In this document: positions 1 to 39,199 of the stretch, piece after piece | How the letters are laid out: each line of letters begins with the position of its first letter | Position numbering within the stretch: the stretch's first letter is position 1 | NCBI GenBank assembly: GCA_950096615.1 | Contig: CATNCP010000028.1 | Location: 1 to 39,199, forward strand | DNA: 39,199 nt | Direction: 5' to 3' | DNA from: an uncultured Kangiella sp. | Lineage (GTDB): Bacteria > Pseudomonadota > Gammaproteobacteria > Enterobacterales > Kangiellaceae | Translations under genes and position numbers: made by a program | The notes under the pieces: generated by a model | Told to the model about the DNA's origin: nothing | The model's input: only the letters and a program-made list of their open reading frames with translations | Databases searched by the model: none

Positions 1-183
1 ACAGTCGGCATGGCAACCTTAGGCAAAGACACTGGTGGTGCACAATTCTTCATTAACACAGCGCCAAACATACACCTTGACAGTAATTACACTATTTTCG
101 GTAAAGTTATTGATGGTATGGGCGTTGCCATTAAGCTGGAGCAGAATGATAAGGTTATTAAGGCTAATTTAGTTGGAAACTAA
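1..183 (+). CDS. Cyclophilin-type peptidyl-prolyl isomerase, C-terminal part
   Basis: Frame 1 is open from the left edge to a TAA at 181-183 and gives the last 60 residues of a cyclophilin. The core signature GGAQFFIN is followed by NYTIFGKVIDGM, the usual C-terminal strand of bacterial PpiA/PpiB proteins. The family catalyses cis-trans isomerisation of peptide bonds before proline. The N-terminal half and any signal peptide lie outside the window, so I cannot tell whether the protein is cytoplasmic or periplasmic. No T-rich terminator follows directly; the next 200 nt are hairpins. Confidence 0.88.
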   Translation, partial: TVGMATLGKDTGGAQFFINTAPNIHLDSNYTIFGKVIDGMGVAIKLEQNDKVIKANLVGN

Positions 184-200
184 ATCTTCAAGGCTGTTTT

Positions 201-383
201 TCGACACTCGTCGAGTTCCTTTCTCTTAGATGTGTAAGAGAAAGGAACCAAAGAGAAGCACACCCCAATATTGAGGTCATTCAAAGAATGACTCCCTGTG
301 TTACTCTTAAAATATTTAACGCACCAGAGTTTACAGCACGTCCTTGTGCTGAAAACTCTTATCAAAATCATCCACGATTTTGA
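201..383. repeat. Cluster of five adjacent hairpins in an intergenic region
   Basis: This fills most of the 357-nt gene-free stretch 184-540. Five inverted repeats follow each other: 201-205/210-214 (5 bp), 215-228/235-248 (14 bp perfect, loop GATGTG), 276-282/286-292 (7 bp, loop AAA), 326-339/346-359 (13 of 14 bp paired, one A-A mismatch, loop GTCCTT) and 362-369/376-383 (8 bp perfect, loop ATCCAC). Three loops are 6 nt long. No T tract follows any of them, so they are not ordinary terminators. The pattern resembles a dispersed extragenic element or a structured RNA. Bases 384-540 hold only a weak T6-GC/GC-A6 palindrome at 495-514. Confidence 0.75.
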
Positions 384-540
384 TTGCTATATTTTCAGAG
401 CCACACAGCTCAATATTATGGGGATAACTGGTGCTATCCGGTAATTCTCTGCTACAAAATATTTCAGTCACTACATTGTTGCTTATGATCGTAGTTTTTT
501 GCTCGCGCAAAAAATGAACATTAGAAAATATTAAGGTGAA

Positions 541-1020
541 TTACAAAAACAACTCCATGACAATATCACACCGATGATAATCCACACGTGATTCGTGGTT
601 GATGAATTCTTTAAAGCCTAGGCTTTGATACAGTTTCATGGCGGGGGTGAGTTTACGGTTTGATTCTAGAAACAAGCGTTTACAGCCACGCTTTTTAGCT
701 TCTTCAATCACGGCTAGGGCTAATAGTTTGCCGACGCCACTGCCTTGGTTGCCTTCTAAGACACCCATCTTTGATAGCTCATATTCGTCGTCTGCCCACT
801 TTTTTAGGGCGCAGGCGGCGATGATCTGGCCGCTTTCGGTATTTCGTGCGAAGAGTATTTGTCCGCCAGTATCGATGAGGTATTTTTTTGGATCGTTGAG
901 AACGCGCTGATCTTCTGCTTCAACTTCAAAATATTTCTCTATCCACGCTTGGTTGATAACTTTAAAGTCTTCAGCTAACTCTGGCGTAAAAGGAATGATG
1001 TCGATAGTGGATTTGGTCAT
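541..1020 (-). CDS. GNAT-family N-acetyltransferase
   Basis: This 159-residue protein has the single GNAT fold. Motif A, which binds the acetyl-CoA pyrophosphate, is visible as EGNQGSGVGKLL around residues 90-100, after the strand ELSKMGVL. Motif B is the segment with LYQSLGFKE near residues 130-140. GNAT enzymes move an acetyl group from acetyl-CoA to an amine; the substrate cannot be read from the sequence. The length is normal for a one-domain member. It is transcribed away from the TerC gene, 73 nt apart, so the two presumably share a divergent promoter region. The ATG at 1018-1020 has only a weak upstream purine stretch. Confidence 0.88.
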   Translation of the reverse strand: MTKSTIDIIPFTPELAEDFKVINQAWIEKYFEVEAEDQRVLNDPKKYLIDTGGQILFARNTESGQIIAACALKKWADDEYELSKMGVLEGNQGSGVGKLLALAVIEEAKKRGCKRLFLESNRKLTPAMKLYQSLGFKEFINHESRVDYHRCDIVMELFL

Positions 1021-1093
1021 AGTTATGGATCTCGAAATATCAAACGGCTATGCTAAGATGCAATCAGTAAATCATAATTAAAGAGAACAAAGA

Positions 1094-1909
1094 ATGGAAC
1101 TATTTACTATCGAAAACCTATTTACCTTAGGTATGTTGATCGTGCTTCAGGCGGTTTTAGGCTTCGACAACTTGTTATACATCTCCCTAGAATCTAAGCG
1201 AGCACCGCTGGAACAGCAAAAGAAAGTTCGTTGGTTTGGTATCGGTTTAGCGGTAGTCCTGCGTATCGTTTTATTGTTCTTACTGGTGAAGTTACTAGAT
1301 TATGTCAAAGACACGCTGTTCACCATTAACTGGGAAGGTGTGGTGACGGGAACCTTTAATCTCGAAAGCATCATTGTCTTATTTGGTGGTGTTTTTATTA
1401 TGTACACCGCGGTTAAAGAGATCTGGCACATGATGGCGCTGGAAGTTGGCGACGGTAAGGAGCGTAAACCTCAATCAGCGGGTAAGGTTATTTTCCTAAT
1501 CGTGCTCATGAACTTGGTCTTTTCATTCGATTCGATCTTAAGCGCCATGGCGTTAACCGATAACTTCTGGATTATGGCGATTGCGATTATCTTAAGTGGT
1601 ATTGCTATGATTTGGCTGGCGGATACCGTATCAGCGTTCTTGCAAAAGAACCGTATGTTTGAAGTATTAGGCTTATTCATCTTATTGGTTGTCGGCATTA
1701 TGCTACTCGCTGACGGTGGCCATAAATCTGAATTACACTTCTTCGGCTACCCGATTGAACCAATGAATAAAGCGACTTTCTACTTCGTGATAGCGGTAAT
1801 GGTACTGAGCGATATCGTGCAATCCAAATACCAAAAGACCCTTATGAAGAAAAAAGAAGCCGCGGCAAAAGCGAAAGCCGAGCAAGAAGCCCAAGAAGAT
1901 ATTCTGTAG
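1094..1909 (+). CDS. TerC-family integral membrane protein
   Basis: This 271-residue protein has about seven hydrophobic segments and the two acidic membrane motifs typical of TerC: GFDNLLYISLES near residue 23 and FSFDSILSAMALTD near residue 145. TerC proteins are linked to tellurite resistance and, for some members such as Alx and MeeF-type proteins, to Mn or other metal efflux. Without ter operon partners nearby, a metal-export or metal-loading role is the more cautious inference. The C-terminus ends in a charged Lys/Ala/Glu tail. The ATG follows the purine-rich AAAGAGAAC stretch. A small lipoprotein gene starts 24 nt after its stop, so the two are probably co-transcribed. Confidence 0.9.
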   Translation: MELFTIENLFTLGMLIVLQAVLGFDNLLYISLESKRAPLEQQKKVRWFGIGLAVVLRIVLLFLLVKLLDYVKDTLFTINWEGVVTGTFNLESIIVLFGGVFIMYTAVKEIWHMMALEVGDGKERKPQSAGKVIFLIVLMNLVFSFDSILSAMALTDNFWIMAIAIILSGIAMIWLADTVSAFLQKNRMFEVLGLFILLVVGIMLLADGGHKSELHFFGYPIEPMNKATFYFVIAVMVLSDIVQSKYQKTLMKKKEAAAKAKAEQEAQEDIL

Positions 1910-1933
1910 TTAGCGGTGGACTGACAAGATCGA

Positions 1934-2311
1934 ATGATTAAAGTCGTAATCGTTACATTATCTGCACTAGTTTGCTTTAGTTGTACTGAACTAAAGCAAA
2001 CTCAGACCTTGGATATTGAAGCGGTAACCAGGCAACCCACTAAATACAATGATGCGACTCTTAGTATAAGAGGCCAGTTTCTCATGCGGGAAGACGGCAG
2101 TAGTATTTTATATCAAGGCGATGGTGTCGATTACTTGGATGTGGTCTTTGATTCAAAAGAAGCTGCAAACCAAATACAGGGTCAAGACTATAATGAACAA
2201 TGTGTTATCGCTTCAGGCATGTTTATGACGTATGGCAATGACTATATAGGGGCTGGCAAGTCGTCTGGAGATTATGGTTTACTCAAGATGTCAGACATCA
2301 GATCTTGTTAA
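1934..2311 (+). CDS. Small putative lipoprotein, function unknown
   Basis: I do not recognise this 125-residue protein. It begins with a short basic/hydrophobic signal (MIKVVIVTLSALV) ending in CFSC, a weak lipobox with Cys17 as the likely lipidated residue. The remainder is a small beta-rich domain with strands such as ATLSIRGQFL and LDVVFDS, which could be an OB-like fold, plus two further cysteines near residues 94 and 125 that might form a disulfide. It follows the TerC gene closely and ends just before a bidirectional terminator. The start codon has a poor ribosome binding site, consistent with read-through expression from the upstream gene. Confidence 0.65.
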   Translation: MIKVVIVTLSALVCFSCTELKQTQTLDIEAVTRQPTKYNDATLSIRGQFLMREDGSSILYQGDGVDYLDVVFDSKEAANQIQGQDYNEQCVIASGMFMTYGNDYIGAGKSSGDYGLLKMSDIRSC

Positions 2312-2328
2312 GTAAGTACATCAATAAT

Positions 2329-2359
2329 AAAAAAGCCCGCTTATGTAGCGGGCTTTTTT
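2329..2359. terminator. Bidirectional intrinsic terminator
   Basis: A perfect GCCCGCT/AGCGGGC stem (2335-2341 and 2347-2353) with a 5-nt loop is flanked by A6 on the left and T6 on the right. It sits between the plus-strand lipoprotein gene and the convergent uvrA, so it can end both transcripts. Confidence 0.93.
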
Positions 2360-2376
2360 GTTGCAACGGTTTAAAA

Positions 2377-5202
2377 TCAAAGCATCGGCTTTAAGTATTT
2401 ACCGGTATAACTGCCTTTTTCTTTGGCGACGTCTTCAGGTGTGCCAGTAGCGATGATTTGCCCACCTTTGCTGCCGCCTTCTGGGCCTAAATCGACAATC
2501 CAGTCAGCAGTTTTGATAACGTCGAGGTTGTGCTCGATAACAACAACTGTGTTGCCATGATCGCGTAGACGATGCAGGACTTTGAGCAGTTGATTGACGT
2601 CGTGGAAGTGTAGACCTGTTGTTGGCTCGTCGAGAATGTAGAGCGTTTGGCCTGTGTCGCGCTTCGATAATTCACGCGAGAGCTTAACCCGTTGTGCTTC
2701 ACCGCCTGAAAGAGTCGTCGCGGCTTGGCCGAGCTTGATGTATGACAAGCCGACGTCCATTAAGGTTTGCAGTTTACGCGCCACCGCTGGGATCGCGTCG
2801 AAGAACTCACGTGCGTCTTCGACAGTCAGCTCCAACACTTGATGAATGTTTTTGCCTTTATACAAGACTTCCAAAGTTTCACGGTTATAGCGTTTGCCTT
2901 TACACACATCACAAGCCACATAAACATCCGGCAAGAAGTGCATTTCGACCTTAATCACGCCATCGCCCTGACAAGCTTCGCAACGTCCGCCTTTGACGTT
3001 GAAACTAAAACGTCCAGGCTTGTAACCACGAGCACGTGACTCTTGCGTACCAGAGAACAGTTCGCGAATCGGTGTGAAGATTCCCGTATAGGTCGCTGGG
3101 TTCGAACGCGGCGTTCGGCCAATCGGGCTTTGGTCAATATCAACCACTTTATCGATATGCTCTAGGCCGTCAATCGAGTCATAAGCCTTCGGCTGTAAAC
3201 TCGATTTATTAATTTTACGGGCAACGATAGGGTAGAGCGTATCGTTGATTAGTGTTGATTTACCTGAACCAGAAACACCGGTAATACAAGTTAATAAGCC
3301 CACCGGTAAGTCGAGGCTGACTTCGTTTAAGTTGTTGCCGGTCGCGCCTTTGAGCGAGATAAATTTCTTTTTATCCGCTTGAGTGCGCTCTTGTGGCACT
3401 TCGATTTTTAAATCGCCTGTCAGGTATTTGGCGGTTAAAGAATCCTTTTTCTTTAAGATGTCTTTCAGTTCGCCAGCGGCTACAACTTCGCCGCCATGAA
3501 CGCCTGCGCCAGGACCTATGTCTACCACATAGTCTGCCGCGCGAATTGCATCTTCATCGTGCTCGACCACGATGACGGTGTTGCCTAGATCGCGAAGGTG
3601 AATCAATGTTTTGAGCAGTCGATCATTATCGCGTTGATGTAAACCAATCGACGGTTCGTCCAAAATATACATCACGCCAACGAGCCCCGCGCCAATTTGG
3701 CTGGCAAGTCGAATACGTTGAGCTTCACCGCCCGAAAGCGTGTCTGCGCTACGCTCCAGCGTTAAGTAATCGAGGCCAACATTGACTAGGAAGCCCAGGC
3801 GGTCACAAATTTCTTTTAAGACTTTGGCGGCAATTTCACCGCGTTGTCCAGGGAGGTCGAGTTTATTAAAGTAATTGTAACTGTCTTCAATCGACCAGCG
3901 TGTAATCTCAGGAAGCGCGGTGCTTTCAATAAATACGTTGCGCGAGCTTTCGTTCAAGCGAGTACCGTCACAGCTGGAACAGCTTTGTGTGGTCATGTAT
4001 TTCTGTAACTCTTCACGAACTGCGCTGGATTCAGTTTCATGGTAGCGACGCTGCATATTCGGGATAATGCCTTCGAAACGATGCTTACGCTGATAGTTAT
4101 CACCACGATCATTGCTGTATTCAAAGTTAATCTGGGTGGTGCCGCTGCCGTGTAAAATAACTTTCTGGGTTTTCTTGTCAAGGCTGCTCCACGGCGCTTC
4201 AATATCGAATTTGTAGTGCTTAGCCAAAGACTTCAGCATGTGGAAATAATAGACGTTTCGACGATCCCAGCCACGAATGGCTCCGCCAGCTAACGAAATA
4301 TCTTCGTTAGTAATGATTTTGTCAGGGTCAAAGAATTGGTCGACGCCCAAGCCATCACACGTAGGGCAAGCGCCCGCTGGGTTGTTGAAGGAGAAAATAC
4401 GTGGCTCAAGTTCTTGAATCGAGTGACCACACGCAGGGCAGGCGTATTTTGCCGAGAAAACCATTTCTTCAGCGTCTTTGTCTGAATTATCCATCGCGGC
4501 TACTCGCGCGATACCGTCCGCTAATTCAAGCGCAGTTTCGAATGACTCTGCTAAACGTTGCTGTAAGTCTGGTTTAACTTTGAAGCGATCGACAATAACT
4601 TCAATTGTATGTTTTTTGCGTAGCTCTAGTTCTGGCGGATTCGCTAGCTCATGGACTTCGCCATCGATTCGCGCACGCACAAAGCCTTTGGCTTGAAGCT
4701 CTTGCATCAACTGAATATGCTCGCCTTTGCGGTTTTGAACCACTGGCGCTAACAGCATCAGTTTTTCACCGGCTTCACGCTCTAACACTAAATCAACCAT
4801 TTGACTAATCGTCTGAGCTTGTAGCGGTAGCTGGTGCTCAGGGCAGTGCGGCGTGCCGACACGTGCGAATAACAAACGCAGGTAATCATAAATCTCAGTG
4901 ATAGTACCGACCGTTGAGCGCGGGTTGTGCGAGGTCGATTTCTGCTCGATCGATATCGCTGGCGATAACCCTTCGATGTGCTCGACATCTGGCTTTTCCA
5001 TCAATGATAGGAACTGGCGTGCATAAGCAGAAAGAGACTCAACGTAACGACGCTGACCTTCGGCATACAAAGTATCAAAGGCTAGTGAGGACTTACCTGA
5101 GCCGGAAAGGCCAGTGATCACTATCAGCTTGTCACGTGGAAGGGTTATATCAATGTTCTTGAGGTTGTGGGTTTTTGCACCGCGGACGTCTATGGTATCC
5201 AT
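2377..5202 (-). CDS. uvrA: Excinuclease ABC subunit A
   Basis: This is the damage-recognition ATPase of nucleotide excision repair, acting as a dimer with UvrB. The 941 residues match the usual length and read close to E. coli UvrA throughout. Walker A motifs are GLSGSGKSS near residue 31 and GVSGSGKST near residue 640, and both ABC signatures (LSGGEAQR) are present. Zinc modules appear as CPACGHS with CPTCDGLGV, and as CEACQGDG with [10 protein letters not shown] chose the ATG at 5202 rather than the in-frame TTG at 5205: the AGGAG at 5207-5211 leaves 4 nt to the ATG but only 1 nt to the TTG. It is divergent from the MFS gene. I see no canonical CTGT-N8-ACAG LexA box in the 257-nt gap. Confidence 0.97.
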
Positions 5203-5459
5203 CAAGCTCCTACTGCTCTACATTCAGTTGTTGTCGCATTTCGTAGTTTGTACTGCTAATGATAGGAATATCACAGCTGTCAAACCTATTGTGCGTTGTC
5301 GGGCGTGAAATATATATCAGCACAAGCTGACAAGCCCTAGTGATAAAAGAAAATAAATTTGGTCTTTACGCCATAAAATGCGAGAATCACAAACCGTTAA
5401 CTATAGCGTGAAATGAGGCCTTGCGAAAAGCCTTTTAGAGATTATTAACTGATTCAACT

Positions 5460-6830
5460 ATGAAGTCCTCACCACTAACCTCTGTAGAACGTCGTTCCGC
5501 GGTTTCTCTAGCCAGTATCTTTGCCCTACGCATGTTGGGGTTGTTCATGCTATTGCCTGTAATTCGTATTCTTGGTGCGGATTTAGAAGGCGCGACACTG
5601 CCATTACTAGGCTTGGCGCTGGGTATCTATGGTTTGTCGCAAGCGATTCTCCAGTTACCGCTAGGGCTTCTGTCCGACAAGATCGGCCGCAAGCCTGTGA
5701 TTTATGGTGGCTTGTTGGTATTTATTGCAGGTAGTTTGGTCGCCGGTTTCTCGGACACCATCTGGGGACTTATCGCTGGCCGTGCGCTACAAGGCGCTGG
5801 GGCCATAGCCAGTGCCGTGATGGCATTAGCCGCTGACTTAAGTCGCCCCGAGCAGCGTTCTAAAATGATGGCCATGATCGGCGGCAGTATTGGCTTGGCC
5901 TTTGCTATTTCGTTAATTCTAGGGCCTATTTTAAGTGAGTGGCTGTCGTTACAGGGCTTGTTCTTTGTCATTGCCGCTTTGGCTTTCATTGCTCTTATTG
6001 TCGCGGTGACAGTCGTTCCTCGTGGCGAGCAAGCGAGCAAAGTCCATCTGAATTTGAGTTTCGGCGAGCGTTGGCGCCATGTGACGGCGAAAGGCCGAAT
6101 TTTTGTTCTTGCCTTGGCCGTTTTCGTGATCCACTGGTCACTGGTTGCAGTTTTTATGATCGTGCCGGAGAAACTTGAGCAAAGTGGTTATGAATTGGCG
6201 CAGCATTCGTGGATTTACTTAACCGTTTTAGTGTTATCGATCGCGTTGATGGTACCGATGATGCTTGGTGCTGAACGTAAGAAAATGCATCGCCAGATTA
6301 TGCAGTTAGCGTTCGCGGTGATTGTGTTAGCGCTAGCAAGCCTATTTACGGGCTTTACGCATATAGCCTTTTGGTTAGTGGTGCTGACATTATTCTTCGC
6401 AGGCTTTAATTTGTTAGAAGCTAAGCTACCGTCTACGGTTTCTAATCTATTCGGTTCGCAGTATCGCGGGACTGCCCTTGGTGTTTTTAGTACCAGCCAA
6501 TTCTTAGGCGCTTTCCTAGGCGGCAGCGTGACTGGCTACCTACTCCCTAAGCTTGGTGTTGATGGGATTTTGACCATGAATATCGTGTTGGCGGTGATGG
6601 CTGGAGTCGCTTTGACCTTTTTAGGCAAGTTACCTGAAATTGAGAAAGTCACCGTCAAGTTGAACTCAAATGAAGAAAATTCGAGCAAGAATGCCCAAAT
6701 ATCGGCATTAAAGATGCCTGGAGTGCTCGAAGCGATTGCGAATGACGGTGAAGGCAAGGTATATTTACAAGTTGATAAATCTAAAGTCCAGCAAAAGGAT
6801 TTGTTGTCGTTAGGGACTGTTGAGCGTTAA
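5460..6830 (+). CDS. MFS transporter, YajR-like
   Basis: This 456-residue protein has twelve predicted membrane segments of the major facilitator superfamily. The conserved loop 2-3 motif is seen as GLLSDKIGRKPVI near residue 72. After the membrane part comes a soluble tail of about 70 residues ending in VYLQVDKSKVQQKDL, which matches the small ferredoxin-like C-terminal (YAM) domain of E. coli YajR. It is likely a proton-driven drug or metabolite exporter; the substrate is unknown. Its place between uvrA and ssb is also found in Pseudomonas, so the order is conserved rather than accidental. No clear ribosome binding site precedes the ATG. Confidence 0.88.
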   Translation: MKSSPLTSVERRSAVSLASIFALRMLGLFMLLPVIRILGADLEGATLPLLGLALGIYGLSQAILQLPLGLLSDKIGRKPVIYGGLLVFIAGSLVAGFSDTIWGLIAGRALQGAGAIASAVMALAADLSRPEQRSKMMAMIGGSIGLAFAISLILGPILSEWLSLQGLFFVIAALAFIALIVAVTVVPRGEQASKVHLNLSFGERWRHVTAKGRIFVLALAVFVIHWSLVAVFMIVPEKLEQSGYELAQHSWIYLTVLVLSIALMVPMMLGAERKKMHRQIMQLAFAVIVLALASLFTGFTHIAFWLVVLTLFFAGFNLLEAKLPSTVSNLFGSQYRGTALGVFSTSQFLGAFLGGSVTGYLLPKLGVDGILTMNIVLAVMAGVALTFLGKLPEIEKVTVKLNSNEENSSKNAQISALKMPGVLEAIANDGEGKVYLQVDKSKVQQKDLLSLGTVER

Positions 6831-6898
6831 TAAGCCGCAGCCCACGTAGCCAAAATGAAGGCTAATTGTTAAAGAATTTATAAAGATAGGAGTATTAC

Positions 6899-7363
6899 AT
6901 GGCCAGTCGTGGCGTTAATAAAGTTATTTTAGTTGGTAATCTTGGTAAAGACCCTGAAATTCGCTACACAGCGGATGGTCGTGCAATCGCTAACATTACG
7001 GTTGCAACCTCTGAAACATGGAAAGATAAGAACTCAGGTCAGCAGCAAGAAAAAACCGAATGGCACCGTGTGGTGATTTTCGGCAAGTTAGCTGAAATTG
7101 CCGGTGAATATCTACGAAAAGGCTCGCAAGTTTACTTTGAGGGTAAATTGCAAACGCGTAAATGGCAGGATCAATCTGGTCAAGACAAGTACACCACTGA
7201 AGTTGTGGTTGATATTAATGGGCAGATGCAGATGTTAGGTGGTCGTAGTGGTGGGGGCGGAGATACCTCTTTCGGTAATAACTCACGTCCGCAGCAGCAA
7301 AACCAACAGCCACAACCAGCCCCTGCTATGGATGATGATTTTGATGACGATATTCCGTTCTAA
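6899..7363 (+). CDS. ssb: Single-stranded DNA-binding protein
   Basis: Ssb coats single-stranded DNA in replication, recombination and repair. The 154 residues show the standard layout: an N-terminal OB fold (residues 1-110, starting [19 protein letters not shown]), a Gly/Gln/Pro-rich linker, and the acidic tip [10 protein letters not shown] that docks partner proteins. The start is supported by AGGAG about 6 nt upstream of the ATG. It lies 68 nt after the MFS gene on the same strand. Confidence 0.97.
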
Positions 7364-7439
7364 TCGAGAGTCATCCTAGTAACATATTTTTACGTTAGAA
7401 TTAGTATAAGTAAGATTAGCTGGAGTTAAGGAGATAATA

Positions 7440-8147
7440 ATGAGCTATCAAGATATTGAACAACAAGAGTCTGCGGTTAGCCGTACAGGCTTAGGCGATC
7501 GCGCGAAATTTATTACGAAGACTTATAACCATTTGCTAGGGGCAATTTTTGCTTTCGTCGCCATTAGCTTCTACTTTTATCAGTCTGGTATTTCTCAGGC
7601 CATCGCGCAATGGGTCTTCTCATTCGGCGCGGGCTGGATGGTTTTACTGGGTGGTTTTATTGCCGCAAGTTGGGCCGCGACACACTTAGCGCATACGTCT
7701 CAATCTAAGGTAACTCAATACTCAAGTCTGATAGGGTTTGTGATTGCTGAGGCAATTATTTTTGCCCCTATGCTTTTAATCGCGGCGAATTACGCTAGCA
7801 GCGTTATTCAAAGTGCAGCGACGGTGACTTTGGTTGGTTTTGGTATCTTGACGGCTATCGTTTTCTACACACGTAAAGACTTTTCATTTTTACGCGGTAT
7901 CTTAATGTGGGCGGGCGGTCTAGCACTATTGGCTATTGGCGCGGCGTTCATTTTCGGTTTCCAGCTAGGCACTTGGTTTAGCGTAGGAATGATTGGCTTG
8001 GCTGGTGCAGCAATCCTTTATGATACCTCAAACGTTCTACATCATTATCCTGAAGATCGTTATGTTGGTGCTTCTCTACAGTTGTTTGCCAGTGTCGCGA
8101 TGATGTTCTGGTATGTACTTCGTTTGTTTATGTCAGGCGATGAGTAA
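7440..8147 (+). CDS. Bax inhibitor-1/YccA-family membrane protein
   Basis: This 235-residue protein has seven hydrophobic segments and the family's C-terminal region LYDTSNVLHHYPEDRYVGASLQLF, where conserved acidic residues lie in or near the last membrane helices. BI-1 family proteins in bacteria are associated with ion or calcium leak and with modulating membrane proteases such as FtsH (YccA). The exact role here is inference. The ATG follows AAGGAGATAATA, a strong ribosome binding site, 76 nt after ssb. It ends before a bidirectional terminator. Confidence 0.9.
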   Translation: MSYQDIEQQESAVSRTGLGDRAKFITKTYNHLLGAIFAFVAISFYFYQSGISQAIAQWVFSFGAGWMVLLGGFIAASWAATHLAHTSQSKVTQYSSLIGFVIAEAIIFAPMLLIAANYASSVIQSAATVTLVGFGILTAIVFYTRKDFSFLRGILMWAGGLALLAIGAAFIFGFQLGTWFSVGMIGLAGAAILYDTSNVLHHYPEDRYVGASLQLFASVAMMFWYVLRLFMSGDE

Positions 8148-8162
8148 CTACTGATAAGTTAT

Positions 8163-8190
8163 AAAAAAGCGGCTTCTGAGCCGCTTTTTT
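8163..8190. terminator. Bidirectional intrinsic terminator
   Basis: The stem GCGGCT/AGCCGC (8169-8174 and 8179-8184) has a tetraloop TCTG and is flanked by A6 and T6. It separates the convergent YccA-like and MscS genes. Confidence 0.93.
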
Positions 8191-8202
8191 ATTGTCTGGA
8201 GT

Positions 8203-9282
8203 TTACTCTGAGGAGCTTTCTTTACCCTCTCGGCTGATTTCTTCTGACTTACTGTCCAAATACTCAGCCATTTGTGCCTCTCGTGCTTTAAGTTTTTCAT
8301 AACTTTTTTTGAGCTCTTCTTCTACTTCAGCATTATCGGCATGCTTAATGGCCTCTTTAGCTTGCTCCATTCGCTCAATAAGTTCTTCGTGTTGCTTCTT
8401 CATTTCATCAAGTTTGCCAGCCTTGTCAGCTTTATCAAAGATGACATCTTCTGGTTTATCCGTTTCTTTCTTGATGCGATTATTGCGCTCTTTCGGAATA
8501 AAGGTTTGCTCATTGACTTGTCGTTGATTCATAAAGGTCGGTGACACAATTTCTACACCAGCTTTATGGAGTGCATCGAGTACGCACTTATTCAGTGCTG
8601 AGCGTGATGACAGTGTCGTTTTTAGGTCTTTGGCTAGGCCATGAACCTTATAAACAATGGAGTAATCACCCAGTGAGTCAATATAAACAAAGGGCTTATC
8701 GAGAGCTGCGGCTTCAGCGGCCTTAATCAGTATTGGCTCAATGATAGAGTGATCAACGTCATAACCTAGAGATAACTGGGTAGAAATAATGGTGCCGTCA
8801 CTATGCATTACGGTGACTGGGTTGGTTGCTAAGAAAAGGTTGGGTAAGGTGATTAAATCGCGATCTATGCTCTGTAATTCGGTGTGTAACAGTCCACGTC
8901 CAGAGACGCGGCCAAACATATCCTTAACTTCAATGAAGTCACCCGTTTTAAAGTTTCGAACAGATCGTAGCCAAATCCCCGCCATAATATTGCCCAAAAA
9001 TGTCGCTGAACTGAGGGCAATAGAGGCTGAAAGGACAATTCCTATTAAGGATATGATTTGATTTTTGATGTTGTCTTTTATGGGTAAAGCGATGACGAAA
9101 ATGATGATCAGCAACAATATAAAAAGAATATTGGTGATCTGCTTCTGCAGTACTAGGTTGCTTCTTTTTTTATCGCTAAGGCTGAAAGCTTTTTGCAGGC
9201 CTTGATATAAGATAAAACCTATCGATAGAACCGCTATAGGCCATAAAATACCGGATAAATCAAAGTGGAACGAATCTAGCAT
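8203..9282 (-). CDS. MscS-family mechanosensitive ion channel
   Basis: This 359-residue protein has three N-terminal membrane segments within about the first 105 residues. They lead into the MscS pore helix and beta domain, visible as NIMAGIWLRSVRNFKTGDFIEVKDMFGRV near residues 97-125 with LITLPNLFLATNPVTV after it. The family opens under membrane tension to release solutes during osmotic downshock. Residues from about 260 onward form a highly charged, probably coiled-coil tail (repeated Lys/Glu/Gln heptad-like spacing), longer than in E. coli MscS. The ATG has AAGGA 7 nt upstream. It is downstream of the porin gene on the same strand but separated by a terminator. Confidence 0.9.
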   Translation of the reverse strand: MLDSFHFDLSGILWPIAVLSIGFILYQGLQKAFSLSDKKRSNLVLQKQITNILFILLLIIIFVIALPIKDNIKNQIISLIGIVLSASIALSSATFLGNIMAGIWLRSVRNFKTGDFIEVKDMFGRVSGRGLLHTELQSIDRDLITLPNLFLATNPVTVMHSDGTIISTQLSLGYDVDHSIIEPILIKAAEAAALDKPFVYIDSLGDYSIVYKVHGLAKDLKTTLSSRSALNKCVLDALHKAGVEIVSPTFMNQRQVNEQTFIPKERNNRIKKETDKPEDVIFDKADKAGKLDEMKKQHEELIERMEQAKEAIKHADNAEVEEELKKSYEKLKAREAQMAEYLDSKSEEISREGKESSSE

Positions 9283-9441
9283 TGTGAAATCCTTGAGTGA
9301 TGATTATCTCAATCATAGAGAATTGCAGGAATCATGCAACCACGACCATTGGCTTATGCTTATGATAGAAACAGGTTAATTAACATTATTAACAATGCTG
9401 GGGATTGTGAGGTAGGAGAATTATACTTTTATACAAGGTAT

Positions 9442-9467
9442 AAAAAAGGGCGCTCGAAAGCGCCCTT
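9442..9467 (-). terminator. Intrinsic terminator of the porin gene
   Basis: Read on the minus strand, an AGCGCCC-type stem (9448-9454 with 9459-9465, tetraloop) is followed by a run of six T (plus-strand A at 9442-9447). It lies about 35 nt after the porin stop. Confidence 0.88.
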
Positions 9468-9500
9468 AGTCTTCGTATGAGTTACTCTTTTGGAGAGAAC

Positions 9501-10628
9501 TTAGAATACGTACTGGAAGCGAACTGCGATAGCGTTACCATCTTTATCAACGCCACCTTCAGTCAAGTCACCTTGAACGTAGTTAACGCCAACGCGAACC
9601 GCTTTGCTTGCGTAGTAGTTTAAGCCAAGAGTGAAGGCATCAGCTTCGTCTGAACCTGGCTCATAGTGACTGAAACGCCCCAAAATTTCCCAGGCACCAT
9701 TATCACCTTTTGGCGATACGCGCTTGAATTTACCTTTGCTGTATGGACGCGACTCACCTGTTAATACGTAACCGAACTGAGCGTAGTAACCTGAGATATC
9801 AGTATCAGCGTTGATACCGCCGTCTACTTCTGCGTCGAAGTACTCAGCTTGTGCGTGGAAAGGACCAGCAGCGTAAGCAACTTCGAAGTTGTAAGCTGTG
9901 ATGCTTTCGCCAACGATAGTACCTGAACCGACTTTCTCGTCAGCAGTGTGGATTTCTAAACGCTGGTCAGCGTCTTTATATTCGTTACCTGCTAAACGGC
10001 TTTGACGGTAACCGAAACCTAAGTGGAAAACTTCATCCTTAGTAACCATTGGAGCGAAAGTCATACGGCCTGTAACGCCAGTAGCAATGTTGCCACCTTC
10101 GTCACCATGGTCATACAAACCAACCATCCATGTGAACTCGTTGCTGAATGAGCCTAAAGATGCACCGTAGTTCTTGCCTGGAGCAAGCGCGTTAGTGACC
10201 ATCGTGCGCTCGATAGCTGTGATGTCTTTAGACGATGTTTGCTCTTCAAGACCGAAAGGCTCTTTGTGCTTACCAAGAACCAGCTCAAGATCGTCCCAAC
10301 CGTTGTACTGGATGTAAGCGTCGCTAAGGCCAGTCTCGCCATCATCTTTAAAGTCGCCTTGTACTTTCGCTTCCCAGTTACCGAACTCACCGCTAACGTA
10401 AATACGAGCACGACGTAATTCTGAGTCAGAACCTGAGCCAGTGTTACCTGTAAATGCTTCGTCATCGAACCAGTCGATGTCATACATTAAACGACCGCCA
10501 ACTTTAATGCTTACGTCGTCAGTCTTGAATTTTGCGCCGCCACCAGCTTTAGCTTTTACTTCAGTTTCTGCGAAAGCTGGAGTAGAAATTACAGCTGCTA
10601 CAGCTACTGCTAATAATTTTAATTTCAT
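9501..10628 (-). CDS. Phosphate-selective porin O/P family outer-membrane protein
   Basis: This is an outer-membrane beta-barrel of 375 residues related to Pseudomonas OprP/OprO, which admit phosphate or polyphosphate. I start it at the ATG at 10628, where GGAG lies 6 nt upstream; a longer in-frame start exists at 10682 but would overlap the promoter. The signal peptide is MKLKLLAVAVAAVISTPAFA, cleaved before ETEVK. The mature protein has alternating strands, such as VGGRLMYDIDWFDD and ELRRARIYVSGEFGNWEAKVQGDF, and ends in aromatic Phe as barrels do. A near-perfect Pho box 58 nt upstream and the divergent pst operon support phosphate as substrate. Anion selectivity itself is inferred. Confidence 0.92.
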   Translation of the reverse strand: MKLKLLAVAVAAVISTPAFAETEVKAKAGGGAKFKTDDVSIKVGGRLMYDIDWFDDEAFTGNTGSGSDSELRRARIYVSGEFGNWEAKVQGDFKDDGETGLSDAYIQYNGWDDLELVLGKHKEPFGLEEQTSSKDITAIERTMVTNALAPGKNYGASLGSFSNEFTWMVGLYDHGDEGGNIATGVTGRMTFAPMVTKDEVFHLGFGYRQSRLAGNEYKDADQRLEIHTADEKVGSGTIVGESITAYNFEVAYAAGPFHAQAEYFDAEVDGGINADTDISGYYAQFGYVLTGESRPYSKGKFKRVSPKGDNGAWEILGRFSHYEPGSDEADAFTLGLNYYASKAVRVGVNYVQGDLTEGGVDKDGNAIAVRFQYVF

Positions 10629-10669
10629 TGTCATCTCCAAAAAGAGGGTTTTATTAAAAGACGATGAGG

Positions 10670-10703
10670 ATTTTACGGTCATTATATGACAGTTACATGA
10701 CAG
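10670..10703 (-). promoter_or_regulatory. Pho box and -10 element of the porin promoter
   Basis: The minus strand reads CTGTCATGTAACTGTCAT at 10703-10686: two perfect 7-bp PhoB half-sites with a 4-nt spacer. Exactly 10 nt later comes the -10 hexamer TAAAAT (10675-10670). This is the arrangement of E. coli Pho promoters, in which the box replaces the -35 element. Confidence 0.92.
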
Positions 10704-10813
10704 AAACGCTAAGGGTTTGTGAAACAGACCTTATAACGGAAACTTTATCCTTATTTCTTAATCATCAGTTACTTATATATCGGCTGTCATAATTCTTGGT
10801 GAATATTACCGGA

Positions 10814-10847
10814 CTTTAACAATAGTGTCATATTGCTTACTTATAAT
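10814..10847 (+). promoter_or_regulatory. Probable Pho box and -10 element of the pstCAB-phoU operon
   Basis: The plus strand reads CTTTAACAATAGTGTCAT at 10814-10831, a weaker PhoB box with half-sites 11 bp apart. It is followed after 10 nt by a perfect -10 hexamer TATAAT (10842-10847). The start codon of pstC is about 28 nt further on. A lone CTGTCAT at 10784-10790 may be an extra half-site, though it is not in 11-bp phase. Confidence 0.78.
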
Positions 10848-10875
10848 TTGCGCATGATTATAGAAATGGTTTGCC

Positions 10876-13119
10876 ATGAGTACCTCAATAAAAGACACCA
10901 CGCGTAAGCTGTTAGACCAGCAGACGCAAAGTGGTAAGCATAAAAGGCGCAAGATAAATGACCTATTAGCTCGCTACGGTATAGCGGTAGGCGGTATGTC
11001 AGTTATTGTTGCGGTTGTTCTTATCTGTTTTTACCTATTATGGGTTGTTTTACCAATTTTTAAGCCAGCTTCGGTGGAACTCGAAAAGGATTATTCGTGG
11101 TCTCAGCAACAGTTAATGCATTTAGAGGTGGAGGAGTACGGTGAAATTGCCTTTGGTTTGGGCGCTAACGGCTCAATGCAATTTACCGATGTTGAAACAA
11201 ATCAACCGATTGCTGACTTTGAGCTGCCCCAACAGCAAAATATTACAGCGTTTGCGCAGTTGGATCTAAAAGGCATGATGGCCATTTCTTATGCAGATGG
11301 TAGTGTGCAGTTACTGCAGCAAGACTACGCTATCAGCTATCCAGACAACCAACGACAATTAACCCCAAGCATCCAGTATCCTTTTGGTGAAGATGCAGTG
11401 TCTTTCGCAGATACTGAAGTAAGGTTGCTGAACGGAAAAATGTGGGAAGATGGTTTATTACTGGCTGGCGTGACCAATGATAACCAGGTTATTACTAAGG
11501 AATATTATGTTGAGCAGTCTTTTCTGGGGGAAGGGTTAGAGCTGGATGAGGCAAATTCAGCCACTATCCAGTTAAACTTTAAGCCTGAGTATCTGCTAGC
11601 GACGCAAGGGCCGGACTGGTTATATGCCATAGGCAAGCAGGGCCAGATGAGTGCGTACCGCTTTAAGTCGGGTGAGTGGAAGCTACAAGAAACTAAGCAG
11701 CTGACTCAAAACGGCGTGGAAGTCACTCAGGCAAACTTTTTGTTGGGCCAAGTTTCTTTAATGATAGGCGATTCCAATGGTGTGGTCAGCCAATGGTTCC
11801 AGGTTACTGATGAGGATAACGTTTCTACCTTAACCAATATCAGAGACTTCAAATTATCGGACAACCCTATTGCTCTATTTATACCTGAAGTAAGACGAAA
11901 AGGCTTTATTGCAGCTGATAACGCTGGTGAAGTTGGTATTTTCTACACCACTTCTGAGCGCCTTTTGGAGCAGTTTAGTTTTGGGCAGCCGATTCAGGCA
12001 CTATCAATCAACTCTCGCAGCAATAAGTTGTTAGTAGTTGGTAAAGATGGTCTAGCGAATACTTTCTTTATTGAAAATGAGCACCCTGAAATTTCATGGT
12101 CTTCGTTGTGGAACCAGGTCTTCTACGAAGGTTATAAAGAGCCGACCTTCACTTGGCAGTCGTCAGCCTCGACTAATGATTATGAGTCTAAATTCTCGTT
12201 AATGCCATTAAGCTTCGGTACTTTAAAAGCAGCGTTTTACGCCATGCTATTCGCGGTTCCGTTAGCGATATTTGGAGCTATTTTTACGGCGTATTTTATG
12301 GCGCCAAAAATGCGCTCAATGGTCAAGCCAACCGTTGAAATTATGGAAGCTTTACCAACGGTTATTTTGGGTTTCTTGGCCGGTTTGTGGTTAGCTCCGA
12401 TTATTGAGGAAACCTTAGTTGGTTTCTTGTTAACCATTATCTTGTTACCAATATTCACCATACTTTTTGGCTTAGCTTGGAATAAAGCGCCAGGCAGCAT
12501 TCGCCACAGGATCCCTGATGGATGGCAGGCAGCGTTATTGCTCCCTGTGATTGTGCTTGGAACAGTGTTTTCTTTTTGGATTGGTGAGCCTGTCGAAGCC
12601 TGGTTGTTTGATGGTGATATGCCTCGTTGGTTAGATGCTAATGGCTTTAACTATGACCAGCGTAATTCGTTAGTGGTTGGTTTAGCGATGGGCTTCGCGG
12701 TGATTCCAACTATCTTCTCTATTACTGAAGACGCAATCTTCAGTGTACCTAAACATTTAACCAACGGCTCTTTGGCATTGGGGGCAAGTCAGTGGCAGAC
12801 ATTGACTCGAGTGGTGCTTCCAACAGCAAGCCCAGGTATTTTTTCTGCGTTAATGATTGGCCTAGGCCGTGCGGTAGGTGAAACCATGATTGTTCTGATG
12901 GCAACAGGTAATACACCAGTAATGGATATGAATATCTTCGAAGGTATGCGCACCTTGTCTGCAAATATTGCGGTTGAGATGCCTGAGTCTGAGGTGGGCA
13001 GTTCTCACTATCGAGTCTTGTTCCTGGCTGCATTTGTACTGTTCTTATTCACCTTTGCATTTAACACCATTGCGGAAGTGGTTCGTCAACGTTTGCGTAA
13101 TAAATACGGTTCACTGTAG
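10876..13119 (+). CDS. pstC: Phosphate ABC transporter permease PstC, large form
   Basis: PstC is one of two inner-membrane permeases of the high-affinity phosphate importer. At 747 residues it is far longer than the E. coli protein (about 320). One membrane helix (residues 35-58) is followed by a large extracytoplasmic region (about 65-430) with repeated beta-strand units such as GFIAADNAGEVGIFYTT and DGSVQLLQQD that look like a WD40-type propeller. The permease core occupies about 450-740, with the ATPase-contact loop GSLALGASQWQTLTRVVLPTAS near residue 630. Such long PstC proteins occur in other marine gammaproteobacteria and Pseudomonas. pstA begins 12 nt after the stop. The ATG lacks a strong ribosome binding site. 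Confidence 0.93.
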   Translation: MSTSIKDTTRKLLDQQTQSGKHKRRKINDLLARYGIAVGGMSVIVAVVLICFYLLWVVLPIFKPASVELEKDYSWSQQQLMHLEVEEYGEIAFGLGANGSMQFTDVETNQPIADFELPQQQNITAFAQLDLKGMMAISYADGSVQLLQQDYAISYPDNQRQLTPSIQYPFGEDAVSFADTEVRLLNGKMWEDGLLLAGVTNDNQVITKEYYVEQSFLGEGLELDEANSATIQLNFKPEYLLATQGPDWLYAIGKQGQMSAYRFKSGEWKLQETKQLTQNGVEVTQANFLLGQVSLMIGDSNGVVSQWFQVTDEDNVSTLTNIRDFKLSDNPIALFIPEVRRKGFIAADNAGEVGIFYTTSERLLEQFSFGQPIQALSINSRSNKLLVVGKDGLANTFFIENEHPEISWSSLWNQVFYEGYKEPTFTWQSSASTNDYESKFSLMPLSFGTLKAAFYAMLFAVPLAIFGAIFTAYFMAPKMRSMVKPTVEIMEALPTVILGFLAGLWLAPIIEETLVGFLLTIILLPIFTILFGLAWNKAPGSIRHRIPDGWQAALLLPVIVLGTVFSFWIGEPVEAWLFDGDMPRWLDANGFNYDQRNSLVVGLAMGFAVIPTIFSITEDAIFSVPKHLTNGSLALGASQWQTLTRVVLPTASPGIFSALMIGLGRAVGETMIVLMATGNTPVMDMNIFEGMRTLSANIAVEMPESEVGSSHYRVLFLAAFVLFLFTFAFNTIAEVVRQRLRNKYGSL

Positions 13120-13131
13120 GAGGAATGAACG

Positions 13132-14739
13132 ATGAGTAAAAAATTCTTTAACAGTGGACAACATTGGGTTTGGTTAAACGCCGGGGCGATCAGTATTTCT
13201 ATCATTATGGTCGTCGGTCTATTACTACTTATTGCTGTGCGCGGATTGAGCCACTTCTGGCCAGCAGAAGTAAAAACCTTTGAAGTGGTTCAAGAAAAAG
13301 AAACCGTTCAAGTTATGGGTGAAATCCACAACATTGAAGATGATATTCAAGATGGTTTAGAGCGTAAACAATACCTGTTGAAGATGGGTAATCGTGATGT
13401 TTATGGCTTAGACTTTAAATGGTTGGACGTTAAGAGTATTACCGACACCACAGTTAATGAAGACGCTATTGTTGTTGAGCGTCGTGAGTGGGGTAATCTG
13501 TATGGCTTTCTGACATCAGTGACCAAAGACGGCACTGTTTATAAGGAAGACCCAGAAGCGCTACAGGATATTATTGAGCGGGCCTTGGAGATTCACGGAG
13601 AAATTCGTGATATTGAGACAGGCGATATCGGCGCTATTAATTATGCGATGGAACAGCTTCGTTTAGATCAGCGTCTGTTAGAGCTCGACGATGAGCTAAC
13701 GGAAGAAGCTCAAGCAGAACTTGATAAGCAAAGAGCTGAGTTGCAAGAAGAGTTCTTGAGTTATCAAGAGCAACTGCAAGAGCTGTATGCTGACATCAAG
13801 CGAGATACAGCTCAGTTTACTCTAATCGGTGGTGAGACAATCACTTTAACCGCAGGCAATATTGTTCGAGCATTCCAGCCAAATCAGATGGGTTTCTGGG
13901 CAAAGCTTGGCCATTACTTCTCGAAAATTGGTGAGTTTATTTTTGATGAGCCAAGAGAAGCGAATACCGAGGGTGGTGTGTTCCCTGCAATCTTTGGCAC
14001 GGTATTGATGGTATTGCTGATGTCGATTGTAGTAACTCCTCTTGGCGTTGTCGCAGCCGTTTACATGCGTGAATACGCTAAGCAAGGACCGCTAACTCGT
14101 ACCATTCGCATTGCGGTCAATAACTTAGCGGGCGTTCCATCCATTGTTTACGGTGTGTTCGGTTTAGGATTTTTCGTGTACTTCTTGGGCGGTTCAATTG
14201 ATGAACTGTTCTACCCAGAGGTCAGCCCATCTCCGATGTTTGGTACGCCTGGTTTGATTTGGGCATCGTTGACTTTAGCGTTGCTGACATTACCCGTTGT
14301 GATTGTCTCTACTGAAGAAGGCTTGGCGCGTATTCCGAAATCAATCCGTGAAGGTAGCTTGGCGCTAGGTGCAACGAAGTTTGAAACTTTGCGTAAAACG
14401 GTATTGCCGATGGCAAGTCCTGCGATGATGACTGGTTTGATTTTAGCGGTAGCTCGCGCTGCTGGTGAGGTGGCTCCGTTAATGTTAGTTGGTGTTGTGA
14501 AGCTGGCGCCAACTTTACCGCTAGACGCTAATGCGCCGTTCCTACATTTAGAGCGTAAATTTATGCACCTTGGTTTCCATATTTATGACGTTGGATTCCA
14601 AAGCCCGAACGTCGAAGCTGCTCGTCCGTTAGTTTATGCGACAGCATTACTCTTAGTATTGATCATTATTTTATTAAATATTGCAGCTATTAAGATCCGT
14701 AATAACCTGCGCGAAAAATATAAATCGCTTGAGCAGTAA
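13132..14739 (+). CDS. pstA: Phosphate ABC transporter permease PstA, large form
   Basis: This is the partner permease of PstC, 535 residues against about 300 in E. coli. After one N-terminal helix (residues 18-40) comes an insert of roughly 230 residues, part of it rich in Glu/Gln/Leu with coiled-coil character (about residues 140-225, e.g. [20 protein letters not shown]). The permease core starts near residue 280, with the loop [20 protein letters not shown] near 405 that contacts PstB. The insert resembles the N-terminal extension annotated as DUF3333 in long PstA proteins. AGGAGG precedes the ATG. It is co-transcribed with pstC and pstB, 23 nt before the latter. Confidence 0.93.
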
Positions 14740-14762
14740 AGAATTCCATTGAGGTAATTGAA

Positions 14763-15566
14763 ATGACACAAGTATTGGAAGAAAAGACCATCGAACAGCG
14801 CTTAGCAGAAGAGAAGATTTCTATTGAAGTAGAAAAGCTCAATTTGTTCTACGGAGATAAACAAGCGCTTTATGACATCGATATGAAAATACCTGAGAAG
14901 AAGGTGACGGCTTTTATCGGCCCTTCTGGTTGTGGTAAGTCAACGCTACTGCGTTGCTTTAACCGTATGAACGACTTGGTCGATATTGCACGAACGCAAG
15001 GTGATATCAATATACATGGCAACAACATTAATAAGCCAGGTATTGATGTTGCTGAGTTGCGTCGTAACGTTGGGATGGTATTTCAGAAGCCAAACCCGTT
15101 CCCTAAGTCGATTTATGAAAACATTGCTTATGGTCTTCGCTTGCAGGGAATTAACAAGCGCCGAGTGCTCGATGAAGTGGTTGAGTGGGCGTTAAAAGGC
15201 GCAGCGCTTTGGGACGAAGTTAAAGATCGTTTGCACGAAAATGCGTTAGGTATGTCCGGTGGTCAGCAACAGCGTTTATGTATTGCTCGCGCTATCGCTG
15301 TTCAGCCAGAGGTTTTATTACTGGATGAGCCAGCGTCAGCATTGGACCCAATTTCAACATTAAAAATTGAAGAGTTAATTCACGAACTTAAGAATGATTA
15401 CACCATTGTTATCGTAACGCATAACATGCAACAAGCAGCTCGTGTATCCGATTACACTGCGTTTATGTATATGGGCGATATGGTAGAGTTTGATCAAACT
15501 GATACAATCTTTACTAACCCATCGCAGAAGAAAACCGAAGACTATATTACTGGTCGCTACGGTTAA
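14763..15566 (+). CDS. pstB: Phosphate ABC transporter ATP-binding protein
   Basis: This 267-residue ATPase powers phosphate import through PstC/PstA. Walker A is GPSGCGKST at residues 53-61. The ABC signature appears as MSGGQQQR near 160, Walker B with the catalytic Glu is LLLDEP near 184, and the switch His lies in [10 protein letters not shown]. The N-terminus has about 20 additional residues before the conserved core. GAGG precedes the start. The gene sits between pstA and phoU with gaps under 30 nt, an unbroken operon. Confidence 0.97.
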
Positions 15567-15592
15567 GAAATAACTAATTGAGGTAATGAACG

Positions 15593-16327
15593 ATGGATAC
15601 TGAAGATTTAGGACAACATATTTCTAAGCAATTCAATCAGGACTTGGAAAATATCCGCGAAGAAGTTTTAGCGATGGGTGGCTTGGTTGAAGAGCAGTTA
15701 ACCAAAGCATTAGAAGCATTAAATCAGCATGACGTTGAGCTGGCAAATGACGTTATCGCAAATGATGACAAGGTTAATGACTTTGAAATTAATATTGATG
15801 AAGCTTGTGTCAAAATTTTGGCAAAGCGCCAGCCAGCTGCGAGTGATTTACGCTTGGTGTCGACGGTACTTAAAACCATTACGGATTTAGAGCGAGTCGG
15901 TGATGAAGCTGAAAAAATTGCACGTATGGCGGTGGATATTGCTGAAACCAAAGACGCTTCACCGCTTAATGGTAAATTGCATTATGGTGCGTTACAGCAC
16001 TTAGGCAGCTTGGTCAAAACTATGTTGCATGAAGCTTTGGATTCATTTGCCAGAATGGACACAGAGTCTGCGGTTAAAGTCGCTAAGAAAGATAAAAAAG
16101 CAGACGAAGAGTATGATGCGATTTCGCGTCAGCTTATGACCTATATGATGGAAGAGCCACGTAGCATTTCACAGGTGTTGGATTTCTTGTGGGCGGCGCG
16201 GGCTTTAGAGCGTATTGGTGATCATGCTCACAATATTTGTGAGTACATTGTCTACTTAGTTCAAGGCCAAGATGTACGTCACTTGACCTGGGACGAAATA
16301 CACAGACTGGTAAAAAAGCGTAACTAA
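15593..16327 (+). CDS. phoU: Phosphate-specific transport system accessory protein
   Basis: PhoU is a cytoplasmic two-repeat helical protein that reports Pst transport status to PhoR and keeps the Pho regulon off when phosphate is plentiful. The 244 residues contain both family metal-binding motifs: DLERVGDEAEKIA near residue 100 and ALERIGDHAHNICEYI near residue 205. The length is typical. GAGG lies before the ATG, and the gap to pstB is 26 nt. A stable hairpin lies between phoU and phoB. Confidence 0.96.
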   Translation: MDTEDLGQHISKQFNQDLENIREEVLAMGGLVEEQLTKALEALNQHDVELANDVIANDDKVNDFEINIDEACVKILAKRQPAASDLRLVSTVLKTITDLERVGDEAEKIARMAVDIAETKDASPLNGKLHYGALQHLGSLVKTMLHEALDSFARMDTESAVKVAKKDKKADEEYDAISRQLMTYMMEEPRSISQVLDFLWAARALERIGDHAHNICEYIVYLVQGQDVRHLTWDEIHRLVKKRN

Positions 16328-16329
16328 CT

Positions 16330-16358
16330 GGTAATAGCCTGTAACTAAGGCTATTATC
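16330..16358 (+). other. Intercistronic hairpin between phoU and phoB
   Basis: GGTAATAGCCT (16330-16340) pairs with AGGCTATTATC (16348-16358) over 11 positions including one G-U, with loop GTAACTA. No T tract follows, so it is not a standard terminator. It begins two bases after the phoU stop and ends about 17 nt before the phoB ribosome binding site. An RNA-processing or stability role is possible. Confidence 0.6.
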
Positions 16359-16384
16359 CGTGTAAAAAGGAGTCTATACAGTTA

Positions 16385-17077
16385 ATGAGTGCCAATATTC
16401 TCATATTAGAAGATGAACGAGACATCCGTGAGATGTTAGCGTTCTGCATGTCTCAAGCGGGTTATGAGGTTGAGCAAGCGGCAACAGCAGAGCGGGTGTT
16501 TGGTTTAATCAAGGACGGCTACAAGCCTGACTTGTTTTTAGTGGATTGGATGCTGCCAGGAGCTTCTGGTATAGAGCTGACGAAAAAACTGAAAAAAGAT
16601 CCAGATATGCAGTCAGTGCCAGTGATCATGTTGACTGCACGCGGCGAGGAAGATGACCGAGTTCAAGGATTAGAAGTTGGAGCCGATGATTATGTGGTGA
16701 AACCTTTTTCACCCCGCGAGCTTCTAGCTCGTGTTCAAGCGGTATTACGTCGTAGTGGCTTAGCGGCACAAGCCAGCGAGCAGCTATCGCACGGTTCTAT
16801 TCAGATAGACACAGCGAGTCATCGAGTATTAATTAGTGGCTCAGAGGTTCACCTAGGTCCGACAGAATATAAAATTCTGCATTTCTTTATGAGTAATCCG
16901 GAGCGCGTATTTTCACGAGGCCAGTTGTTAGATTCTGTGTGGGGACAGCAGGTGGTGGTAGAAGAGCGAACCGTCGACGTTCATATTCGTCGCTTACGCA
17001 AGGTATTGGCTGAACACCAAGTAGAAAATTACGTGCAAACCGTTCGAGGTTCTGGTTACCGATTTTCAAGTAAATAA
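16385..17077 (+). CDS. phoB: Phosphate regulon response regulator PhoB
   Basis: PhoB is an OmpR-type transcription factor activated by PhoR. The receiver domain (residues 1-120) carries the acidic pocket E9-D10, the phospho-acceptor D54 in LFLVDWMLPG, T84 and K106. The winged-helix DNA-binding domain (about 130-230) ends in RTVDVHIRRLRKVL and VRGSGYRFS. The length, 230 residues, is standard. An AAGGAG lies about 12 nt before the ATG, further than ideal. phoR begins 12 nt after the stop. The Pho boxes in this window are its presumed targets. Confidence 0.96.
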   Translation: MSANILILEDERDIREMLAFCMSQAGYEVEQAATAERVFGLIKDGYKPDLFLVDWMLPGASGIELTKKLKKDPDMQSVPVIMLTARGEEDDRVQGLEVGADDYVVKPFSPRELLARVQAVLRRSGLAAQASEQLSHGSIQIDTASHRVLISGSEVHLGPTEYKILHFFMSNPERVFSRGQLLDSVWGQQVVVEERTVDVHIRRLRKVLAEHQVENYVQTVRGSGYRFSSK

Positions 17078-17088
17078 GGCATTCGCCC

Positions 17089-18384
17089 ATGTGGACTAAC
17101 CGTTACTGGCAGGCAGAATTTTGGACATTAACTTTTATTATTGTCGTAATGGGCTTGATTGGATCATTATTCGATCGAGCCGCTGCTTGTATTGCAGTGA
17201 TTATTCTGGCTTACCTTGTTTGGAACTTGATACAGCTTTCTAGGCTTTATAAATGGTTAGTTAAGTCGCGATCTTTATATCCACCATCGGCGCCTGGCAT
17301 TTGGGGTGAAATCTTTAATCATCTTTATGTGTTACAACGCAAAAACCGCAAAGAACTCAAAAAGCTCAAAGGGATTATTTCTGAGTTTAGGGCTTCTACC
17401 TCTGCTTTAAGAGAGGGCGCGCTTATTATCAGTAACCAAGGCGAAATCCGTTGGTTCAATAAAGCGTCGGAGAAACTTTTGGGCTTAAAAGCCAGTACGG
17501 ATATCGGACAACGTTTATTTAACTTACTGCGCCACCCGAGCTTTATCGAATACGAACAAGCTCGAGATTATGAGAAGCCATTGACGATCCACTCTCCTGC
17601 AAATGACAAGTTGATCTTGAACATCCATATCACACCTTATAATAATGACCAGCGTTTGGTGATGATTCGTGATGTAACTGAAAAACATCACTTGGAGCGA
17701 GTGCGTCAGGACTTCGTTGCAAACGTATCCCACGAGTTACGCACACCATTGACGGTGATTAATGGTTACTTAGAGATGTTAGATCCTGATATGTACCCAG
17801 AGCTCACCACTGTTGAGAAGCCACTGCAAATGATGCGTCAGCAGGCATTAAACATGGGGCATCTCGTGGATGACTTACTGTTGCTATCGAGGCTTGATGG
17901 AAAAGAGCCGGTTCAAAATGGCGCGCCTCAAGAGGTCGACATTAATATTATGCTTGATAGCCTCTGCGCTGAAGCACGAGTGCTAAGCGGTGATAAAAAC
18001 CAAACCATTCTTTTCCACTCTCACAGCAACCAAACGTTAACGGGATCTGAGAAACAATTACGCAGCGCTTTCTCGAATCTAGTCTTTAATGCCGTACGCT
18101 ACACTCAGAAAGATGGAAGGATTGATATTTACTGGAAAGAAACTGATCAGCATTTAGTTATGAGCGTTAGCGATAATGGGCAGGGTATTGAGGCGGAACA
18201 TATCCCAAGGTTAACGGAACGATTTTATCGAGTAGATTCTGGCCGTAACCGCTCTCAAGGCGGAACAGGGCTAGGGCTCGCTATTGCGAAACACGTGCTG
18301 GAAGTGCACAACGGTTACCTCGATATTCAAAGTACTGTCGGAAAAGGAAGCGAGTTCTCCTGTTACTTTCCTAAGCCCAGTTAG
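17089..18384 (+). CDS. phoR: Phosphate regulon sensor histidine kinase PhoR
   Basis: This 431-residue kinase has two adjacent N-terminal membrane helices (about residues 12-50), a short basic linker, and a PAS domain around residues 98-195 (ALIISNQGEIRWFNKASEKLLG). The HisKA domain carries the phosphorylated His215 in VSHELRTPL. The ATPase domain has N box NLVFNAVRYT, G1 DNGQGI, F box ERFYRVD and G2 GGTGLGLAI. It lacks a large periplasmic sensor, as is usual for PhoR, which senses through PstCAB-PhoU. phoB and phoR form one unit here. Confidence 0.96.
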   Translation: MWTNRYWQAEFWTLTFIIVVMGLIGSLFDRAAACIAVIILAYLVWNLIQLSRLYKWLVKSRSLYPPSAPGIWGEIFNHLYVLQRKNRKELKKLKGIISEFRASTSALREGALIISNQGEIRWFNKASEKLLGLKASTDIGQRLFNLLRHPSFIEYEQARDYEKPLTIHSPANDKLILNIHITPYNNDQRLVMIRDVTEKHHLERVRQDFVANVSHELRTPLTVINGYLEMLDPDMYPELTTVEKPLQMMRQQALNMGHLVDDLLLLSRLDGKEPVQNGAPQEVDINIMLDSLCAEARVLSGDKNQTILFHSHSNQTLTGSEKQLRSAFSNLVFNAVRYTQKDGRIDIYWKETDQHLVMSVSDNGQGIEAEHIPRLTERFYRVDSGRNRSQGGTGLGLAIAKHVLEVHNGYLDIQSTVGKGSEFSCYFPKPS

Positions 18385-18587
18385 GCCTCTTATGGGATGG
18401 CACGCTGATTGTCACAAACACAGAGATTGTTTAACTCAGTTCTTGCTAATTCCTAATATAATGGCCGATTAAATTCGGCATTGCCCTTAACTCCAGATAG
18501 CTTGCAGAAAACCTTTAAATTATTGAAATATAAGAGATTATTCTTCGAATCCTTTGCCGTGAAAGTTAAACGCAAAGCAAATTCGAC

Positions 18588-18643
18588 TTGTCACAAAAGC
18601 GTCACACTGCAGTCACAAGGCCTTAACATTAGAACTCCATAAT
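18588..18643 (+). promoter_or_regulatory. Tandem Pho boxes and -10 element of pstS
   Basis: The 297-nt gap before pstS ends with four half-sites at exact 11-bp spacing: TTGTCAC (18588), GCGTCAC (18599), CAGTCAC (18610) and CCTTAAC (18621). Exactly 10 nt after the last comes CATAAT (18638-18643) as -10 element. This equals two PhoB boxes in a row. The earlier part of the gap has only a 5-bp hairpin at 18464-18479 and an isolated TTGTCAC near 18409. Confidence 0.87.
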
Positions 18644-18681
18644 TACTGCGTCTGTTAATCATACTCACTTGGAGAATTCTA

Positions 18682-19656
18682 ATGAATTTGTTCAAAAAAG
18701 TTGCCCTAGCGGCAGCAGTTTCAACTTTCTCGCTTTCAGCATCGGTAAGCGCATTCGCTGAAGCTAAAGTTGATCAAAATTTACCTACTTATAAAAAAAC
18801 AAGCGGTATCTCTGGTAACCTTTCAAGCGTTGGCTCTGACACTCTAGCTAACTTAATGACTCTTTGGGCTGAAGAGTTCAAGCGTCAATACCCAAACGTT
18901 AATATCCAAATCCAAGCAGCAGGTTCTTCTACTGCACCGCCGGCATTAACGGAAGGTACTTCTAACTTCGGTCCTATGAGCCGCATGATGAAGGACAAAG
19001 AGCTGGAAGCTTTCGAAAAGAAGCACGGTTATAAGCCTACTCCAGTTGCGGTTGCTATTGATGCACTAGCAGTTTACGTACACAAAGATAACCCAATCGA
19101 AGGTTTGACTATCGCACAAGTTGATTCAATCTTCTCTTCAACTCGCAAATGTGGCGCTGATAGCGACATTTCAAACTGGAGTGACATTGATGTTGACGGT
19201 CTAGGCGATGTTCAAATTTATGGTCGTAACTCAGTGTCTGGTACCTACGGTTACTTTAAGAAGAAAGCACTATGTAAAGGTGACTTCAAAAACTCTGTCA
19301 ACGAGCAACCAGGTTCTGCGTCAGTGGTTCAGTCAGTAAGCTTGTCTAAAAATGGTATCGGTTACTCAGGTATCGGTTACAAAACTTCAGGCGTTAAAGC
19401 TGTTCCATTAACTAAGAAAAACGACACTAACTTCGTCGAAGCGACTCCTGAGAATGCAATCTCTGGTGACTATCCGCTAGGTCGTCAGTTATTCGTTTAT
19501 GTAAATAAGCACCCTAACAAGCCTCTTTCTCCAATCGAGCTAGAGTTCTTGAAAATGGTACTTTCAAAAGTAGGTCAAGAAGTTGTGGTTAAAGATGGTT
19601 ACATCCCACTACCTGCTAAAGTTGCTGAAATGCAATTGAAGAAGCTTTCAAAATAA
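18682..19656 (+). CDS. pstS: Periplasmic phosphate-binding protein
   Basis: PstS delivers phosphate to PstCA. This 324-residue protein has a signal peptide of about 26 residues ending in SVSAFA before EAKVD. It continues with the family's phosphate-binding segments: the early [22 protein letters not shown], the GPMSRMM loop near residue 103, and [12 protein letters not shown] near residue 185. GGAG lies about 7 nt before the ATG. The gene is separated from pstCAB by phoU-phoB-phoR and has its own strong Pho promoter and terminator. That suits a binding protein needed in excess over the permease. Confidence 0.95.
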
Positions 19657-19685
19657 GTCATATTTCTACCCCTTAGAAACACTTT

Positions 19686-19719
19686 AACCGGCTACCTGAG
19701 AAGGTCAGCCGGTTTTTTT
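19686..19719 (+). terminator. Intrinsic terminator of pstS
   Basis: AACCGGCT (19686-19693) pairs with AGCCGGTT (19707-19714), with an inner ACCT/AGGT extension, and T7 follows at 19713-19719. Confidence 0.92.
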
Positions 19720-19787
19720 ATTGTGTCTTTTATTAATTCTTATAGCCTCTCTGCTAGAATATCCGTGCAGATATTAATGAGGCTTTA

Positions 19788-20660
19788 ATGATTACCGTAA
19801 ACTCTTCACCGACCCATAATGTTAACTGGAAGCTGGCCGACGATTTGTCGGTGCGAGTTGATATTAAGCGTGACGACCTGCTGCACCCGGTTATTTCCGG
19901 CAACAAGTGGCGTAAACTGAAGTATTTAATGGAGGATGCGCGAAAGAAAGGGTCCCTTGAGTTACTTTCCATGGGAGGTAATTGGTCAAATCATCTTCAT
20001 GCGTTGGCTTTTGCGGGAAACAGCATGGGATTTAAAACACGGGCCTTTGTCAGGGCGCACCCAGGCCAGGAATTAACGCCAACGTTGCTGGACTGTAAAG
20101 AGTGGGGCATGGCCTTGGAGTTTACCGACCGAAAGACTTATGCAGAATTACGAAATAGAATCCGTTGGAACGCTTTTAGCTGCGAATACCCTGAAAGCTA
20201 CTGGCTTAGCGAAGGTGGGTTTAGTCCTTTAGCGATACAGGGAGTTGAAGATATTAAGTCAGAAGTTGCGCTTGATTATGACTACATCTTTGTTGGATGC
20301 GGTTCAGGAGCTACCGTGTGTGGTTTAACGAGAGCATTTCCGCAAAGTCGTGTTGTTGGGGTGGCGGCATTCTCGGGTGCGGAATATTTGCGCGGGGACC
20401 TGAGTACGTTGTTGGGTGAGCAAGTTAATAATTGGGTTATCGACACCGAGCATCATTGTGGCGGGTTTGCCAAGAGCACTCCAGATCTGGAGCAACTGAT
20501 TCAATCCATCCAGCAGGAAAACACTTTCGAGCTGGATGCTGTGTACAACGGCAAAGTCTTTCTGGCATTGCAGCACTGGCTGCAGCAGAGGAAATTGTTA
20601 GCTGGCAGTAAAGTCCTCGTAATACATACCGGTGGGTTACAGGGCCGACGTAAAGGCTAA
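19788..20660 (+). CDS. PLP-dependent ACC deaminase/D-cysteine desulfhydrase family enzyme
   Basis: This 290-residue fold-type II PLP enzyme carries the pyridoxal-phosphate lysine in SGNKWRKLKY (Lys40), the GGNWSNHLHALA segment that contacts the cofactor or substrate, and a glycine-rich phosphate loop VGCGSGATVCG near residue 165. The family includes 1-aminocyclopropane-1-carboxylate deaminase and D-cysteine desulfhydrase. Sequence alone does not separate these activities, and desulfhydrase-like function is the more common one. It is slightly shorter than E. coli DcyD. GAGG precedes the ATG. Its last 24 nt overlap the end of the convergent membrane-protein gene. Confidence 0.85.
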   Translation: MITVNSSPTHNVNWKLADDLSVRVDIKRDDLLHPVISGNKWRKLKYLMEDARKKGSLELLSMGGNWSNHLHALAFAGNSMGFKTRAFVRAHPGQELTPTLLDCKEWGMALEFTDRKTYAELRNRIRWNAFSCEYPESYWLSEGGFSPLAIQGVEDIKSEVALDYDYIFVGCGSGATVCGLTRAFPQSRVVGVAAFSGAEYLRGDLSTLLGEQVNNWVIDTEHHCGGFAKSTPDLEQLIQSIQQENTFELDAVYNGKVFLALQHWLQQRKLLAGSKVLVIHTGGLQGRRKG

Positions 20661-21098
20661 TTGATAGACCGAATAGCCGATGATAGTCAGTCCAAACACC
20701 CCCTGAAGTGCAAATAACATTCTGAAAATAAAGGTGTAACGCAGGTATCGGCTCAGATTCGCTTCGTCTAATGCAAACAGTCTTGAGCTTTTCGAAAACG
20801 TCTCTTCGCACTGCATCAGTCCCGGAACCGTCAGTCGTAATAGCACTTGGCTGCGGGCATCTAGCACTGCAAAACATAAAGCCAAGATACAAATAAGGCC
20901 GCCAATTAAGAATAAAACCACAGAGTGGACATTTTTCTCAAAGGCCGCGAAGGCGCCACCGTTGGCGAACATGGATAGAGTGACAAAAAAGTTAAAGGCT
21001 CTTAAGCGTTGTTCGGCGTTAAACTTAAAATGTTCCCACAGGTAATTTTTTTCTTGGAGAGTTTTTTCTCCGAGAGGCTTTTCTTCTAAATGGTTCAT
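20637..21098 (-). CDS. Membrane protein of unknown function
   Basis: I do not recognise a named function. The 153 residues contain a charged N-terminal stretch (about 35 residues), then two hydrophobic segments (about 38-50 and 61-80), a soluble middle part, and one or two more hydrophobic segments near 125-150. The block LWEHFKFNAEQRLRAFNFF just before the first membrane helix looks like a conserved signature and recalls small SLATT-like or RipA-type membrane proteins; this is only a resemblance. The C-terminal codons overlap the PLP-enzyme gene tail-to-tail by 24 nt. The ribosome binding site is weak. Confidence 0.72.
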   Translation of the reverse strand: MNHLEEKPLGEKTLQEKNYLWEHFKFNAEQRLRAFNFFVTLSMFANGGAFAAFEKNVHSVVLFLIGGLICILALCFAVLDARSQVLLRLTVPGLMQCEETFSKSSRLFALDEANLSRYLRYTFIFRMLFALQGVFGLTIIGYSVYQLAFTSAL

Positions 21099-21122
21099 GG
21101 CTTAGTTTTCTTCTTGTTGAAT

Positions 21123-21146
21123 AAAAAAAGCCCGCTCGTGGCGGGC
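21123..21146 (-). terminator. Intrinsic terminator of mscL
   Basis: On the minus strand GCCCGC and GCGGGC (21146-21141 with 21135-21130) form a stem with a 5-nt loop, followed by seven T (plus-strand A at 21123-21129). It lies about 20 nt after the mscL stop. Confidence 0.9.
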
Positions 21147-21166
21147 TTCTCAGTGTATATCGACTG

Positions 21167-21568
21167 TTAGTCTTTTTTCAATAAATCACGGATCTCAGCG
21201 AGTAGCACTTCTTCGTTTGTCGGCTTAGGCGGCTCCGCTGGCTTCGCCTCTTCTTTTTTCTTCATGCGATTCATTCCTTTAACCACCATAAAGATTGCGA
21301 AGGCGATAATGATGAAGTCCAACGCTGTTTGGATGAAGCTACCATAATTAATGGCGACGGCTGCTTCTTCGCCAGCGGCTTCTTGCAAAGTATATGAAAG
21401 CTCAGAAAAGTCGACACCACCGATTAACATGCCAAGTGGCGGCATTAAGATATCATTTACAAAAGAGCTGACGATTTTACCAAAAGCAGCGCCAATCACG
21501 ATGCCCACGGCCATATCAACGACGTTGCCTTTCATAGCGAACTTTTTGAATTCACTCATCATACCCAT
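21167..21568 (-). CDS. mscL: Large-conductance mechanosensitive channel
   Basis: MscL is the pentameric emergency valve opened by extreme membrane tension. The 133 residues align along their whole length with E. coli MscL: N-terminal helix [18 protein letters not shown], first membrane helix with [21 protein letters not shown], a periplasmic loop, second helix [17 protein letters not shown], and the C-terminal bundle [14 protein letters not shown]. The start MGMM is set by GAGG 7 nt upstream. It is the second mechanosensitive channel in the window, after the MscS homologue. Confidence 0.97.
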
Positions 21569-21736
21569 AAAATGTCCTCTGTATTAGTTAAGATTATTAT
21601 TCTGTTTTAGCCGATAGGGCAAAACTATTTATTAATACCACAGGTCAGTGAACTAGGGGAGTGCAAAGCTTTTTATTTACCACTAATTTTACATTCTTCT
21701 ATGATATGATAACTTTTTTGCTGAAATGAGGGTGCC

Positions 21737-22204
21737 ATGAGAAGCGGCCGACAGTGGATAGCTGAATATAGTGAAAGCCATAGAAATCCTACCAATAAAC
21801 TATTGCATTGGATTTGTGTACCAGCCATTATGTGGACGGTATTGGCTTTGCTCTGGTCAATTCCAGTGCCAGAAGCGCTTCAGTTTCATCCGTGGGCTAA
21901 CTGGGCAACCTTGTTTGTGGTGGTAGCGCAATTGTTTTATCTAACCTTCGGCGTGGCTATTTTCGTCACTATGTTAGTGGTTAGTGTCGGCATGTTGTGG
22001 TTTACCGCGTGGTTAGAGCAAATTTCGCCATTTGCCTTGTGGCAGATAGCTTTAGTGGTGTTCGTCATTGCTTGGATTGGACAGTTTATTGGGCATCACA
22101 TTGAAGGTAAGAAGCCTTCATTCTTTAAAGATTTATTATTTTTATTAGTGGGACCTGCGTGGGAAGCAAATTATTTCTTGCGTAAAATCCATATAATTTC
22201 TTAA
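21737..22204 (+). CDS. Mpo1-like (DUF962) membrane protein
   Basis: This 155-residue protein matches the Mpo1/YGL010w family. It opens with WIAEYSESHRNPTNKLLHWICVP and carries GHHIEGKKPSFFKDLLFLLVGPAWE near the C-terminus, with about four membrane segments between. Yeast Mpo1 is an iron-dependent dioxygenase in alpha-oxidation of 2-hydroxy fatty acids. The conserved histidines seen here (His20, His29, and the His pair near 118) fit metal binding. A role in fatty-acid turnover is inferred from the family. GAGGGTG precedes the ATG. The DUF819 gene follows after 43 nt. Confidence 0.86.
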   Translation: MRSGRQWIAEYSESHRNPTNKLLHWICVPAIMWTVLALLWSIPVPEALQFHPWANWATLFVVVAQLFYLTFGVAIFVTMLVVSVGMLWFTAWLEQISPFALWQIALVVFVIAWIGQFIGHHIEGKKPSFFKDLLFLLVGPAWEANYFLRKIHIIS

Positions 22205-22247
22205 TATTTATAACTTTCAACTCGCTTGCAATTTTGGGGATTGACTC

Positions 22248-23534
22248 ATGGCAGTATCCGAAACTACTGAGACAGTAGCACTGGTTCAGTCTGATGCCGT
22301 AGCCTTTGGCTTAATTATGGCGGTATTAGGACTTATTTTTTACACATCAAGCCGTCAACACGGTTTCTGGCATAAATTTTATAAGCATATTCCGGCATTG
22401 TTGCTGTGCTATTTTGTTCCAGGACTATTAAATTCCATTGGTATTTTGCCTTGGGTTCCTGATAATTATAGTTTCTTCACGAAAGGTGCTGGAGAAAGTA
22501 TTTATCACATCTCATCACGTTATTTACTTCCTGCCAGTTTATTCTTATTAACCTTGAGCATTGATCTTAAAAAGATTTTTGGTCTGGGCTGGCGCGCACT
22601 AGCGATGTTCTTCACCGCGACAGTCGGTATCATTATCGGTGGACCATTGGCCATTTGGTTGTTCCACGTGATAAGCCCAGAGTGGGTTGCTGGTGATGTC
22701 TGGAAAGGTATGTCGACGGTTGCAGGTAGCTGGATTGGTGGTGGTGCGAACCAGGCTGCGATGAAAGAGCTGTATAACGTTGAAGAAAGCTTGTTCGGAA
22801 CAATGATTGCGGTAGACGTACTGGTTGCTGAGATTTGGATGATTGGTCTTCTTATTATGGCCAAAAAATCAGACGGCATGGATAAAATGCTGGGCGCTGA
22901 TAACTCAAAAATTGAGGACCTTAAACGTACCGTAGAGAAATATACACGTGAAAACGAGCGTGTGTCTTACCTTAATGATTACATGATTATTCTCGGCATT
23001 GCTTTTGCCGTAGTCGGTTTAGGCCACTTAATGGGCAGCTGGTTAGGGCCTTTCTTTGGTCAGTTTGACTGGGCCAAAGAGTACAGCCTAGATAGCCACT
23101 TCTTATGGTTAATTCTGACAGCGACCTTTGCGGGTATTGGTTTGTCATTCACCCGCACACGCGAATATGAGCATGCAGGTGCTTCGAAGATTGGTTCCGT
23201 CTTTATCTACGTGCTAGTTGCTAGTATCGGTATGAAGATGAATCTTGGCGAAATTTACCACAACTGGCAGCTATTCTTTGTCGGTGCGGTATGGATGCTG
23301 ATTCATATCATTCTACTCTTCGCAGTAGCCAAAGCGATTAAAGCGCCAGCGTTTTTCATCGCTGTGGGTAGTAAAGCTAACGTCGGTGGCGCCGCTTCAG
23401 CGCCAGTGGTCGCAGCCGCTTTCCACCCGTCACTAGCTCCGGTTGGTGTATTACTAGCGATTCTTGGTTACGCCGTGGGTACCTTTGGTGCTTACCTAAC
23501 CGCTGAGATGATGCGGATGATTGTTGCTGGCTAA
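22248..23534 (+). CDS. DUF819-family membrane protein
   Basis: This 428-residue polytopic protein has about ten to twelve hydrophobic segments and matches the DUF819 (YjcL-like) family. Conserved-looking parts are SRYLLPASLFLLTLSIDLKKI near residue 90, the glycine-rich GSWIGGGANQAAM near 162 and GSKANVGGAASAPVVAAAFHPSLAP near 375. These are two equivalent Gly/Asn re-entrant-type motifs that suggest a transporter with inverted repeats. The substrate is unknown. It ends at a bidirectional terminator shared with ctlX. Confidence 0.86.
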   Translation: MAVSETTETVALVQSDAVAFGLIMAVLGLIFYTSSRQHGFWHKFYKHIPALLLCYFVPGLLNSIGILPWVPDNYSFFTKGAGESIYHISSRYLLPASLFLLTLSIDLKKIFGLGWRALAMFFTATVGIIIGGPLAIWLFHVISPEWVAGDVWKGMSTVAGSWIGGGANQAAMKELYNVEESLFGTMIAVDVLVAEIWMIGLLIMAKKSDGMDKMLGADNSKIEDLKRTVEKYTRENERVSYLNDYMIILGIAFAVVGLGHLMGSWLGPFFGQFDWAKEYSLDSHFLWLILTATFAGIGLSFTRTREYEHAGASKIGSVFIYVLVASIGMKMNLGEIYHNWQLFFVGAVWMLIHIILLFAVAKAIKAPAFFIAVGSKANVGGAASAPVVAAAFHPSLAPVGVLLAILGYAVGTFGAYLTAEMMRMIVAG

Positions 23535-23558
23535 GCCTTCAACTATCGAACATGTAAG

Positions 23559-23588
23559 AAAAAAGCGGCTCTTGGGCCGCTTTTTTTT
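23559..23588. terminator. Bidirectional intrinsic terminator
   Basis: GCGGC (23565-23569) pairs with GCCGC (23576-23580), flanked by A6 and T8, between the convergent DUF819 and ctlX genes. Confidence 0.9.
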
Positions 23589-23605
23589 GTGTCTGGTTTT
23601 TAAAA

Positions 23606-24532
23606 TTATTGCTTAGGAAGGAAGTTCTCGGCAATCATGCAACGGGCGCTGCCGCCACCAATCGTTTCGATGGTATGTATGTCGCATGGGATCAGTTTTC
23701 CATGCGCTTCCAATTGTTTACGCTGTTCTTTAGTGAAGCCATGGTATGCAGATTCGGATAAAACAATCAGTGGCTCATTCCTGAGGTTTCGCAGTTGAAT
23801 TAAGTTGGCACAGAAGTGCTTTTCTGCTTGCTCTAGGCTGATGTCGATAATTTGTTTTTGGTCGCTCTTTAAATTAGCTTCAACGCTTGCTAGTTGCTGC
23901 GGATCTTTAATTGATTCAAGGCAAATCACGGCAAACTGTTCGCCGACGCTCATCATGACATTGGTATGGTAAAAAGCTTTGCCTTGGCTACTTGAGCTAT
24001 TAAACGAGACCGTCTCGTACCCACGCTCTTGGTTATAAGCAGCTAGTAAATTAGCATCGCAACGCTCGGAAAGAGCGGCATAAGTTTTTGTATGGCGATG
24101 ATCGAAGATCATTACTCCAGTCCCTTCCAAAAAGGCACTGTCAGTATTTTTGTCTTGATTAATATCTGTAATCTTATAGCCGTTGTGAGTAAGCAGTTTC
24201 TTGAGGGCTTCTGGACGAGCCTCCGCACGGCGGTTAGGGGTTTTCATCGGGAATATATCAAGCTCACCATTGTGCCGTGTACAGAACCAATTGTTGGGGA
24301 ATACTGCATCGGGCATTTCGGTATCGCCATGGTGTTTATTGAGCAGCAACACTTCAATGTGGTTGTCCCGAAGTTGATTAACCATAAGGGTAAATTCTTC
24401 GAGGGCGCTTTCTTTGACCACATAGTGCGGTTGGTCAGTTTTTTGTTGAAATTCATTATCTTGAGCCGTTTCTTGATTAAAGCAAAAATCGACTGGTGGA
24501 ACCATGATAATAGAGCTAGTGGTATGAGACAT
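23606..24532 (-). CDS. ctlX: CtlX-type citrulline/arginine amidinohydrolase
   Basis: This 308-residue enzyme belongs to the amidinotransferase/arginine deiminase superfamily. Substrate and catalytic positions seen are FPNNWFCT near residue 79, EGTGVMIFD near 136, the catalytic His in YHTNVMMSVG near 193 and the nucleophile Cys in GGSARCMIAE near 299. It reads most like proteins annotated as citrulline utilisation hydrolase CtlX, which would release ornithine from citrulline; arginine or dimethylarginine hydrolysis are alternatives. The ATG at 24532 lacks a good ribosome binding site. A terminator lies on its own strand 35 nt upstream, see 24567-24593. Neighbouring gcvA and glutamate dehydrogenase point to amino-acid nitrogen use. 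Confidence 0.84.
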   Translation of the reverse strand: MSHTTSSIIMVPPVDFCFNQETAQDNEFQQKTDQPHYVVKESALEEFTLMVNQLRDNHIEVLLLNKHHGDTEMPDAVFPNNWFCTRHNGELDIFPMKTPNRRAEARPEALKKLLTHNGYKITDINQDKNTDSAFLEGTGVMIFDHRHTKTYAALSERCDANLLAAYNQERGYETVSFNSSSSQGKAFYHTNVMMSVGEQFAVICLESIKDPQQLASVEANLKSDQKQIIDISLEQAEKHFCANLIQLRNLRNEPLIVLSESAYHGFTKEQRKQLEAHGKLIPCDIHTIETIGGGSARCMIAENFLPKQ

Positions 24533-24566
24533 AGGACGCGGAAATTGTCAGACGTGGCGCTAAGAT

Positions 24567-24593
24567 AAAAAAAAGGCTTGCAATGTGCAAGCC
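24567..24593 (-). terminator. Intrinsic terminator upstream of ctlX, same strand
   Basis: On the minus strand GGCTTGC/GCAAGCC (24593-24587 with 24581-24575) form a 7-bp stem with a 5-nt loop, directly followed by eight T (plus-strand A at 24567-24574). It stops transcripts coming from the gcvA side before they reach ctlX. It could end a small RNA or act as an attenuator in a long ctlX leader. Confidence 0.85.
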
Positions 24594-24679
24594 GTATATT
24601 AGCAATCTGCGGGTCATTAGGACCAAATGGGGGTAGGTATATAAAATATGTCCCGCTCGCTAACCAAAGGAGTCAGTCT

Positions 24680-24808
24680 ATGAAACTAAACAATTACCAA
24701 CTTGTCAGAAGTAAGTCTCTGACTGGAATAAGCAGGGCTTATTCCTTAAAACCAACAGAGTTAATTCCTTTAATCATTAAAAAAATTAACAAAGTGTTTG
24801 CCTTTTGA
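24680..24808 (+). CDS. Possible 42-residue basic small protein
   Basis: An ORF of 42 codons in the ctlX-gcvA gap starts at an ATG with AAAGGAG 7 nt upstream, one of the better ribosome binding sites in the window. The peptide is Lys/Arg-rich with few acidic residues and ends in the amphipathic stretch ELIPLIIKKINKVFAF. No homologue is recognised. It ends 9 nt before the TTGACA of the likely gcvA promoter. A TATAAA at 24640-24645 could be its -10 element, but no good -35 is seen. It may be a leader peptide, a membrane-active small protein, or chance. Confidence 0.42.
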   Translation: MKLNNYQLVRSKSLTGISRAYSLKPTELIPLIIKKINKVFAF

Positions 24809-24817
24809 TAAGAGACT

Positions 24818-24847
24818 TTGACAAAATAGACGCATCTGGCCGATATT
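24818..24847 (+). promoter_or_regulatory. Likely sigma-70 promoter of gcvA
   Basis: A perfect -35 hexamer TTGACA (24818-24823) is followed after 18 nt by GATATT (24842-24847, 4 of 6 matches). It would give a leader of about 130 nt before gcvA. The leader holds two hairpins in tandem: ACCAAGCCA (24855-24863) with TTGGTTTGGT (24874-24883), and TGCC (24886-24889) with GGCA (24896-24899). Confidence 0.55.
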
Positions 24848-24905
24848 TGTCTAGACCAAGCCACCCTTAAAAGTTGGTTTGGTATTGCCCCTCAAGGCAG
24901 GTCAA

Positions 24906-24934
24906 ATAATAAACAGTAGTACGACCAGATTCAA
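24906..24934 (-). promoter_or_regulatory. Candidate minus-strand sigma-70 promoter
   Basis: Read on the minus strand, TTGAAT (24934-24929) and TATTAT (24911-24906) are separated by exactly 17 nt. Transcription would start near 24899, run toward ctlX and meet the terminator at 24593-24567, giving an RNA of about 330 nt. Both hexamers match consensus at 4-5 positions. Confidence 0.5.
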
Positions 24935-24985
24935 ACGATATATTTTCATGGTTTAGATTAGAAAAATTAATGATAAGGAGCGGTG

Positions 24986-25891
24986 ATGCCTAGACGGTTA
25001 CCTCCATTGAATAGCCTAAGAGCTTTTGAGGCTGCTGCGCGCCATTTAAGTTTTACAAAAGCGGCTGAGGAACTATTTGTTACTCAGGCTGCTATTAGCC
25101 ACCAAATCAAGGCTTTAGAGGATTATCTTGGTGTTGAATTGTTTATCCGAAGGAACCGGAAGCTTTTATTGACTGATGAAGGTCAGCTCTATTGGCCTAA
25201 GATTCGTGATATTTTCGAGAAGTTAGTTAATGCTACTGAGCAAGTAAAGGCTCAAGGTGCAACAGGATCATTGACCGTTAGCGTCATTCCGACCTTTGCA
25301 ACCTTATGGCTTGTTCCCCGTTTGGCTGAGTTTAGCCAGCAGTATCCAGAAATTGATGTCCGCATCAAGGCTTCTGATACTGAGGTAGACTTTGTTCGTG
25401 AAGATGTTGATATTGCGGTTTACTACGGTAAAGGCGAATATGCTGGTTTGCACTGTGACCAATTATTTCAGGAGCATCTGACTCCTGTATGCTCGCCTGC
25501 TCTTGCAGAGTCGGGAACCTTGAATAGCCCGCAAGATTTAGCCAATCATACCTTGTTGCACGATGCGACAACTGATGAGTGGCGTACTTGGATTAAGCAT
25601 GCTGACGTGCAGGGCGTTAACCCAGACCAAGGTCCTGTATTCAGTCACTCGGGCATGGTGTTGCAGGCTGCTCGTCATGGACAAGGCGTGGCCATGGGGC
25701 ATAGTGTCTTGTCGCAGATGGACTTAGATACTGCTCGATTGGTAGCTCCGTTTGATATTGTTGTGGATAGTGGTCATTCTTATGATTTGGTCTGCCCTGA
25801 AAATTCACACGACCGACCTAAAATTGTTGCTTTCAGAGAATGGTTGCTGTCGAAGGTTAACGAAGACGTGGACGATGAAGTCTTGTACTAG
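24986..25891 (+). CDS. gcvA: LysR-family transcriptional regulator GcvA
   Basis: In E. coli GcvA controls the glycine cleavage system. This protein (301 residues from the ATG at 24986) matches it along the whole length. RLPPLNSLRAFEAAARHLSFTKAAEELFVTQAA forms the winged-helix N-terminus, RRNRKLLLTDEG follows, and the effector domain holds CSPALAESG and TLLHDATTDEW. I chose the ATG over the adjacent GTG at 24983 because AAGGAG lies 5 nt before the ATG but only 2 nt before the GTG. No gcv genes are in the window, so its targets lie elsewhere. In E. coli the sRNA GcvB lies divergent from gcvA; I see no GcvB-like sequence here. Confidence 0.92.
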   Translation: MPRRLPPLNSLRAFEAAARHLSFTKAAEELFVTQAAISHQIKALEDYLGVELFIRRNRKLLLTDEGQLYWPKIRDIFEKLVNATEQVKAQGATGSLTVSVIPTFATLWLVPRLAEFSQQYPEIDVRIKASDTEVDFVREDVDIAVYYGKGEYAGLHCDQLFQEHLTPVCSPALAESGTLNSPQDLANHTLLHDATTDEWRTWIKHADVQGVNPDQGPVFSHSGMVLQAARHGQGVAMGHSVLSQMDLDTARLVAPFDIVVDSGHSYDLVCPENSHDRPKIVAFREWLLSKVNEDVDDEVLY

Positions 25892-25917
25892 TGATTAATA
25901 CTAAATCATGAGCAATT

Positions 25918-25945
25918 AAAAAGGCGCTGAATACAGCGCCTTTTT
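25918..25945. terminator. Bidirectional intrinsic terminator
   Basis: GGCGCTG (25923-25929) pairs with CAGCGCC (25934-25940) around the tetraloop AATA, flanked by A5 and T5, between the convergent gcvA and glutamate dehydrogenase genes. Confidence 0.92.
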
Positions 25946-25986
25946 CTTTTTTGTACAGGGTCTACAAGGGTTAAGCATCGCTTGAG

Positions 25987-27276
25987 TTAATCACTTGAAT
26001 TAAAGTAGTCGCGCGTACCGTGTGCGTTCACTGCTTCACCGATACGGCGGAAGGCTAGGGTATAAGCGGCATTACGCATGCTACGTTTTTCGTTTTGAGC
26101 TAGGTCCCATACTTCATTAAAGCTTTTTGACATGATATCGCCAAGACGTTGATGAACGGTGTCGAGATCCCACGCATAACCCGAACGGTTTTGTACCCAC
26201 TCAAAGTAAGAAACGGTTACACCGCCTGCGTTAGCGAGAACATCTGGCACAACGTGGATTTCACGCTCATGAAGTGTTGCGTCGACGTCACTCAACACAG
26301 GGCCGTTAGCGACCTCAACAATATAGTTTGCTTTAATATTGTCGACATTGTGTTTACCAATAACGCCATCCAGCGCTGCCGGAATTAAAATATCGACATC
26401 AAGTTCTAACAGTTCTTCATTAGAAATACTGGTATGTTCCACTTGCTCACAGACCGACTGGGTGCAATAAACTGCTTTGACTTGGCGCGAGCGTTGCTTT
26501 TCTTCATAAACGCTCGGAACATCAAAACCTGTGTCGGAATGAATGCCACCACGGGAGTCGCTGATCGCTACAATTTTGTAACCACGTTCGTGCAGTAGGC
26601 GTGCAGCGTGATAGCCACCATTACCAAACCCTTGTACCGCAACTTTAATATCCGATGGGTTCCAACCATGCTTTCTCTCAAGCTCGAGAATGCACAGGTA
26701 AGCACCACGCCCCGTCGCATCATCACGGCCGACGCTTCCACCTAGGCTAATGGGTTTTCCTGTAATAACTCCAGGGGCTTTCTGACGTGTGATGTGTTCA
26801 TACTCGTCCATCATCCAGCCCATGATACGTTCATTGGTATAAACGTCAGGTGCAGGAATATCGCGATCGGGACTGATGATATCGGCCATCTGGCGCACGT
26901 AAGAGCGTGATAAACGCTCAAGCTCCATGCGTGATAATTTTTTTGGATCAATGGTGATACCACCTTTGCCACCGCCATAAGGCAGTCCAACAACCGCACA
27001 CTTAATAGTCATCCAAAGTGCTAATGCTTGGACTTCAGGCTGATTGACTTCTGGGTGGTAACGAATGCCGCCTTTGGTCGGGCCAAGCGCGTTGTTATAA
27101 CGGCAACGATAAGCCGTAAAGTATTGAGTAGAACCATCATCCATACGAACTGGTAGTGATGCAGTCATGGTTCGCATCGGGTGCATTAAGCTTTCAATAA
27201 CTTCTGCGTTAACACCAGCACTTTCACCAATTTCACGAACACGAGCTAACGCATCCTGATAAATTTGTTCGGACAT
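25987..27276 (-). CDS. Glutamate dehydrogenase (Glu/Leu/Phe/Val dehydrogenase family)
   Basis: This 429-residue enzyme interconverts glutamate and 2-oxoglutarate plus ammonia. Substrate-binding and catalytic residues appear as KGGIRYHP near residue 69, the catalytic Lys in PYGGGKGGI near 105, and the Asp in PAPDVYTNE near 144. The nucleotide-binding fold carries VAVQGFGNGGYHAARLL near 215, and the later VANGPVLSDVD and NAGGVTVSYFEW blocks are present. The length suits the hexameric class of about 420-430 residues typical of NAD-linked enzymes such as GudB/RocG; cofactor preference is inferred. AAGGA lies 8 nt before the ATG. Near ctlX and gcvA it fits amino-acid catabolism. Confidence 0.93.
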   Translation of the reverse strand: MSEQIYQDALARVREIGESAGVNAEVIESLMHPMRTMTASLPVRMDDGSTQYFTAYRCRYNNALGPTKGGIRYHPEVNQPEVQALALWMTIKCAVVGLPYGGGKGGITIDPKKLSRMELERLSRSYVRQMADIISPDRDIPAPDVYTNERIMGWMMDEYEHITRQKAPGVITGKPISLGGSVGRDDATGRGAYLCILELERKHGWNPSDIKVAVQGFGNGGYHAARLLHERGYKIVAISDSRGGIHSDTGFDVPSVYEEKQRSRQVKAVYCTQSVCEQVEHTSISNEELLELDVDILIPAALDGVIGKHNVDNIKANYIVEVANGPVLSDVDATLHEREIHVVPDVLANAGGVTVSYFEWVQNRSGYAWDLDTVHQRLGDIMSKSFNEVWDLAQNEKRSMRNAAYTLAFRRIGEAVNAHGTRDYFNSSD

Positions 27277-27427
27277 GAGGTATTCCTTGAATTCAGTGTT
27301 TGCGAATAGTGGACAAGGTTATAACACGTGCTGGAACGAATATAAAATTAGGGAAAAGTAAATATTACTGGTCGGAGTAATAAATATTCGTTATAACAAA
27401 GGCAAATTAGTCGATAAGAAAACTGTT

Positions 27428-28222
27428 ATGAATCAACTGAAAAACAAGACTATTTGGATTACCGGGGCATCATCCGGCATAGGTGAGGCTCTGGCTTACG
27501 AACTAGCTTCGAGAGATGCAACTTTGGTTTTATCCGCACGTAGAGAGGATGAATTAGTGCGTGTGCGCAGCGCTTGTAAAAACAGTCAGCGTCATAAAAT
27601 CGTGGCGCTTGATCTTGCTGGGAGTAATAGTGTTGATGCGATTGTTGAACAGGTTTGGCAGGATGTTTCCGGGGTGGATTTATTGATTAACAATGCTGGG
27701 TTGAGTCAACGAGCTTTAGCCATGGATACCTCGTTAGAGGTGCATCGGAAGATCATGGAAGTAAATTATTTTGGCACGGTAGCGTTAACCCAGGCTATAT
27801 TGCCGCATTTGTTATTACAGGGCAGTGGGGGAGTGATTACAGTCAGTTCTTTGGTGGGGAAATTTGCTACGCCACTTCGCTCTGCATATTCTGCATCTAA
27901 ACATGCTATTACCGCCTATATGGATAGCTTGCGAGCTGAGCTGCACGGCAAAGGGCTTCAATTCACCACGATATACCCAGGCTTTATTCGTACTAACTTA
28001 ACTTATAAAGCATTATTAGGTGATGGCTCGGAACAAAACTCAATGGATAGGGCACAAGAAGAGGGCATGGCACCTGAGCTATGCGCGAAGAAAATTATTA
28101 AAGCTTATGAAAGCGGCAAAGCCGAAGCTTACATCGGAGGCAGGGAAACTCACGCGGTATTATTAAAGCGCTTCTTCCCAAAAATGTTTGCAAGAATTGT
28201 GCGTAAAGCAAAAGTAACATAG
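27428..28222 (+). CDS. Short-chain dehydrogenase/reductase
   Basis: This 264-residue Rossmann-fold oxidoreductase has the nucleotide-binding TGASSGIG near residue 12, the structural NNAG near 86 and the catalytic triad Ser in TVSSLVG with Tyr and Lys in YSASK near 158. An Arg after strand 2 (SARRED) suggests NADP(H). The C-terminal region after PGFIRTNL resembles DltE/YqjQ-like or dehydrogenase/reductase SDR family 7 proteins, often lipid or steroid related. The substrate is unknown. It is divergent from glutamate dehydrogenase and its ribosome binding site is weak. Confidence 0.9.
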   Translation: MNQLKNKTIWITGASSGIGEALAYELASRDATLVLSARREDELVRVRSACKNSQRHKIVALDLAGSNSVDAIVEQVWQDVSGVDLLINNAGLSQRALAMDTSLEVHRKIMEVNYFGTVALTQAILPHLLLQGSGGVITVSSLVGKFATPLRSAYSASKHAITAYMDSLRAELHGKGLQFTTIYPGFIRTNLTYKALLGDGSEQNSMDRAQEEGMAPELCAKKIIKAYESGKAEAYIGGRETHAVLLKRFFPKMFARIVRKAKVT

Positions 28223-28254
28223 CGCAAGTTATCATGTGAGAGCTTAGGAAGTGG

Positions 28255-29940
28255 CTAAATATGTACTCGCCCTTTTTGCTTCACTTTGCCTTTCACTAAA
28301 ATCTCATCAGCCTGCTCAATCAAGGCTTCAGCGGTGATAGGCTCGTCGGGATGTGTCGTCACACCACCAATTGTTACCGCGACAAACAAGGGTTCTTTGT
28401 CACCGTTAATAACGGGCTTCTCGGTAATACTGGTGTGGATTCTTTTCAGAAGTTGAGCGGCATCTTGCTCCCCCGAAACTTGTGCAGCGATAATGAATTC
28501 ATCGCCACCATAGCGACCTAGTAAGTCGAACTCGCGCAAAGCATCGTGTGTTCGTGTTGCGACGGCGCGTAAGATATTATCACCCATAATATGATTGTAC
28601 TTATCATTAATCAGTTTGAAATTATCTAAATCCAGTAATGCAAGAACGAGTGTGTTTTCGGAGCGATGGATGCGATGAAGCTCTTCATTCAGGCGCTCGA
28701 TAAATGCTGAACGCCGTAAGCAGTTAGTTAAATAATCGTAAGTTGCATTGTGATAATAAAGCCAGTGTTTGTGGATCAAAATTAGAGTTAGAACGATAAA
28801 AATTCCAATTAAAAATATCGGTGATATGAGACCTTCTAGTTCACTCATAAATGCTGGGAGCATTTGAATATCGACTAAGATATCGAAGAGTACCGCAACT
28901 AAAAATGCTACCAGTGACCAAGCCATAAATTTTGCATAAGGTAACTTTTCTTTTATGGCTCGATAGAATAGGTAAAGGTAAAAAGGTATCAATACAAAAA
29001 CACTGACTGCTTGAAGCAGGTGCACAAGATGGTAGATATGATCAATATTAATAAAAAGCGCGACTAAGCAGTAGAGCGCTAAAAAGCTCACCAGTGGGAC
29101 CTTAAACCAGTTTGTGACGCGGTGTTTGAAGAAGGACGTCATAAACATAAAAAATAACAGGGTTAATAAACCAAACAATACAATGTTGGCTCTAAAGATA
29201 ATATTGAGGTGTATGTCAGAAACAAAGGCAAAGTGTGAGTAAGTTAAAATATAAACCGCTTCTGCAACGCAGAATAATCCGAAGTAGAGGTGGTCACGGC
29301 TCTGAGGCTGTGCTGCAAAGTAAAACCCTTGAACGGCTGCGATGATGAGCATGATACCCACGTAAAGCATTAATAAGCCTTCAGAGGCAACTTGTTCATT
29401 AGTGATAGCCTGTGAACTTTTGATGACTGGTGCACCGCTACTTAAGCCACCTTGACGTGCATGATTATAGACGCTGATAACTAATTCATTGAATTCGCTC
29501 CCTCCAAATCTAAGCGTAGAGCTTGGCAGGTGGTAGCTGCGCGAATACAGTGTTGCTTTTTCAAAGTTCGGTGGGAACTGGCCTGTTTGTCCAATCAGCT
29601 TACCATTCAAGAAAACTTTGTCGGCGTCTCGCAAGTGAGGAATATAAAGCGTTAGCGGTGTATTTTGGTAAGTATCATCGAGGGTAAAGTCGGTTTTGTA
29701 TATGGCAAAACCATTAAAGTTATCGAAGTTATGCTCAATGGAGCCGACGGTCTCTTGAGTTTCACACTCAACACTTCGCTGAGACTCATCTTTAACACAC
29801 AAGGTCCAGTAGTCATTAAGTTCTATGTGGGGTGTTGCTGGAATTGGATTAGCAGAGAGCTTATCAGCGCTAAGAAGGCTGAGGATACATAAGAGTAGGG
29901 TAAACAGTAAACGATAAATAACACGCCCTCCTATTGGCAT
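28255..29940 (-). CDS. 7TMR-DISM membrane diguanylate cyclase
   Basis: This 561-residue protein makes the second messenger c-di-GMP. After an N-terminal signal/hydrophobic segment (residues 9-30) comes an extracytoplasmic jelly-roll domain (about 35-185, with NTPLTLYIPHLRDADKVFLNG) like the galactose-binding-type 7TMR-DISM sensor. Seven membrane helices (about 190-390) follow, then a GGDEF domain. The active site is GRYGGDEF, intact, and an RxxD inhibitory site (REFD) sits five residues upstream, so product inhibition is expected. No EAL domain is present. The ligand is unknown, perhaps a carbohydrate. It converges with the SDR gene, separated by 32 nt without a clear terminator. Confidence 0.92.
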   Translation of the reverse strand: MPIGGRVIYRLLFTLLLCILSLLSADKLSANPIPATPHIELNDYWTLCVKDESQRSVECETQETVGSIEHNFDNFNGFAIYKTDFTLDDTYQNTPLTLYIPHLRDADKVFLNGKLIGQTGQFPPNFEKATLYSRSYHLPSSTLRFGGSEFNELVISVYNHARQGGLSSGAPVIKSSQAITNEQVASEGLLMLYVGIMLIIAAVQGFYFAAQPQSRDHLYFGLFCVAEAVYILTYSHFAFVSDIHLNIIFRANIVLFGLLTLLFFMFMTSFFKHRVTNWFKVPLVSFLALYCLVALFINIDHIYHLVHLLQAVSVFVLIPFYLYLFYRAIKEKLPYAKFMAWSLVAFLVAVLFDILVDIQMLPAFMSELEGLISPIFLIGIFIVLTLILIHKHWLYYHNATYDYLTNCLRRSAFIERLNEELHRIHRSENTLVLALLDLDNFKLINDKYNHIMGDNILRAVATRTHDALREFDLLGRYGGDEFIIAAQVSGEQDAAQLLKRIHTSITEKPVINGDKEPLFVAVTIGGVTTHPDEPITAEALIEQADEILVKGKVKQKGRVHI

Positions 29941-30033
29941 ACTATGTCAATCCCTTAAGCTTTGCAAAACCTTTGTAAGTTGTTTATTTCAGTCAATATT
30001 TTGTTATATGACTTTTTATTAAAGTTGAATCAT

Positions 30034-30061
30034 AAAAAAGGGGGAGCTTTATCCTCCCCCT
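30034..30061 (-). terminator. Intrinsic terminator of the M28 peptidase gene
   Basis: On the minus strand CCCCCTC and GAGGGGG (30060-30054 and 30046-30040) form a stem, followed by six T (plus-strand A at 30034-30039). It lies about 27 nt after the peptidase stop. Confidence 0.9.
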
Positions 30062-30087
30062 AGTTTGTAAGCAGATCTGTAACAGAC

Positions 30088-31821
30088 TTATTTCTGTTTC
30101 ATGCTTTCGTCACGAATACTTCTGAACTCAGTACCTTCATACCAGTTCGGGAAGGCTTCTGAATTACTTAATAAGTAGCCAGCTTCAAAGAAGATTCGGA
30201 TATCTTCAAGCGCTGCTTGCCATACCCAGTCTTCATGATATTCGTCACACAGTGAGTGGTAACATTCACCACGCATTTTAGTCCACTTATCAGCTGCTTC
30301 TTTATCAGCATCGTCGCGGAACTCAGTACCGCCACCGCCGTAAACTGCCGGAACACCAAATTTAGCTAGGCTGAAGTGATCAGAGCGATAATAACCGCCA
30401 CGCTCTGGAGCGCTTTCTGGACGTAATTCACGACCTTGACGCTTAGCCGCTTGTTCAACATAAGTCTCAACTTCTGACTTTGGATAACCCACCACAGTAA
30501 AGTCTTTCATACGGCCACTGACATTCATGCTATCAATGTTAAAAGCACCAACGATGTTAGTTAGAGGAACGGTAGGGTTTGCGGCGAAATATTTAGAACC
30601 CAGTAAGCCTTGCTCTTCTGCCGTGACAGCGACGAACGTTACGCTGCGATCAGGAGCTTCTGGAAGCTGCTTGAATGCTTGAGCGATGCTAATAATGCCT
30701 GCTGTGCCCGTGGCGTTGTCGATAGCGCCGTTATAAATATGGTCGCCTTCCATGCCATCGCGAGAACCTAGGTGGTCCCAGTGAGCCATGTATATCACGT
30801 GTTCTTCAGGGCGTTTCTTGCCAGGAATCGTTGCGATAACATTCGCCGACTGAGATTCCTGAATCGTGTTCTTAATATCGACCGACGCTTTGCTATCCAA
30901 AGGAACTGGTTTGAAGTCTTTGCTTAATGCGTTTTTTTGTTGCTCTACTAGGTCTAAGCCCGACTGCTTAAACAGGTTATGGGCTTGATCTAACGTGATC
31001 CACATTTCTGCATCTAACTTAGGCACATTACCAGTGCTTGGTAAATGATATTGTGGCCCAGACCAGCTGCTCGAAACCACATTCCAACCATATGAAGCTG
31101 GGGCCGTTTCATGAACGATGATGGCGCCAGCAGCACCTTGGCGTGCGGCTTCTTCATATTTATAAGTCCAACGACCGTAATAAGTCATTGCTTTACCTTG
31201 GAAAATACCAGCGTCAGGTTGTGCAAAACCTGGGTCGTTGATTAGGATGACGGCAGTTTTACCTTCCATATCAACGCCTTCATAGTCATTCCAGTCATAC
31301 TCTGGAGCAACCACACCGTAACCGACATAGACCAAATCCGAGTCTTTCAAACTAATAGATTCGACGGTTTGTGAAGTTCCAGCAACAAAGTCTTTGCTGT
31401 ACTCAAGCGTAGAGTCGCCTAGCTGAAGCGCCATGTCAGCATCAGCTTCAATACTGATCAAAGGTACTTGCTGGAAGTAGCTATCACCATTCCCCGGTTC
31501 AGCGCCTACCGCTTTGAATTGCTCTTTAAGGTACTCAGAAGTCTTGCGACCACCTTCTGTGGCTGGGCTGCGGCCTTCGAATTCATCGCTAGAAAGCGTT
31601 TTAACACGCTCTTTATAGATATCGAGATCGATATTGTCATAAGCCGTGAGGAAATTGTTCTGGTGCTTACCTGCATTGTTTTCGGTTGCTTTGCTTGGCT
31701 GTTCTACTTTTGCAGGGGCTTTTTCAGCGGTTTGTGCTTTGTCAGTTTTAGCTGATTCTTTATCGCCGCAAGCCGTTAACAAAAGCGCAGCAACGGATAA
31801 ACTCAAGGTTGTTTTTTTCAT
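30088..31821 (-). CDS. M28-family zinc aminopeptidase-like lipoprotein
   Basis: This 577-residue envelope peptidase has a lipoprotein signal ending in the lipobox LLTAC (Cys18), followed by a Lys/Ala/Glu-rich linker of about 35 residues. Zinc ligands of the M28 fold are visible: His and the following Asp in AHWDHLG near 347, Asp in GAIDNATG near 368, the catalytic Glu pair in TAEEQG near 402, Asp in FNIDSMN near 429 and His in YRSDHFSLAKFG near 480. An inserted PA-type domain lies around residues 140-260 (GAAGAIIVHE). It likely removes N-terminal residues from peptides at the cell surface or periplasm. AAAGG lies 7 nt before the ATG. It is divergent from the S9 peptidase. Confidence 0.93.
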   Translation of the reverse strand: MKKTTLSLSVAALLLTACGDKESAKTDKAQTAEKAPAKVEQPSKATENNAGKHQNNFLTAYDNIDLDIYKERVKTLSSDEFEGRSPATEGGRKTSEYLKEQFKAVGAEPGNGDSYFQQVPLISIEADADMALQLGDSTLEYSKDFVAGTSQTVESISLKDSDLVYVGYGVVAPEYDWNDYEGVDMEGKTAVILINDPGFAQPDAGIFQGKAMTYYGRWTYKYEEAARQGAAGAIIVHETAPASYGWNVVSSSWSGPQYHLPSTGNVPKLDAEMWITLDQAHNLFKQSGLDLVEQQKNALSKDFKPVPLDSKASVDIKNTIQESQSANVIATIPGKKRPEEHVIYMAHWDHLGSRDGMEGDHIYNGAIDNATGTAGIISIAQAFKQLPEAPDRSVTFVAVTAEEQGLLGSKYFAANPTVPLTNIVGAFNIDSMNVSGRMKDFTVVGYPKSEVETYVEQAAKRQGRELRPESAPERGGYYRSDHFSLAKFGVPAVYGGGGTEFRDDADKEAADKWTKMRGECYHSLCDEYHEDWVWQAALEDIRIFFEAGYLLSNSEAFPNWYEGTEFRSIRDESMKQK

Positions 31822-32011
31822 AATGCTACCTTTTAGTGATTTAGTGGGCTCATATTACCCATGGTGCGAAGGAATCTCAATGTTTTGAGCTCGAAATGAG
31901 CATCTAAATTAGAATTTTCTAATATTAAGCTTAACTGAGGCTTCCTTTGACTTGACTGTGACGGCGATGGGGGTAAGCTTAGTACACTTTTGTTATGTGT
32001 GGAGTAGTTAA

Positions 32012-34438
32012 GTGGTCATGAAACAATCAATTAAATCATGGGTTGTGGCGGCTGGCGTTGCTGCTGCGGTTTCTTTTGCGGCAACTGCCGGAGCCAAAGA
32101 TGCTGTAAAAACTCAATTAAGCCTTGAGCAGGTTATGGCTGATCCTGATTGGATTGGCAATGCGCCTGAGTCACCTTATTGGGCAGATGATGGTCAATCA
32201 ATTTATTATCAGCAGAAAGTTAAAGGTCATAACGAACGAAAATTATGGCAACTCGACTTAGCGGCAAATGATCTGCAAGCAATCACTGATGAAGAGTTAT
32301 TTGAAGTGGACAGCCGTGGCGGTGATATCAGCCCAAATAAAAAGCTGAAAGTTTATAACCTGCGCGGTGACTTATACGTTAAATACCTCGACTCTGGGGA
32401 TGTTCGCCAATTAACGAAAACACATGCCAATGAAGGTCGCCCACAGTTTATTGGTAACGATACGGTTACGTATCGTGATAATAATTCTTACTACAGCATC
32501 GACTTATCCTCGGGCTTAGTGTCGCAATTGGTTGATATCCGTTTAAAGGATGACCCGAATAAAGAAAAAGAACCAGGCTATTTAGAAAAGCAACAAACGC
32601 GTTACTTTGACTATATTCGCACGCAACAAGAAGAGCGTGATTACAACGAACAACGTCAGAAAGACATTGCTGCCAGCAGTTCACGTTCGGTAAATGACCC
32701 TTGGTATTTAGGTAAGAAGGAAATTCATACTTTAAGCTTGTCGCCAAATGGAAAGTTTGTGGTGGTCGGCACTTATGAGAAGTCTGACAAAAAAGGCAAG
32801 AGTGACAACATGCCTCGTTTTGTGACTGAAGATGGTTATGTTAAGAACGAAGAAGTTCGCCCTTTAGTCGGCACTTATACTCCTCGTAATGAAACTTTGT
32901 ATTTATTAGATTTAACCACGGGTGAAAAGTCAGAGCTAAAATATGATCGCTTGCCTGAGTTAGATGATGATCCCTTAGCGGATATTAAGCGCGCTACTGC
33001 AAAGCGTAACGGCGAGAAATATAAAGCGGACAAAAAACCACGTGGCGTGGCGGTATTCGACTGGATTGCTAATGGTGGCATTGAGTGGAATGCGAGCGGT
33101 GACTCGGCAATCATCATGCTTTATTCCGATGATAATAAAGACCGCTGGTTAGTGAGCGTCGATACTGAGGATAAAGAGTTGAACACCGAGCATCATTTGC
33201 GTGATATGGCGTGGGTCAATGATTGGAATTTTAATGATTTTGGTTGGGTAGATGATGAGACTATCTACTTCACAGCGGAAGATACTGGCTACAGTCACTT
33301 ATACGTCAAAGAGTTGGGCGATCGTCCTGATGCGTTAACCCAAGGTCGTTATGTGGTCGATAGCGTCAGCAAAGATCCAAACAGTGATTATTTGTATTAT
33401 CGCGCCAACAAGAAACACCCTGGGATTTATGAAGTGTATCGCGTAAAAGCGTCCGGTGGTGATTCAGAGGCAGTTACGGATCTGGGCGGTAAGAATGACT
33501 ATGTGCTATCGCCAAACGGGCAGCAGTTAATTATTAGTCACTCTGAAGCTTTAAACCCACCAGAGCTGTATGTGGCTTCGGTATCTGGGAGCGAGGCTAA
33601 GCAAGTGACCTTTACCACCTCTGATAAGTACAAATCGTTCCCTTGGTCGAAACCAGAATATGTCGAGATTCCTTCGCGAGAAGTGGATCAGCCGATTTAT
33701 GCACGCCTATATAAACCGCAAGGGTTTGATGCTGAGCGTGCCGACAAATACCCTGCAGTGATATTTATTCATGGCGCTGGTTACTTACAGAATGCTCACC
33801 AAGGCTGGTCAGGTTATTTTCGTGAATTCATGTTCCACACCTTCTTAAACCAACAGGGTTATGTGGTGCTGGATATCGATTACCGTGGTTCGGCTGGCTA
33901 TGGCCGTGACTGGAGAACGGCTGTTTACCGTAAGATGGGTACGCCTGAAGTGGTGGACTTAATTGACGGAGCCAATTGGATGGAAGCTAATGCAAATATC
34001 GATCGTCAAAATGTCGGCATTTATGGTGGCTCGTATGGTGGTTTCTTAACCTTTATGGGCTTGTTTACAGCGCCAGAAGAATTTGCGGCGGGGGCATCAT
34101 TACGTCCTGTGACGGACTGGGTGCATTACAACCATCCGTACACGTCGAACATCTTAAACACACCAGAAGTGGACCCGGTAGCTTACGAGCGTAGTTCACC
34201 GATTGAGTTTGCGGAAGGTTTGAACAAGCCGCTATTGATTGCCCATGGTATGGTTGATGACAATGTGTTCTTTAAAGATACGGTACGTTTAGTTCAGCGT
34301 TTAATTGAGCTGGAAAAAACCGAGTACTTTGAAACCGCAGTTTATCCTATTGAGCCGCATGGCTTTAAAGAGCCGTCAAGTTGGTTAGATGAATACAAAC
34401 GTATTTATTACTTGTTCGAAGAGAACTTGAAAGACTAG
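32012..34438 (+). CDS. S9-family (prolyl oligopeptidase/DPP-IV-like) serine peptidase
   Basis: This 808-residue exported peptidase has a signal peptide ending near AATAGA before KDAV, an N-terminal beta-propeller with WD-like repeats (about 40-560), and a C-terminal alpha/beta hydrolase domain. The catalytic triad is Ser in GGSYGGF near 673, Asp in GMVDDNVFF near 748 and His in EPHGFKEP near 785. DPP-IV-like enzymes cut peptides after a penultimate proline or alanine. I use the GTG at 32012 because GGAG sits 7 nt upstream; the ATG at 32018 is 13 nt away but would give nearly the same signal peptide. With the divergent M28 enzyme it suggests growth on peptides. Confidence 0.93.
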   Translation: MVMKQSIKSWVVAAGVAAAVSFAATAGAKDAVKTQLSLEQVMADPDWIGNAPESPYWADDGQSIYYQQKVKGHNERKLWQLDLAANDLQAITDEELFEVDSRGGDISPNKKLKVYNLRGDLYVKYLDSGDVRQLTKTHANEGRPQFIGNDTVTYRDNNSYYSIDLSSGLVSQLVDIRLKDDPNKEKEPGYLEKQQTRYFDYIRTQQEERDYNEQRQKDIAASSSRSVNDPWYLGKKEIHTLSLSPNGKFVVVGTYEKSDKKGKSDNMPRFVTEDGYVKNEEVRPLVGTYTPRNETLYLLDLTTGEKSELKYDRLPELDDDPLADIKRATAKRNGEKYKADKKPRGVAVFDWIANGGIEWNASGDSAIIMLYSDDNKDRWLVSVDTEDKELNTEHHLRDMAWVNDWNFNDFGWVDDETIYFTAEDTGYSHLYVKELGDRPDALTQGRYVVDSVSKDPNSDYLYYRANKKHPGIYEVYRVKASGGDSEAVTDLGGKNDYVLSPNGQQLIISHSEALNPPELYVASVSGSEAKQVTFTTSDKYKSFPWSKPEYVEIPSREVDQPIYARLYKPQGFDAERADKYPAVIFIHGAGYLQNAHQGWSGYFREFMFHTFLNQQGYVVLDIDYRGSAGYGRDWRTAVYRKMGTPEVVDLIDGANWMEANANIDRQNVGIYGGSYGGFLTFMGLFTAPEEFAAGASLRPVTDWVHYNHPYTSNILNTPEVDPVAYERSSPIEFAEGLNKPLLIAHGMVDDNVFFKDTVRLVQRLIELEKTEYFETAVYPIEPHGFKEPSSWLDEYKRIYYLFEENLKD

Positions 34439-34453
34439 TTCAGACTTTCAAAG

Positions 34454-34486
34454 AAAAAAAAGAGGAGCAAATGCTCCTCTTTTTTT
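34454..34486. terminator. Bidirectional intrinsic terminator
   Basis: GAGGAGC (34462-34468) pairs with GCTCCTC (34473-34479), flanked by A8 and T7, between the convergent S9 peptidase gene and the membrane-protein gene. Confidence 0.9.
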
Positions 34487-34511
34487 ATGGGTAAAAAATA
34501 TAGGGATTAAC

Positions 34512-35384
34512 CTATAGGCTTTTATCAGACTTGGTAATATCGCCTAAGAAAATCTCACGATAGGCAATATAAGTTACGCCAATGAAGATTGGTATCGCTA
34601 ATGCGTTGATTACGGTGTTAATTAAGACTGATGCATAAGAGCTTGTGATGAGAGGGGCAAACATTGACAGCACCAATGATGAAATCAATACAACAACAAT
34701 CATACAAACAATCAGTACAATGACAAAAACCAGCACTGCGAAGAAGTTCTTTAAGCCACCAACAAAACTATTACCAATCGCTGGAATGGCCTTTTGGTTG
34801 CTGAATAAAATCAAGCTGACAGCAAACCAAGTCGCTAACGATACTAAGATTGCTAGTAGTGCCGCCCATGGTATAACGTGAGAGATTGTTTTTAAGACAG
34901 ACATTCCATAAACTTCATCACCAGCTTCTATTCTCGCCACATCAATACCATTAAGAGTGTCAAAGCCAATGATCGACATTAGAATTAGTATCGCTGCAAT
35001 AACCAACACAATAGCGGCAATGGTATAAAGTACCAGCTGACCAATGGTTTGGTGCTTAAAGGCTTCGAACATTTGTAGCGGTTTGACTTCACCTTGTTGC
35101 TTATAGACATGGTGAGCGCCAAGCAAGAGTCCCGCGATAAATATCGGGTTAACAATTGCTAAGATAAGAGCTGTCGCAGGTAATAAAGCTGGAATAAAGT
35201 TAGTGATAAAAGAGTATATTAAGGCTGCAATGAACCACCCTTTAAAGTTCGGCACATAAATATCACTAAGGCTTCGTTCCAGCCAGAAGAAACCGCGCAA
35301 AGGCGACACGGTTTGGCTTTGCGCAGGCTCAAAGTTATTTGGTTGCTGTTCGTCCTCGTGAATAAACTCGTTATTATTATCCAT
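34512..35384 (-). CDS. Integral membrane protein, possibly BPSS1780-like
   Basis: I cannot assign a function. The 290 residues start with an acidic/Gln-rich cytoplasmic stretch (about 30), then GFFWLERSLSDIYVPNFKGWFIAALIY leads into five or six hydrophobic segments up to residue 275, with a short charged tail. The aromatic start followed by paired helices recalls BPSS1780-type membrane proteins, a weak resemblance. It lies 11 nt after the RutE-like gene on the same strand with its own AGGGAA ribosome binding site, so the two form an operon. The terminator shared with the S9 gene follows. Confidence 0.75.
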   Translation of the reverse strand: MDNNNEFIHEDEQQPNNFEPAQSQTVSPLRGFFWLERSLSDIYVPNFKGWFIAALIYSFITNFIPALLPATALILAIVNPIFIAGLLLGAHHVYKQQGEVKPLQMFEAFKHQTIGQLVLYTIAAIVLVIAAILILMSIIGFDTLNGIDVARIEAGDEVYGMSVLKTISHVIPWAALLAILVSLATWFAVSLILFSNQKAIPAIGNSFVGGLKNFFAVLVFVIVLIVCMIVVVLISSLVLSMFAPLITSSYASVLINTVINALAIPIFIGVTYIAYREIFLGDITKSDKSL

Positions 35385-35395
35385 AATGTTTTCCC

Positions 35396-36007
35396 TTATA
35401 TGATTGAGTTTACTTCATCAAAATCAAAGCGTGGGCTACGTGGGAATAAGTCTTTCTCCGTGCCGTAACCTAGGTTGCATAAGAAGTTAACTTTGGTTTT
35501 TGTGCCATCGAAAAACGCTTCATTGATTTTCTTAGGGCTGAAACCTGACATTGGGCCACAGTCCAAACCAAGCGCACGAGCTGCCATGATGAAGTAACCA
35601 CCTTGTAGCGAGCTGTTACGGAAAGCTGTCGATTCGATAAACTTGTCATTGCCTACAAACCAGCTTTTTGCATCCGTATGTGGGAATAACTTTGGAAGTT
35701 CTTCATAAAACTCCATATCCATACCGATGATGGCGCAAACAGGGGCGCTCATGGTTTTGTCGACGTTACCTTCCATCAAGCACGGTTTGAGCTTTTCTTT
35801 CGCTTCGTCACTTTTGACGAAAACCACGCGCATTGGGCAGCAGTTAGCGGATGTTGGGGCCATTTTGACCAAGTCGTGAAGCTTATGAAGTAATTCGTCT
35901 GAAACCTCAGTGTCTTCGAAGTCATTGTAAGTACGAGCTTCGTTAAATAAGGTGTCTAGGGCGTCTTGGCTCAATGGCTCTGCGTGTTTTTTGCTCTGTT
36001 CAGACAT
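35396..36007 (-). CDS. rutE: Nitroreductase-family malonic semialdehyde reductase, RutE-like
   Basis: This 203-residue flavin reductase aligns end to end with E. coli RutE: LFNEARTYNDFEDTEVSDE at the N-terminus, PTSANCCPMRVVFV near 51, FPHTDAKSWF near 108, TAFRNSSLQGGYFI near 127 and LGLDCGPMSGF near 146. RutE reduces malonic semialdehyde to 3-hydroxypropionate at the end of pyrimidine breakdown. No other rut genes are here, and a general reductase role on toxic aldehydes or quinones is also possible. GAGG lies close before the ATG. A membrane-protein gene follows in the same operon. Confidence 0.88.
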   Translation of the reverse strand: MSEQSKKHAEPLSQDALDTLFNEARTYNDFEDTEVSDELLHKLHDLVKMAPTSANCCPMRVVFVKSDEAKEKLKPCLMEGNVDKTMSAPVCAIIGMDMEFYEELPKLFPHTDAKSWFVGNDKFIESTAFRNSSLQGGYFIMAARALGLDCGPMSGFSPKKINEAFFDGTKTKVNFLCNLGYGTEKDLFPRSPRFDFDEVNSII

Positions 36008-36099
36008 GTTTTCCTCTATAATTTATGAAATTATGATGCATTTTACCGATTGTTTTACCATAATAAAGGTATCTATAGCGTGAATTTTAGTAAATCCCG

Positions 36100-36918
36100 A
36101 TGAATTTTAACCATTTCATGACATCAGCTTACAAAGTTGCAGTCGCAGGCCTTTTTTGTCTGCTGCTTCTGGCGTCTTGTGGCGACTCGGAAAAACACGC
36201 TAATCTATGTGAAAAACATTTCAACACCCAAAGTTATAAAATCGCATTAAAGCACTGCCAACAGGCTGCAGAAGAGGGTGATAGCGCGTCGCAGTACTTC
36301 TTAGGAAAAATGTATCTTGAGTCCGGTAAGCAGCAAGAAGGACGTGAGCTGATTAAACTGTCTGCTGAGTCCGGTTTCAAGAAAGCGGTTTTCCATAGCA
36401 CTGTTTGGACATTGCTGTCGAAGGATGTTGAAGCAGTCATGGCTAAAAAAGCCATACAGCAAATGCAACAGTTTGCTGAAAGCGGAGATGATGTTGCGCA
36501 GTTTTGGATGGGGAATGTGTTTCTGTTTGGCTATGTTGATCAGAAGCCAAGTCCGAATGAAGCCACATACTGGTATCAGCTTTCCGTAGAGCAGGGTAAC
36601 GTTCGCTCCATGAACAACCTTGCTTGGATAAAAGCTCTAGCTCGAGATAGTGAGTTGTTTGATCCAGAAGGTGCGATCGAGCTGGCCAAAAAGGTTGTAG
36701 CAAAACACCCCAACAGCCATGGTTATCTGGATACATTGGCTGCTGCATATGCTGCAAATAAAGACTTTAAAGCGGCTATTGAAACTCAGGAGCGAGTGTT
36801 ATCGCTGGCACGGTCAGTAGACTGCCAGCACTGCTCAGAGCATCTGATTGAGTATTATCAGGGGCATCTAAAGCGTTACCATCAGCAAAAACCACTTGAA
36901 GAAGACCTGCTTAAGTAA
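36100..36918 (+). CDS. Sel1/TPR-like repeat lipoprotein
   Basis: This 272-residue lipoprotein has a signal ending in the lipobox LLASC (Cys27 if the first ATG is used). The body is a string of helical repeats of Sel1/TPR type: YKIALKHCQQAAEEGDSASQ, the following LGKMYLESGK, ESGDDVAQFWMGNVFLFG, NEATYWYQLSVEQGNVRSM, and a TPR-like end SHGYLDTLAAAYAANKDFKAAI. Such solenoids serve as protein-binding scaffolds in the envelope. No partner is evident. A second ATG six codons in is possible, and neither has a good ribosome binding site. The SPOR lipoprotein gene follows 53 nt later. Confidence 0.83.
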   Translation: MNFNHFMTSAYKVAVAGLFCLLLLASCGDSEKHANLCEKHFNTQSYKIALKHCQQAAEEGDSASQYFLGKMYLESGKQQEGRELIKLSAESGFKKAVFHSTVWTLLSKDVEAVMAKKAIQQMQQFAESGDDVAQFWMGNVFLFGYVDQKPSPNEATYWYQLSVEQGNVRSMNNLAWIKALARDSELFDPEGAIELAKKVVAKHPNSHGYLDTLAAAYAANKDFKAAIETQERVLSLARSVDCQHCSEHLIEYYQGHLKRYHQQKPLEEDLLK

Positions 36919-36932
36919 TATTGTTAAATAAA

Positions 36933-36951
36933 TCAACAAGTTGTTTGTTGA
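36933..36951 (+). other. Short hairpin between the Sel1-like and SPOR genes
   Basis: TCAACAA (36933-36939) pairs with TTGTTGA (36945-36951), loop GTTGT, 21 nt before the SPOR gene start. There is no T tract. Confidence 0.45.
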
Positions 36952-36971
36952 GCTTATTAAACGGCAGGTTT

Positions 36972-37784
36972 ATGGTTTTATCCCGAACAATTACTACTTT
37001 TTGTCTAATCTCTGGCTATATTGTTATAGGCCTATCTGGCTGTTCTAGCAAAACAGACACCTTTGCGTTAAAAGAAAACCAAGAACGTTGGTTTTGTACG
37101 CCACAAGGTGAAGATGACTGGTCTTGCGATGAGTCTAAGCGTGAGTTCGAGCAACTAGCAAAAAAAAATAAATTCGTCGAAGAAGAGCAGAAAGAATCGA
37201 CTGTTCCGGTTGATACTGACACAGACCTAACTAGCCCCACCTTGATCGCAAAAGAGCTGACCAATGAACAAGCGGAACAGCCCGAGCGTCTATCAGAACG
37301 AGACATCTCAGCCCAAGAAAACTCAGTTCAAGAAAAATCAACTCAGTACACCGGGCCAGCTGAACTAAGTAACGCAGTATCAGAGCCAGAACTTGCTTCT
37401 AGCGCTACTGTAGACAAGTTACTTGACGCTCCAGCTGAAGAAACTGAACGTCTCGACATGGATCTTGAGCGGGTATCAGAGACTAGTATGGCTGAGAGTA
37501 TGGCTGAGAACAAAAGCCCCGTGCAAGCCACAGTATCTACCTGGGTGGTTCAATTGGGAGCTTATGGTTCGGAAGCAGCTGCTGATGAGCTAGTGCAAAA
37601 AGTGGGGCAGGGCGATGTTTTTAAAACACAAGTTCGAGGACGTTTTTACTTTACGGTGGTGGCTACTGGTTTTTCGCAAAAGTCTGAAGCCGAACAATTT
37701 GCTCGTGAAATAGAAGGGCGCCAATTAGGGATATCTCCCTGGGTTCGAAAAGGCGCCTCTTTACAGAAATTTATTGTCGATTAG
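36972..37784 (+). CDS. SPOR-domain lipoprotein
   Basis: I start this at the ATG at 36972 (270 residues), because it gives a clean lipoprotein signal with lipobox LSGC (Cys24); a TTG 17 codons upstream is in frame but would add a poor N-terminus. A central region (about 60-190) is acidic, Glu/Ser/Thr-rich and likely disordered. The C-terminal 75 residues are a SPOR domain (STWVVQLGAYGSEAAADELV, later FYFTVVATGFSQKSEAEQFA), which binds glycan strands lacking stem peptides at septal peptidoglycan. A role near the division site is therefore likely. Its stop overlaps the stop of the convergent thioredoxin-like gene. Confidence 0.86.
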   Translation: MVLSRTITTFCLISGYIVIGLSGCSSKTDTFALKENQERWFCTPQGEDDWSCDESKREFEQLAKKNKFVEEEQKESTVPVDTDTDLTSPTLIAKELTNEQAEQPERLSERDISAQENSVQEKSTQYTGPAELSNAVSEPELASSATVDKLLDAPAEETERLDMDLERVSETSMAESMAENKSPVQATVSTWVVQLGAYGSEAAADELVQKVGQGDVFKTQVRGRFYFTVVATGFSQKSEAEQFAREIEGRQLGISPWVRKGASLQKFIVD

Positions 37785-38302
37785 TCTGATGAACTTTCAA
37801 TAATGTTAAGCAGCTCAACCTCGATAGGCTCTGAGGTACTTTCTACGATACGTCCCTTTTCTTCTTGGTTTTGATACACAACAATTGTTGGTGTGTATTT
37901 AACCTTCGCTTTTTTTGCTAATCCTTGACTGTCTGATTTATTTCTATCTAAAGCGATAAGCTGCAATTGTATGTTGGGATTATTTAGCTGTTTTTTTAGC
38001 TTTATCAAGTTCGGAATTTCACGCTGACTGTCATGACACCAAGTACCAAAATAAGCGATGATTTGTGTTGGTGTTGTGACTGCATTCAACTGTTCTACGG
38101 CTGACAGCTTTAATTCTTGATGGCGCTTAACAGAAAATATTGGATAGTTACTTTGCAGTTCATCAATGGTGATGGGGCCTGCAGCATCCATATGTTTTTC
38201 GAAGCGGCTTGGGGAGTGTTCGTTTTGTTGATGTGACGAGTTTGTTTTACAGGCCGATAAAGCAACAGCCATCATTATAAGTAACGTTAATTTCGAGGTC
38301 AT
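37781..38302 (-). CDS. Thioredoxin-fold lipoprotein with CHDS active-site motif
   Basis: This 173-residue protein has a lipoprotein signal with lipobox LSAC (Cys18), so it faces the periplasm or envelope. The thioredoxin fold shows TQIIAYFGTWCHDSQREIPNL around residues 78-97 and the cis-proline loop KYTPTIVVYQ near 136. The usual CxxC is CHDS, so only one active-site cysteine remains. Related families with WCxDS occur, probably acting as monothiol exchangers or binders. The ATG overlaps the stop of the PanE-MsrB gene as ATGA, implying translational coupling. MsrB enzymes need a thioredoxin-like reductant, but the predicted compartments differ. Confidence 0.85.
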   Translation of the reverse strand: MTSKLTLLIMMAVALSACKTNSSHQQNEHSPSRFEKHMDAAGPITIDELQSNYPIFSVKRHQELKLSAVEQLNAVTTPTQIIAYFGTWCHDSQREIPNLIKLKKQLNNPNIQLQLIALDRNKSDSQGLAKKAKVKYTPTIVVYQNQEEKGRIVESTSEPIEVELLNIIESSSD

Positions 38303-39199
38303 GATTTTTCCTGTTCGAATTGTAAGCTAACGGAATTTACACAAAACCGCTGGCCGGTTTCAGTCGGGCCATCATCAAAGATATGGCCAAGGTGAGATCC
38401 ACACTGGGCGCAAAGAATTTCAGTACGACTCATGCCATGACTGTCGTCTGATTTGTAAGCAATGGCTTTATTATCTTGAGCTCGATCAAAGCTAGGCCAG
38501 CCACAGCCTGAGTCAAATTTGGAGTCATCTTTAAATAATGGCGATTCGCAACAGACGCAATGATAAGTGCCCTGCTCATGATGTAGGTTGTAAGAGCCTG
38601 AAAAAGGAGGCTCGGTACCATGTTGTTGAGTGACATGAAACGTTGCGGGATCAAGGTTGTTAATGTTTGCCTGAGCTAACTGCTTTAATGGCGGGTAGGC
38701 GATATGGAATTCACTCCAAAGTCTCCAGTTGTGAGGAACGGGAATATCATACTTTGAGGCTTGATCGAGCAAGTAGCCGTTAATGGCATCAATTTCGGTC
38801 AAGTTTCCCTTAAGGACATCTTGCAACATTGATGATTGATTGTTCGCGGTTGCTTCGATGACGTTTACGATTGTTTCTTTTAGGGGCGCATCAAGGTTAA
38901 TAGCTAAAGTATCTGCTAAACGCTGGTTTTCATTAATTAAAGCTAAAACCTTAGGCCACTTGTCGCTATCAAGCAATTCTCCGTTTTTGCACTGATAAAT
39001 CGAGGTTAATGGATTAACCACTGCGTTAATGAATAGCTTCTGCCAAAGGATGTTGTTAATAGTGGAGTGCCACTCGGCATTAAGCGCATCACAGATCTGC
39101 TGGGTAAGAAACTTCGGTTTTGAATCGCTTTCTAGATGACCAAACGTTACCTTGCCTTGTCCTGCATAGTGAACGGCTTGCTTGGCTTTGATATAAGCA
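38299..39199 (-). CDS. Ketopantoate reductase-MsrB fusion protein, 5' end cut by window edge
   Basis: One open frame runs in from the right edge without a stop until TGA at 38301-38299. The first part is the C-terminal half of PanE/ApbA ketopantoate reductase: HYAGQGKVTFGHLE, then WQKLFINAVVNPLT with the catalytic Lys, NGELL, and SSMLQDV leading to TEIDAINGYLL with the catalytic Glu. PanE normally makes pantoate for coenzyme A. About 20 residues later a full MsrB domain begins: FHVTQQHGTEPPFSG, zinc CxxC pairs CVCC and CAQC, FDSGCGWPSF, and catalytic Cys in RFCVNS. MsrB repairs methionine-R-sulfoxide. No Met lies in the linker to start a separate MsrB. The PanE Rossmann half lies beyond the window. 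Confidence 0.9.
   Translation of the reverse strand, partial: AYIKAKQAVHYAGQGKVTFGHLESDSKPKFLTQQICDALNAEWHSTINNILWQKLFINAVVNPLTSIYQCKNGELLDSDKWPKVLALINENQRLADTLAINLDAPLKETIVNVIEATANNQSSMLQDVLKGNLTEIDAINGYLLDQASKYDIPVPHNWRLWSEFHIAYPPLKQLAQANINNLDPATFHVTQQHGTEPPFSGSYNLHHEQGTYHCVCCESPLFKDDSKFDSGCGWPSFDRAQDNKAIAYKSDDSHGMSRTEILCAQCGSHLGHIFDDGPTETGQRFCVNSVSLQFEQEKS

Follow-up and report, generated by a model that had tools for sequence, protein, structure and literature searches.

In the genus Kangiella, a 2-dehydropantoate 2-reductase (PanE) is joined end to end to a peptide-methionine (R)-S-oxide reductase (MsrB) within one open reading frame. The sequences establish this fusion, its conservation, the retention of the checked functional residues in both halves, the synteny of the locus and the grouping of the fused sequences in one clade. 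We consider it likely that the product is a bifunctional cytoplasmic PanE-MsrB enzyme, derived from one ancestral Kangiella fusion of nearby genes and with both halves in their usual jobs. The locus provides a clean example of two unrelated metabolic genes becoming one, since one can observe the gene order of the family, a relative in which the two genes are adjacent and in frame but unfused, and the genus with the fusion. It leads to the prediction that one Kangiella polypeptide supplies pantoate and repairs oxidised methionine, and an annotation naming one half only would miss the other. The fusion reveals no new chemistry.

The fused gene and its functional residues

The window, that is the whole stretch of DNA analysed, is an entire contig of 39,199 bases (C28 of assembly G000) which stops inside the panE-msrB fusion gene (Table 1). 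Some 122 codons on the 5' side of the gene fall outside the contig, and the window copy is for this reason without the Rossmann half. The original prediction, made from the window alone, expected this half further to the right; it is indeed found in the 22 full-length relatives and on contig C41 of the same assembly. The same prediction proposed an in-frame fusion of the two enzymes, and the single minus-strand frame gives Pfam matches to ApbA_C (PF08546, E 5e-31) and to SelR (PF01641, E 2e-50, 169.8 bits). The thioredoxin-fold protein encoded downstream has a lipobox-like start and a WCHDS motif with a single cysteine in the motif. Its gene lies just downstream of the fusion in all 22 extracted loci, and a simple motif scan retrieved a lipobox-like pattern in 13 of the 22 proteins. 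Elsewhere in the window (28255-34438), genes for a 7TM diguanylate cyclase, a peptidase M28 and a prolyl-oligopeptidase S9 stand together.

Table 1. Position of the fusion gene, its parts and the adjoining gene in the window
Feature	Position	Strand	Remarks
panE-msrB fusion gene	38299..39198	-	3' 299 codons and stop; frame cut by the contig end
PanE part (most of the C-terminal domain)	38737..39198	-	ApbA_C match at residues 47-163 of the 299-aa frame; checked positions invariant
PanE Lys	39037-39039	-	Corresponds to K176 in the G002 protein
Junction, 39 codons, from PHNW up to GTE (GTE not included)	38620..38736	-	End of the PanE tail and MsrB head
MsrB catalytic part	38299..38619	-	Zinc CxxC pairs, resolving Cys in SGCGWPSF; SelR match at residues 182-295 of the 299-aa frame
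MsrB catalytic Cys	38341-38343	-	Within the MsrB catalytic part
Thioredoxin-fold protein gene	37781..38302	-	Downstream of the fusion; overlaps the fusion stop by ATGA (four bases)

Twenty-two full-length fusion proteins of 419-432 aa were extracted and 24 sequences were compared. Four of the 22 are duplicates (proteins identical to those of G007, G011, G001 and G016), which were kept among the 24 and dropped for dN/dS and the junction column counts, leaving 18 full-length sequences. Twenty positions were checked, namely three Rossmann glycines, eight positions of the PanE active site and nine of MsrB (four zinc cysteines, the resolving Cys, a Trp, a His, the catalytic Cys and an Asn), the roles being those usual in the two families. 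All 20 are invariant wherever sequence is present (23 or 24 of the 24 sequences), one sequence missing at some of them because of a contig end. In particular, no sequence that includes the region departs from the NADPH-binding GxGxxG or from the catalytic Lys, Asn, Ser and Glu, the zinc CxxC pairs and the catalytic Cys of MsrB occur in 23 or 24 of 24 and its resolving Cys in 24 of 24, which bears out the complete MsrB with zinc and catalytic cysteines first read from the window. The full-length relative G002 passes the cut-offs of both TIGR00745 (PanE; 199.1 bits vs 141.35) and TIGR00357 (MsrB; 170.3 bits vs 113.05), the narrower PanE equivalog models listed scoring under their own cut-offs.

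Mean identity over the 153 pairs of the 18 sequences is 0.55 in PanE, 0.61 in the junction and 0.76 in MsrB. Median dN/dS, which rests on the few synonymously unsaturated pairs among these 153, is 0.147 in PanE (5 pairs), 0.168 in the junction (2) and 0.069 in MsrB (4). Both halves look active from their sequences, and the suggestion that the fusion was kept because both of them stay active fits this evidence.

Distribution in Kangiella and beyond

Of 20 Kangiella genomes, 19 carry the fusion. The gene is complete in 18 of them and truncated by the contig end in the window's assembly. These 19 are all the genomes with a completeness of at least 86%; G008, the remaining one, reaches 55%, and its sole match is of the MsrA-MsrB type. 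Several of the fusion-bearing relatives are single-contig genomes, and the copy of G004, first listed with one stop, is an intact ORF of 421 aa. Among the best 80 of 140 related stretches, from genomes of 84,980 species, four matched both halves and all are from Kangiella (K. shandongensis, K. aquimarina and two further Kangiella, with proteins identical to those of G007, G001, G011 and G016). Since the fusion is genus-wide, present in 19 of 20 genomes and in these four records, a frameshift by sequencing error, named at the outset as a possible refutation, is excluded.

No full-length match was found in the other 20 of the 40 family genomes (five genera), nor, outside Kangiella, among the matches listed for the order (295 genomes, of which 17 are Kangiella and 278 are others), the class (369), the phylum (398) and seven genomes reached via other loci. 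The order, class and phylum sets overlap and together represent about 1,000 genomes of the phylum, among whose listed matches no second fusion lineage appeared; a full-length fusion should top the matches listed, and a strongly diverged or long-linker fusion could escape. An earlier account of a PanE-MsrB fusion was not found in literature titles and abstract openings, most subscription journals being outside this scope.

Several candidates were set aside. Nine long frames with MsrB, of 357-892 aa (G600, G490, G345, G372, G570, G699, G910, G982 and G843), are without a PanE part; in these, MsrB appears to start on its own, and the upstream frame looks open by chance. Six frames of 294-357 aa from sister-genus genomes of the family (L189-L194; G020, G023, G028, G029, G030 and G032) are MsrB-MsrA proteins and not PanE fusions, because each of the six has an MsrA motif following MsrB and none has a PanE motif; the G020 protein matches SelR and PMSR in Pfam. 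L037, from an uncultured bacterium (MsrB 54%), was examined and is not a fusion.

A second fusion copy (G000:C41:22172-23278; L002, L125) is interrupted by the end of contig C41 in the same assembly as the window; it covers residues 1-369 and passes through the junction. It shares 80.8% DNA identity with the window copy over 743 columns. Compared with G002 at the protein level, four genes next to the C41 copy reach 92-97% identity and the C41 fusion only 83%; the window copy is 96% identical, with window neighbours ranging from 59% to 99%. Along the gene, the window copy is closest to G002 over the central part and less close towards the 3' end, and G002, assembled in one contig, has a single fusion copy. 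Either tandem copies or a duplication, or recombination, or two alleles mixed in the assembly would account for this pattern, and the fusion finding is unaffected by it.

Junction, predicted structure and place in the genome

The distance from INGY, in PanE, to GTE, in MsrB, is 55 residues in all 24 sequences. Among the 18 non-duplicate full-length sequences, indels affect no column of the PanE C-domain, the junction and MsrB (to residue 415), vs 16 columns in residues 1-165. Across 20 rows, nine columns out of the 39 in the junction do not vary (W.LW..FH...PP, and TQ); this share, 0.23, is to be compared with 0.24 in residues 1-165, 0.30 in the PanE C-domain and 0.52 in MsrB. Four of five unfused PanE tails from the family end 26-28 residues past INGY and that of G034 ends 50 past, and six invariant junction residues (W, W, F, H, P, P) are, by eye, absent from these five tails; five unfused MsrB heads hold a L..y.+T...GTE-like sequence. 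Judging from these lengths and sequences, very little of either protein seems to have been lost in the fused chain.

The linker had been described as devoid of an internal start codon. This stands for the window, where the sole in-frame ATG, GTG or TTG between INGY and the MsrB GTE is a TTG located 51 codons before GTE, but does not extend to the genus as a rule: among 17 relatives tabulated, an in-frame start lies 9 codons before GTE in G006 (ATG), G013 and G003 (both GTG), a GTG lies 5 codons before GTE in G018 and G007, and TTG occurs in several. These starts leave room for a possible extra MsrB made alone in some species.

Matches to solved structures assign residues 2-285 to PanE (1ks9) and 298-419 to MsrB (6sym). 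The AlphaFold2 model of the K. shandongensis fusion protein, built with a 23-row alignment, has a mean pLDDT of 91.7 and a pTM of 0.87, the latter suggesting that the PanE and MsrB domains would pack in a fixed way. Helices run through the junction (278-290, 295-302 and 307-314), which is mostly helical in the model, with a pLDDT of 92-95 as far as residue 310 or so and 77 beyond it; confidence drops over residues 311-330 (block means 77 and 61) and at the very end of the chain (65). The top fold match of the model is the ketopantoate reductase of Pseudomonas aeruginosa. The best 50 of 345 fold matches (E up to 0.001) are all of the PanE kind, with no MsrB and no two-domain chain among these 50, so that the MsrB fold is not demonstrated by this search. 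D-mandelate dehydrogenases are also among the fold matches, a likeness by which the PanE half may use another 2-ketoacid substrate.

In a search limited to ApbA_C, as distinct from ketopantoate reductases such as PanG, the fusion is the sole match in 18 fusion-bearing genomes, and PanB and PanC domains are present in all 40 family genomes. IlvC can also reduce ketopantoate in E. coli. Its C-terminal domain (PF01450 search) was retrieved in only 9 of 20 Kangiella genomes, and 10 of the 19 fusion-bearing genomes are without an IlvC match, nine of these 10 being at least 95% complete. By the same search, two KARI_C matches were observed in 15 of the 16 non-Kangiella family genomes having an IlvC match; this pairing and the patchy IlvC suggest different IlvC types within one family.

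As to whether the window's genome holds a further panE or msrB, a point raised by the original prediction, the answer differs between the two: ApbA_C occurs twice, only on the C28 and C41 fusion copies, and a separate MsrB of ordinary length is present as well. Such an MsrB is found in only 4 of 20 Kangiella genomes (G000, G002, G004 and G019). Kangiella also has a protein of the MsrA-MsrB type elsewhere in the genome. An MsrB match of about 37% identity lies in frames of 443-476 aa in all 20 genomes, and the sole such frame read (L004 505-1857, G000:C47) is of this type, its MsrB part being without the zinc cysteines and showing TGWLSF instead of SGCGWPSF.

Origin of the fusion, competing explanations and known systems

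Gene order was read in 20 regions from 15 of the 20 other family genomes (G023, G027, G028, G029 and G030 left out). In seven of these 15 (G022, G025, G031, G033, G035, G036 and G039), panE and msrB share a strand with a gene of about 580 aa between them, which encodes a histidine kinase in the one copy scanned; ampG adjoins panE in six of the seven, and a small opposite-strand gene precedes msrB in G022, G025 and G031. Six others (G020, G021, G024, G032, G037 and G038) have panE and the kinase gene without msrB beside them, and G026 has the kinase gene and msrB at a contig end. G034, the sole member of its genus here and 73% complete, displays ampG, panE, msrB and a thioredoxin-like gene as in Kangiella; the SPOR-like gene (by eye) that comes next does not cluster with that of Kangiella. 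In G034, panE and msrB are adjacent in one frame; only one TGA and a spacer of 117 bases, free of any other stop, come between them. A 511-aa open frame at this locus resembled a second fusion; G034 is nevertheless unfused, because the TGA at L131:3594-3596 closes panE and msrB has a later start, at 3714, and a separate search gave 335 aa. Two separate genes in related genomes, which had been put forward as evidence against the fusion, do not occur inside the genus and do occur in the other genera of the family, where they indicate an origin by fusion of neighbouring genes.

In the trees, the fused PanE sequences form one clade (100/99) with G034 as sister (96/93). The fused MsrB sequences also form one clade (100/99, 116 columns), and their placement near G034 is weak (83/85) and also takes in 14 MsrBs belonging to other families of the order. 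The fusion would have a single origin, in the Kangiella ancestor, from two nearby co-oriented genes: the kinase gene would have been lost from, or never present in, the lineage of Kangiella and G034, and the panE stop and the spacer would have been lost afterwards. We infer this order of steps, as well as the activities of the halves and their independence. The N-terminal half would carry out the NADPH-dependent reduction of ketopantoate for pantothenate, and the C-terminal half would reduce methionine-R-sulfoxide by means of its catalytic Cys and its resolving Cys, with thioredoxin to recycle them. The halves are probably independent in their chemistry and held by a short, ordered and conserved junction, and the fusion would persist since the genome has no other, or no other major, copy of either half and the two can fold normally next to each other.

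It is rather unlikely that the two enzymes are functionally coupled with a benefit beyond co-expression, for example through protection by MsrB of its own PanE half or through a joint control by CoA. The constant length of the junction, its invariant columns with the six residues unseen in unfused tails, the helices running through it together with the high pTM, and the presence of the fusion in every sufficiently complete genome of the genus would all suit such a coupling. No link between the PanE and MsrB substrates is apparent, however, the genes are unfused in other genera, the share of invariant columns in the junction does not exceed that of the Rossmann half, and a tail and a head that just fold onto their domains would also give a constant length. 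The other idea of the original prediction, that the fusion might tie an NADPH enzyme to the repair of oxidative damage, finds no positive support here, and the conserved junction is only compatible with it. PanE feeds CoA synthesis and CoA can modify MsrB cysteines. A rigid PanE-MsrB unit that co-senses CoA supply and methionine/cysteine redox state, for example with CoA-linked MsrB cysteines feeding back on ketopantoate reduction, seems very unlikely. The CoA-modified peptide tables of one study contain two MsrB cysteine peptides (GWPSF and CINS motifs) and one 2-dehydropantoate 2-reductase peptide (PMC5989533), which speaks for a coupling through CoA; this is the sole lead to a common theme and a thin one, and it comes from other bacteria and a large table.

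That one half is a relic or has been repurposed, the PanE half for instance no longer making pantoate and merely carrying MsrB, is very unlikely: PanE evolves faster than MsrB, as their mean identities indicate, but its 11 checked positions are all invariant, and it belongs to the only ApbA_C gene found in genomes which keep panB and panC and, for about half of those bearing the fusion, have no IlvC match. The chance that a sequencing or assembly error joined two genes is negligible. The window contig does break inside the gene and the partial copy at the C41 end is divergent, yet the same open frame is found in the 22 extracted relatives, several of them single-contig, and continues through the junction on C41.

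Taken as a bifunctional enzyme with both halves in their usual jobs, the Kangiella protein can be set beside three known systems. It resembles PanE/ApbA (TIGR00745; 6k1r, 5zik, 1ks9) by its full-length match, its GxGxxG and checked Lys, Asn, Ser and Glu, and a fold match over about 300 residues, and differs from it in bearing a complete MsrB at the C-terminus. With MsrB (TIGR00357/PF01641; 6sym, 6q9v), it shares the two zinc CxxC pairs, the resolving Cys of CGWPSF and the catalytic CVNS, but MsrB here follows PanE in the same chain, and the linker of the window offers it no separate start. The MsrB-MsrA and MsrA-MsrB fusions (e.g. 3e0m, 7e43) likewise present MsrB as one domain of a two-enzyme chain; their partner mends the other sulfoxide form, whereas the partner in Kangiella is a vitamin-synthesis enzyme.
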